Origin: an uncultured Clostridia bacterium
GTDB taxonomy: Bacteria; Bacillota; Clostridia; TANB77; CAG-465
Reading direction: 5' to 3'
Assembly (NCBI GenBank): GCA_947626975.1
Contig: CANQUF010000008.1
Location: 1-46,642, forward strand
Length of the DNA: 46,642 bases
Shown: one piece after another, positions 1 through 46,642 of the stretch
Position numbering within the stretch: the first letter of the stretch is position 1
Layout of the letters: every line of letters begins with the position of its first letter
Position numbers and translations under genes: made by a program
Notes under the pieces: model-generated
What the model was told of the DNA's origin: nothing
What the model saw: only the letters and a program-made list of their open reading frames with translations
The model's database searches: none

Positions 1-73
1 TTTACATTAAATTTTCGTTACATAAATATTACAGCTTTTTAGAATTATTTTTAATTTCTTACTGAACTGTAAC
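1..73. repeat. Left copy of 73-bp terminal inverted repeat
   Basis: Bases 1-73 are the exact reverse complement of 46569-46641; identity stops at base 74. The repeat contains TTACAG/CTGTAA arms of its own. No reading frame is visible in it. Because the same sequence bounds both ends of the window in opposite orientation, it is most simply a dispersed repeat at which the assembly broke; it could also be a genuine pair of inverted repeats flanking a 46-kb segment. Confidence 0.9.
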
Positions 74-112
74 AATTCTTGAATTTTTTATTAATATTAA
101 TTTTTTAATTAC

Positions 113-141
113 TTGTTATTTGTAATATATAGTGCTATAAT
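113..141 (+). promoter_or_regulatory. Sigma-A-type promoter of queA
   Basis: TTGTTA at 113-118 and a perfect TATAAT at 136-141 are separated by 17 bp. The element lies about 50 bp upstream of the queA start and is the only good promoter in the leader. Confidence 0.7.
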
Positions 142-194
142 ATAATAATTGAAAAATTAATACACAAAAAAATTGGAAGGGAATGGTAATTAAT

Positions 195-1220
195 ATGAAA
201 ACAAGTGATTTTAATTATGACTTGCCTCATGAACTTATAGCACAAACACCATTAAAAAATAGACAGAAATCAAGAATGATGATATTGAATAAAGAAACTG
301 GAGAAATAAAGCATGAAATATTTGAAGATATTACTAAATATTTGCATGAAGGTGATACATTAGTTTTAAATAATACAAAAGTTATACCAGCTAGACTTTT
401 TGGACATAGAAAAGATAAGGAAGAGTCAATAGAAGTACTTTTATTAAAACAAATAGAAGGCGATAAGTGGGAAACTTTAGTAAAACCAGGGAAAAAAGCT
501 AAAATTGGTGAAAAAATAATATTTAAAGAAGATATGTTAATAGCAGAAGTTATAGACATACTTGATGATGGGCAAAGAATAATAAAGTTTAAATATGACG
601 GAATATTTAATGAAATACTAGATAAACTTGGTACTATGCCACTTCCACCATATATAACTGAAAAATTAGAAGATAAAGATAGATATCAAACAGTATACAG
701 TAAGATTCCAGGTTCTGCAGCAGCACCTACAGCAGGTTTGCATTTTACTGATAAAATATTAAAAGAAATAGAAAAAATGAATGTAAATATTGTATATGTA
801 ACATTGCATGTAGGGCTTGGAACTTTTAGACCTGTAAAAGTTGATGATGTACTTAATCATAAAATGCATAGTGAATATTTTATAATTGATAAAAAAGCAT
901 GTGATGTTATAAATAATACAAAAAAACAAGGAAAAAGGGTTATAGCCGTTGGAACAACATCATGTAGAGTATTAGAAAGTGCAACTGATGAGAATGGTAT
1001 AATACATGAAATGGAAAAAGAAACAGATATTTTTATTTATCCTGGATATAAATTTAAAATGATAGATGCTCTTTTAACTAATTTTCATTTACCAGAATCA
1101 ACTTTAATTATGTTAGTATCAGCATTTTCCACAAGAGAAAATATATTAAATGCATATAATATAGCAGTTAAAGAAAAATATAGATTTTTTAGTTTTGGAG
1201 ACTGTATGTTTATTAACTAA
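195..1220 (+). CDS. queA: S-adenosylmethionine:tRNA ribosyltransferase-isomerase QueA
   Basis: QueA transfers and isomerises the ribosyl moiety of AdoMet onto 7-aminomethyl-7-deazaguanine in tRNA, giving epoxyqueuosine. The 341-residue product matches the family's usual length and has its conserved blocks: [13 protein letters not shown] near the N-terminus, [10 protein letters not shown] and [11 protein letters not shown] in the middle, and [18 protein letters not shown] near the end. The ORF track starts at 183, but that ATG is only one base after the AAGGGA ribosome binding site; the ATG at 195 gives the family's usual start [11 protein letters not shown]. The usual partners ruvB and tgt are not in the window. 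It converges on the dCMP deaminase gene, with a shared hairpin terminator between them. Confidence 0.95.
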
Positions 1221-1296
1221 ATTTTAAAACAAATATTATAGTGCCAAATGTACAATATTATATCTTATATTTAATTTAAAAAATATAAAAATATTA

Positions 1297-1331
1297 ATGC
1301 AAATATAATAAGTTGATTATTATATTTGCAT
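1297..1331. terminator. Bidirectional terminator between queA and dCMP deaminase
   Basis: A perfect 15-bp inverted repeat (ATGCAAATATAATAA and its complement) with a 5-base loop lies between the two convergent genes, followed by TTTTTAA on the plus strand. Confidence 0.8.
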
Positions 1332-1351
1332 TTTTAAAGTATATTATCTAA

Positions 1352-1819
1352 TTAAATTTTAAATATGAATTCTTTATTTACTTCTTTATACTTTTCATAG
1401 ATAACTCCAGCTTCATCAAACATTTTCATCGATATATTAGTTAATATATTTTTGCTATCTTTAATTTTAAGATATACTACTTTCTTAATTCCACTTGTAA
1501 TGATAAGCTTTGCACATTCATTGCAAGGAAATAGTGTAACATATAAAGTTGAATTATTTACACTATGTTTACAATGTAAAATCGCATTAGCTTCTGAATG
1601 GATTACTAAATTATGTTTTGTTTCGTCATTCCAATTTTCATCATTATCTTTTATTCCTACAGGCATGCCATTATAACCAAGAGATAAAATTTGATGATTA
1701 TTATCTACTATGCAAGAGCCAACTTGAGTTTTTGGGTCTTTTGATCTTGTAGCTATTGTTAGAGCAGTAAGCATAAAGTATGAATCCCAAGATAAGACAT
1801 CATTACGAAAATTATTCAT
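1352..1819 (-). CDS. dCMP deaminase (ComEB-like)
   Basis: A zinc-dependent deaminase converting dCMP to dUMP for thymidylate synthesis. The 155-residue protein has the catalytic HSEANAIL motif (zinc ligand His and catalytic Glu) and the PCNECAK motif with the two Cys ligands, as in the cytidine/deoxycytidylate deaminase family. GSCIVDNNHQILSLGYNG is the usual substrate-binding stretch. The ORF track starts at 1828, but that ATG overlaps the ribosome binding site (AAAGGATG); the ATG at 1819 is better spaced. Bacillus ComEB is of this family, hence the alternative name. It is a single gene, divergent from ssrA. Confidence 0.9.
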   Translation of the reverse strand: MNNFRNDVLSWDSYFMLTALTIATRSKDPKTQVGSCIVDNNHQILSLGYNGMPVGIKDNDENWNDETKHNLVIHSEANAILHCKHSVNNSTLYVTLFPCNECAKLIITSGIKKVVYLKIKDSKNILTNISMKMFDEAGVIYEKYKEVNKEFIFKI

Positions 1820-1941
1820 ATAAATCATCCTTTCAATTTTTTTAGGATTATAAAATTTTTTTGTATTATATCATCAATTTATAAATATATCAATATTTAT
1901 GTACTTTTTTGTTTTTTAATTATTAACATTACTCATACATA

Positions 1942-1970
1942 TTTACATACAATATAAAAAATGGTATAAT
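1942..1970 (+). promoter_or_regulatory. Promoter of ssrA (tmRNA)
   Basis: TTTACA at 1942-1947, a 17-bp spacer and TATAAT at 1965-1970, ending 16 bases before the mature tmRNA 5' end. The spacer and boxes closely resemble the promoters of the repeat-protein genes at 33-37 kb. Confidence 0.8.
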
Positions 1971-1986
1971 ATATATATGTATATTT

Positions 1987-2346
1987 GGGGGCGTTAGGTT
2001 TTCGACGGATATACATAAAATATAATAAGCGAGTAGTGGACTCTCGTTGGCCACTTTAATCATCGAGAATTAAATTTTAAACGCTGATAGAAATGAATTA
2101 GCATTAGCTGCCTAAGTTGCGGCTATGTCTAGTATAGTCTTGCTAGAGGATTATATATAGGCATCGAATTATCTAGCTTTAACAAATCTAATTATTAATC
2201 ACGAATTAGAGGGTATTGTTGTGATTACACTATTTACTTTTTTGTAAATATTTAAGGTAAATAGCAAGTTTTAAATATTTACTACACTCGTAGAAAATTA
2301 TATTTTTGGTATTCGGACATGGGTTCAATTCCCATCGCCTCCACCA
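1987..2346 (+). ncRNA. ssrA: Transfer-messenger RNA (tmRNA)
   Basis: tmRNA rescues stalled ribosomes and tags the nascent peptide for proteolysis. The 5' end GGGGGCG pairs with CGCCTCC near the 3' end as the seven-pair acceptor stem, followed by A and an encoded CCA. The GTTAGGTTTTCGACGG block after the 5' stem and GGGTTCAATTCCC near the 3' end (T-arm) are the tRNA-like domain hallmarks. The tag frame starts at GCT (2083) and reads ADRNELALAA, then TAA (2113-2115). The LALAA ending is the expected ClpXP-type degron. The RNA is about 360 nt, one-piece, and not permuted. Confidence 0.96.
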
Positions 2347-2383
2347 ACGACGTATCTGTTCGAACTAATAAAACAGATAAATA

Positions 2384-2420
2384 AAAATATCATTCTGAAA
2401 AAGAATGATATTTTTTTAGT
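2384..2420 (+). terminator. Terminator of ssrA
   Basis: An A-rich stem (AATATCATTCT, loop GAAAA, AGAATGATATT) followed by a T-run lies 40 bases after the CCA end. Confidence 0.85.
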
Positions 2421-2737
2421 TTTGTTTTCAGTATGTACTATTACATCATCCTTCGAGTTTTGTACCATTGGTCAGAACTCAAGAGGAGAATGATTTAGTT
2501 AAGTACACTAATTTTATTATTTTTGTTCAATATTATTACTTTCAGTGGATAGATAAGTAGAAAATCAATTATTAATTTTTCAGTATACTATAAAATGCAT
2601 TATATATTAAGTTTATATATCAATAGTTTAAGATAACATATTGATATATGAATAAAGATATGATATGATATAATTAATTTATAATTTAATTATTTTGTAA
2701 ACTTAAAACAGTAATTTGTTATTAAAGGAGGGCTAAT
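2421..2737. other. Non-coding stretch downstream of ssrA
   Basis: About 317 bases with no open frame. The only structure I see is a GC-richer segment around 2455-2485 with GAGTT/AACTC arms, followed by a ribosome-binding-site-like AGAGGAG and an ATG that runs straight into a stop. This looks like debris. The last 12 bases carry the AAAGGAGGG ribosome binding site of the next reading frame. Confidence 0.5.
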
Positions 2738-3060
2738 ATGATTTGGTTAAAAGAAAATCAAAAACTAGCAGGATATGTACCTATTTTAAAAAAAGATTAC
2801 AACGAAAAAGAGATACGGCAGATGAGTGAATACCACTGCTATCAAGGTTGGTCAGCATTGTCAAGATTTGTTATGAAAATTCAAGGAATAGAATTTGTAT
2901 GTCATTATGGCTTTGCTGATTCATTAATAGTTGAAACTAAAAGACTAGTAGATATTGTTTTTAATTTTGATTTTGAATGGACAAATCTCATCTGTTTGCT
3001 AATGTTGATGAATCTATTACAAAAAAATATATGAAAAAAGGGAAACAAAGACAAGATTAG
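2738..3060 (+). pseudogene. Unrecognised small gene, probably frameshifted near its end
   Basis: The ORF of 98 codons has a very strong ribosome binding site (AAAGGAGGG) and starts MIWLKENQKLAGYVPILKK. I do not recognise the family. Up to FNFDFEWTN the frame looks like a soluble mixed protein; the last fifteen residues (LICLLMLMNLLQKNI) change character. In the +1 frame the same DNA reads HLFANVDESITKKYMKKGKQRQD and stops at 3060, which is a more natural polar C-terminus, so I suspect a one-base indel near 2985. It lies in a patch with other broken genes and is followed by a strong terminator. An intact gene that really ends at 3034 cannot be excluded. Confidence 0.45.
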
Positions 3061-3122
3061 AAAAAGATTAGAAATGAGAAACTAATAATCTATTATGCTC
3101 GATTGCCATAATTTGTGTAATC

Positions 3123-3175
3123 AAATATATGAAAGACAAGATGTAAAAACTTCTTATCTTTCATATATTTTTGTA
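3123..3175 (+). terminator. Strong hairpin terminator
   Basis: A perfect 14-bp inverted repeat (AAATATATGAAAGA / TCTTTCATATATTT) with a 20-base loop, followed by TTG and T-rich sequence; it ends the unit that starts at 2738. Confidence 0.75.
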
Positions 3176-3249
3176 ATAATATTATTATCTTCTAATGTTT
3201 TATAATAACAAATAAATAATAAAAATATTTAGAAATGGAGATGATATTG

Positions 3250-4069
3250 TTGAGAAAAATTGATAAAAATAATAAATCATTTGAAGATATCAAACACATT
3301 GATGAAAATGGAGTTGAATTTTGGTATGCTAGAGAACTTATGCCTGTTTTACAATATTCAAATTGGCAAAATTTTGAAAAAATAATTGATAAAGCTAAAA
3401 TCTCTTGTGAAAATAGTAGTATTAGTGTGTTTGAACATTTTATTGACGTCAGTAAGTTGTCAAAACGTGCTAATAATGCAGAAGTTAAAATTAGAGATTA
3501 TAAATTAACTCGTTATGCTTGTTATCTAATAGCACAAAATGGAGATAGTAGAAAAAAGGTTATAGCTTTGGCACAAACATATTTTGCAGTTCAAACCAGA
3601 AAACAGGAAATTACTGAAAAGGAATATTGTATACTGACAGAAGATGAAAAAAGATTTTATCAAAGAAATTTAACACGAAAAGGAAATTATTCACTAAATC
3701 AAACAGCTAAAAAAGCAGGCGTAAAAATTTTGATAAATTCCACAATAGCGGATATAAAGGTTTATATAATGGAGAAACGGCTGATGATATTGCTAAAAGA
3801 AAGGGACTAAGATATAGAGAAAATATATTAGATAATATGGGAAGTGATGAGTTAATTGCAAATTTATTTAGAATTTCTCAAACAGGACAAAATTAAAGAA
3901 AGATAACATACAGACAGAAAAAGAAGCTAATAAAACTCATTATAATATTGGTAAAAATATTAGAGAAGTAATAGCTAAAAATGGTGGAACTATGCCAGAA
4001 GATTTGCCAACACCTAAAAAAAGTTTAAAACAATTGGAAAAGGAAAATAATAAAAAATTGAAAAAATAA
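3250..4069 (+). pseudogene. dinD: dinD-like gene broken by two frameshifts
   Basis: DinD is an SOS-induced protein that in E. coli acts on RecA filaments. The N-terminal part has the family pattern: FEDIKHIDENGVEFWYAREL, YSNWQNFEKIIDKAK, then DYKLTRYACYLIAQNGDSRK. After KKAGVK (about 3727) the frame is lost; one base out, it continues as FDKFHNSGYKGLYNGETADD through GSDELIANLFRISQTGQN to a stop near 3895. A second shift gives KLKKDNIQTEKEANKTHYNIG and NGGTMPEDLPTPKKSL, ending at 4069. All three pieces are the usual DinD segments in order, so this is one gene with two indels. The TTG at 3250 has GGAG nine bases upstream. No LexA box is obvious. Confidence 0.85.
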
Positions 4070-4165
4070 TTAAAAATCTTACTGTATAAATTATTTTTTA
4101 TATAATATAGTAATCTAGTATTTAGATGTAATTAATAAAAACTATTATGACTGATGAATGCTATA

Positions 4166-4327
4166 ATGAAATTAAAAGGTTATAAAATTGATGAAGTATA
4201 TAAAATTATGAAAACTAAGGCTAATAAAAAGGGAGCTTTTAACGATAAAATTTATTTAGAATATGTTGATGAGGAAAAAAGAAACATAGAAGAAGAAAAA
4301 GAATTAAATAAAAAATTTAGAAAGTAA
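4166..4327 (+). pseudogene. C-terminal remnant of a MazG-like phosphoribosyl-ATP pyrophosphohydrolase-family protein
   Basis: A 53-codon frame too short for the ORF track. It reads MKLKGYKIDEVYKIMKTKAN, then KKGAFNDKIYLEYVDEEKRN and a charged tail. The KRGGF-K-I-LEYV style ending is typical of the small MazG-like proteins described as phosphoribosyl-ATP pyrophosphohydrolase-like, which normally begin with a KLVRDKIPEII segment about 60 residues earlier. That N-terminal part is absent and no ribosome binding site precedes the ATG, so I read it as a truncated remnant. It immediately precedes the Nudix gene, and both families hydrolyse nucleoside polyphosphates. Confidence 0.5.
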
Positions 4328-4349
4328 TAATAATTAAGGAGGGTTATAT

Positions 4350-4775
4350 ATGCGAAAATTAAATTTAATAGTAGTATTTAGTAAAAACTTAGATAAGACA
4401 CTTTTTTGTATTAGAGCAAAAGAACCATATAAAGGTTTATATAATTTTGTAGGTGGAAAAGTAGAGGAAGGAGAAACTAATGATGAAGCTGCATATAGAG
4501 AATTATTTGAAGAAACAGGAATAACACGTGATGATATAGAATTAGAACATTTTATGGATTTAAATTACTTTAAATATGAAAATAATTTACAAGTATATTA
4601 TGGTATATTAAGGCATGATGTGACTTTAGTTGAAGAAAAAAATAAGCTGGAATGGGTTGTAATAAATGATGAGTTACTAAATAATGAAAAGTTTGCAGGA
4701 AATTATAATGTTCCTCATATAATAAAGCAAATTAAAGTTTATTTAAAAAATGGAACTGGAATTGATAAATATTAG
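4350..4775 (+). CDS. Nudix hydrolase (MutT/8-oxo-dGTP diphosphatase-like)
   Basis: A 141-residue protein of the size of a single Nudix domain. The Nudix box is complete: GGKVEEGETNDEAAYRELFEETGI, matching G-x5-E-x7-RE-U-x-EE-x-G-U with all the metal-binding glutamates. Such enzymes cleave nucleoside diphosphates linked to another moiety; the substrate cannot be told from sequence, though MutT-like dNTP sanitation is usual for this form. The start has a strong AAGGAGGG ribosome binding site. It is the only clearly intact gene in the decayed patch between ssrA and the MBL gene, and a hairpin terminator follows it. Confidence 0.85.
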   Translation: MRKLNLIVVFSKNLDKTLFCIRAKEPYKGLYNFVGGKVEEGETNDEAAYRELFEETGITRDDIELEHFMDLNYFKYENNLQVYYGILRHDVTLVEEKNKLEWVVINDELLNNEKFAGNYNVPHIIKQIKVYLKNGTGIDKY

Positions 4776-4823
4776 AAATATGTATGTAATAAAGTACTTG
4801 ATATAAATAAATTAAAAAAATAT

Positions 4824-4862
4824 AAAGGATGAAATTACTTAAAAAGTTTTCATTCTTTTTTG
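4824..4862 (+). terminator. Terminator after the Nudix gene
   Basis: An 11-bp stem (AAAGGATGAAA with TTTCATTCTTT, one G-T pair) followed by a run of T. Confidence 0.75.
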
Positions 4863-5125
4863 TTTTTTCTAAAATATAAAGTCTAAATTATACTATAAAA
4901 GTCTTGAAATTTATAGTTCTATATGTTAGTATATAATTGTTCATATAAGATTTATTTACTATGCTTTTATGGAAATTTTATGTCAAAAATTAATTTCTAA
5001 TAGAGGTAGATATTATAAGTAAAATATAGTCTTACAAATTTTAAATATAATATGCAAAAAAAATATGAAGCAAATACAGAAAAAAATTAAATATACTTTA
5101 AATAAAATTAATGAGGTGAAAAGAT
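4863..5125. other. Non-coding stretch before the small membrane gene
   Basis: No convincing gene. The ORF track frame at 5065 begins here but lacks a ribosome binding site and is out of frame with the better membrane-protein reading that starts at 5126 behind a GAGGTG site. No consensus promoter with both boxes stood out. Confidence 0.5.
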
Positions 5126-5546
5126 ATGTTTATATGCGCTTGTATAATAGCAATTATTTTTATTATTGCTTTAGTTATCATTTTATTATTAAAAAAAATA
5201 ATTTCAAAAAAGTTTTTTGTTATAATTATAGTTTCAATAGTAGCAGCAAGCATTTGTCGGAGTATTAATATTAAATGGATATAAGTTGATATTTAATAAT
5301 AAAAATGAAGTTGATTTAGAAAAGAGAAAAATGGTAGAAAATTATATAAATGAAACTTACAATAAAGAATTAAAAATTACAAAGTCAGAATTTGTATATA
5401 ATGCAGAAGGTTTCACTGGTGGACTATTTATGTATTATTTTGAAATGAAAGATAAAAATAATGAGAAATTTTCTGTAAGATATATGGAGTATTCTGATTT
5501 AAATGAAAGTACTTTACAGTATATAGAATTTAATCCAATAAATTGA
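5126..5546 (+). pseudogene. Small membrane-anchored protein gene with a frameshift
   Basis: ATG 5126 follows a good GAGGTG ribosome binding site and reads MFICACIIAIIFIIALVIIL, a membrane segment, then a second hydrophobic stretch FFVIIIVSIVAAS. The frame then stops at 5284. One base over, from about 5258, the DNA reads VGVLILNGYKLIFNNKNEVD and runs on through ENYINETYNKELKITKSEFV to the stop at 5546, which is the 86-codon ORF in the track. Together they would make a roughly 140-residue protein with two N-terminal membrane segments and a small polar domain, reminiscent of DUF3139-type proteins (weak resemblance). A single extra T in ATTTG would explain the break; a sequencing error is the alternative. 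Confidence 0.55.
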
Positions 5547-5592
5547 AATTATAAAGTTTTATAATCTATTAAAGTTATAAGGAGTTGATAAA

Positions 5593-6216
5593 ATGTTAGA
5601 AAATGTAAATGTGTTATATCATTCGTCAATTGTCCTAAAGGATTATATATATATAGATCCATATAAAATAAAAAATGAAATACATAATGCCAAGTATGTA
5701 TTTATTACTCATTCACATTATGATCATTTTGATATAGAAGATATTAAAAAAGTGATGAATGATAAAACTGTTTTTTTTGTTACAAAAGATTGTAGAGAAA
5801 ATTTAATTAAAATAGGAGTAAATAGTAGTAATATAAAATGTGTATTTCCAAATGAAAAATATAAATTAGACGATATTATGATACAAACAGTAAGGGCATA
5901 TAATGTTAATAAAGAATTCCATAAAAAAGATAATGATTGGGTAGGTTATATAATTACAATAGATAATATAAGATATTTTATACCAGGTGATACTGATATA
6001 AATGAACATAATAAAAATATAAAATGTGATGTGCTATTTGTACCTATTGGAGGAACATATACTATGGATTACATAGAAGGTGCAAAATTTGCAAATGGTA
6101 TAAAACCAAAATATGTAATTCCAATTCATTATAATAGTATAGTTGGTACAAAAGAAGATGGAGATAAATTTAAGAGTTTATTAGATAGTAATATAAAATG
6201 TTATATTTATTTGTAA
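5593..6216 (+). CDS. MBL-fold metal-dependent hydrolase
   Basis: A 207-residue metallo-beta-lactamase-fold protein. THSHYDHFD gives the H-x-H-x-D-H metal motif, FIPGDTDIN supplies the bridging Asp, and VIPIHYNS the C-terminal His. The overall form is that of the small UPF0173/UlaG-like hydrolases; the substrate cannot be assigned. It has an AAGGAG ribosome binding site and ends 16 bases before radA, so the two are probably cotranscribed. Its association with radA-disA may be only positional. Confidence 0.85.
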   Translation: MLENVNVLYHSSIVLKDYIYIDPYKIKNEIHNAKYVFITHSHYDHFDIEDIKKVMNDKTVFFVTKDCRENLIKIGVNSSNIKCVFPNEKYKLDDIMIQTVRAYNVNKEFHKKDNDWVGYIITIDNIRYFIPGDTDINEHNKNIKCDVLFVPIGGTYTMDYIEGAKFANGIKPKYVIPIHYNSIVGTKEDGDKFKSLLDSNIKCYIYL

Positions 6217-6232
6217 TAAAAAAGGAGAGAAT

Positions 6233-7615
6233 ATGGCAACAAGTTCAGTATTTTTTTGTAAAGAGTGTGGCTATGAATCGGCAAAATGGCTAGGTAAATG
6301 TCCGGGATGTAATAATTGGAATAGTTTTGTTGAAGAAAAAATATCAAAAAAAGTATCATCAAGTAATAATTCTAATAGATCATTTTCTAGAACTTTTGAT
6401 AACAATTCTGACGTAAAGAAATTAAATGAGATAACAGTATCAAAGACCACAAGATTAGATACAGGATATGAAGAATTAAATAGGGTATTTGGTGGTGGAA
6501 TAGTAGAAGGTTCACTTACACTTTTAGGAGGAGAGCCTGGAATTGGTAAATCAACTTTAATAATGCAAGTATGCAATAATTTATCAAAAAATGGAAATGT
6601 TCTTTATGTATCAGGTGAAGAATCAGAAGTACAAGTAAAACTAAGGGCAGATAGATTAAATGTAAATTCTAATAATATATATTTTTTAAGTGAAACTAAT
6701 ATATCACAAATTGAAGATAATATTGATAAAATTAAGCCTAAATTTTGTATAATAGATTCTATTCAGACAATGTATGATGAAGAAATATCGTCAGTTCCTG
6801 GAAGTGTTTCTCAAGTAAAAGAAGTTACTGCAAGATTAATGTATCTTGCAAAAAGAGGGGGCATTACAGTAATTGTGATAGGACATGTTACAAAAGATGG
6901 TACTATAGCAGGTCCAAGAATTTTAGAACATATGGTAGATACAGTTATATATATTGAAGGAGAAAGATTTTTTACTCATAGAATTATACGTAGTGTAAAA
7001 AATAGATTTGGATCTACTAATGAGATTGGAATATTTAATATGCAAGATATAGGTATGGTAGAAGTAAAAAATATGTCAGAGGTATTTTTATCTGATAGTA
7101 TAAAAAATTTACCCGGTACAGCTATTGTAGCAACTGTGGAAGGTACTTCTACGATATTACTTGAAGTTCAAGCATTAACTACTCATTCATATTATAATAT
7201 GCCAAGGAGAGTTTCAAATGGGATAGATTTTAACAGATTAAATATGATAATTGCAGTTCTTGAAAAGAGATGTAATTTATCACTTGGAACTCAAGATATA
7301 TATGTAAATATAATTGGTGGAATGAAAGTAGACGAACCAGCAGCTGATCTTGCAATTGCTATGGCCATTATATCAAATTATAAAAATATAATGATAGATC
7401 CAAAAATGGTGTTTATAGGTGAAATTGGTCTTACAGGTGAAGTTAGAAGTGTAACTAATTTTGAAAAAAGAGTAAAAGAAATTTCAAAAATGGGGTATAA
7501 TCAGATATATGCAAATAAAAGACAAATAAATAATATAAAAGAAGAAATAAAAAAGTTAAATATTAAACTTATTGGAATAGCTACAATAGATGAAGCTATT
7601 TTAAGTATTAAATAA
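6233..7615 (+). CDS. radA: DNA repair protein RadA (Sms)
   Basis: RadA is a RecA-family ATPase and branch-migration helicase that works with RecA in recombinational repair and transformation. The 460-residue protein has all parts in order: an N-terminal zinc finger (CKECGYESAKWLGKCPGC), a RecA-like core with Walker A GGEPGIGKST near residue 100, the RadA-specific KNRFGST motif near 256, and a C-terminal Lon-protease-like domain from about residue 300. An AAGGAGAG ribosome binding site precedes the start. It is followed after 25 bases by disA, the classical Firmicute arrangement; in Bacillus, RadA interacts with DisA and modulates its c-di-AMP synthesis. Confidence 0.97.
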   Translation: MATSSVFFCKECGYESAKWLGKCPGCNNWNSFVEEKISKKVSSSNNSNRSFSRTFDNNSDVKKLNEITVSKTTRLDTGYEELNRVFGGGIVEGSLTLLGGEPGIGKSTLIMQVCNNLSKNGNVLYVSGEESEVQVKLRADRLNVNSNNIYFLSETNISQIEDNIDKIKPKFCIIDSIQTMYDEEISSVPGSVSQVKEVTARLMYLAKRGGITVIVIGHVTKDGTIAGPRILEHMVDTVIYIEGERFFTHRIIRSVKNRFGSTNEIGIFNMQDIGMVEVKNMSEVFLSDSIKNLPGTAIVATVEGTSTILLEVQALTTHSYYNMPRRVSNGIDFNRLNMIIAVLEKRCNLSLGTQDIYVNIIGGMKVDEPAADLAIAMAIISNYKNIMIDPKMVFIGEIGLTGEVRSVTNFEKRVKEISKMGYNQIYANKRQINNIKEEIKKLNIKLIGIATIDEAILSIK

Positions 7616-7640
7616 ATATAAAAAATAGGGGTGATAAAAT

Positions 7641-8711
7641 ATGAGCGATGAAAAATTAGATATTTTAAGACTAATTGCCCCTGGCACAGCACTTCGTGAA
7701 GGACTTGAAAATATTTTAAAAGCTAAGTCAGGAGCTCTTATTGTTATATCAGATAGTGAAGAAGTAATGAAAATAGCTGATGGTGGATTTTGTATAAACC
7801 AAGAATTTACACCAGCTAGTATATATGAACTTGCAAAAATGGATGGTGCCATACTTGTTAGCCGTGATTTAAAGAAAATATATATGGCAAATGTTCAATT
7901 AAATCCAGATTATACAATATCTACTAAAGAAACTGGTACAAGGCATAGAACAGCAGAACGTGTTGCAAAGCAAACAAATGAGCTTGTTATAAGTATATCA
8001 GAAAGGCGTGGAATTATAACTATATTTAAAGGTGAATTTAGATATGTAATTAATGAAACTTCAGCTGTAATAATGCGTGCAAATCAAACTTTAGAAGCTT
8101 TAGAAAAATATAAAGTAGTATTTGATAATATGCTAAACATATTAAGTGAACATGAATTTGACGATATAGTAACTCTTGAAACAGTGGCTAATTCTATATA
8201 TCGTAGTGAAATAATAATGAGAATGAAATCTGAAGTAGAAAGAAATATAATAGAACTTGGAGATGAAGGAAGACTTGTAAATATGCAATTAGAAGAATTA
8301 ATAGCAAATGTAGAACAAGAAGAAAAACATATAATACAAGATTATATGGTAATAAAGAAAAAAGGTAAAACAACTCCAGACTTAATATTAAAAGAAATAA
8401 GAAAATTGGAAAAGAAAGATTTAATTATAGCTGAAAAAATAATAAAATTACTAGGTTATGAAATAACACCTGAAATACTTGATCTTAATGTATCACCAAG
8501 GGGATATAGAATTTTATCAAAAGTACCAAAAATGCCAGCTTCAATAATAGAAAAGACAATAGCAAGCTTTGGTAGTTTACAAGGTATATGTTCTGCTTCG
8601 ATTGAAGCTTTAGATGATGTTGAAGGAATAGGAGAGATAAGAGCAAGAATAATTAATCAATCTTTAAAAAGATTTCAAGAACAATATCTCCTTAGAGGGT
8701 ATGTTATTTAG
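7641..8711 (+). CDS. disA: DNA integrity scanning protein DisA, diadenylate cyclase
   Basis: DisA makes cyclic di-AMP from two ATP and pauses this activity at branched DNA. The 356-residue protein matches the family length. The N-terminal DAC domain shows MDGAILVS (DGA motif) and GTRHRTAERV (RHR motif), the two ATP-binding signatures; a helical spine follows; the C-terminus carries a helix-hairpin-helix region (ASFGSLQGICSASIEALDDV, then EGIGEIRARII). The start has GGGGTG ahead of it. It lies in the radA operon, while carD downstream has its own promoter. Confidence 0.97.
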   Translation: MSDEKLDILRLIAPGTALREGLENILKAKSGALIVISDSEEVMKIADGGFCINQEFTPASIYELAKMDGAILVSRDLKKIYMANVQLNPDYTISTKETGTRHRTAERVAKQTNELVISISERRGIITIFKGEFRYVINETSAVIMRANQTLEALEKYKVVFDNMLNILSEHEFDDIVTLETVANSIYRSEIIMRMKSEVERNIIELGDEGRLVNMQLEELIANVEQEEKHIIQDYMVIKKKGKTTPDLILKEIRKLEKKDLIIAEKIIKLLGYEITPEILDLNVSPRGYRILSKVPKMPASIIEKTIASFGSLQGICSASIEALDDVEGIGEIRARIINQSLKRFQEQYLLRGYVI

Positions 8712-8810
8712 AACTTAATTATAATCACACTATATAGATATATAGCATGATATAAAGTATATATTCTACATAAAAATTAAAAAAATAAAGAAAAAATTGA
8801 TATTTTTTTA

Positions 8811-8839
8811 TTTACTTTTTCCTAAAAATATGGTATAAT
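8811..8839 (+). promoter_or_regulatory. Promoter of carD
   Basis: TTTACT at 8811-8816, 17-bp spacer, TATAAT at 8834-8839, forty bases before the chosen carD start. Confidence 0.7.
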
Positions 8840-8878
8840 AGATATATGTTGAAAGTATCTTTTAGGGGGAATGTAGGT

Positions 8879-9436
8879 ATGTTTAAAATAGGTGATAAAA
8901 TAGTATATCCTATGCATGGAGCAGGAACAATTGAGGCAATTGAAAAAAAAGATATGATGGGTTCTACTCAGGATTATTATATTATAAAAATGCCAATAGG
9001 TGATATGAAACTTATGGTACCAACAAATAAAGCAAATGACATAGGAGTAAGAGAAGTATCGACAAAAAATATATCTGATCAAGTATTTAGTGTACTTCAA
9101 AAACCTAAAGCACCTTATGTACATGATTCAAATTGGAGTAAAAGATATAATATGAATGTCGATAAAATAAAATCAGGAAATATTTTAGATGTTGCTGAAG
9201 TTGTACGTGATTTATCACATAGACATATGGAAAGAGGACTATCAATTGGTGAGAAGAAAATGTTAGCAACTGCTAAAGATATTTTAATTAGTGAAATGGT
9301 ATTATCAGAAGGAATGGCTCATGATACATTAGATAATATTATTGAAGATACAATAAAAAGTTCATATTCTCTTAATAGTGATGCAAATATTAATAATGGA
9401 CAAGATAATAATTCTAATAATGTTACAAATTTATAA
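8879..9436 (+). CDS. carD: CarD family transcriptional regulator
   Basis: CarD-type proteins bind the RNA polymerase beta subunit through an N-terminal Tudor-like domain and stabilise the open promoter complex. The 185-residue product begins MFKIGDKIVYPMHGAGTIE, the standard CarD N-terminus, with the helical DNA-contacting domain following (VVRDLSHRHMERGLSIGEKK). The ORF track start at 8846 adds eleven residues without a ribosome binding site; ATG 8879 has AGGGGGA eight bases upstream. The Asn/Asp-rich C-terminal tail is unconserved. The gene follows disA, as in many Clostridia, and a terminator ends it. Confidence 0.93.
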   Translation: MFKIGDKIVYPMHGAGTIEAIEKKDMMGSTQDYYIIKMPIGDMKLMVPTNKANDIGVREVSTKNISDQVFSVLQKPKAPYVHDSNWSKRYNMNVDKIKSGNILDVAEVVRDLSHRHMERGLSIGEKKMLATAKDILISEMVLSEGMAHDTLDNIIEDTIKSSYSLNSDANINNGQDNNSNNVTNL

Positions 9437-9442
9437 ATATAT

Positions 9443-9477
9443 AAAATCAAGTATTTTTTAATAACTTGATTTTTTCA
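9443..9477 (+). terminator. Terminator after carD
   Basis: Stem AAAATCAAGT / ACTTGATTTT with an 11-base AT loop, followed by a T-run. Confidence 0.8.
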
Positions 9478-9485
9478 ATTTAACA

Positions 9486-9514
9486 TTGATTTTATAATTT
9501 ATTTAGTATATAAT
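9486..9514 (+). promoter_or_regulatory. Promoter of the murE-like gene
   Basis: TTGATT at 9486-9491, 17-bp spacer, TATAAT at 9509-9514, just after the carD terminator and about 34 bases before the gene. Confidence 0.7.
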
Positions 9515-9547
9515 TACTTTATTTGATTATAATGTATAAGGGGATAA

Positions 9548-11095
9548 GTGAATGTAATGGAAGCTAGTAGAATAATTGATTATATTAATGAATTAAAGAA
9601 ATATGATGAAATAATAGATGATACAAAATGTATTGATATTTTAAATGTTAAAATTGAGAAAGTTTCATATAATTCAAAAGAAGTAGAATGCAAAACATTA
9701 TTTGTATGTAAAGGGGATAATTTTAAAATAGACTATTTAAATAATGCAATAGACAATGGTGCAATTGTATATGTAAGTAGTAAGGAATATGATGTTAAAA
9801 TTCCATGTATTATAGTTAAAGATGTTAGGCGAGCTTTATCAATAATATCTCAAATGTATTTTAATTATCCGCAAAAAAGACTCAATACTATAGGAATAAC
9901 TGGAACAAAAGGTAAATCTACTACTACTTGTTATATAAAAGAAATATTAGATGAATATTCTAAAGCAAATTTAAAGCCAAGAACTGCATATATATCAACT
10001 ATTGAAACATATGATGGTAAAGAAAGAAAAGAATCTCACATAACTACACCAGAATCATATGAATTAGAAAAACATTTTTCAAATGCTGCTCAGAGTAATA
10101 TAGAAAACATTGTAATGGAAGTATCATCACAATCTCTGTCAAAAAATTATGCTAGACTTCATATGATAAATTTTGATATAGGTGTATTCTTAAATATTTC
10201 AAAAGATCATATAAGTAGTATAGAGCATCCAACATTTGAGGATTACTTTAATTGTAAGTTAAAAATGTTGGAAAAGACAAATACTGCTTGTATAAATTTA
10301 GATATGGACCATGTAAACAGAGTAAAAGAAGTCGCAAATAAATATTGTAAAAAAATAATTACTTTTTCTACTAAAGATAGTAATGCTGATATATTTGGAT
10401 ATGATATAAAAAAAGATGGTTTTAACACTATATTTAAAGTAAAAACTGATAGATTTAATAGAGAATTTAAGCTTACTATGCCAGGAATATTTAATGTAGA
10501 AAATGCTCTTGCTGCTATCGCTGTAGGGTATGCTATGAATATTCCAGAAAGATATATATATATTGGGCTAGAAAAATCAAAGACAATTGGTAGAATGGAA
10601 ATTTATTCAAGTACGGATAAAAAGATTATATCAATAGTAGATTATGCTCATAATGAGCTTAGTTTTAAAAAAGTATTCGAAACTACTAAATATGAATATC
10701 CTGAAAGAAAGATAATTGTAGTGTTTGGATGTCCAGGAAATAAAGCACAAAGTAGAAGAAAAGACTTAGGAAATATAACTGGTAAATTTGCTGATTATAT
10801 ATATCTTACAGAAGACGACCCAGCATTTGAAAGTGTAGAGGCAATATCTAAAGAAATAGCAAGTTATATAGAAAAATATACTAGTAATTATGAAATTGAA
10901 GTAAGTAGAATTTTAGCTATTGAAAAGGCAGTAAAAAAGATAACAGATTCAAATGATATGTATGTATTATTACTACTTGGAAAAGGTCATGAAAATACTC
11001 AAAAAGAGGGTGCTACATATATACCATATAAATCTGATTCACAAGTAATAAAAGATTTAATAACTAAATATAATAAAAATAGGGCTATTAATTAA
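9548..11095 (+). CDS. murE: MurE-like UDP-N-acetylmuramyl-tripeptide synthetase
   Basis: A Mur ligase that adds the third amino acid to UDP-MurNAc-L-Ala-D-Glu in peptidoglycan synthesis. The 515 residues show the N-terminal UDP-binding domain, the ATP P-loop GITGTKGKSTTT near residue 116, the TTPE and HNELSF regions, and the C-terminal domain with GCPGNKAQSRR. The amino-acid-selecting motif reads EDDPAFE: the Arg of the DNPR motif that marks meso-diaminopimelate enzymes is absent, so the added residue may be lysine or another amino acid. GTG 9548 sits close to the AGGGG site and ATG 9557 rather far; I keep the longer form. A second Mur ligase elsewhere in the genome is possible, as the gene stands alone with its own promoter and terminator. 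Confidence 0.85.
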   Translation: MNVMEASRIIDYINELKKYDEIIDDTKCIDILNVKIEKVSYNSKEVECKTLFVCKGDNFKIDYLNNAIDNGAIVYVSSKEYDVKIPCIIVKDVRRALSIISQMYFNYPQKRLNTIGITGTKGKSTTTCYIKEILDEYSKANLKPRTAYISTIETYDGKERKESHITTPESYELEKHFSNAAQSNIENIVMEVSSQSLSKNYARLHMINFDIGVFLNISKDHISSIEHPTFEDYFNCKLKMLEKTNTACINLDMDHVNRVKEVANKYCKKIITFSTKDSNADIFGYDIKKDGFNTIFKVKTDRFNREFKLTMPGIFNVENALAAIAVGYAMNIPERYIYIGLEKSKTIGRMEIYSSTDKKIISIVDYAHNELSFKKVFETTKYEYPERKIIVVFGCPGNKAQSRRKDLGNITGKFADYIYLTEDDPAFESVEAISKEIASYIEKYTSNYEIEVSRILAIEKAVKKITDSNDMYVLLLLGKGHENTQKEGATYIPYKSDSQVIKDLITKYNKNRAIN

Positions 11096-11100
11096 TATAT

Positions 11101-11143
11101 AACAAAATAACCGATGATGTATATGATCACCGGTTATTTTGTT
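11101..11143. terminator. Bidirectional terminator between murE-like gene and lonB
   Basis: A 13-bp perfect stem AACAAAATAACCG / CGGTTATTTTGTT with a 17-base loop sits between these convergent genes. Confidence 0.85.
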
Positions 11144-11160
11144 ATTAGTAAGTTCCATTA

Positions 11161-13581
11161 TTAATTTGAATAATTCATATTTTTTTGCGCATAATTTTTT
11201 AACTTGTTTTGTACTAGATAGTTTATAGAGTCTTGTTCATATTCACCATTTTCTAGTAATTTTCCTGCTTTTAGTCCTGTTAGTATTTCAATCCCTTCAT
11301 CAATAGTAGATACAGGATATATATGGAAAGTATTATTCTTAACAGCTTCTATTATTTCATTACTTAAGTTTAAATTTTTTACATTTTGATATGGTATTAA
11401 TACGCCATTTTCATTGTTAAGTCCTTTAGCTTTACAAGCCATATAGAAACCTTCAATTTTATCAGTCACACCACCAATTGGTTGAATTTCACCTTTTTGA
11501 TTAACAGAGCCTGTAACAGCTAAACTTTGATTTATTGGTACATCTGCAAGGCTAGATAAAATAGCGTAAAGTTCAGTAGAAGAAGCACTATCACCATCTA
11601 TACCATTATATAATTGTTCAAAACAAATACTAGCAGTAAGAGATAGTGGAAAGTTTTGAGCATATTTTTCACCTATATATGCTGATAAAATATATACACC
11701 TTTAGAATGTGAAGTACCACTAAGTTCAATCTCTCTTTCAATATTTATAATACCATTCTTACCAATAAAAGTGTTAGCTGTTATTCTAACAGGATGACCA
11801 AATGAATAGTCACCATTTACCATTATAGTAAGACCATTAATTTGTCCAGTTTTTTTGCCAGATGTTGATATCATAATGTCGCCTTTAATCATCATATCAT
11901 TTAGATTATCATTATATTTACCATATCTTTCAGACCTAATTGCACAAACTTTTTTTACTTCTTTATCGGTTACGATTTTTTTAGAATTTGACATAGCAGT
12001 ATAACTAGCTTCAATTATTAAATCAGATATATCTTGCATAATAGCAGTAAATTTATTTTTATCATTTGCACATCTAGAACTAAATTCTACAATTTCTTTT
12101 ACGGCCTTATTTGAAAATGGAAGTAGACAGTTAGATTTACATACATAAGCAACATATTGAGCTAATTTCATTGTATTTTCTGGAGTTCTTGGATAAGTAT
12201 CATCAAAATCAGCTTTTACTTTAAATAATTTTTTAAAATCTATATCCATTGCACATAATTGTTGATAATTTGCTTCAGATCCTATAAGGATTACTTGAAC
12301 ATTTATAGGGATAGGTTCTGGTTTTAAACTTACAATTGTAACAGGTTGTGCTATATCACGAGAACTGTCAATAGATAATTCTTGATTTCTAATAACTCTT
12401 TTAAAAGCCTCCCATGTTGGCATATTTACTAAAATATCTCTAACGTTTGCTATTAAATATCCGCCATTAGCTTTATGAAAAAGTCCTGGTTTTAACATTG
12501 TATAATCTGTTCTCATACCTGTTGGAGAAGCTTCAAAATCAAGCTTACCAAAAAGATCAAAGTAATTTGGATTTTTGCATAGTACAACAGGTGCATGTTT
12601 TAGTTTATCATTATCAATAATTAAATTTACACGATAGTTTTCCCAAGGCTTTTTTTCTTTTCTTTGCATTTGAGGTGGAATTAACATAGTAGGTTGAGAA
12701 TTAGTATTTCCTTTTTTTAGACTATCTTCATATTGCTTAAAAAAATCAACATTTTTAACAACATCACTTTGAATAGAGTATAGGAAATTTTGAATTTTCA
12801 AATTTTTTTTATATTTTATCTTTAAATCACTCATACATTGTGAAACTGCAAATGTTGTTATATTTGATTGCCATTCTGATATAACGTGCTCACATTCTTT
12901 ATCTAAATCATCTAGTTTTTTTAGAATTTCTAATGTTTCTTCTTGTATTTTTGGACTCTTTTCTTCGAAATATTTTTTTGTTTTTTCATCAAGTATACTA
13001 AATGCTTTTTCATCTAATACAACACCATTATGTACAGGTGAGAAGTATATTCCAGTTTCTGTATTTCGTATTTTAAATCCTTGTTCAAAAGTGTATCTAT
13101 CGAATTCTTTCATTATATTTTCTTTTTGTCTTGAATATCTATCTGAAATATTTTTCTTTTCTTTTTCGTATACATCTCCAGCTAAATCCTTAGATAATCT
13201 GTTTAATAAAACAGAAATAAACCTATTCATATCTCTTTTAAACTCAAGTCCCATTCCAGGTTCAAGTTCAATTGCTATAGGTTCATTTGGATTATCAAAG
13301 TTATGTATATAACAGAAATCGTTTGGAATAGGTTTATCTTTACTTAATTTATTTACAATTGATAATGCATAAGAAGTTTTTCCAATTCCAATACTACCAC
13401 AAATATATAAATTAAATCCTTTTTGTGGAATTTGCATAGCAGTCTTTATAGCAGATAGTGCACGTTCTTGGCCAACTATTCCATTAAATGGCTCAAGTTC
13501 AGATGTTTTACTAAATCCTAGATCCTCTTCTTTACAAATATTCTTTAGTTCATTATAATTTAATTCTTTAAACTTTTTCAT
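11161..13581 (-). CDS. Lon-family ATP-dependent protease (LonB-like, AAA_32 type)
   Basis: An 806-residue Lon-related protease of the form often annotated as putative ATP-dependent protease with an AAA_32 domain. Near the N-terminus lies Walker A (GSIGIGKTSYAL), followed by a long helical insertion with many charged residues (about 130-290), the remainder of the ATPase region, and a C-terminal S16 protease domain. The catalytic Ser is in GDSASSTELYA and the Lys in GGVTDKIEGFYMA. There is no substrate-binding Lon N-domain, so it is not classical LonA. It is cytosolic with no membrane segment seen. The ATG at 13581 has GAGGGAT just upstream; it is transcribed alone from a promoter at 13621-13649. 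Confidence 0.9.
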   Translation of the reverse strand: MKKFKELNYNELKNICKEEDLGFSKTSELEPFNGIVGQERALSAIKTAMQIPQKGFNLYICGSIGIGKTSYALSIVNKLSKDKPIPNDFCYIHNFDNPNEPIAIELEPGMGLEFKRDMNRFISVLLNRLSKDLAGDVYEKEKKNISDRYSRQKENIMKEFDRYTFEQGFKIRNTETGIYFSPVHNGVVLDEKAFSILDEKTKKYFEEKSPKIQEETLEILKKLDDLDKECEHVISEWQSNITTFAVSQCMSDLKIKYKKNLKIQNFLYSIQSDVVKNVDFFKQYEDSLKKGNTNSQPTMLIPPQMQRKEKKPWENYRVNLIIDNDKLKHAPVVLCKNPNYFDLFGKLDFEASPTGMRTDYTMLKPGLFHKANGGYLIANVRDILVNMPTWEAFKRVIRNQELSIDSSRDIAQPVTIVSLKPEPIPINVQVILIGSEANYQQLCAMDIDFKKLFKVKADFDDTYPRTPENTMKLAQYVAYVCKSNCLLPFSNKAVKEIVEFSSRCANDKNKFTAIMQDISDLIIEASYTAMSNSKKIVTDKEVKKVCAIRSERYGKYNDNLNDMMIKGDIMISTSGKKTGQINGLTIMVNGDYSFGHPVRITANTFIGKNGIINIEREIELSGTSHSKGVYILSAYIGEKYAQNFPLSLTASICFEQLYNGIDGDSASSTELYAILSSLADVPINQSLAVTGSVNQKGEIQPIGGVTDKIEGFYMACKAKGLNNENGVLIPYQNVKNLNLSNEIIEAVKNNTFHIYPVSTIDEGIEILTGLKAGKLLENGEYEQDSINYLVQNKLKNYAQKNMNYSN

Positions 13582-13620
13582 ATATCCCTCACTTAAAATT
13601 CTTTTGTTTAATACATTTTT

Positions 13621-13649
13621 ATTTTATTATAAAAGAAAAAAATATTCAA
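13621..13649 (-). promoter_or_regulatory. Promoter of the Lon-like gene
   Basis: On the minus strand TTGAAT, 17-bp spacer, TAAAAT, about 40 bases before the start codon. Confidence 0.55.
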
Positions 13650-13701
13650 TAATTTTTAGTAAAAAAATATAATTAATAAAATATATTTAATAAATAAAAA
13701 A

Positions 13702-13736
13702 TAACCCAAGAAATCTATTAGATTTCTTGAGTTAGT
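13702..13736 (-). terminator. Terminator of the VanW-like gene
   Basis: Inverted repeat AACCCAAGAAATCT / AGATTTCTTGAGTT with one mismatch and a 3-base loop, just beyond the stop; a T-rich tract follows on the minus strand. Confidence 0.8.
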
Positions 13737-13740
13737 AGTA

Positions 13741-14940
13741 TTATAATTCTACCTTGTATAAATTTACAGTAAGATTCATATCGTCTGTATATACAGTTTC
13801 TATCATTACAGGAAATGAATTATCATTTCTGAATGAAAAATTGCAATCAGGATATGAAACGGTAGCATCTAAATCCCTAGGTATATATGATTGGGGGATT
13901 CCATGCTTGTATCTTTCTATTAAAGAAAATTTTCCATCTTCACATGTAAGTACGGAAGCACAAAGAGTAGAAGAGAGCTGACATATACCTCCGCCATAGT
14001 CTTGAACATATCCACCATTCATAATTACATTAGAAAGAAGATATCCCTCATCTTTACCACATGGACCCATATCACGGCACCAATCAAATTTAGCACCAGG
14101 TTCTATCACCATGTGATTTATAGCATCACAAGCTCGTTCCAGATTAAATTTTCTATTTGGATTTGAAAAAGAATAATCTGTAGTATATGAACTTATGAGT
14201 TCTATAGTATCTTCATAATCATCAAGTTTTTCAGGTTTTTTAGTTATATTTTCATATTCTTCTTTTGAAAGAGTAGAGACAAGTTCACTTAAGATATATC
14301 CTGAGGTTTCAGAATCTTCAAAATACACTTTGTACCAGTCATTTTTAGTCTTTTCTAAAATTTTAAAGACTTGAACTGATGTTACATTTTGAATTACTTG
14401 TCCAACTTCTGTATCAGGCAAATCTCTTAGATTCGCGTTTTCAGATACTGTGCCATATAAATCATCGTAGTTTTCTTCTGTCTCTAAACTATTATACAAG
14501 TCTTCATCTATTACTTGTACAAAGTCAGATGAAATGAATGCCACATTGTCATCATACGAAATTTTGTACCAGCCATCATCCTCATGATAATATGAGAATA
14601 TTGTACTTCTTGATACCGTCTCAAGGATGTCTGAATCAGTTGAAGAATCCTGTCGCACATTTACATCATCATCTATTACTAGAAGATGACCTGTAATTGT
14701 TTCTTTTGGTTCTTCAGAAACAGTAGTAATTTCATCTGATACTGATTCATCCTCTGTATCATCAGTCTTAGAATTGTTCGAATTTTCTGAAGTTTCTGTC
14801 TCTTTTATGGAAGAGGTTACACTTGTATCATCAATTTCAGATGATGGGTTTTCTGTATTATTTGTTTCATTACAAGCACTAAAGGAACCTGCCATAAATA
14901 CACACAATACAAGGGACATGAACTTAAAATTTTTTTTCAT
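13741..14940 (-). CDS. VanW-family lipoprotein with two SH3 domains
   Basis: A 399-residue exported protein. The N-terminus is a lipoprotein signal: charged start, hydrophobic core LVLCVFMAG, then a lipobox ending SFSAC. A Ser/Thr/Glu/Asp-rich linker (about 25-85) follows. Two bacterial SH3 repeats come next (VNVRQDSSTDSDILETVS with DGWYKISYDD, and ANLRDLPDTEVGQ with DWYKVYFED), which usually bind cell wall peptides. The C-terminal domain is VanW: NRKFNLERACDAIN, EPGAKFDWCRDMGP, and the signature YGGGICQLSSTLCASVL. VanW's biochemical role is unknown despite the vancomycin name, and nothing here indicates a resistance cluster. GGAGGT precedes the start, and a perfect consensus promoter lies upstream. 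Confidence 0.9.
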   Translation of the reverse strand: MKKNFKFMSLVLCVFMAGSFSACNETNNTENPSSEIDDTSVTSSIKETETSENSNNSKTDDTEDESVSDEITTVSEEPKETITGHLLVIDDDVNVRQDSSTDSDILETVSRSTIFSYYHEDDGWYKISYDDNVAFISSDFVQVIDEDLYNSLETEENYDDLYGTVSENANLRDLPDTEVGQVIQNVTSVQVFKILEKTKNDWYKVYFEDSETSGYILSELVSTLSKEEYENITKKPEKLDDYEDTIELISSYTTDYSFSNPNRKFNLERACDAINHMVIEPGAKFDWCRDMGPCGKDEGYLLSNVIMNGGYVQDYGGGICQLSSTLCASVLTCEDGKFSLIERYKHGIPQSYIPRDLDATVSYPDCNFSFRNDNSFPVMIETVYTDDMNLTVNLYKVEL

Positions 14941-14989
14941 TTTTAATTACCTCCAAAAATTTTTATAGGTTAAAATTTTTTACATATAA

Positions 14990-15018
14990 ATTATACTACT
15001 TTTTAATAAATATGTCAA
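14990..15018 (-). promoter_or_regulatory. Consensus promoter of the VanW-like gene
   Basis: On the minus strand a perfect TTGACA, a 17-bp spacer and a perfect TATAAT. It is the best match to the sigma-A consensus that I found, predicting strong expression of this envelope protein. Confidence 0.85.
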
Positions 15019-15072
15019 TAGTAAGATAAAAAAGAGCACTATTTTACATAAAAATATATAATTATAAAAAAG

Positions 15073-15110
15073 TATACTATAATCTTAAATTTAATTAAAA
15101 TTATAGTATA
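15073..15110 (-). terminator. Terminator of the tsaE-tsaB-rimI operon
   Basis: Stem TATACTATAAT / ATTATAGTATA with a 16-base loop, followed on the minus strand by CTTTTTTATAAT. Confidence 0.75.
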
Positions 15111-15125
15111 TATAAAAATAACAAA

Positions 15126-15584
15126 TTATAAACTTTTTTTAAATATAATTGCATCTTCAAAGTTATCTTTATAGTATCTTTTACGAATACTAACTTTATT
15201 AAATCCATTTTTGGTGTATAAATTAATTGCAGGTATGTTTGAAACTCTTACTTCTAAAAATATTTCTTTTATATTCATTTTTCTTGAAAATGAAAAAATA
15301 TTATTTAAAAGTAGAGAGGCTACACCAAGTTTTCTATAATCTTTTCTTACCACAAGAGATTCTATATCTATATGTGAATCTTTAACAAAGCATATACAAA
15401 CATATCCAACTAATATATTATTAATTTTTGCACCTAAAATTTTATAGTTTGGATTATTTATTGCATTTATTATATCTTCTTTTAAAAAAATAGGGCTTAA
15501 TAATTCTTTCTCAATATCTAATATGCTATTTAAATAATTAATATTTAACTCTAATATATATATGTTATTTATTATTTTGCTCAT
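15126..15584 (-). CDS. rimI: Ribosomal protein alanine N-acetyltransferase RimI
   Basis: A GNAT-fold acetyltransferase of 152 residues; RimI acetylates the N-terminal alanine of ribosomal protein bS18. The acetyl-CoA binding motif is seen as LVVRKDYRKLGVASLLL (R-x-x-G-V/I-A pattern), followed by IFLEVRVSNIPAINLYTKNG, the typical RimI stretch, and YYKDNFEDAIIFKK at the end. It overlaps the 3' end of tsaB by 20 bases and has AAAGGAT upstream, so the two are translationally coupled. The tsaE-tsaB-rimI order is the common bacterial one. Confidence 0.92.
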   Translation of the reverse strand: MSKIINNIYILELNINYLNSILDIEKELLSPIFLKEDIINAINNPNYKILGAKINNILVGYVCICFVKDSHIDIESLVVRKDYRKLGVASLLLNNIFSFSRKMNIKEIFLEVRVSNIPAINLYTKNGFNKVSIRKRYYKDNFEDAIIFKKSL

Positions 15585-16323
15585 TTTTTATCCTTTCAGC
15601 TTGAGATAATCTTGCATATGTTGCATTTAGTGTGAAAGCATTAAAAATATAATTATCATAATTTGAAATATTTTCAATTGTATTTATTAAATCATCTGTA
15701 GTAGGGTATAAATCGTATAAAGAATAATTTGCAATATTAATATTTTTGCTAGTTTCTAATATATTTTCTTCAAACTTAGTTATGCAATTTCCACAATAAA
15801 TTATATTTGATAAGTTATTATCTGTTATATATTTAGCAATATTTTTTAAAACAATATCTATTTTTTCATTATTAATATCAACTAATTTCTCACATTTAAT
15901 TTTTATATTATCTGTTGATAATTTATATAGCGAATAATATACTCTATCATTTTTGGCATCTATGATAGATGCTACTATAGAAGTTTTGCCTTTTGAATAT
16001 AACCTACTTTTCATATATGTAGTTGTTGCCAAAAGTTCAAGTGAAGATATAGCAAATATATTTAATTTTTTTACTTGTGATATCGCCTTTATTGTTGCAA
16101 GACCTATACGGATACCTGTAAATGAGCCAGGACCATTTATACAAGAAAGTAACTCTATATCTTTAAGTGATATATTTAACTTATTTAATGATTTGTCTAT
16201 AAGAGGCAATAACTTTTCAGAGTGAGTTATTTCATTATCAATTTTATTATTTAATATATTATCATTGTATTTTATAGATACACTTGCTATTTTAGTTGTA
16301 GTGTCAATAGCCAAAATGTTCAT
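15565..16323 (-). CDS. tsaB: tRNA threonylcarbamoyladenosine biosynthesis protein TsaB
   Basis: TsaB pairs with TsaD (not in this window) and TsaE to place the threonylcarbamoyl group on A37 of ANN-decoding tRNAs. The 252-residue protein begins MNILAIDTTTKIASVSI, the ASKHA-fold phosphate loop, and has the family's GPGSFTGIRIGLATIKAI block near residue 65. HSEKLLPLIDKSLNK is also characteristic. The ribosome binding site is GGAGG. It sits one base after tsaE and overlaps rimI, forming a compact operon. Confidence 0.95.
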   Translation of the reverse strand: MNILAIDTTTKIASVSIKYNDNILNNKIDNEITHSEKLLPLIDKSLNKLNISLKDIELLSCINGPGSFTGIRIGLATIKAISQVKKLNIFAISSLELLATTTYMKSRLYSKGKTSIVASIIDAKNDRVYYSLYKLSTDNIKIKCEKLVDINNEKIDIVLKNIAKYITDNNLSNIIYCGNCITKFEENILETSKNINIANYSLYDLYPTTDDLINTIENISNYDNYIFNAFTLNATYARLSQAERIKNEQNNK

Positions 16324-16324
16324 A

Positions 16325-16834
16325 TTAATTCCTCCATATTTTTAAATATCTTGTATTTTCTTTTTCTTTATCTTTTAAAAAATCGATATGTATAGCATTA
16401 CTTGGAAGTAGTTCATTTATAATTTCTCCCCATTCTATAACACATGCACCTTCAGAAAAGTAATCTGTTCCAATTTCATCTAAAAATTCATACACTGATT
16501 TTAATCTATATAAATCAAAATGAAATATTTTAGATACACTTTTAAATTTATCATCAATATCATATTCGTTTACTATAGTAAATGTAGGACTTGATATTTT
16601 ATCACTAATATTAAAATACTCACCAATTCCACTCATAAATACTGTTTTGCCACATCCAAGTTCTCCGTTTAGTATCAAGATAGAATTATTAGTTAAATAT
16701 TTTGCAAAAACTAAAGCAATATTTTTTGTATCGTCTTGACTGTTTGATGTTATATTTATATTAAATGACTTAGTATTAGATATATAACTTTTTATTTTTT
16801 CTTCTATATCTTTAATATTTGAATTTTCCAAGTA
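16325..16834 (-). CDS. tsaE: tRNA threonylcarbamoyladenosine biosynthesis ATPase TsaE
   Basis: TsaE is the P-loop ATPase that powers turnover of the TsaBD complex. The product has LNGELGCGKTVFMSGIG (Walker A), SSPTFTIVNEY (switch region), HFDLYRLKS and the Walker-B-like CVIEWGE, in family order. The track's GTG start at 16843 lies inside the GGTGA ribosome binding site; TTG 16834, five bases after it, is the better start and gives 169 residues. This is the first gene of the operon, divergent from addA. Confidence 0.93.
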   Translation of the reverse strand, partial: YLENSNIKDIEEKIKSYISNTKSFNINITSNSQDDTKNIALVFAKYLTNNSILILNGELGCGKTVFMSGIGEYFNISDKISSPTFTIVNEYDIDDKFKSVSKIFHFDLYRLKSVYEFLDEIGTDYFSEGACVIEWGEIINELLPSNAIHIDFLKDKEKENTRYLKIWRN

Positions 16835-16936
16835 AATCACCAAGTTAATTATATCAAAATATATTTAAAATATCAATTAAATGATAGATAATAATATAAT
16901 TTATAAATTTAAAAAGAACAAAACAATAATATTTGC

Positions 16937-16965
16937 TTGAAAATATATAGTAAAAACTATATAAT
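16937..16965 (+). promoter_or_regulatory. Promoter of addA
   Basis: TTGAAA at 16937-16942, 17-bp spacer, TATAAT at 16960-16965, thirty bases before the addA start. Confidence 0.75.
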
Positions 16966-16995
16966 AGTATTGTAAAATTAGTAATAGGTGATTAT

Positions 16996-19900
16996 ATGTG
17001 GACTGAAGAGCAAAAATTAGCAATAGATAAAAGAAATTCAAATATATTAGTTTCAGCTTCTGCAGGTAGTGGTAAGACAGCAGTTTTAGTTGAACGTGTT
17101 ATAACAAGAGTTATTAATGATAAGGTAGATATAGATAAATTACTTATAGTAACTTTTACTAATGCTTCTGCATGCGAACTTAAAACACGTCTTATGGAAC
17201 GTATATATAAAGAGTTAGATAATAAAGATATAGATAGGGAATTATATATTTTCTTAAAAAGACAAATAAAAAATATAAATAAAGCAAATATTGATACAAT
17301 ACATTCTTTTTGTCTAAAATTAATAAAGCAAAACTTTAATGTATTAAGTTTAGATCCTAATATCAAAATAGGAGATGAATCTCAAATAAGAGTATTAAAG
17401 ATAAAAGCAATGAACATAGTACTTGAAAATGAGTATTTAAAAAGTAATAGTGAAGATATATCAACAAAAAAAATAGGATTATATGATGTACTTGAGTTAT
17501 TTTCTGGTAAAGATCAAAATTTAGTAGAGTATTTATTTAAGTTATATTCATATATTCAAAGTTTTTCACATCCATTTGAGTGGTTTAAAGAAAACATAGA
17601 AAAATATAATATAAATTTAGACAATGATAATATAGACTTAGTTTATACTAATTTTGGAAGATATATTTTTGATGATGTAATTGATAATATAAATTTATTA
17701 ATTGAATATACTAAAAATATTCAAAATACTTTGGTAGGACTTGATGATTTTGTAAAATTTTATGAATTATTAGATAAAGATATTTTTGAACTACAGAAAA
17801 TTTTAAATATAAATTTATGGGATAAACTCTTTGATTCTTTAAAAAGTATAAATTTTGCAAGAGCGCCTGTATTTAAAGGAACAAATACAGAATTAAAAGA
17901 CAAAATAGTAAATTTTAGAAATAAAATATTAAAAAAGGAAATAGAAAAAATAAGTAAAAAAATATATGCAAAAAGTGCCGAAATATTAACCGATAATAAT
18001 AAAATGTATGAATATGTTAAATATATATATGATTTCATTTATTCATTTAATTTAGAATATGAAAAATTAAAGTCAAATATAGGTATAATTGATTTTAATG
18101 ATATAGAACATTTAGCTTTAGAATTACTTTTAAAAAAAGATGAAAATAATGAATATATTTTAACTGATATAGCAAAAGAAAAACAAAAAGAATTTGAAGA
18201 AATATATACAGATGAATATCAAGATACAAGCTTCGTACAAGAAGCAATACTAAATGCAGTATCAAGAGGAAATAATAGATTTATGGTTGGTGACATTAAG
18301 CAGAGTATATATAAATTTAGACAGGCTATGCCAGAGATATTTAATAGAAAATATGAAAATTATAAATTATTTGATAATAAAAATGGTATAAATGATGAAG
18401 AAGATTGCAAGATACTACTTGCTAAAAATTTTAGAAGTAGAAAAAATGTTACGGATAGTATAAATTATATTTTTGAAGAAATAATGAGCGCAGAGCTTGG
18501 TGATTGTAATTATTTAGATATTGAAAAATTGCAATTTGGATCACAATTATATAAAGATAATAAAGAAAGTAATAATTGTTTATATAATACAGAAATAAAT
18601 ATAATTGATTTAGATGAAGAAAGTAGTAAAGATTTTGATAGTGATGATTCATTAAGTGAAACAGAGGAATATATAAAAGAATTAAAAACGTTTGAAAAAG
18701 AAGCTATATATATTGCAAAAAAAATTAAAAATTTAGTACATAATTTCAGAATATATGATAAAAAAGAAAAAGATTATAGAATGGCAAGTTATAAAGATTT
18801 TGTAATATTATTAAGAAGTATACAAGGTAAATCTGTTATATTAGAAGAAACTTTTAAAAAATATGATATTCCTGTATTTTGTGATGTATCAACTAGTATT
18901 TTTGACAGCGATGAGGTAAAATTAGTGCTATCTTTTTTACGAATACTAGATAATCCTTTGCAAGATATACATTTAGTAAGTGTAATGTATAGTATTATAG
19001 GAAAATTTACTTTAGATGAGTTAATTTATATAAAAACAATAGCACCATCTAAATCAATGTTAGATTCCCTAAAATTATGTAATAATATATTAGAAGAAAA
19101 TATAAAAGATAAAAGTACAAATAATGATAATAAACAAGATATATTACTAAGGAAAATAATCGACTTTTTAAGTCTATTAAATGAATATAAAAAATATTCT
19201 AATATACTTAGTATATCCGACTTACTTATAAAATTATATAACGATACTAATATATATAATCAATTCTTACTTGATGATATGTCAGAGCAAAAGAGAGCAA
19301 ATCTAGATTTATTAGTAGAAATGGCTATAAATTATGAGTCAACTACAGGAGAATCAATATATTCATATATAACATATATTGATAACCTAAAAGATAAGCT
19401 GGATAGTTCAAATTCTAGTGCAAAAATAATTGGCGAAAATGAAGATGTTGTAAGAATAATGACTATACATAAATCAAAAGGATTAGAATTTCCAATTGTT
19501 ATTCTTGCAGATACGACTAAATCATATAATATAAAAGATATAAATAGTCAGGTAGTTATGCATCATAATTTAGGTGTTGGTATTAATGTAGTAAATAATA
19601 AATATAAAATAACATATCCTTCTGTTATAAAGCAAGCTATAAAAGATTTAAATTTAAAAGAAATAAAATCAGAAGAACTTCGTATGTTATATGTTGCAAT
19701 GACAAGAGCAAAAGAAAAATTAATAATATTTGCAACTGTAAAAAACTATAATAAGTTTACCCAAAGTCAAGTAATAATGTATAAAAATGATAAAGTTTAC
19801 CCTAAAATTGTAGAAAAAAATAATAATTATTTTTCAAATATTATGCTAGGTATAATGGCAAATAAAGGTAACTACAAAGAACTATTTGATATAAATGTTA

Positions 19901-20730
19901 TAAAATTTAATCTAGATATATCAAATAGCTTAGATAAAATTTTGCAAGATAATATTAGTTTTGAAAGTGAAGATAAAGAAAATAAGATAAATAAAAAACT
20001 TAGTATAAAAGATAATATATTAAATATTTGTAAAAAAACAAATTATACAGAAAGTAAGGTGCTAGATAATATAAAGGAAAATATTGAATTTAAATATAAA
20101 TATTTAGATGATACTAAAACACTTCAAAGACTAAGTGTTAGTAAAATAAATATAGAAAATAATTATTTAGATGATGATACTAAATCAGAGAATATTGAAT
20201 ATGACTTTAAAATTCCTGATTGTATAAATAAAGAAAAAGAAGTATATTCTGGAGCAAAATATGGTACATTAATTCATTTAGTATTAGAAAATATTGATTT
20301 TAAAAATATATCAACAAAAAATGATATAACAAATTATATAGACTTACTTTTAAAAAATAATATAATTACTGAAGATGAAAAAACAAAAATAAATGTAAAT
20401 AAAATATATAATTTTTTAACTTCAAGTATTGGAATTGAACTAAAAAAATCTTCTAATATATATAGAGAAAGAGAATTTGTACTGTATGATAAAGAGATAT
20501 CAAATAGTCAGGTGCAAGGTATAATTGATCTTTATTATATTAATGAAAAAGGAAATATTGTATTAGTAGATTTTAAAACTAATCATTTTGAAAATGAAAA
20601 TGAATTTATAAAAAAATATAAAAAACAAATAGATATATATAAAAGAGCATTAGATACATTAACAGATAGAAAAGTTGAAAAGGCATATATATATTCATTT
20701 TATTTAGATAAAGAAATTGAGGTAAAATAG
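16996..20730 (+). CDS. addA: ATP-dependent helicase/nuclease subunit A (AddA)
   Basis: AddA and AddB form the Firmicute counterpart of RecBCD, resecting double-strand breaks to a Chi-like site for RecA loading. The 1244-residue protein has the UvrD/Rep helicase motifs: SASAGSGKTAVLVERV (Walker A), YTDEYQDTSFVQ (Walker B), AKNFRSRKNV, IMTIHKSKGLEFPIVIL and LRMLYVAMTRAKEKLII. The C-terminal RecB-type nuclease motif VLVDFKTNH is present. The ribosome binding site is AGGTGA. Its partner addB lies at 29691 on the same strand but 9 kb away, separated by pgeF, comEC, clpE and the IS110 element; in most Firmicutes addB and addA are adjacent. Confidence 0.96.
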   Translation: MWTEEQKLAIDKRNSNILVSASAGSGKTAVLVERVITRVINDKVDIDKLLIVTFTNASACELKTRLMERIYKELDNKDIDRELYIFLKRQIKNINKANIDTIHSFCLKLIKQNFNVLSLDPNIKIGDESQIRVLKIKAMNIVLENEYLKSNSEDISTKKIGLYDVLELFSGKDQNLVEYLFKLYSYIQSFSHPFEWFKENIEKYNINLDNDNIDLVYTNFGRYIFDDVIDNINLLIEYTKNIQNTLVGLDDFVKFYELLDKDIFELQKILNINLWDKLFDSLKSINFARAPVFKGTNTELKDKIVNFRNKILKKEIEKISKKIYAKSAEILTDNNKMYEYVKYIYDFIYSFNLEYEKLKSNIGIIDFNDIEHLALELLLKKDENNEYILTDIAKEKQKEFEEIYTDEYQDTSFVQEAILNAVSRGNNRFMVGDIKQSIYKFRQAMPEIFNRKYENYKLFDNKNGINDEEDCKILLAKNFRSRKNVTDSINYIFEEIMSAELGDCNYLDIEKLQFGSQLYKDNKESNNCLYNTEINIIDLDEESSKDFDSDDSLSETEEYIKELKTFEKEAIYIAKKIKNLVHNFRIYDKKEKDYRMASYKDFVILLRSIQGKSVILEETFKKYDIPVFCDVSTSIFDSDEVKLVLSFLRILDNPLQDIHLVSVMYSIIGKFTLDELIYIKTIAPSKSMLDSLKLCNNILEENIKDKSTNNDNKQDILLRKIIDFLSLLNEYKKYSNILSISDLLIKLYNDTNIYNQFLLDDMSEQKRANLDLLVEMAINYESTTGESIYSYITYIDNLKDKLDSSNSSAKIIGENEDVVRIMTIHKSKGLEFPIVILADTTKSYNIKDINSQVVMHHNLGVGINVVNNKYKITYPSVIKQAIKDLNLKEIKSEELRMLYVAMTRAKEKLIIFATVKNYNKFTQSQVIMYKNDKVYPKIVEKNNNYFSNIMLGIMANKGNYKELFDINVIKFNLDISNSLDKILQDNISFESEDKENKINKKLSIKDNILNICKKTNYTESKVLDNIKENIEFKYKYLDDTKTLQRLSVSKINIENNYLDDDTKSENIEYDFKIPDCINKEKEVYSGAKYGTLIHLVLENIDFKNISTKNDITNYIDLLLKNNIITEDEKTKINVNKIYNFLTSSIGIELKKSSNIYREREFVLYDKEISNSQVQGIIDLYYINEKGNIVLVDFKTNHFENENEFIKKYKKQIDIYKRALDTLTDRKVEKAYIYSFYLDKEIEVK

Positions 20731-20748
20731 ATTTTGAGGTGATATAAA

Positions 20749-21606
20749 TTGAATAAAGATTTTACAGATAATTATATTATTCATGTAAAAGATGAAAATA
20801 GCAATATAGAGTATTTAAAATTTAGAATATTAGAAAAATATAGTAATAAATTAAAACATTGTATAACGTTAAGGCATGGAGGAGTAAGTACAGGAGTATA
20901 TAAAAGTTTAAATTTTAGAACTGCTTTAAATGATAAATATGAAAATGTAGAGAAAAATTTAAGCTATATAACATCATTATTAGATATAGATAAAAATAAT
21001 GTATATAAAGCAAAACAAGATCATACTGATAATATATTAATACTTGATAATAATAATAAAGATAGTTATAAATTTTCTAATCTTTCAAAAGATCGTTATG
21101 ATGGATATATCGTATGTGAAAAAGATATTAATACTTTAGTTACTACTGCTGATTGTAATCCAATTATTATATATGATCCTATATTAAATATATTTGCAAA
21201 TGTTCATAGTGGATGGAAAGGAACGTTAAAGAGAATTTCTTTAAAAGCAGTTAAAATTATGAATGAAAAGTTTGGATCAAATTATAAAGACTTAATTGTA
21301 TGTATAGGACCATCAATTAGAAGCTGTTGCTTTACAAGTAAAGAAGAAGATTTTAAAAATAAATTTGTAGATGTATTTAAAGATGAAAAAGAATATATAT
21401 ATAAAGATAAAGAGGAAAGATATCATTTTGATCTAATACAAGTTATAACAAAAGATTTTTTAAATATAGGAATAAAAAAAGAAAATATTGTAGATTGTGG
21501 TATATGTACGTGTTGTAATGAGGATAGCTTTTATTCATATAGAAAGGCAACACAAAGAAAAGATGAAGACTACGCTACATTTGCTACTATTGTAGGGCTA
21601 ATATAA
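20749..21606 (+). CDS. pgeF: Laccase-domain protein PgeF/YfiH
   Basis: A 285-residue member of the YfiH (polyphenol oxidase, DUF152) family, associated with peptidoglycan editing in E. coli and shown in several bacteria to act on purine nucleosides. The metal ligands are visible: KQDHTDNI, TTADCNPIIIYD and NVHSGWKGT supply the conserved His, Cys and His. CIGPSIRSCCF and the terminal YSYRK are also characteristic. It starts 18 bases after addA behind a GAGGTGA site, so it is cotranscribed with it; a hairpin terminator follows. Confidence 0.9.
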   Translation: MNKDFTDNYIIHVKDENSNIEYLKFRILEKYSNKLKHCITLRHGGVSTGVYKSLNFRTALNDKYENVEKNLSYITSLLDIDKNNVYKAKQDHTDNILILDNNNKDSYKFSNLSKDRYDGYIVCEKDINTLVTTADCNPIIIYDPILNIFANVHSGWKGTLKRISLKAVKIMNEKFGSNYKDLIVCIGPSIRSCCFTSKEEDFKNKFVDVFKDEKEYIYKDKEERYHFDLIQVITKDFLNIGIKKENIVDCGICTCCNEDSFYSYRKATQRKDEDYATFATIVGLI

Positions 21607-21662
21607 ATTTATATTATAATTTGGCTATGATAATTTATTATAAAAAATATATAAGATTAAAG

Positions 21663-21695
21663 AGGTATAATAGATAAGTCTATTATGCCTTATTT
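21663..21695 (+). terminator. Terminator after pgeF
   Basis: A 12-bp stem AGGTATAATAGA / TCTATTATGCCT with a 4-base loop; the T-tract after it is interrupted. Confidence 0.6.
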
Positions 21696-21793
21696 GTTAA
21701 TATATAACAAAGGTATAAATTACAAAACTAGACATTAATTTTAATTATGAAACTCTTTAATATTTCTTATATAAATGATATAAAATAGATATT

Positions 21794-24037
21794 ATGAAAA
21801 AATTACGTAATTATATAAATAAACATAAAGTTATAATAGTAATTTTCTTAGTTATAGTTTTTTTCTTAAGCTTCAGCCTAAAATATTATAAATTTAATGT
21901 AAAGTACAAAAATATAGATATAGGTACAAATGGTAAATTAGAAGCTATGGTTATTGAAAAATATAGTGTAAATGATAATAAAATTTCATATATTGTGATA
22001 TATAACAATGATAAATTTTTATTAAATATTTACGCAAATAAATATTCATTAGAAAAGGTAAATACTACACAGTTTGTATCTGATTATTCAAACTTTAAAT
22101 ATGGAGATGTAATATCATTTAGAGGAAGTATATCTATTCCAGAAAAATTAGGAAATGAGGGAGAATTTAATTATAAAAATTACTTAAATTCAAAAGATAT
22201 TGTAGGAACTATATCCACGTATGATGCAAAATTAAGTGATGTAAAAATTGGTAATGTATTATTTAATTATATATATAATATAAAAGATAATTTAAGTAGG
22301 AAAATAGATAAAGATATGAATAAAGAGGAAGCAACTCTTTTTAAAAGCATGGTATATGGAGATGATTTAGAATTAGATAGTGAAATTAAGGAAAATTTTG
22401 AAAAATCAGGTATATCTCACTTATTAGTTGTATCAGGTACTCATATGTCAAGTATTATTTTACTACTTAACTTTATATATAAATTTATAAATAAAAAGAA
22501 TAATAAATATATAAATATTTTTGTAATAATAGTATTTTGTATATTATCATCATCAGGTCTTTCAATTATGCGCGCTACAATTATGGGTTTAATTACAGTT
22601 ATATTTAATAATAAAAATAATATAAACATATACTTAAAAATAGCTATTTCAATAATTATAATTTTAATATATAATCCATACTCAATATTAAATTCAGGTA
22701 TGATTTTATCATATTTTGCAGTTATCGGAATAGTTATGTTTCAAAGTCAAATATATAGCTTTTTTAAAATAAAGCTGAAATATATGTTGAAAATACAGTA
22801 TATAAAACCTAAAGGAATAAAAAGTATAATTTATAAAATATTAAAATTAATATTATACCCATTATCAATTACTATATCTGTTCAAATAATGCTACTCCCA
22901 ATTTCTCTATATTTATTTGGACATTTTTATCTAATAACATTTTTATCAAATATAATAATATCGTATATAGATAGTTTTTTTTCTTTTATTTCATTTATAT
23001 ATATTATTTGTATTAATATTCCATATTTGTCAGGTATGCTCGCTTATTTTTTAGTCTTTGTGTTAAAGATAATTATAAATTTAACTAGTTTTCTCTCAAA
23101 ATTTGATATTTTAGAAATTTCTATCCCTAGACTTTCAATTACTTCATATTTGCTATATTATTCATTAATCATTTTGTATAAATTAAAAAAATATATAAAA
23201 GTAAATTTAAAAAATAATATAAAAAGACATTTTAGTAAAATACTATGTATATATTGTATTTTTGTAATGTTATTTATAATCTCAAATTATACATATATTA
23301 CATATTTTGAAAACTATGTATATTATTTTAATGTAAAACAGGGAAATATGGCACTTATACATAAAAATGGAAAAAATATTATTGTAGACATTGGTTCTAC
23401 AACAGAAAACCTTGCATCTAATATTTTGCTTAATTTTGCAAAAGTAAAAAATATAAAAAAGATAGATTTAATTTTACTTACTCATATGCATACAGACCAT
23501 ATAAATGGTGTGCAAGGGTTAATAAATAATATAGAAATAGGAAATGTAGCATATTCAATACCTAAAGAAGATATAACAGAATACTTTCAATTAAAAGAAA
23601 TATTAGAGGAAAATAAAATATCTGTAATTGAACTAGAAGAGTCAGATGAAATTAAGTATAAAGATATAGATATAAAAGTAATATCTCCACCAAAAGATTT
23701 TGAAATAGAAGACTCGGATAGTGTTAATGCAAATTCAATGGTTATAGATATAAAAACAAATAAGTCTAATTTACTTTTTATGGGAGATGCTACAAAGCAA
23801 AGTGAAAAATATTTTCTAAATAAAAGTAATGAAATAGGAAAAGTAGATGTTTTACAAGTAGGTCACCATGGCTCAAGTACTTCAACGTCTGATGAAATGT
23901 TAAATAGTATTAACATAAAAAATGCGTTAATTTCATCTAGAAAAAAAGTATATGGACATCCATCAGAAGATACACTAAATATACTAAAAAAACATAATAT
24001 AAATATATGGATTACAGAAAAAAGTGGACGGATATAA
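21794..24037 (+). CDS. comEC: DNA uptake channel ComEC/Rec2
   Basis: ComEC is the inner-membrane channel that takes single-stranded DNA into the cell during natural transformation. The 747 residues have the family order: an N-terminal membrane segment and OB-like region, a competence domain with many membrane helices (about 190-510, including ISHLLVVSGTHMS, the conserved competence motif), and a C-terminal MBL-fold nuclease-like domain (LLTHMHTDHINGV, LLFMGDATK, QVGHHGSSTS). The start has only a weak ribosome binding site. No comEA is adjacent, so ComEC here stands alone; with radA and the dCMP deaminase it is compatible with competence but not proof of it. Confidence 0.93.
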   Translation: MKKLRNYINKHKVIIVIFLVIVFFLSFSLKYYKFNVKYKNIDIGTNGKLEAMVIEKYSVNDNKISYIVIYNNDKFLLNIYANKYSLEKVNTTQFVSDYSNFKYGDVISFRGSISIPEKLGNEGEFNYKNYLNSKDIVGTISTYDAKLSDVKIGNVLFNYIYNIKDNLSRKIDKDMNKEEATLFKSMVYGDDLELDSEIKENFEKSGISHLLVVSGTHMSSIILLLNFIYKFINKKNNKYINIFVIIVFCILSSSGLSIMRATIMGLITVIFNNKNNINIYLKIAISIIIILIYNPYSILNSGMILSYFAVIGIVMFQSQIYSFFKIKLKYMLKIQYIKPKGIKSIIYKILKLILYPLSITISVQIMLLPISLYLFGHFYLITFLSNIIISYIDSFFSFISFIYIICINIPYLSGMLAYFLVFVLKIIINLTSFLSKFDILEISIPRLSITSYLLYYSLIILYKLKKYIKVNLKNNIKRHFSKILCIYCIFVMLFIISNYTYITYFENYVYYFNVKQGNMALIHKNGKNIIVDIGSTTENLASNILLNFAKVKNIKKIDLILLTHMHTDHINGVQGLINNIEIGNVAYSIPKEDITEYFQLKEILEENKISVIELEESDEIKYKDIDIKVISPPKDFEIEDSDSVNANSMVIDIKTNKSNLLFMGDATKQSEKYFLNKSNEIGKVDVLQVGHHGSSTSTSDEMLNSINIKNALISSRKKVYGHPSEDTLNILKKHNINIWITEKSGRI

Positions 24038-24113
24038 ATATAAAATTTAAAAATAATTTATTTATTGGTATATTTTAGTAAAAATTACAAAATATAAGAA
24101 AAAAGGTGATTGT

Positions 24114-24734
24114 ATGGTTAAAAAAAATGAATATCGTATTTTAGTTACTTTTATAGCTTTTATATTAATTTCTTTAGGAATATATATAGGTTTTTCTACT
24201 ACTTCTAATGGAAGTAAAAATAATCCTAATTTTACTCTTGTAAAAGGATCAGATAATGATGATGACAAAGAAGATGAAGATATAAATTATAGTGAACAAA
24301 CAGATGAATATACTAGTGTTTCTACAAAAACATATGATATAGAATTAATTTATAGGGATCATTATACACTTTGTAATCATACAATAGAAGATAAGAGAGT
24401 AGAATATGGAGTTACTTTAGATGAATTAAAAAAATCAGAGGTAGAAAAACAACAAGTAAATAATAATGAATATAATATAGTAGAAGAAAGTAATGAAAGA
24501 TTAATTTTTTCAAGAAATATTAATCAAAATTGTCCAAACCATTTTTTAGTAAAATTAGAAAATGGTAGTGTTGTTATATATAACGTAGTAAAAGAAGGAG
24601 TAAATACTGTATATAAAAAGCTAGATATATCTCAAGATTCTATAATGCCAGAGCTATTAGAAGAATTAAACTTAGGAATAACTGTAGATTCTAAAGAACA
24701 ATTAAACTTTATTATTGAAGATATAGAAAGCTAA
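24114..24734 (+). CDS. BofC-like membrane-anchored protein
   Basis: A 206-residue protein with a single N-terminal membrane anchor (ILVTFIAFILISLGIYIGF, about residues 8-27), an acidic linker (DNDDDKEDEDIN), and an extracytoplasmic domain. The segment IYRDHYTLCNHTIEDKRVEY recalls the BofC family (aromatic, then Cys and His near the start of the domain), and the LLEELNLGITVDSKEQL ending also fits its C-terminal domain. In Bacillus, BofC restrains the SpoIVB signalling protease in sporulation. The match is from memory and moderate. It has AAAAGGTG upstream and may be read from the comEC transcript, 76 bases before it. Confidence 0.5.
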   Translation: MVKKNEYRILVTFIAFILISLGIYIGFSTTSNGSKNNPNFTLVKGSDNDDDKEDEDINYSEQTDEYTSVSTKTYDIELIYRDHYTLCNHTIEDKRVEYGVTLDELKKSEVEKQQVNNNEYNIVEESNERLIFSRNINQNCPNHFLVKLENGSVVIYNVVKEGVNTVYKKLDISQDSIMPELLEELNLGITVDSKEQLNFIIEDIES

Positions 24735-24755
24735 TACTAATATATAATATAAAAA

Positions 24756-24789
24756 TAATAACCTCAAAAACTTTATCTTGAGGTTATTA
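24756..24789. terminator. Bidirectional terminator between bofC-like gene and clpE
   Basis: Perfect stem AATAACCTCAA / TTGAGGTTATT between convergent genes, with A- and T-rich flanks. Confidence 0.85.
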
Positions 24790-24795
24790 ATTATA

Positions 24796-27171
24796 TTAAT
24801 CTTTTATTATTATTTTATCGTTGGATACGTCTAAAGTATATTTTGTATCTTCTTTTAAATTACCTTTTATATATTCATAAGCTAAGAGATCTTCTACATA
24901 TTTTTGAATTGCTCTAGTTAAAGGTCTAGCACCAAATTTTTCATTAAATCCTACTTTAGCAATAAATTTAGGTACTTTATTTGTATAATCAAATATAATA
25001 TGTCTTTTTGAAGTTTCCATTTGAAGTTCTTTTAATTGTATATCAGCTATTTTTAAAATGCTATCATTTGATAATTTGTTAAATACAATTATATCATCAA
25101 TTCTATTTAAAAATTCAGGTGAGAAGTATTCTCTTAGTGCTTCATTTGTTTTATTTTTTAATAATTCATTTTCCATTTTAGCATTTGAAAATCCGTAACT
25201 TTCACTTTTAAAATTAGTTCCGAGATTAGAAGTAAGTATAATTATAGTATGTTTAAAAGATACACTTCTTCCTTGAGAATCAGTAAGCTTTCCTTCATCT
25301 AAAATTTGCAATAATATATTAGCTATACTTTGATGAGCTTTTTCAATTTCATCGAATAATACAATACTATATGGATTTCTACGAACTTTTTCGGTTAATT
25401 GTCCAGCTTCATCATATCCTACATATCCTGGCGGTGATCCAATTAGTTTAGAGACACTATGTGATTCCATATATTCTGACATGTCAAGTTTTATAACAGA
25501 TTCTTCATTATCAAACAATTCATAAGCTAAAGCTTTTACTAGAGCAGTTTTACCAACACCGGTAGGACCTACGAATATAAAAGAAGGAGGGCGAACTATA
25601 TTTCTAATATTAGCTCTTTTTCTTAAAATAGAATTAGATATAGCATCAATTGCACTTTCTTGACCAATTATTTTTTTATTTAAATTTTCTTTTAAATTAA
25701 GTAATTTTTGTGTTTCTTCAGTTTTTATTCTTGTAACAGGTATTTTAGTCCAAAGTTCAATTACTTGAGCTAAATTTTCAAATGTAAGAACACGAGGTTT
25801 AGATAAACTTTTTAATTTATCTATTTCTTTATTTAATTTACATTCTTGTTCTTTAAGTTTAGCAGCTTTTTCATAAGATTCAACGTCGTTAACATTGTCT
25901 TTAGAATTTAATGAATTGTCAAGTTGTTGCTCTATATTTTCTTCATCTTCTTTTACTTGTGATAACTCATATTCTAATTTTTCTATTTTTGCAAGTATTA
26001 TATCATCTAAATTTACTCTTGAACATGCTTCGTCTAGTAAGTCAATTGCTTTGTCTGGTAAAAAACGGTCATGTATATATTTATCAGAAAGATTTACAGC
26101 ATCTTTTAATAGTTCATCTGGTATCGAAACTTTATGAAAATTTTCATAATATTCTTTAATTCCTTTTAATATTTCAAAACATTCATCTGTTGTTGGCTCA
26201 TCTATTAAAATTGGTTGAAAACGTCTTTCTAATGCAGAATCCTTTTCTATATATTTTCTATATTCCTTTAAAGTAGTAGCTCCAATTAACTGTACACTAC
26301 CATTAGCAAGAGCAGGTTTTAACATATTAGCTGCATTCATAGAATTATCGTGTTCAAGTCCACCTACAATATTATGAACTTCATCTATTGCAAGAATTAT
26401 ATTACCAAGTGATTTACATTCATCAATTATTCCTTTAATTCTTGACTCAAATTGACCTCTAAATTGAGTACCTGCAACTATTGAAGTCATATCAACTAAA
26501 TAAACTTCTTTATTTATTAATTTACTTGGAACCTCGCCATTTGCAATAGCAAGTGCTAGTGCATTTATAACAGCAGTTTTACCAACACCTGGTTCACCAA
26601 TTAAAGCAGGATTGTTTTTACTTCTTCTATTTAAAATTTGTATCATTCTATCAAGTTCAGTTTTTCTTCCAATTACTTTATCAAGTTTACCTTCTCTGGC
26701 TTTTTGTGTAAGATTTTGACCAAATGTCTCTAAATATTTAGCTTTTTTATTTCTTTTATTCTTTGATTTATCTTTATAATCATTATCATTGCTATTAGAA
26801 ATATTTTTATCTTTAATATCTTTTTTATCATTACCTTTTTGATTAGAAGACGAATTAAAAGATGAGAAAATGTTACCTAAGTTAAAAATACCTGGCTTTT
26901 TTTCTACATCATCATCATTTCCATCAAGATTATCAATTGAATCAATTCCAGACATATCATTTAGCATACTTTCAAATTGATTTGACATATTTTCAATATC
27001 TTCTTCAGACATGTTATCAAACTCTTTAATTATATTAGATAAAGGATTAATCCCTTGTTTTTTTGCACAACTTAAGCAAAGTCCTTTTGTTTTCCCAGTA
27101 GAATTTCCATCTTTATCTAAACTATTAACAAAAACAACTGCCATATTTTTTTTACATACAGAACATAGCAT
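24796..27171 (-). CDS. clpE: Clp ATPase with N-terminal zinc finger (ClpE-type)
   Basis: A two-AAA-domain Hsp100 unfoldase that would feed substrates to ClpP. Rather than the double Clp_N repeat of ClpC, the N-terminus is a four-cysteine zinc finger (MLCSVCKKN with CLSCAKK), which is the ClpE arrangement. A low-complexity Asn/Asp/Lys linker runs to about residue 145. AAA-1 has GEPGVGKTAVI; a UVR-like coiled coil (YEKAAKLKEQECKLNKEIDK) lies between the domains; AAA-2 has GPTGVGKTALVKAL and the C-terminal GARPLTRAIQ box. The track start at 27183 is a TTG that touches the AGGAG site; ATG 27171 is preferable. It is transcribed alone, toward comEC, and no CtsR-type operator was recognised upstream. 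Confidence 0.9.
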   Translation of the reverse strand: MLCSVCKKNMAVVFVNSLDKDGNSTGKTKGLCLSCAKKQGINPLSNIIKEFDNMSEEDIENMSNQFESMLNDMSGIDSIDNLDGNDDDVEKKPGIFNLGNIFSSFNSSSNQKGNDKKDIKDKNISNSNDNDYKDKSKNKRNKKAKYLETFGQNLTQKAREGKLDKVIGRKTELDRMIQILNRRSKNNPALIGEPGVGKTAVINALALAIANGEVPSKLINKEVYLVDMTSIVAGTQFRGQFESRIKGIIDECKSLGNIILAIDEVHNIVGGLEHDNSMNAANMLKPALANGSVQLIGATTLKEYRKYIEKDSALERRFQPILIDEPTTDECFEILKGIKEYYENFHKVSIPDELLKDAVNLSDKYIHDRFLPDKAIDLLDEACSRVNLDDIILAKIEKLEYELSQVKEDEENIEQQLDNSLNSKDNVNDVESYEKAAKLKEQECKLNKEIDKLKSLSKPRVLTFENLAQVIELWTKIPVTRIKTEETQKLLNLKENLNKKIIGQESAIDAISNSILRKRANIRNIVRPPSFIFVGPTGVGKTALVKALAYELFDNEESVIKLDMSEYMESHSVSKLIGSPPGYVGYDEAGQLTEKVRRNPYSIVLFDEIEKAHQSIANILLQILDEGKLTDSQGRSVSFKHTIIILTSNLGTNFKSESYGFSNAKMENELLKNKTNEALREYFSPEFLNRIDDIIVFNKLSNDSILKIADIQLKELQMETSKRHIIFDYTNKVPKFIAKVGFNEKFGARPLTRAIQKYVEDLLAYEYIKGNLKEDTKYTLDVSNDKIIIKD

Positions 27172-27363
27172 AAAATTTATCAACTCCTAATGTATTTTAT
27201 AATTTATATATAAATATATGCACTTTTTATATAACATATATCAAATAGAAGTATATCATAATTTTTTAATCTTTACAACACTAAAATTAAAATTATATCT
27301 TTCAATTTATCTATAAATATAATAAAATACAAATTGTACAATTGAATATTTTTTAAACTGGGC
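27172..27363. other. Non-coding region upstream of clpE with a palindrome
   Basis: Nothing coding. It should contain the minus-strand clpE promoter, but no pair of good boxes was found. At 27328-27338 lies TACAAATTGTA, the same dyad found upstream of the repeat-protein genes, overlapped by a perfect 12-bp palindrome AATTGTACAATT at 27332-27343. Confidence 0.5.
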
Positions 27364-27392
27364 TTTAAAAAATATATATTTTTTGATATAAT
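27364..27392 (+). promoter_or_regulatory. Promoter left of the IS110 element, pointing toward scpB
   Basis: TTTAAA at 27364-27369, 17-bp spacer, TATAAT at 27387-27392, followed by AAAAGGAG at 27401-27408. Behind the ribosome binding site a TTG (27420) opens a 34-codon frame that runs into the end of the insertion element, so the original gene or leader served by this promoter is no longer recognisable. Confidence 0.55.
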
Positions 27393-27448
27393 TTGTTTAT
27401 TAAAAGGAGATAAATAAGGTTGAAAAATAATATAGAAAAAAGCCCACG

Positions 27449-27479
27449 AAAAAAGAGCGTTAATGTATACAAGAACGCT
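27449..27479 (-). terminator. Terminator-like hairpin after the transposase gene
   Basis: On the minus strand AGCGTT ... AACGCT is followed by CTTTTTTC. An overlapping hairpin AGAAC/GTTCT could compete with it. Confidence 0.5.
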
Positions 27480-27516
27480 TGTTCTAAGAATATTAAATTA
27501 ATACCAAACAATAAAA

Positions 27517-28758
27517 TTAACTAACTTTGTAACCTTGAGATTCTAAAAACTTAATAGCATTATTGATATTTAGTTTTTTATCTTTTGTTTTAAAGTTTTT
27601 TTGAGTTAATTGCTCATAAATTTCGTGATTAAAAGGTTCATTTTTAGATAATATGTAATAAATGCAAGTAAGTAACATTCTAGCAATAGCTATAATTGCA
27701 CGTTTATGACCTCTACGTTTTTTAATTGCTTCATATCTAAGTTTAAAGTAAGGACATTGTTTGTCACGAACAGCATTATTAGCACATTGAATAAGTAATG
27801 GCTTTAAGTAAATACCAGCTCTACTAATATGTACAGACTTCTTTTTACCTGCACTTTCATTACACTGAGGAGTAAGACCAGCCCAAGAGCAAAGATGTTC
27901 AGCATCTTTAAAAACAGACATATCTGCTCCAATTTCAGAAAGTATACTAATAGCAGAAATATCTTTTACTCCAGGAACAGTTAAAATTAAATTGATTTGA
28001 TTTTGATAAGGTAAAGTTAAAGGTAAAATAGCTTTTTCAATATCGTTAATGCAGTTAATAATATTATCATAATGATTAAGACAAACTTTCATTTTAGAGT
28101 TTTGCTCATGAGAAATATTCCCCTCAATAGAATCCAAAATTTCTTGAGGAGAGGCTTTTAAATTCTTTTTAAGAAGAGGAGTAATATCTTGAATAGAAAC
28201 ATTGCTATCTTTAGATAACATTAATTCTAAAATGGATTTAGAAGTTTTACCAAAAGTATCAGTAATAACATTAGAAATGGTAATATTAGAAACAGTAAGA
28301 GAATTTTGAAATCTGTTCTTTTCAGAGCTTTTGCAATTAACCAACTTAAAACGATAGCGCATTAAATCACGAAGTTGACGAATATCAAGAGGTGGCATAA
28401 AACTGCCTTGAACTAGACCATGTTTAAAAATATCAGTTATCCAAACAGAGTCTTTAGTATCGGTTTTTTTGCCACTTATGGCTTTAACATATTTAGGATG
28501 AGTAATAGTAACATTACAAGAATCTTCTAAAATGTTAAAAATAGGAATCCAATACTTACCAGTAGATTCCATACACACATCTTTGCAATTGTTATCGATA
28601 AGCCATTGTTTAAGTTTTTTAATATCTTTAGTAAAAGTAGAAAATTGTTTTGTTTGGTATGTGGTAACTTTTTGTTCATTTGTAGTAGCAATAGTAGCAA
28701 CTAACACTTTTTTGTGAACATCAATACCACAGCATACATTGTAACAAATTTTAAGCAT
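27517..28758 (-). CDS. IS110-family transposase (DEDD recombinase)
   Basis: A 413-residue RNA-guided recombinase of the IS110 family. The N-terminal RuvC-like DEDD domain starts CCGIDVHKKVLVA (first Asp) and continues with CMESTGKYWIPI (Glu) and KKTDTKDSVWI (the paired Asp). The C-terminal Tnp domain has VPGVKDISAISILSEIG and the SWAGLTPQCNESAGK block with the catalytic-serine neighbourhood, then KKRRGHKRAIIAIARMLL. The track start at 28800 is upstream of the AGGAGG site; ATG 28758 lies seven bases after it. The frame is intact, so the element could be active. Confidence 0.93.
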   Translation of the reverse strand: MLKICYNVCCGIDVHKKVLVATIATTNEQKVTTYQTKQFSTFTKDIKKLKQWLIDNNCKDVCMESTGKYWIPIFNILEDSCNVTITHPKYVKAISGKKTDTKDSVWITDIFKHGLVQGSFMPPLDIRQLRDLMRYRFKLVNCKSSEKNRFQNSLTVSNITISNVITDTFGKTSKSILELMLSKDSNVSIQDITPLLKKNLKASPQEILDSIEGNISHEQNSKMKVCLNHYDNIINCINDIEKAILPLTLPYQNQINLILTVPGVKDISAISILSEIGADMSVFKDAEHLCSWAGLTPQCNESAGKKKSVHISRAGIYLKPLLIQCANNAVRDKQCPYFKLRYEAIKKRRGHKRAIIAIARMLLTCIYYILSKNEPFNHEIYEQLTQKNFKTKDKKLNINNAIKFLESQGYKVS

Positions 28759-28774
28759 TTTGTTACCTCCTGTA

Positions 28775-29005
28775 AAAAATAAAAAAAGATGTATAGACAT
28801 TTACTATGTGTACCCAGCTAGATTAACGGACTTTGTTAAATACAAAGATAAGGTTACGCACTCCACCTACAATAAAGTAGGATATGTTGCACTCATTTGT
28901 GCTTAAAAGGTACACGTCACATATAACTATACGGGATATAATTACAAAAAAGTGGTAATTATTCGCCACTCCTCCCAACGTGCTCTTCAGTCTATCTATA
29001 CATCT
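28775..29005 (-). ncRNA. Candidate bridge RNA in the IS110 leader
   Basis: In IS110-group elements the non-coding end upstream of the transposase encodes a bridge RNA with two loops that pair to target and donor DNA. Here about 230 nt lie between a consensus promoter and the transposase ribosome binding site. In minus-strand order they hold at least four stems: AGTGG/CCACT (28951-28970), GCAC/GTGC (28889-28902), CCTAC/GTAGG (28866-28881) and CTTTGT/ACAAAG (28831-28847). The size and place fit; the loop assignments and the exact ends are not determined. I did not attempt to match loops to the flanks. Confidence 0.65.
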
Positions 29006-29011
29006 AATAAC

Positions 29012-29040
29012 ATTATAACATATTATGGTAACAAAATCAA
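29012..29040 (-). promoter_or_regulatory. Promoter of the IS110 leader and transposase
   Basis: On the minus strand TTGATT, 17-bp spacer and perfect TATAAT; the predicted start is at about 29005, far upstream of the transposase, which leaves a long structured leader. Confidence 0.75.
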
Positions 29041-29066
29041 AGTAAAAATTTTTAATATAGATTTGT

Positions 29067-29094
29067 GCCTTCCGCAGACGAGCGAAGCGAAGGC
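29067..29094. repeat. GC-rich imperfect palindrome beside the IS110 element
   Basis: GCCTTC ... GAAGGC arms enclose GC-rich sequence (extra pairing GC/GC with one bulged C). The composition contrasts sharply with the AT-rich surroundings. It lies between the IS110 leader promoter and the scpB ribosome binding site. It may be a REP-like element, since several IS110 members target such hairpins, or part of the element's end. Confidence 0.45.
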
Positions 29095-29116
29095 AAGAAA
29101 GGAATGAGATTAAATT

Positions 29117-29689
29117 ATGGAAAATTTAGAAAATATAGTTGAAGCAGTTCTTTTTACTTTAGGAAGAGAAATATCAATTGATGAATTATCTAAAACTTTA
29201 GAAGAAGAAAAAGAAAAGATAGAAAATGCTATAACAAAAATAGCACAAAAGTATAATGGAAAATGTGGTATAAATTTAGTTAAAGTAAAGAATATGTATC
29301 AGCTTGTTACAAATAAAGATTATTATGAGTATGTAAATAGATTTATTGAAAATACTAAAAAACAAAATTTGTCTACTGCAGCGCTTGAAGTTTTAAGTAT
29401 TATTGCATACAACCCTAAAATAACTAAATCAGAAATTGAAAATATAAGAGGTGTAAATAGTGATTTTGCTGTAAATAAATTACTTGAATGCGGACTAGTG
29501 GAAGAAGTAGCAAGACTTAATCTACCAGGAAGACCAGCGGCTTATGCTGTTACTAATGAATTTTTAAGATCTTGTGGTATTAATGCTATAGATGAACTAC
29601 CAAAATTTGAAGAAATAAGGATAAAAGATGAGCAACTTCTTGTAAGCGATTTTGAAGAAAATAATAAAAATATAACTAGTGAGGAATAA
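29117..29689 (+). CDS. scpB: Segregation and condensation protein B (ScpB)
   Basis: ScpB is the winged-helix kite subunit of the SMC-ScpAB condensin. The 190-residue protein begins MENLENIVEAVLFTLGREIS, the family's typical opening, and has LSTAALEVLSIIAYNPKITK and IENIRGVNSDFAVNKLLECG, then GRPAAYAVTNEFLRSCGI in the second winged helix. An AAAGGA site precedes the ATG. Its usual partner scpA is not adjacent: upstream is the IS110 element on the opposite strand. addB follows almost immediately, so the two are cotranscribed. Confidence 0.95.
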   Translation: MENLENIVEAVLFTLGREISIDELSKTLEEEKEKIENAITKIAQKYNGKCGINLVKVKNMYQLVTNKDYYEYVNRFIENTKKQNLSTAALEVLSIIAYNPKITKSEIENIRGVNSDFAVNKLLECGLVEEVARLNLPGRPAAYAVTNEFLRSCGINAIDELPKFEEIRIKDEQLLVSDFEENNKNITSEE

Positions 29690-29690
29690 T

Positions 29691-32600
29691 ATGGAACTTA
29701 ATTGTATAGTAGGTAAACCTAAAACTGGAAAAACTACGCATATATATGAAAGTATATTAAATGATATAAAAAATGATATAGAAGTAATATTATTTGTACC
29801 ATCTCAAAGTAGAGTGATTGCAGAAAAACAATATATGCAACTTCTAGAAAAAAAAGGAATAATTGGTGTAAATATAACTACTATATCAGAGTATGTAAAA
29901 AAGTATATAAGAAAAAATAAATTGTATTTAGATGATAGATATATATCTAAATTGGATAAAAAAATTGCTTTAAGTAAAATTATAAATAGTGATAAAAATA
30001 TAATTAAAATATTTAAAAATGTAAAAAATAAATCAGGTTTTTTAGAAATGATATATATTTATATTGATTTATTAAGAAAAGGAAATATAAATATAGAAAA
30101 CTTAGAAAAAATTCAGTTAGGTAACAAAATAACACAGTTAAAGCTTAAAGAAATAATTAATATATATAAACTATATTATGAAGAAATAAGTAAAAACTAT
30201 ATAGATGATATTGATGAAATAAAAATTTTTTTAGAAAATATTAATAGTAAAAATTTAAGCAAAACAAAAATATATTTTGATTCATATAATAATTTTAATG
30301 AAAGTGAATTTAAAGTTATAGAAGAATTTTTAAAATATGCAATAAGCATAACTATATCGCTTACTACTGATATTACTGATTTAAAAGATATATATGCAAG
30401 TAAAACAAATGAAATATTTGAAGTTGCAAATAATACATATTTAAGGTTACTTAGAATTGCAAATAAAGTAGGTGCAGACTTTAATACTATGGTTAAATAT
30501 AATAATTACTTAAAAATGAATAATGATATTTTGTATCTTGGAGAAAATATATTTTCTGATATGAATTTAAAAAAAAGGAAATCTGAAAACGTATATATAA
30601 ATATAGTTTCTAATAGATATACTGAAATAGAAAAGATAGCTAGCATTATATCAAAAAAAATAAGAGAAGGTTATAGATATAACGACTTTATAATTTATAC
30701 AACTAATATACAACAATACAAAGATATTATAAAAAGAATATTTTTTAAATATAATATACCAATATATACGGATGATAAGGTATGTATTAAAAATCTAAAA
30801 TTAACTTGTTATATATTAAATATCATTGATATATATATAAATGGTTTAAAAAAAGATAACATAATAAAAATATTGAAACTTGGATTAAATAATATATCTG
30901 ATGAAGATATTGCATATATAGAAAACTATATGTTAGAGTTTAATATTTTAAAAGATTTAAGATATATAAATTTTGAAGTAAATAATAGCCAAAATAATAT
31001 ATATGATTTAGATAGATTAAATAATATAAGAGAAAGAATAATAAAAATATTTTTTGATGAAGATGATAAAGAGTTATTTTCAATAAATAAAAAAAAGACA
31101 TATGAGATTTCAAAAATAATATATACTATATATAATCATATGATAAAAAATAACATTTTTAATATATATTCTGAGAGATTACGTTATATAGAAAATAATA
31201 TAGAAAAATTTGAAAGTAATAGTTTTAATATTGAAAGTCAAGTATGGAATAATTTAGTAGAAATATTTGATTCAATAAATAAAATGTATACCGAATATAT
31301 AACATTAGAGAAATTTAAAGAAATTTTTGAACTTTTGTTAAAAGATACATATGTTAAGGGTATTCCATCTACTATTGATACAGTTGAGCTTGTTGATATT
31401 AATAAAACAAGAACAGATGTTAAAAAGATTATATTCTTTATTGGCGTAAATGAAAATGAATTTCCAAAAATATCTGATGAAGATATTATATTTAATGATA
31501 ATGAATTAGATAATATAAAAAAAGAAGGAATTATTTTAAGAGAGACATCAATATCAAAGCAAAATATGGCTTTATATAATATATATATTGCACTTAATAA
31601 TGTAACTGAGCAAGTATATATATATATTCCAAGTTCAGATTTAAATGGTAAAAGCTTAAGACCATCATCCATTATTGTACAAATAAAAAAAGTTTTAGAT
31701 GTAAATGTAGTAGGTAGTGTTACACAAACTCAAAATATGAATGAAAATATATATACAAAAGAAGATTTATTAAATTATATGATTTATTTATTAAAAAATA
31801 GAAATATTAAAAATGAAGAGTATGAAGAAATAAATAACAAAATAATTGATATATATAACTACTTAATTACTGATAAAAAATATAATGAGGTTATTTCATA
31901 TAAAAAAGATGATAGTAATCTTACAAAAGATACAATTAATAGTATATATAGTGATAACTTAAATACTAGTATATCAAGAATTGAATTATTTAAAAAATGT
32001 CCTTTTTCATATTTTATGAAATATTGCCTAAAAGTTGAACCAAGAAAAGAATATCAGATATCAAATATAGATATTGGAAATTTTATGCATGGTACATTAG
32101 AAGAGTTTTCAAAATATTTATATACTAATAATATTACATGGCAATCTTTATTAATTGAAAATGATGAGAAAAGTAAAGGTTGGGAAGATATACTAGATTC
32201 AATAATAATAAATAAATTAAATAATATACTTAATATAAAGAAAGAAAACATTAAATATACTATTCTTACACGAAAGCTAATTACTACTATAAAAAAAGTA
32301 ATATTAGTTATTGCAAGGTCTTTTAATCAAAGTGATTTTGTACCTTATGGATATGAAATTGAATTTAAAAAAAATGGTACATTTATGCCTATAGAAATTA
32401 ATTTAGGTAACTTTAAAACTATGACTTTAATCGGGAAAATTGATAGAGTAGATATACTAAGACTTGATGATAAGGATTATATTAGAGTAGTAGATTATAA
32501 ATCAAGTGATAGAAGTTTAAAATTAGAAGATATAAAGTCTGGAATCTCTTTACAATTGATAACATATTTAATGGCTTTTATATCTAATTTGGAAAATAAT

Positions 32601-33026
32601 TGTAAAACTGAAAATAACAAAAAAATTTTACCAGCTGCAATGGTATATTTTAATTTGTCTGATAAATTAGTAAGTTTAAATGAATATACAGAAAATGAAG
32701 ATAAAATTAAAAGTGAAATTACAAAATCACTTAGAATGAAAGGAATCTTTTTAAAAGATATTAGTATAATAGAAAAAATGGATAAAAAATTACTTACTGA
32801 TGAAAGATTGATTGATATTTCTAAAATTACATTAAATAATCAAAATACTACAAAAGCATTAGAAGAAAAAGAGTATTTAAATTTATTTAAAGAGGCAGAT
32901 AATATTTTAAAAGAGATAGGAAATGAAATAATAAGAGGAGTAGTTAGAATATTTCCAAATAAAAAATGTGATCATTGTAAATTTTGTAATTATTCAAGTG
33001 TTTGTAGAAAAAATATTTGCGTATAA
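29691..33026 (+). CDS. addB: ATP-dependent helicase/nuclease subunit B (AddB)
   Basis: The AddB partner of AddA. The 1111-residue product begins with CIVGKPKTGKTTHIYESI (Walker A), has a degenerate helicase body, and ends with a RecB-family nuclease (IRVVDYKSSDRSLKLE). The four cysteines of the AddB iron-sulphur cluster are present: one in FKKCPFSYFMKYC and three in CKFCNYSSVC (C-x2-C-x5-C). The track start (GTG 29679) overlaps scpB; the ATG at 29691 follows GTGAGG and the scpB stop by one base. Loss of neighbourhood with addA is unusual but both genes look intact. Confidence 0.95.
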   Translation: MELNCIVGKPKTGKTTHIYESILNDIKNDIEVILFVPSQSRVIAEKQYMQLLEKKGIIGVNITTISEYVKKYIRKNKLYLDDRYISKLDKKIALSKIINSDKNIIKIFKNVKNKSGFLEMIYIYIDLLRKGNINIENLEKIQLGNKITQLKLKEIINIYKLYYEEISKNYIDDIDEIKIFLENINSKNLSKTKIYFDSYNNFNESEFKVIEEFLKYAISITISLTTDITDLKDIYASKTNEIFEVANNTYLRLLRIANKVGADFNTMVKYNNYLKMNNDILYLGENIFSDMNLKKRKSENVYINIVSNRYTEIEKIASIISKKIREGYRYNDFIIYTTNIQQYKDIIKRIFFKYNIPIYTDDKVCIKNLKLTCYILNIIDIYINGLKKDNIIKILKLGLNNISDEDIAYIENYMLEFNILKDLRYINFEVNNSQNNIYDLDRLNNIRERIIKIFFDEDDKELFSINKKKTYEISKIIYTIYNHMIKNNIFNIYSERLRYIENNIEKFESNSFNIESQVWNNLVEIFDSINKMYTEYITLEKFKEIFELLLKDTYVKGIPSTIDTVELVDINKTRTDVKKIIFFIGVNENEFPKISDEDIIFNDNELDNIKKEGIILRETSISKQNMALYNIYIALNNVTEQVYIYIPSSDLNGKSLRPSSIIVQIKKVLDVNVVGSVTQTQNMNENIYTKEDLLNYMIYLLKNRNIKNEEYEEINNKIIDIYNYLITDKKYNEVISYKKDDSNLTKDTINSIYSDNLNTSISRIELFKKCPFSYFMKYCLKVEPRKEYQISNIDIGNFMHGTLEEFSKYLYTNNITWQSLLIENDEKSKGWEDILDSIIINKLNNILNIKKENIKYTILTRKLITTIKKVILVIARSFNQSDFVPYGYEIEFKKNGTFMPIEINLGNFKTMTLIGKIDRVDILRLDDKDYIRVVDYKSSDRSLKLEDIKSGISLQLITYLMAFISNLENNCKTENNKKILPAAMVYFNLSDKLVSLNEYTENEDKIKSEITKSLRMKGIFLKDISIIEKMDKKLLTDERLIDISKITLNNQNTTKALEEKEYLNLFKEADNILKEIGNEIIRGVVRIFPNKKCDHCKFCNYSSVCRKNICV

Positions 33027-33105
33027 TATATAATTAATTATTTTTAACATAGTATTTAATTGGTAGATTATTTAATATTTTCAAGAACTAAAAATACTTT
33101 TTTAA

Positions 33106-33116
33106 TACAAATTGTA
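33106..33116. promoter_or_regulatory. Operator-like dyad TACAAATTGTA upstream of repeat gene A
   Basis: Five-base arms around one base, nine bases before the -35 box. The same dyad occurs at the same distance before genes C (35674-35684) and D (37082-37092), and with one change before gene B. It could be a regulator site or simply conserved by duplication. Confidence 0.4.
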
Positions 33117-33125
33117 CTTTAAATA

Positions 33126-33154
33126 TTTACATAATATAAAAAATGTAGTATAAT
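33126..33154 (+). promoter_or_regulatory. Promoter of repeat gene A
   Basis: TTTACA at 33126-33131, 17-bp spacer, perfect TATAAT at 33149-33154. The promoter and about 120 bases upstream are similar to those of genes B, C and D. Confidence 0.8.
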
Positions 33155-33207
33155 ATAGCATAGTTTAAAATAAAACTAAAATAAATTTATGAAAGTGAGT
33201 GTTTGTC

Positions 33208-34608
33208 ATGAAAGGTAATACTGTAGAACAAAAAAAACACAAGAAAGTTTTAGCGTTGCTAGAATTTTACGACCTTTTTGGTAGATGGCCTAAATCTAAA
33301 GAAAAATATATAGGTTTGGATATAGGTAGATTTGGATGCAATGTTAAGTATTCAAGAACAATGATATCTAGTGATGATTATGATATACTTGAAGAAAAAG
33401 GATTCTTTAAAAATACTCGTGAGGGTCAGAAGAGTAAAAAAATTATGTTGTTGTTAGAGTTTTACGACCTTTTTGGTAGATGGCCTAAAACAGAAGAAAA
33501 ATATAAAGGTATTTATATAGGAAGATTTGCTCAAAGCATTAAACATTTTAAAGTAATCATTTCTAATAAAGATAAAAGTGTACTTGAAGAAAAGGATTTT
33601 TTTAGTACCAGAGATCAGAAAAAACATAAAAAAGTTATGTTATTAATAGAATTTCATGATAGATATGGAAGGTGGCCTAAAAGAAGTGAAAGATATAAAA
33701 ATGAGAATATAGGACGGTTTGTTAATAGTATAAAATTTTCAAATATAATTCTTTCTGATGAAGATTATGAAACTCTTAAAAATATGAACTTTTTTTACAG
33801 TAATTATAAACATAAAGTAAAAAAAGAAAATAATGTAAATTATAGTAAGCATGAAAAGGTTCTAAGTTTATTAGAGTTTTATGATAAAAATGGAAGATTT
33901 CCTAAAGCAAGTGAGAAATATAAAATGCTTGATATAGGAGCTTGGGCTAAGAATATTAAGCAGAATAATAAAAATCTTTCAGAAGAGGATTATAAGGCTC
34001 TTGAAGAAAAAAACTTCTTTATCACTTTAGAACAGAAAAGACACAATAAAGTCTTGTTGTTGTTAGAATTTTTTGATGTCTTTGGAAGATGGCCTAAATC
34101 AGAAGAAAAATATAAAGGTTTTAAGATAGGTAGCTTTGCACAAAGTGTTAAATATTTTAAAGTAAGCATTTCTAATAAAGACAAATATACACTTGAAGAA
34201 AAAGGATTCTTTGAAAATTCTTTAGAAAGTCAGAAACATAGAAAAATTTTGCTTTTACTAGAATTTTTTGATGTCTTTGGAAGATGGCCTAAATCCACAG
34301 AAATATATAAAGATATTAAGATAGGTAACTTTGCACTAGGTGTTAAATATTTTAAAATTAAAATTTCTAATAAAGACAAAAATACACTTGAAAAAAAAGA
34401 CTTTTTTATTTCTAAGGAAGAGAAGAAACATAGAAAAGTTATGTTACTAATAGAATTCCATGATAGATATGGAAGGTGGCCAAAATATAACGAAAAGTAC
34501 AAAAATGAAAATATAGGGAGATTTATTTATACTATAAAACATTTTATAGTACCTCTTTCAGAAGAAGATTATAGAATTCTTGAAAAAGCAACTTTTTTTA
34601 GTGTATGA
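33208..34608 (+). CDS. HA-repeat protein A (seven 65-residue repeats)
   Basis: A 466-residue protein that is nothing but seven copies of a roughly 65-residue unit, the third followed by a short linker (HKVKKENNVN). The unit pattern is K-H-x-K-V-x-L-L-x-E-F, then D-x-F-G-R-W-P-K, then I-G-x-F, then L-S-x-x-D-Y-x-x-L-x-x-K-x-F-F. This resembles the helicase-associated (HA) domain: the G-RWPK part matches its G-x-x-VP, IG-F its LG-W, and the last part its L-x-x-eri-x-L-x-x-lGF ending. HA domains are presumed nucleic-acid binding. No helicase, nuclease, signal peptide or membrane segment is present. Repeats 3 and 7 and repeats 2, 5 and 6 form similar groups. The track's GTG start lies inside the ribosome binding region; ATG 33208 is chosen by analogy with the other copies. 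Function unknown. Confidence 0.8.
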   Translation: MKGNTVEQKKHKKVLALLEFYDLFGRWPKSKEKYIGLDIGRFGCNVKYSRTMISSDDYDILEEKGFFKNTREGQKSKKIMLLLEFYDLFGRWPKTEEKYKGIYIGRFAQSIKHFKVIISNKDKSVLEEKDFFSTRDQKKHKKVMLLIEFHDRYGRWPKRSERYKNENIGRFVNSIKFSNIILSDEDYETLKNMNFFYSNYKHKVKKENNVNYSKHEKVLSLLEFYDKNGRFPKASEKYKMLDIGAWAKNIKQNNKNLSEEDYKALEEKNFFITLEQKRHNKVLLLLEFFDVFGRWPKSEEKYKGFKIGSFAQSVKYFKVSISNKDKYTLEEKGFFENSLESQKHRKILLLLEFFDVFGRWPKSTEIYKDIKIGNFALGVKYFKIKISNKDKNTLEKKDFFISKEEKKHRKVMLLIEFHDRYGRWPKYNEKYKNENIGRFIYTIKHFIVPLSEEDYRILEKATFFSV

Positions 34609-34640
34609 AATGGATTAACATATAAAAAATTACTTTTTTA

Positions 34641-34690
34641 AAAACTGATGAGATAATTCATAAATTGAAAAATTTCATCAGTTTTTTGTT
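34641..34690 (+). terminator. Terminator of repeat gene A
   Basis: Stem AAAACTGATGA / TCATCAGTTTT with a T-run after it; the same hairpin type follows genes B, C and D. Confidence 0.8.
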
Positions 34691-34870
34691 TTTTTATTAA
34701 CTTTAATTTGTTGTTATTAAATTAATAAAAATTATTCTAAATATGTGTATAAAATAAATATATATAACTAATTATTTATAACATAGTATTTTTAATTAGT
34801 AGCCTATTTTTACTTATTTAATATTTTCTAAAACTAAAAAATACTTTTTATACAAATTATACTTTAAATA
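34691..34870. other. Spacer between repeat genes A and B
   Basis: Non-coding. The distal part (from about 34770) is the conserved promoter-upstream block shared by the four genes, including the dyad with one change (TACAAATTATA). Confidence 0.6.
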
Positions 34871-34899
34871 TTTACATAATATATAAAATGTGATAAAAT
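34871..34899 (+). promoter_or_regulatory. Promoter of repeat gene B
   Basis: TTTACA, 17-bp spacer, TAAAAT at 34894-34899. Confidence 0.75.
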
Positions 34900-34950
34900 G
34901 CTACAAAATAAATATAAACTATAATATAATTATGAAAGTGAGTGTTGTAT

Positions 34951-35364
34951 ATGAGTAAAGATAATGCAAAGGGAAATGTAAATTTAAGTAAACATGAAAA
35001 AGTTTTGCTTTTGCTAGAATTTTTTGATGTCTTTGGAAGATGGTCTAAAACAAGAGAAGAGTATAAAGGTAAGAAAATAGGAATTTTTGCTAAAGATATA
35101 AAATCTACAAATATAAAGTTATCAAAAGAAGATTATGATATTCTTAAGAAAAAAAGATTTTTTAATAATACTCGGAAGCAAAAAAAACATAAAAAATTTT
35201 TGCTTTTGTTAGAATTTTTTGATAAATTTGGCAGATGGCCTAAACAAAAAGAAGAATATAAAAACGAAAAAATAGGCGCTTTTGCTAGCAGTATTAAAAC
35301 TTTAAATACAAAGTTATCAAAAGAAGATTATGCTTTACTTGCTAATAAAGGCTTCTATAAATAA
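34951..35364 (+). CDS. HA-repeat protein B (two repeats)
   Basis: The shortest member, 137 residues: an N-terminal cap MSKDNAKGNVNLSKHEK shared with C and D, two 65-residue units, and the shared ending NKGFYK. Repeat 1 has RWSK where all others have RWPK or RFPK. Its variable tract (IFAKDIKSTNI) is close to that of the last repeat of gene D (IFARDIKSTHR), suggesting exchange between genes. GTGAG eight bases before the ATG serves as ribosome binding site; the track's upstream GTG belongs to that site. It could be a deletion product of a longer array, but it is intact with its own promoter and terminator. Confidence 0.8.
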   Translation: MSKDNAKGNVNLSKHEKVLLLLEFFDVFGRWSKTREEYKGKKIGIFAKDIKSTNIKLSKEDYDILKKKRFFNNTRKQKKHKKFLLLLEFFDKFGRWPKQKEEYKNEKIGAFASSIKTLNTKLSKEDYALLANKGFYK

Positions 35365-35373
35365 TGTAATGTA

Positions 35374-35427
35374 AAAACTGGTGAAATAATTCAAAAATAA
35401 ATTTGAAAAATTTCATCAGTTTTTTTA
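35374..35427 (+). terminator. Terminator of repeat gene B
   Basis: Stem AAAACTGGTGAAAT / ATTTCATCAGTTTT (one G-T pair), followed by T-rich sequence. Confidence 0.75.
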
Positions 35428-35693
35428 TTATTAATTTTTATTTGTATTTTTTAACTAAATGTAATGTGTTATAGTTTAAATTAATAAAAATTCTTCTAAA
35501 TACATGAAATGATATAAAAAATGATAATAAAATTTTCAATAAATTATGACTAGTAATTTAATATATATATATATAATAAAGAAGATAATTATATATAATT
35601 AATTATTTATTTTTAACACAGTATTTAATTAGTGGCCTATTTAATATTTTCTAAAACTAAAAAATACTTTTTATACAAATTGTACTTTAAATA
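35428..35693. other. Spacer between repeat genes B and C
   Basis: Non-coding, duplicated exactly in the C-D spacer. It includes an (AT)n run near 35562-35574 and the dyad TACAAATTGTA at 35674-35684. Confidence 0.7.
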
Positions 35694-35722
35694 TTTACAT
35701 AATATAAAAAATGTGATAAAAT
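35694..35722 (+). promoter_or_regulatory. Promoter of repeat gene C
   Basis: TTTACA at 35694-35699, 17-bp spacer, TAAAAT at 35717-35722, nine bases after the dyad. Confidence 0.75.
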
Positions 35723-35773
35723 GCTACAAAATAAATATAAACTATAATATAATTATGAAAGTGAGTGTTGTAT

Positions 35774-36772
35774 ATGAGTAAAAATAATGCAAAGGGAAAT
35801 GTAAATTTAAGTAAACATGAAAAAGTTTTACTTTTGTTAGAATTTTTCGATAAATTTGGCAGATGGCCTAAAGACAAAGAAGAGTATAAAGGCGAAAAAA
35901 TAGGCGCTTTTGCTCACAGCATTAAGACTTTTGGTACAAAAGTATCAGAAGAAACTTATGCCATACTTAAGGAAAAAAACTTTTTTAATAATATTCGGGA
36001 ACAAAAAAAACATGAAAAAGTTTTGATTTTGCTAGAATTTTTTGATAAATTTCACAGATGGCCTAAATTCAAAGAAGAATATAAAAACGAAAAAATAGGT
36101 ACATTTGCTTATCGTATTAAAACTTTAAGTATAAAGATATCAAAACAAGATTATGATACTCTTGAGAAAAAAAGATTTTTTTATAATGCTATGGATGAGA
36201 AAAGGCATGAAAAAGTTTTGCTTTTGCTAGAATTTTTTGATAAATTTGGCAGATGGCCTAAACGAAAAGAAGAATATAAAAACGAAAAAATAGGTGCTTT
36301 TGCTCACTGTATTAAAAATTTTAGTACAGAGATATCAGCAGAAGATTACGATACTCTTGAGAAAAAAAGATTTTTTTATAATACCGTGGATGAACAAAAG
36401 CATAAAAAAGTTTTGCTTTTGTTAGAATTTTTTGATAAATTTGGCAGATGGCCTAAGTCAAAAGAGGAGTTTAAAGGTGAAAAAATAGGTACATTTGCTA
36501 ACAGTATTAAAACTTTTAATACAAAGTTAACAAAAGAAGATTATGACACTCTTAAGAAAAAAGAATTTTTTAAAAATATTCGTGAACAAAAAAAACATGA
36601 AAAATTTTTGCTTTTACTAGAATTTTTTGATAAATTTGGCAGATGGCCTAAGTCAAAAGAGGAGTTTAAAGGTGAAAAAATAGGTACATTTGTTTACAGT
36701 ATTAAAACTTTAAAGACAAAACTAACCGCAGAAGAATATAGTGTACTTACTAATAAAGGCTTCTATAAATAA
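35774..36772 (+). CDS. HA-repeat protein C (five repeats)
   Basis: A 332-residue protein with five 65-residue units between the common N-terminal cap and the NKGFYK ending. The framework EFFDKFGRWPK, KEEYK and EKIG is almost invariant, whereas residues after WPK (D, F, R, S, S) and the pair after the IG-F-A/V segment (HS, YR, HC, NS, YS) differ from unit to unit. The protein is Lys-rich and predicted helical with no catalytic motif. The gene lies between two identical 478-bp direct repeats, so homologous recombination could remove or multiply exactly this cassette. HA-domain identity is inferred from pattern only. Confidence 0.8.
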   Translation: MSKNNAKGNVNLSKHEKVLLLLEFFDKFGRWPKDKEEYKGEKIGAFAHSIKTFGTKVSEETYAILKEKNFFNNIREQKKHEKVLILLEFFDKFHRWPKFKEEYKNEKIGTFAYRIKTLSIKISKQDYDTLEKKRFFYNAMDEKRHEKVLLLLEFFDKFGRWPKRKEEYKNEKIGAFAHCIKNFSTEISAEDYDTLEKKRFFYNTVDEQKHKKVLLLLEFFDKFGRWPKSKEEFKGEKIGTFANSIKTFNTKLTKEDYDTLKKKEFFKNIREQKKHEKFLLLLEFFDKFGRWPKSKEEFKGEKIGTFVYSIKTLKTKLTAEEYSVLTNKGFYK

Positions 36773-36781
36773 TGTAATGTA

Positions 36782-36835
36782 AAAACTGGTGAAATAATTC
36801 AAAAATAAATTTGAAAAATTTCATCAGTTTTTTTA
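36782..36835 (+). terminator. Terminator of repeat gene C
   Basis: Same hairpin as after gene B, 1408 bp further on. Confidence 0.75.
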
Positions 36836-37101
36836 TTATTAATTTTTATTTGTATTTTTTAACTAAATGTAATGTGTTATAGTTTAAATTAATAAAAATT
36901 CTTCTAAATACATGAAATGATATAAAAAATGATAATAAAATTTTCAATAAATTATGACTAGTAATTTAATATATATATATATAATAAAGAAGATAATTAT
37001 ATATAATTAATTATTTATTTTTAACACAGTATTTAATTAGTGGCCTATTTAATATTTTCTAAAACTAAAAAATACTTTTTATACAAATTGTACTTTAAAT
37101 A
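36836..37101. other. Spacer between repeat genes C and D
   Basis: Non-coding exact copy of the B-C spacer, with the dyad at 37082-37092. Confidence 0.7.
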
Positions 37102-37130
37102 TTTACATAATATAAAAAATGTGATAAAAT
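37102..37130 (+). promoter_or_regulatory. Promoter of repeat gene D
   Basis: TTTACA, 17-bp spacer, TAAAAT at 37125-37130; identical to the gene C promoter. Confidence 0.75.
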
Positions 37131-37181
37131 GCTACAAAATAAATATAAACTATAATATAATTATGAAAGTGAGTGTTGTAT

Positions 37182-38765
37182 ATGAGTAAAAATAATGCAA
37201 AGGGAAATGTAAATTTAAGTAAACATGAGAAAATTTTGCTTTTGCTAGAATTTTTTGATAAATTTGGCAGATGGCCTAAACAAAGAGAAGAGTATAAAGG
37301 CGAAAAAATAGGCGCTTTTGCTCACAGCATTAAAACTTTTATTACAAAGATATCAGAAGAAGATTATGATACTCTTGAGAAAAAAAGATTTTTTTTTAAT
37401 ACTGTGAATGAGAAAAAGCATGAAAAAGTTTTGCTTTTGTTAGAATTTTTCGATAATTTTGGCAGATGGCCTAAAGCAAGAGAAGAATATAAAAACGAAA
37501 AAATAGGAGCATTTGCTCACAGTATTAATGCTTTAAAGACAAAGTTATCAAAAGAAGATTATGCTATTCTTAAGGAAAAAAATTTTTTTAATAATACTCG
37601 GGAGCAAAAAAAACATGAAAAAGTTTTGCTTTTGTTAGAATTTTTTGATAAATATAGCAGATGGCCTAAAGCAAAAGAAGAGTATAAAAACGAAAAAATA
37701 GGTACATTTGCTCGCCGTATTAAAAGTTTAAATACAAAGTTATCAAAAGTGGATTATGATATTCTTCAAAAAAAAGGATTTTTTAATACTACTAGGGATG
37801 AGAAAAAGCATCAAAAATTTTTGCTTTTGCTAGAATTTTTCGATAAATTTGGCAGATGGCCTAAAGACAAAGAAGAATATAAAAACGAAAAAATAGGTGC
37901 ATTTGCTCGCCGTATTAAAAGTTTAAATACAAAGTTATCAAGAGAAAATTATGATACTCTTGAGAAAAAAGAATTTTTTAATAATACTTTGGAACAAAAA
38001 AAACATGAAAAAGTTTTGCTGTTGTTAGAATTTTTTGATAAATTTAGCAGATGGCCTAAACAAAAAGAAGAATATAAAAACGAAAAAATAGGTACATTTG
38101 CTTGCAGTATTAAAACTTTTAGTACAAAGTTATCAAAAGAAGATTATGCTATTCTTAAAGGAAAAAAATTTTTTAATAATACTCGGGAGCAAAAAAAGCA
38201 TAAAAAAGTTTTGCTTTTGCTAGAATTTTTCGATAAATTTGGCAGATGGCCTAAACAAAAAGAAGAGTATAAAAACGAAAAAATAGGTAAATTTGCTAGC
38301 AGTATTAAAACTTTAGATATAAAGTTATCAAAAGAAGATTATGCTATTCTTAAGGAAAAAAATTTTTTTAATAATACTCGGGAGCAAAAAAAACATGAAA
38401 AAGTTTTGCTTTTGTTAGAATTTTTTGATAAATATAGCAGATGGCCTAAAGCAAAAGAAGAGTATAAAAACGAAAAAATAGGTACATTTGCTAATAGTAT
38501 TAAAACTTTTAGTACAAAGTTATCAAAAGAAGATTATGCTATTCTTAAAGGAAAAAAATTTTTTAATAATACTCGGGAGCAAAAAAAGCATAAAAAAGTT
38601 TTGCTTTTGCTAGAATTTTTCGATAAATATGGCAGATGGCCTAAACAAAAAGAAGAATATAAAGGTGAGAAAATAGGAATCTTTGCTAGAGATATAAAAT
38701 CTACACATAGAAAGTTATCAAAAGAAGATTATGGTTTACTTGCTAATAAAGGTTTCTATAAATAA
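37182..38765 (+). CDS. HA-repeat protein D (eight repeats)
   Basis: The longest member, 527 residues with eight 65-residue units, the common cap and the NKGFYK ending. Internal DNA duplications match whole repeat multiples: 172 bp at 37541-37712 recurs at 38321-38492 (offset 780, four units) and 133 bp at 38106-38238 recurs at 38496-38628 (offset 390, two units). Variable pairs after IG-F-A read HS, HS, RR, RR, CS, SS, NS, RD through the array. Units 3, 5 and 7 have S in place of G before RWPK. The array has therefore grown by recent unequal exchange. Nothing enzymatic is present; a scaffold or nucleic-acid-binding role is inference. Confidence 0.8.
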   Translation: MSKNNAKGNVNLSKHEKILLLLEFFDKFGRWPKQREEYKGEKIGAFAHSIKTFITKISEEDYDTLEKKRFFFNTVNEKKHEKVLLLLEFFDNFGRWPKAREEYKNEKIGAFAHSINALKTKLSKEDYAILKEKNFFNNTREQKKHEKVLLLLEFFDKYSRWPKAKEEYKNEKIGTFARRIKSLNTKLSKVDYDILQKKGFFNTTRDEKKHQKFLLLLEFFDKFGRWPKDKEEYKNEKIGAFARRIKSLNTKLSRENYDTLEKKEFFNNTLEQKKHEKVLLLLEFFDKFSRWPKQKEEYKNEKIGTFACSIKTFSTKLSKEDYAILKGKKFFNNTREQKKHKKVLLLLEFFDKFGRWPKQKEEYKNEKIGKFASSIKTLDIKLSKEDYAILKEKNFFNNTREQKKHEKVLLLLEFFDKYSRWPKAKEEYKNEKIGTFANSIKTFSTKLSKEDYAILKGKKFFNNTREQKKHKKVLLLLEFFDKYGRWPKQKEEYKGEKIGIFARDIKSTHRKLSKEDYGLLANKGFYK

Positions 38766-38774
38766 TGTAATGTA

Positions 38775-38828
38775 AAAACTGGTGAAATAATTCAAAAATA
38801 AAGTTGAAAGATTTCATCAGTTTTTTAT
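38775..38828 (+). terminator. Terminator of repeat gene D
   Basis: A diverged form of the gene B/C terminator (AAAACTGGTGAAAT / ATTTCATCAGTTTT) followed by T-rich sequence. Confidence 0.75.
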
Positions 38829-38981
38829 TATTAATTTTTCTTTATATTTTTTAACTAAATATAATGTGTTATATTCTAAATTAATAAAAATTCTTCTAAA
38901 TACTTGAAATTATATAAAAAAAATGATAATATAATTGTGAACAAATTATGACTAGTAATTTAATATATATAGAATATAATA
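38829..38981. other. Spacer after repeat gene D
   Basis: Resembles the first half of the B-C and C-D spacers with point changes, then departs near 38968 into the AAGGAGAGG leader of the next gene. The cassette promoter is absent here, so this is the right edge of the array. Confidence 0.6.
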
Positions 38982-38999
38982 AAGGAGAGGATTAATAAT

Positions 39000-40265
39000 A
39001 TGGCCGATATAGTTGTTAGTTCTAAGAAAAAAATAAATCTTTTCGATAGGGTTATACAAAGTGTAGTTATATTAGTAAATATGACTAAAATGAACAGAGC
39101 AATAGATGAACATTTGAATGTAATAAAAAAAACAGAAGGGGATGACCAAAAATTATATCAAGAAAATATATTAAGAGAAATAGTATTTGTAAAATATCAA
39201 TATGATATAATGCAAAGGGATATGTATGGATTAAAACTTACTTATCCAGCTAATATATTACAAAAAATAAATTCTTCTGATAAAGTAGATAGACTTGAAT
39301 TACAAAAAAGCTTTTTAGAAATGGAATATGATAGAATAACAAAATCAAGATTTAAATCAAGAGATGATATAAAATTTGGACTTTTTTCTATTTCTTCTGC
39401 TATTGATTCTGTAAAGCAGAATATAAAAGATGAGGGAAAATCTCAAAGATATAATAAAATAATAAAAAGTGCCGAAGATATTGAAACAAAAATCCAAACA
39501 GATGAATATACAGATGATTTATATGATAGTTTTTTTGATATAATTAATGATTATGTAGATTACATTAATAATAATTATGATATTTCTAAATTACCAACAG
39601 ATGAAAGAGAACTTATAGAATTTGTAATAGAAACTATGATTAAAGGTATCGAATCTGATATAGACAAGCATATGTATGAATACAATTTAGTTATAAATAT
39701 TTGTAAAAATTCATATAGATATTTTAAAGTAATAGATAAAGTATTTGAAAAGTTGCAAAAAATATATGATGAAAGTTTAGATAAAGATATTATAAATTTA
39801 GATGATTATATAAAAATGTACAAAGAAATTTATGATATGAAAATAAAAACAAAAGTTAATGATGTACATAGAACAATAAATACAGAGGACGAATATTTAG
39901 AATATTCTAAGCTTGTTACAGCTGATGATGTAGATGAGAGTGAATTAAATAATTTTATACTAGAAAGAGCAATAGACTCTACTACTTTTGATGAAGTAAA
40001 ACAAAGACTTCAAAATGAAATAAAAAATGATGATATAGATGAAACATTAAATGATGATAGTGAAAATGAAGTAGAAAATAAAGAAGATAAAGAAGAAAAA
40101 AATGAAGAAGAATATGATAAGGAAGATGATAAAAAGGAAAAACAAACTGAAGAAAATAAACAGATAAAAGATTTAGATGAAAAGCAAATAGAAGAAATAG
40201 TATTAGATGAGAGCGATAAACAAGTAAAAAGAAGAAGAGGTAGACCAAGAAAGGATAGTAATTAA
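39000..40265 (+). CDS. Unrecognised acidic protein with C-terminal AT-hook
   Basis: A 421-residue protein whose family I do not recognise. Residues 1-340 are predicted largely helical and polar (NLFDRVIQSVVILVNMTKMN near the start). From about 345 it becomes an extended Glu/Asp/Lys tract (ENKEDKEEKNEEEYDKEDDK). It ends KRRRGRPRKDSN, a textbook AT-hook core (RGRPRK) that binds the minor groove of AT-rich DNA. No signal peptide or membrane segment is evident. The ribosome binding site is AAGGAGAGG, and a strong terminator follows. It directly follows the repeat-gene array, but it has different upstream sequence, so a functional link is only suggested by position. Confidence 0.75.
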   Translation: MADIVVSSKKKINLFDRVIQSVVILVNMTKMNRAIDEHLNVIKKTEGDDQKLYQENILREIVFVKYQYDIMQRDMYGLKLTYPANILQKINSSDKVDRLELQKSFLEMEYDRITKSRFKSRDDIKFGLFSISSAIDSVKQNIKDEGKSQRYNKIIKSAEDIETKIQTDEYTDDLYDSFFDIINDYVDYINNNYDISKLPTDERELIEFVIETMIKGIESDIDKHMYEYNLVINICKNSYRYFKVIDKVFEKLQKIYDESLDKDIINLDDYIKMYKEIYDMKIKTKVNDVHRTINTEDEYLEYSKLVTADDVDESELNNFILERAIDSTTFDEVKQRLQNEIKNDDIDETLNDDSENEVENKEDKEEKNEEEYDKEDDKKEKQTEENKQIKDLDEKQIEEIVLDESDKQVKRRRGRPRKDSN

Positions 40266-40313
40266 ACTAAAAATAAATAAAAAATTAATAGATTATTAAA
40301 TTATAGTTTATTA

Positions 40314-40356
40314 CATCAAAATAGTTTGATTTATATCTAAACTATTTTGATGTTTT
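40314..40356 (+). terminator. Terminator after the AT-hook gene
   Basis: Perfect 14-bp stem CATCAAAATAGTTT / AAACTATTTTGATG, then TTTTA. Confidence 0.85.
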
Positions 40357-40461
40357 ATTTAATTTTGAATTTTTTTATTATTAGATTAAATTACGACAAA
40401 AATCTAGCAATTAATATTGTAAAATATATAGTATAAATTTGAAATAAATGAGGTGGATAAA

Positions 40462-42831
40462 ATGATTTCTAATAATGGTTATGTAGAAAGTGATGAGAGT
40501 ATAAATGTTAAAGATTCTACAATATTACTAAGTATAAAAAATTTTTTTAGTTTAAAAAATATTATATTTATACTTTTATGTATTGCTATGTCAAATATAT
40601 CTTTTGTGGGTGAGAAAAGTTCATATATATTCATTTTATTTGCAGTAGCTAATATCTTTAATGTACCACTTATATTAGTCTTATTATCGTCTATTGGTGG
40701 ACTAGCTATTTTTAATAATTTTAATATTAATAACATAATATTAATAGTTGGCTTTTTTGTTATATTTACACTAATTACCGCAGTTATAAATGTAGAGGGT
40801 GTTAGTAAAAAAATAAGTGTATTTATAAAATTATTGGTATCTACATTAATAGTAGAATTAATATCAAATTTTTTGGCCTCTACTTTAGTTACAAATATAC
40901 TTGGAATAGTTGTAAGTATGATCGTAGTATCAATTTTTTATTTTATATTTGTAAATGGTATATATGTATTTAACAATTTTTTAAAAGGCTATGTTTTTTC
41001 AATTGAAGAAAAAGTATCAATGATAGTTATATTATCTATGATTGCAACTTTATTAAATAATGTTACAATATTTAATTTATCAATTTTTTATATACTAATT
41101 TTTGCAATTTTACTTATATTTGGATATAAAAGTGGATGGGCTGCAGGTAGCTGTGCAGGTGTATCAGTAGGATTAATACTTGCTATACTTTGTAATATAA
41201 ATATAATATATGTTGTTATATTTGGTTTTACTGGTCTTATAGCAGGCCTATTAAAAAATACTGGTAAAATTGGAGTAATTATTGGATTCTTAATTGGTAG
41301 TACGTATATATTGTACTGTACAAGTGGATTTAATGATATTGCACTTAGAGTAAGTGAATTTATGATAGCTTCAATTTCTCTTTTATTTATGCCAAAACAA
41401 TTAGAAATACAAATTGATAAATTATTTAATAAGAATAATTCATTAGAAAAATCATATGATAATATGTTAGATGTTGCAAGTAATGTAAAAAATAAAGTAG
41501 GAGCAATATCTGATGTGTTTGATAGTTTATCAGAAATAGTATTAGAAGATAGTATTGAAGATAAAAAAGAAACAAGAGAAGTAATCAAACAATATATTAT
41601 AAATTATTTTACTAATACTTGTATAGGTTGTGATAATATTGATAAATGCAATAATAATGAAAGACTTGAGCTTACTGTAGATTATATAGTATCAAAACTT
41701 GAAAATAATGAAAAAATTGATATTAATATGCTTGATATAAAATGTAATATAAATCAGAATATAATTGATGATATATATGAAATATACAATAGTATTAAGC
41801 TTATGAGAATAATTAAACAAAAAGAAACTGAAAATAGTAAAAAATTATCTAAACAATATGAAGAAGTATCAAAATTACTTACAAATATAGTGAATAATAT
41901 TAATGATAATTCTATTACTGTAACAAAAAAGCATGATCAACTAAGAGATGAACTTAAGTTTCATGGATATTTAGTATATGAAGATGATTATAATGAAGAA
42001 TCAGGTAATATTGAATATACTTTTATTACTGATATTTTAAGTAATATAGACAAGCAAAAAAAAGAAATTATATCTATTTGCAGTGACATATTAGGACAAA
42101 ATATGGTTATTAAATTAATATTAAACATAACTAAGTCTGAAAAATCAAAGATTAAATTAGTATCAGTTCCTGACTATAATGTTAATGTAAATATTATTAA
42201 CGTTCCTAAAAGAGATGAAACTATATCAGGTGATTCATATTTATCATATGAATTAGATGACTTAAAACATATATCAGTTATAAGTGATGGAGAAGGAAAT
42301 GGCAAAAGTGCGGCCAAAGCTTCTACAACAGTATTAAATATGCTAGAAAAACTATTAAATGGAGGTTTTAGTGAAAGTAAAGCTATTGATATAATAAATA
42401 GTGTTATTAAACTAAAATCTGAAAATTCTAATTTTTCTACATTAGATGCTGTAATAGTTAATTTAAAGACAGCTATTGCTCAATTTATAAAATTAGGAAG
42501 TGCACCTACTTATATATTATCTGAAGATAAAGTAGTTACTATTAATAATATAACACTTCCAGTAGGTATACTTAAAGATAGTCAATATTTGCCGATAGAA
42601 AGAAAATTAAGGCCAAATGATATTATAATTCAAGTAAGTGATGGAGTGATTCCAGACAAATTAGATTATAATAATAATTATTTTATTGATGCTATAAAAA
42701 AGATAGATAATAATAAGAGTGTAAAAGCAATTAGTGAGGAGTTATATAAGGCAGTATTGAAAAATTATAAGGATCAATTAGCAGATGATGTTACAATAAT
42801 TGTTACTAAATTTAATAAAAATAAAAAGTAA
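40462..42831 (+). CDS. spoIIE: Stage II sporulation protein E (SpoIIE-like phosphatase)
   Basis: SpoIIE is the membrane PP2C phosphatase that dephosphorylates SpoIIAA at the asymmetric septum and so activates sigma-F in the forespore. The 789-residue protein has about ten membrane helices in residues 25-310, a central regulatory region with a cysteine cluster (CIGCDNIDKC), and a C-terminal phosphatase domain: SGDSYLSYELDDLKHISVIS with DGEGNGKSAAKAS, FSTLDAVIVNLKTA, and QVSDGVIPDK. The metal-binding Asp residues of the PP2C fold are in SGDS, SDGEGNG and VSDG. Family members usually read SDGMGNG; Glu replaces Met here. The track starts at GTG 40453; ATG 40462 follows GAGGTG properly. No SpoIIE partner genes are nearby. 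Confidence 0.93.
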   Translation: MISNNGYVESDESINVKDSTILLSIKNFFSLKNIIFILLCIAMSNISFVGEKSSYIFILFAVANIFNVPLILVLLSSIGGLAIFNNFNINNIILIVGFFVIFTLITAVINVEGVSKKISVFIKLLVSTLIVELISNFLASTLVTNILGIVVSMIVVSIFYFIFVNGIYVFNNFLKGYVFSIEEKVSMIVILSMIATLLNNVTIFNLSIFYILIFAILLIFGYKSGWAAGSCAGVSVGLILAILCNINIIYVVIFGFTGLIAGLLKNTGKIGVIIGFLIGSTYILYCTSGFNDIALRVSEFMIASISLLFMPKQLEIQIDKLFNKNNSLEKSYDNMLDVASNVKNKVGAISDVFDSLSEIVLEDSIEDKKETREVIKQYIINYFTNTCIGCDNIDKCNNNERLELTVDYIVSKLENNEKIDINMLDIKCNINQNIIDDIYEIYNSIKLMRIIKQKETENSKKLSKQYEEVSKLLTNIVNNINDNSITVTKKHDQLRDELKFHGYLVYEDDYNEESGNIEYTFITDILSNIDKQKKEIISICSDILGQNMVIKLILNITKSEKSKIKLVSVPDYNVNVNIINVPKRDETISGDSYLSYELDDLKHISVISDGEGNGKSAAKASTTVLNMLEKLLNGGFSESKAIDIINSVIKLKSENSNFSTLDAVIVNLKTAIAQFIKLGSAPTYILSEDKVVTINNITLPVGILKDSQYLPIERKLRPNDIIIQVSDGVIPDKLDYNNNYFIDAIKKIDNNKSVKAISEELYKAVLKNYKDQLADDVTIIVTKFNKNKK

Positions 42832-42840
42832 TATTTATAT

Positions 42841-42880
42841 AAAGAACTAGTAGATATGTATAGTTACTAGTTCTTTATTT
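42841..42880 (+). terminator. Terminator of spoIIE
   Basis: Perfect 12-bp stem AAAGAACTAGTA / TACTAGTTCTTT, then ATTTTAG. Confidence 0.85.
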
Positions 42881-42920
42881 TAGTTATAAATTTTATTAAT
42901 AATATAAATTAAAAATTCTA

Positions 42921-42949
42921 TTGACTTTATATTAAATTTAGTATATATA
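42921..42949 (+). promoter_or_regulatory. Promoter of the zinc-ribbon membrane gene
   Basis: TTGACT, 17-bp spacer and TATATA (42944-42949). The spacer (TTATATTAAATTTAG) resembles that of the promoter at 43751. Confidence 0.5.
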
Positions 42950-42971
42950 TTCTATATAAAGGAGTTTTTCA

Positions 42972-43730
42972 ATGGATTTTTTTATTTTAATATTAGTTAT
43001 AATTTTTAGTATTTTTTTATCAATTTTAGCTATAACACTTATAATATTAAACAAAATTAAAAGGAAATTAAGTTTAGTGGGTTTAAATAACTTTAATTCA
43101 GGAAATTCAATTAAACAATTAGTTAATGATGTAAAAGAGTCAAATAGTACAACTCCCAAAAGTGTAGTTGGAATGACGAGCTTAGTAGAACCACTTATAT
43201 TAAAAGATTTTCCAAGTTTTAATAAAGATTTACTTTTTTCGTTAATTGAATCTAATCTTAGTTCAATTTTTAGTCAAATAGAAAATTTAAAATTTGAGAA
43301 CTTTAAAGAATTAGAACTTGTAAATAATACATTAGATAATGTAATAGAGGATTTAAAAAAGCAAAATGCTAAAATAAAATATGATAATATAGTATTTCAT
43401 AGACACGCTTTAAGTAGATATGAAAAAATGAATGGTGTTGCTACAATTACTACATCGTCAACTTTAGAATTTGATTATTATGATAGTAGAGAAAAAATAC
43501 ATAATAATTACAAAACTCAAACACGTTATACTTGTAAGTATATATATATTTATGATTTAAGTAAAATACCTAAAAATTCTACTAAGGAACTTTTTATTTT
43601 TAATTGCCCAAATTGTGGAGCACCAGTTAATAATTTAGAAAATGCTAAGTGTGAGTATTGTAATTCACACTTAGAAGAAATAAATTTAAAGACTTGGAAA
43701 TTATCATATTTTAAAAATGATTATAATTAA
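42972..43730 (+). CDS. Membrane-anchored protein with C-terminal zinc ribbon
   Basis: A 252-residue protein with one N-terminal membrane helix (about residues 2-26, FILILVIIFSIFLSILAITL), a central domain of about 150 residues with an RYEKMNGVATITTSS stretch, and a zinc ribbon at the end (CPNCGAPVNNLENAKCEYC). The layout resembles Clostridial proteins that combine a TIM44-like domain with a zinc ribbon, but I could not confirm the central fold. The ribbon would lie in the cytoplasm if the anchor is of the usual orientation. The AAAGGAG site is seven bases before the ATG. It has its own promoter. Function not assigned. Confidence 0.7.
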   Translation: MDFFILILVIIFSIFLSILAITLIILNKIKRKLSLVGLNNFNSGNSIKQLVNDVKESNSTTPKSVVGMTSLVEPLILKDFPSFNKDLLFSLIESNLSSIFSQIENLKFENFKELELVNNTLDNVIEDLKKQNAKIKYDNIVFHRHALSRYEKMNGVATITTSSTLEFDYYDSREKIHNNYKTQTRYTCKYIYIYDLSKIPKNSTKELFIFNCPNCGAPVNNLENAKCEYCNSHLEEINLKTWKLSYFKNDYN

Positions 43731-43750
43731 GAAAAGTTTACATAAGTATA

Positions 43751-43779
43751 TTGACTTTAAATTTAAAATTTAGTATAAT
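43751..43779 (+). promoter_or_regulatory. Promoter of the 43-aa / coiled-coil pair
   Basis: TTGACT, 17-bp spacer, perfect TATAAT at 43774-43779. Confidence 0.75.
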
Positions 43780-43818
43780 ATATTATAGTTGTATAGATTT
43801 TTTAGTGGGGTGATATAA

Positions 43819-43950
43819 ATGACAGATGAAACTTTCGATGAAAAAGTAAAAGAAGTTGAAGCAAATATTAAAGCAATTAAGGCTTATGATAAGATATTAA
43901 ATCAAATAAAGGAAGTAGATAATATTTTAAAAGAAAGTGAGGAGAAGTAA
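43819..43950 (+). CDS. 43-residue helical peptide
   Basis: Too short for the ORF track. GGGGTGATATAA precedes the ATG, giving MTDETFDEKVKEVEANIKAI and ending LKESEEK. The heptad-like spacing of hydrophobic residues (V, V, I, I, Y, I, I, V, I) predicts one amphipathic helix. Its stop is one base before the next start, and its last codons contain that gene's GAGGAG ribosome binding site, so the two are translationally coupled. It could be a small partner of the coiled-coil protein or a leader peptide. No family recognised. Confidence 0.6.
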   Translation: MTDETFDEKVKEVEANIKAIKAYDKILNQIKEVDNILKESEEK

Positions 43951-43951
43951 T

Positions 43952-45640
43952 ATGGCAGATAATAATGTTTATGTAAATAATACAAAAACTTTAATGAAAG
44001 AAATTGGAAGTAAAAATTCTGGTAAAATACAGAAAATTGTAGAAGACTACGAAAAAATTAATAGTGATTGGAATAAATTCTTAGATGATCAAATTCAAAA
44101 AATTGATCCAAGTTACAATCCAATTGCCAATTCTAAATCTGAAGATGAAAAAATTTCAGATTTAGCACAAAAAACTTATTATTATGATGATACAAAAAAA
44201 CAAGATTTTAAAAGTGAATTAAAAAAACAACTTACTGCACGTGATAATGGAAGATTAAAACTAAAAGATATTGCTGAAGAAGCATTAAAAAAACAATATG
44301 ATTTAATTAAGAAAAATAAAGAAATAATAAAAGAGTTATCTGATTCTCTTCAAGCTGATATTGAAAAAAAGAATAAATTAGATGCTAAGATTAAACAATT
44401 AGATGAAGAAAAGAGTGATAATGATAACAAAATTGCAGAAAGACAAAATTTAATTTCTACTTTAGAAACTGAAATTAGCAAATTAGATCCAGATAAAGAT
44501 AAATCTACTATTATTGCAAAAAGGAAACAAATTCAATCATATAGAAATGATGTATTAAAATTATCAGATAGAAATAATGATATAAATAGAGATAAAAATA
44601 ATAAGATTACTGAAAAGGATAAAATTGAAACTGGCGACAATAGACAGAAAGAAATTGATGATCTAAATAATATAAATAAGGATTTAGAATATCACTTTAA
44701 TGAAAATTATAATGATTTAAATAAACAATTTAGTGCAGATGGAATTACTATTAATCATCCAGGAAGAAGCAATGAAGCCGTAACTCCTGGAGCACCTCAA
44801 CTTGAAGGCGACAATGAAAGAGAAAATGGTAATTCAAATCCTGAAGCTCAACAAACAAGAGGTACTTCAGGTGGAGTTTCAAATGGACAACCTGATACTC
44901 AAAATAATCAATTAGTAAAATTATCTGAAAAACAAATTGCCGCTAATATGGCTAGAGAATTTAGAAATATGACTTTAAATGAACAAAAAAATATGTTGAA
45001 TGGATATGGATATAACGATTTAGTAGCTATGACATCGTATTTACGCTTGACTGATAAAAAAAGAATGAACAATGCTTTAAGAGAAAGCATAGCAGAAATG
45101 GATGTGCCAAAATTAGACGATTTTAAAAATAAAATTAGTCAAGTCCCTAATGTAAATGGAGATATGGCAGAGCAATGGTATAATTTGATATTTAACGAAA
45201 ATAACGAACCTAGATATTTAAAAGATTTAGAGGTAGTTGAATTAAGACAAATTCAAAAAGCTATTGATACTGTAAATGAAAATAGAAATGAAATAGGAAA
45301 AACTAATCCAGAACTTTTAGATTATTTTGATAAGAACTTTGTACAATTCGTTCAAAAAGGTTCACTTATTGAAAGAGTAAAAACTGGAAGAATAAAAGGA
45401 TTCTTTGCAGACATGTTTAATGGTAAACAAAAAGCAGTAAGAGATAAACTTTCAGCTTCCATGAGAGATTATTGTATGGCAAGAAGCGATGCAAAAACAG
45501 CTTCAAAAGAATATGAAAATGATATAAGAAGAATGCTAGGAAAAGAAGTAATACCAGATAATGAAAGAAGAGATACAAGAAGTAATACAAGATATGATAA
45601 TGAACTTCAAAAATTAGATAGACAAAATTTATCTCGTTAG
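43952..45640 (+). CDS. Unrecognised coiled-coil protein
   Basis: A 562-residue soluble protein with no recognised family. Residues 100-240 form a long coiled coil (KKQYDLIKKNKEIIKELSDS, then IEKKNKLDAKIKQLDEEKSD). A disordered Gly/Asn/Gln/Pro-rich linker spans about 265-325 (GAPQLEGDNERENGNSNPEA). A helical C-terminal domain follows, with ANMAREFRNMTLNEQKNMLN and KTGRIKGFFADMFNGKQKAV, and an Arg/Asn/Asp-rich tail. No signal peptide. The ORF track starts at 43937; ATG 43952 has GAGGAG at the correct spacing and follows the 43-aa stop by one base. The layout is that of a structural or scaffolding protein, but no phage genes surround it. Confidence 0.75.
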   Translation: MADNNVYVNNTKTLMKEIGSKNSGKIQKIVEDYEKINSDWNKFLDDQIQKIDPSYNPIANSKSEDEKISDLAQKTYYYDDTKKQDFKSELKKQLTARDNGRLKLKDIAEEALKKQYDLIKKNKEIIKELSDSLQADIEKKNKLDAKIKQLDEEKSDNDNKIAERQNLISTLETEISKLDPDKDKSTIIAKRKQIQSYRNDVLKLSDRNNDINRDKNNKITEKDKIETGDNRQKEIDDLNNINKDLEYHFNENYNDLNKQFSADGITINHPGRSNEAVTPGAPQLEGDNERENGNSNPEAQQTRGTSGGVSNGQPDTQNNQLVKLSEKQIAANMAREFRNMTLNEQKNMLNGYGYNDLVAMTSYLRLTDKKRMNNALRESIAEMDVPKLDDFKNKISQVPNVNGDMAEQWYNLIFNENNEPRYLKDLEVVELRQIQKAIDTVNENRNEIGKTNPELLDYFDKNFVQFVQKGSLIERVKTGRIKGFFADMFNGKQKAVRDKLSASMRDYCMARSDAKTASKEYENDIRRMLGKEVIPDNERRDTRSNTRYDNELQKLDRQNLSR

Positions 45641-45665
45641 TAAATAGTAGTATATTAATAGTTAT

Positions 45666-45698
45666 AAGCAGTATATTAGTAGTAATATACTGCTTTAG
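45666..45698 (+). terminator. Terminator after the coiled-coil gene
   Basis: Perfect 13-bp stem AAGCAGTATATTA / TAATATACTGCTT with a 4-base loop, then TAGTATT. Confidence 0.75.
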
Positions 45699-45734
45699 TA
45701 TTAAACTTTAAAAAATAAAAGAAGGTGTATATTA

Positions 45735-46472
45735 ATGAATAAAACAGTTTTAGTTACAGGTGGAGCTAAAGGAATTGGTGAAAAAATTGCAGTTGATTTT
45801 GCAAAAGAAGGATATAATGTATGTATTAATTATAACAAATCTGAAAGTAATGCAATAAAACTAGAAAATACTTTAATAAATGAAGGGTATAGTGTGGCGA
45901 TATATAAAGCTGATATTACAAATAAAATCGAAGTTGATAAAATGGTAGATTTTTTTATATCTAAATTTAATACTATTGATGTGCTTGTAAATAATGCTGG
46001 AATTTGTAATTATAATCTTTTTACTGACATAAGTCAAGAAGATATAAAAAATATAATTGATACAAATTTGATTGGTACTTTTAATGTTACTCAGTCTGTA
46101 TTAAAAAAATGTATGATAAATAAAAAACAAGGTAACATTATAAACATATCCTCTATATGGGGATTAGTAGGTGGATCATGCGAAGTAGTATATTCTGCAA
46201 CTAAATCAGGAATAATTGGATTTACAAAAGCACTAGCAAAAGAACTTTCACTATCTAATATTAGAGTAAATGCTGTAGCGCCTGGATGTATAAAAACTGA
46301 TATGATGGAAAATTTTACAGATGAAGAATTAGCGCAAATAAAATCTGAAATTCCATTAAATAGAATTGGAGATGAAGAGGATGTATCAAATGTGGTTTTG
46401 TTCCTAGCATCTGATAAATCAAAATATATAACTGGACAAGTTATAAGTCCAAATGGTGGAATGGTTATATAG
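45735..46472 (+). CDS. FabG-like short-chain dehydrogenase/reductase
   Basis: A classical SDR of 245 residues. TGGAKGIG is the NAD(P)-binding glycine motif, NNAG the structural motif, INISSIWG carries the catalytic Ser and YSATK the catalytic Tyr and Lys; VNAVAPGCIKTDM and SKYITGQVISPNGGM are the usual C-terminal blocks. The form is close to 3-oxoacyl-ACP reductase FabG and to the YmfI-type reductase that completes EF-P modification; the exact substrate cannot be told. It stands alone, without fab genes, behind a GAAGGTG site, which makes a housekeeping fatty-acid role less certain. Confidence 0.85.
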   Translation: MNKTVLVTGGAKGIGEKIAVDFAKEGYNVCINYNKSESNAIKLENTLINEGYSVAIYKADITNKIEVDKMVDFFISKFNTIDVLVNNAGICNYNLFTDISQEDIKNIIDTNLIGTFNVTQSVLKKCMINKKQGNIINISSIWGLVGGSCEVVYSATKSGIIGFTKALAKELSLSNIRVNAVAPGCIKTDMMENFTDEELAQIKSEIPLNRIGDEEDVSNVVLFLASDKSKYITGQVISPNGGMVI

Positions 46473-46568
46473 TAATAGTACTTACAATTATAAATATTAT
46501 ATGGATTATGATATTTTAAATTTAATAAATAATAATACTAGATAAAAAATAAGGATTAAATTTTTTAA
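46473..46568. other. AT-rich non-coding end region
   Basis: No gene or clear terminator seen between the reductase stop and the right inverted repeat. Confidence 0.6.
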
Positions 46569-46641
46569 GTTACAGTTCAGTAAGAAATTAAAAATAATTC
46601 TAAAAAGCTGTAATATTTATGTAACGAAAATTTAATGTAAA
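46569..46641. repeat. Right copy of 73-bp terminal inverted repeat
   Basis: Exact reverse complement of bases 1-73; one further base (46642) follows it. Confidence 0.9.
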
Positions 46642-46642
46642 A

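What the first reader, a model, noticed from the sequence alone, without database searches (positions are those of the whole stretch)
27440..29045. Intact IS110 element with a candidate bridge RNA
The transposase frame is whole, and about 230 nt between its own consensus promoter and the ribosome binding site fold into at least four hairpins. IS110 leaders of this type encode bridge RNAs that choose target and donor by base pairing. This would be a new bridge RNA sequence from an AT-rich Clostridial host.
Basis: partly seen in the sequence, partly recalled or inferred. Interest (0 to 1): 0.6.

Follow-up and report, generated by a model that had tools for sequence, protein, structure and literature searches.

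The report
Jumping gene guided to gene starts
A small bacterial jumping gene carries an RNA whose guides spell out a ribosome-binding site and a start codon, so that it appears to insert itself just in front of genes, and relatives of it sit at such sites in dozens of other bacteria.

Summary
The element is real. It is an intact, single-copy IS110-family insertion sequence on the minus strand. Its ends are now fixed at 27416-29112 (1,697 bp). It lies between the Shine-Dalgarno (SD) sequence and the start codon of scpB. About 225 nt of its leader (28781-29005) forms an RNA with strong compensatory covariation in about 70 relatives, mostly Firmicutes.

Three guide segments can be read in this RNA:
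- The 3' strand of the first loop matches start codon + 4 nt of each element's own insertion site (26 of 29 distinct guides pair fully over the 4-nt spacer; 0 of 100,000 permutations as good).
- The 5' strand of that loop is an SD-like 9-mer, complementary to the SD on the other flank.
- The second loop matches the right end of the element.

Pre-insertion sites from Enterococcus plasmids confirm insertion between SD and start codon without duplication or loss; a Clostridium homologue agrees.

The unexpected part is what it encodes: a split translation-start signal. IS900 is known to target translation starts, but no guide RNA for that is reported in the papers I could search. The guide order is reversed relative to IS621. 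RNA expression and activity are untested, and the right donor guide was not found.

The parts
27416..29112 (-). complete IS110-family element (1,697 bp)
   Evidence: ends from relatives in unrelated gene contexts, from Enterococcus pre-insertion sites, and from closest-relative scpB leader L090 AAAAGGAGTTAAATGTATTATGG versus rejoined flanks AAAAGGAGATAAATAATTATGG
27517..28758 (-). recombinase/transposase ORF, 413 aa, DEDD RuvC-like domain + Transposase_20
28781..29005 (-). predicted bridge RNA, about 225 nt, closed by a 13-bp stem followed by U7
29012..29040 (-). promoter-like -35 TTGATT, 17 nt, -10 TATAAT for the RNA and the transposase
   Evidence: sequence; coordinates; -10 conserved in relatives
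28970..28978 (-). right target guide (5' strand of first loop), UUGGGAGGA, SD-like
   Evidence: SD-like 9-mer at this place in the relatives; own pairing run 5.13 versus 3.63 for shuffled flanks; own better than permuted p = 0.002
28925..28931 (-). [quoted passage not shown]
28850..28855 (-). left donor guide AACCUU in the second loop, equals the right end AACCTT
   Evidence: co-varies over 11 of 12 distinct end sequences
28909..28915 (-). 5' arm of donor-loop stem GUGUACC
28808..28814 (-). 3' arm of donor-loop stem GGUACAC
29113..29119 (.). left target in host DNA: ATG of scpB plus 4 nt (CATAATT on the element strand, last two TT = core)
27416..27422 (-). left donor end CAACCTT with shared core TT
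27402..27415 (+). host SD and spacer AAAAGGAG-ATAAAT, the original SD of scpB (right target)
29067..29094 (-). left-end hairpin GCCTTC...GAAGGC, present near the left end of the relatives compared
29117..29689 (+). host gene scpB-like, 190 aa, intact, cut off from its own SD by the element

Best explanation
This is an IS110-family element whose leader makes a bridge RNA. The RNA steers the recombinase to translation-initiation regions. In the first loop, the 3' strand base-pairs with the start codon and the 4 nt in front of it (bottom strand of the left target). The 5' strand, an SD mimic such as GGGAGGAG or GGAGGUGA, base-pairs with the strand complementary to the SD (top strand of the right target). 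In the second loop a guide pairs with the right end of the element. The recombinase then joins the excised circle to the target at a 2-nt core (mostly TT, TA in one group) between SD and start codon. Shown: conserved folded RNA, guide/site and guide/end co-variation, exact ends, pre-insertion sites. Inferred: that the RNA is made, is bound by the recombinase and directs the reaction as in IS621. Also inferred: that SD-like sequence in the left end (GGAATG or GGAGG) keeps the host gene translated, which would make insertion in front of genes such as scpB tolerable.
For: Insertion at SD/ATG: with mapped left flanks, 71 loci have CAT and 2 have CAC (the anchor rule requires CAN, so this is not an independent test), and nearly all right flanks carry an antisense SD. 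Pre-insertion sites: E. faecalis traC plasmids CTTCATTTTT|ATCAACCTCC and E. raffinosus CCATTTAT|CTTCCCTCC, rejoined with no gain or loss. The E. raffinosus gene start is independently annotated at that place. In Clostridium the rejoined thl leader has the same length as the uninterrupted homologue (CAT+9+CCTCC). Left target guide: 29 distinct guides, 26 pair 4/4 in the spacer (mean 3.79 versus 2.08 for foreign sites, 0/100,000 permutations). It includes rare spacers such as CATCATT, CATAGAT, CATGTTT, CATACTT and a GTG start (CACACTT with guide CACACUU). Right target guide. Donor guide: 11 of 12 distinct 5-mers identical. Shared core: last base of left target equals last base of right end in 65 of 65 loci (T or A). 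RNA structure.
Against: No expression or activity data. No right donor guide was found by pairing search. In this element itself the SD-like guide pairs with only 4 consecutive Watson-Crick bases (GGAG), and SD distance from the insertion point varies 0-6 nt, so the right target guide is the weakest link. The permutation tests use distinct guides but do not correct for relatedness. Most relatives are metagenome assemblies. L040 (5 of 7) and L116/L117 (one mismatch) do not match fully, and L047/L048 carry guides without CAU.
Confidence: 0.86

Rival explanations
1. The leader is a bridge RNA, but SD targeting is done by the protein or by accessibility of gene starts; the SD-like stretch in the RNA is only structural or is bound by ribosomes.
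For: The right target guide matches only 3-8 nt and at variable distance; SD-like stretches are common.
Against: The 4-nt spacer between start codon and insertion point, which is not a general signal, matches the RNA element by element (0/100,000 permutations). Own SD guide is better than permuted ones (p = 0.002). Two of the elements examined sit at GTG starts, one of them with a matching CAC guide (L043).
Confidence: 0.1
2. The folded leader is a cis-regulator of transposase expression (attenuator: closing stem plus U7), not a guide RNA.
For: The 13-bp closing stem followed by seven U looks like an intrinsic terminator between promoter and ORF.
Against: A regulator would not co-vary with the insertion site and with the right end of the element. 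Both functions can coexist.
Confidence: 0.03
3. The CAT+4 nt beside the left end belongs to the element, so that its match to the RNA is a donor match rather than a target match.
For: Copies of one element in one genome share these 7 nt (C. hydrogenum 4/4, one Merdibacter element 8/8).
Against: Pre-insertion sites already contain CATTTTT and CATTTAT. One E. faecalis element has CATATTT, CACTTTT and CATTTTT at different sites. The sequence includes the start codon of different host genes. Rejoined leaders have normal spacing.
Confidence: 0.04

Closest known systems
IS621 / IS110-group bridge RNA elements (PMC11208160, PMC11208158)
   Same: DEDD RuvC + Tnp-Ser recombinase, RNA in the long left end upstream of the gene, two loops for target and donor, 2-nt core, no target duplication
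   Different: Target is SD + start codon, not REP; in the target loop the 5' strand pairs with the right (top) and the 3' strand with the left (bottom), the reverse of IS621; left donor guide lies 3' in the donor loop; core TT/TA, not CT; a long closing stem joins both RNA ends; SD distance to the core is flexible
IS900 of Mycobacterium avium subsp. [quoted passage not shown]
   Same: IS110 family, inserts in a fixed orientation between SD and start codon, CAT on the left and antisense SD on the right
   Different: Actinobacterial; long hed ORF across the whole element (here at most 34 codons from a TTG after the host SD); no guide RNA reported for it in the papers searched
IS1111-group seekRNAs (PMC11187229)
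   Same: Guide order as here: top-strand match 5' of bottom-strand match
   Different: RNA downstream of the gene and long subterminal inverted repeats; here the RNA is upstream and no such repeats were recognised

Membership tests
IS110 family | DEDD RuvC-like domain (PF01548) plus Transposase_20 (PF02371) with catalytic Ser | tested here: met
   alignment with IS621 8wt6 keeps E, D, D and S
IS110 family | no target-site duplication; insertion at a short shared core | tested here: met
   pre-insertion sites without gain or loss; last core base shared in 65/65 loci
IS110 family | excision as a circle | not testable with these tools
   no reads or experiment
IS110 group (versus IS1111) | left end longer than right end, RNA in the left end, no long subterminal inverted repeats | tested here: met
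   left end 354 nt, right end 101 nt; leader RNA conserved; no end-to-end inverted repeat among the longest found
bridge RNA | conserved structured RNA with two guide loops | tested here: met
bridge RNA | target guides co-vary with the insertion site | tested here: met
   (left strong, right weak)
bridge RNA | left donor guide co-varies with the element end | tested here: met
bridge RNA | right donor guide pairs with the other end | tested here: inconclusive
   no signal at the terminal 12 nt; an AAGCACAAA motif is shared with the left end
IS621-type bridge RNA architecture | 5' strand of each loop pairs with the left bottom strand, 3' strand with the right top strand | tested here: not met
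   order reversed in the target loop
bridge RNA | RNA expressed and bound by the recombinase | not testable with these tools
   no RNA data
IS900-like targeting | insertion between SD and start codon in one orientation | tested here: met
IS900 | hed ORF across the element on the other strand | tested here: not met
   opposite strand has only short ORFs

The most novel reading that the evidence does not exclude
A widespread Firmicutes clade of IS110 elements uses a bridge RNA that encodes a split translation-initiation region (SD mimic on one strand of the target loop, start codon plus 4-nt spacer on the other) with reversed guide order. It thereby makes the start of many genes a programmable target. 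The spacer guide differs even between near-identical RNAs, so it may evolve quickly, or be copied from the site itself, to reach new genes.
Probability: 0.72. Interest if true: 0.77.

Novelty: new variant of a known kind. Interest (0 to 1): 0.68.

Why it matters
It offers an RNA-guide explanation for an old observation, that IS900 and relatives insert between ribosome-binding site and start codon, and makes it testable by swapping four bases. It adds a target class (translation starts) and a guide order not described for IS110-group bridge RNAs in the papers read here, with guide, site and end read directly for about 29 natural guides. Insertion at SD/ATG junctions is also of technical interest, because SD and start codon are generic and only a short spacer is specific.

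Tried and rejected
Rfam search of the window and the element: only the tmRNA elsewhere in the window, nothing credible in the leader. Further copies in the same genome: none. First model of the left end (element starts directly after CAT) was rejected, because rejoined targets were 4 bp short of real pre-insertion sites. A free scan of the upstream region for guide matches is too permissive in AT-rich DNA (cross-pairs already average 6.1 of 7), so a fixed position was used. A first automatic guide extraction failed. Pairing of the RNA with the terminal 12 nt of the left end: no signal. Other IS110s at 31-36% identity from plasmids lack the conserved RNA motif, so the finding is not extended to them. 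No structure prediction was run, because the fold is clear from Pfam and IS621. No covariance model was calibrated, because pair counting already gave support.

Full report
What is there. The window is a whole contig of a 1.15-Mb AT-rich Clostridia metagenome genome. On its minus strand lies one intact IS110-family gene with both family domains and the catalytic residues that align with IS621 (roles from PMC11208158). It is the only copy in its genome. A promoter-like TTGATT-17-TATAAT (29012-29040) precedes about 234 nt of leader before the SD of the gene. Its fold is more stable than all 200 shuffles (z = -3.2).

Relatives. One scan of genome contigs gave 79 loci; ten are 76-89% identical in protein, the rest mostly about 45-58%, and most are Firmicutes. 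Plasmid relatives in Enterococcus, Lactococcus and Roseburia were added. The leaders of the close relatives align over their whole length while the flanking genes differ. The same RNA is recognisable in the distant ones.

Ends and site. In element orientation nearly every left flank ends in an antisense start codon of a host gene, and nearly every right flank begins with an antisense SD. Rejoining Enterococcus flanks and searching the plasmid collection found pre-insertion sites. They show that the insertion point is 4 nt beyond the start codon, between SD and ATG, without loss or duplication: CTTCATTTTT|ATCAACCTCC and CCATTTAT|CTTCCCTCC. A third site (L116) fits within one base. In C. hydrogenum the rejoined thl leader has the same length as the uninterrupted homologue. 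For the window this gives an element of 27416-29112 and an original site TTAAAAGGAGATAAAT|AATTATGGAAAAT, close to the closest relative's scpB leader AAAAAAGGAGTTAAATGTATTATGGAAAAT.

Guides. (a) Left target guide. After a conserved CCG (or similar) on the 3' strand of the first loop stand 7 nt of the form YAU-NNNN. They match CAT-NNNN of the same element's own left flank. Counting only the four spacer bases (the CAT was used to place the site), 26 of 29 distinct guides pair 4/4. Own mean is 3.79 against 2.08 for foreign sites, and no permutation of 100,000 reached it. The window has UAUAGUU against CATAATT (7/7 with G-U pairs). (b) Right target guide. The 5' strand is an SD-like 9-mer in nearly every element (GAAGGAGGA, TGGAGGTGA, GGAGGAGAA and so on). 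Mean contiguous pairing with the right flank is 5.13, against 3.63 for shuffled flanks; own is better than permuted, p = 0.002. The distance to the insertion point varies by 0-6 nt. In the best cases (Merdibacter L061, L063, L064) SD pairing abuts the core, which corresponds to a GGAGG-to-ATG spacing of 7 nt. (c) Left donor guide. NNCU(U/A) in the second loop equals the right end NNCT(T/A) in 11 of 12 distinct versions (three close relatives and L122 read by eye). (d) Core. The last base of the left target equals the last base of the right end in 65 of 65 loci, T or A, which fits cleavage after a shared core as in IS621 (PMC11208158). (e) A right donor guide was not found at the terminal 12 nt.

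RNA structure. RNAalifold on 24 distinct RNAs gives 22 pairs, 15 with changes on both sides. Counting 26 named pairs: 93.7% of cells paired, 17 pairs with a change on both sides, 0 of 500 shuffles as good for any measure, and slid registers at 26-45%. The closing helix alone has 12 of 13 pairs with a change on both sides. The donor-loop stem, which the alignment places in shifted columns, is fully paired in 23 distinct versions against 58% for permuted arms. The stems and guides were found in the same data, and related sequences inflate such counts; the size of the effect makes chance an unlikely explanation.

Mechanism. By the bridge-RNA mechanism shown for IS621 (PMC11208160, PMC11208158), the RNA would hold target and donor while the recombinase exchanges strands at the core. 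Shown here are anatomy and co-variation. Expression, binding and catalysis are inferred. The guide order (5' strand to right/top, 3' strand to left/bottom) is the reverse of IS621 (order of the two sides) and like the IS1111 seekRNAs as described in PMC11187229, although the RNA sits upstream as in the IS110 group.

What is known. IS900 inserts at CATGNNNNNNTCTCCTT (PMC8141618, citing Doran 1997), that is, between start codon and SD. In the papers read, the IS621 paper and the seekRNA paper do not mention IS900 or SD targeting, and no paper in the held library joins IS110, SD and insertion site. The library lacks most subscription journals and preprints, so novelty is stated only against what could be searched.

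Consequences. scpB, a chromosome-segregation gene, keeps its whole frame but is separated from its SD by 1.7 kb. The left end carries SD-like sequence next to the junction (AAGGAATGAG here, GGAGG in Merdibacter), so host translation may continue. The right end offers a TTG or GTG behind the captured host SD, with only 10-34 codons, unlike the long hed frame of IS900. Both effects are inference.

Noticed in passing
28892-28904 and 29060-29071: The RNA motif AAGCACAAAU in the donor loop recurs in the left-end DNA as AAGGCACAAAT; variants occur together in relatives (CACAAC in Enterococcus and Lactococcus, CACAAACCAG in L026, GGCAYC in L069/L073). Possibly the missing right donor guide; unexplained because it would pair with the bottom strand about 45 nt from the end.
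   Followed up: partly
27415-27520 (+ strand): The right end supplies a TTG start behind the captured host SD (34 codons); relatives have GTG or TTG with 10-15 codons, a remnant or analogue of the IS900 hed arrangement.
   Followed up: partly
L021-L025, L028-L037, L041, L075: RNAs that are nearly identical differ mainly in the 4-nt spacer guide, nearly all matching their own site; fast guide evolution or guide copying from the site.
   Followed up: partly
L047, L048: Two related elements have left guides AACACUU and AAUUCUU, without CAU, so they may have left the start-codon target.
   Followed up: no
L040: A related element in a genome labelled Tannerellaceae (Bacteroidota), suggesting horizontal transfer or binning error.
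   Followed up: no
29067-29094: Hairpin near the left end, conserved in relatives with different sequence, between the terminal CATTCC and the ACAAAT motif; role unknown.
   Followed up: no
L117 (LR962562.1): One E. faecalis copy has no SD on its right flank; the plasmid holds 5 places matching the transposase, so the flank may come from recombination between copies.
   Followed up: no
1987-2346: tmRNA gene of the host (Rfam RF00023).
   Followed up: no
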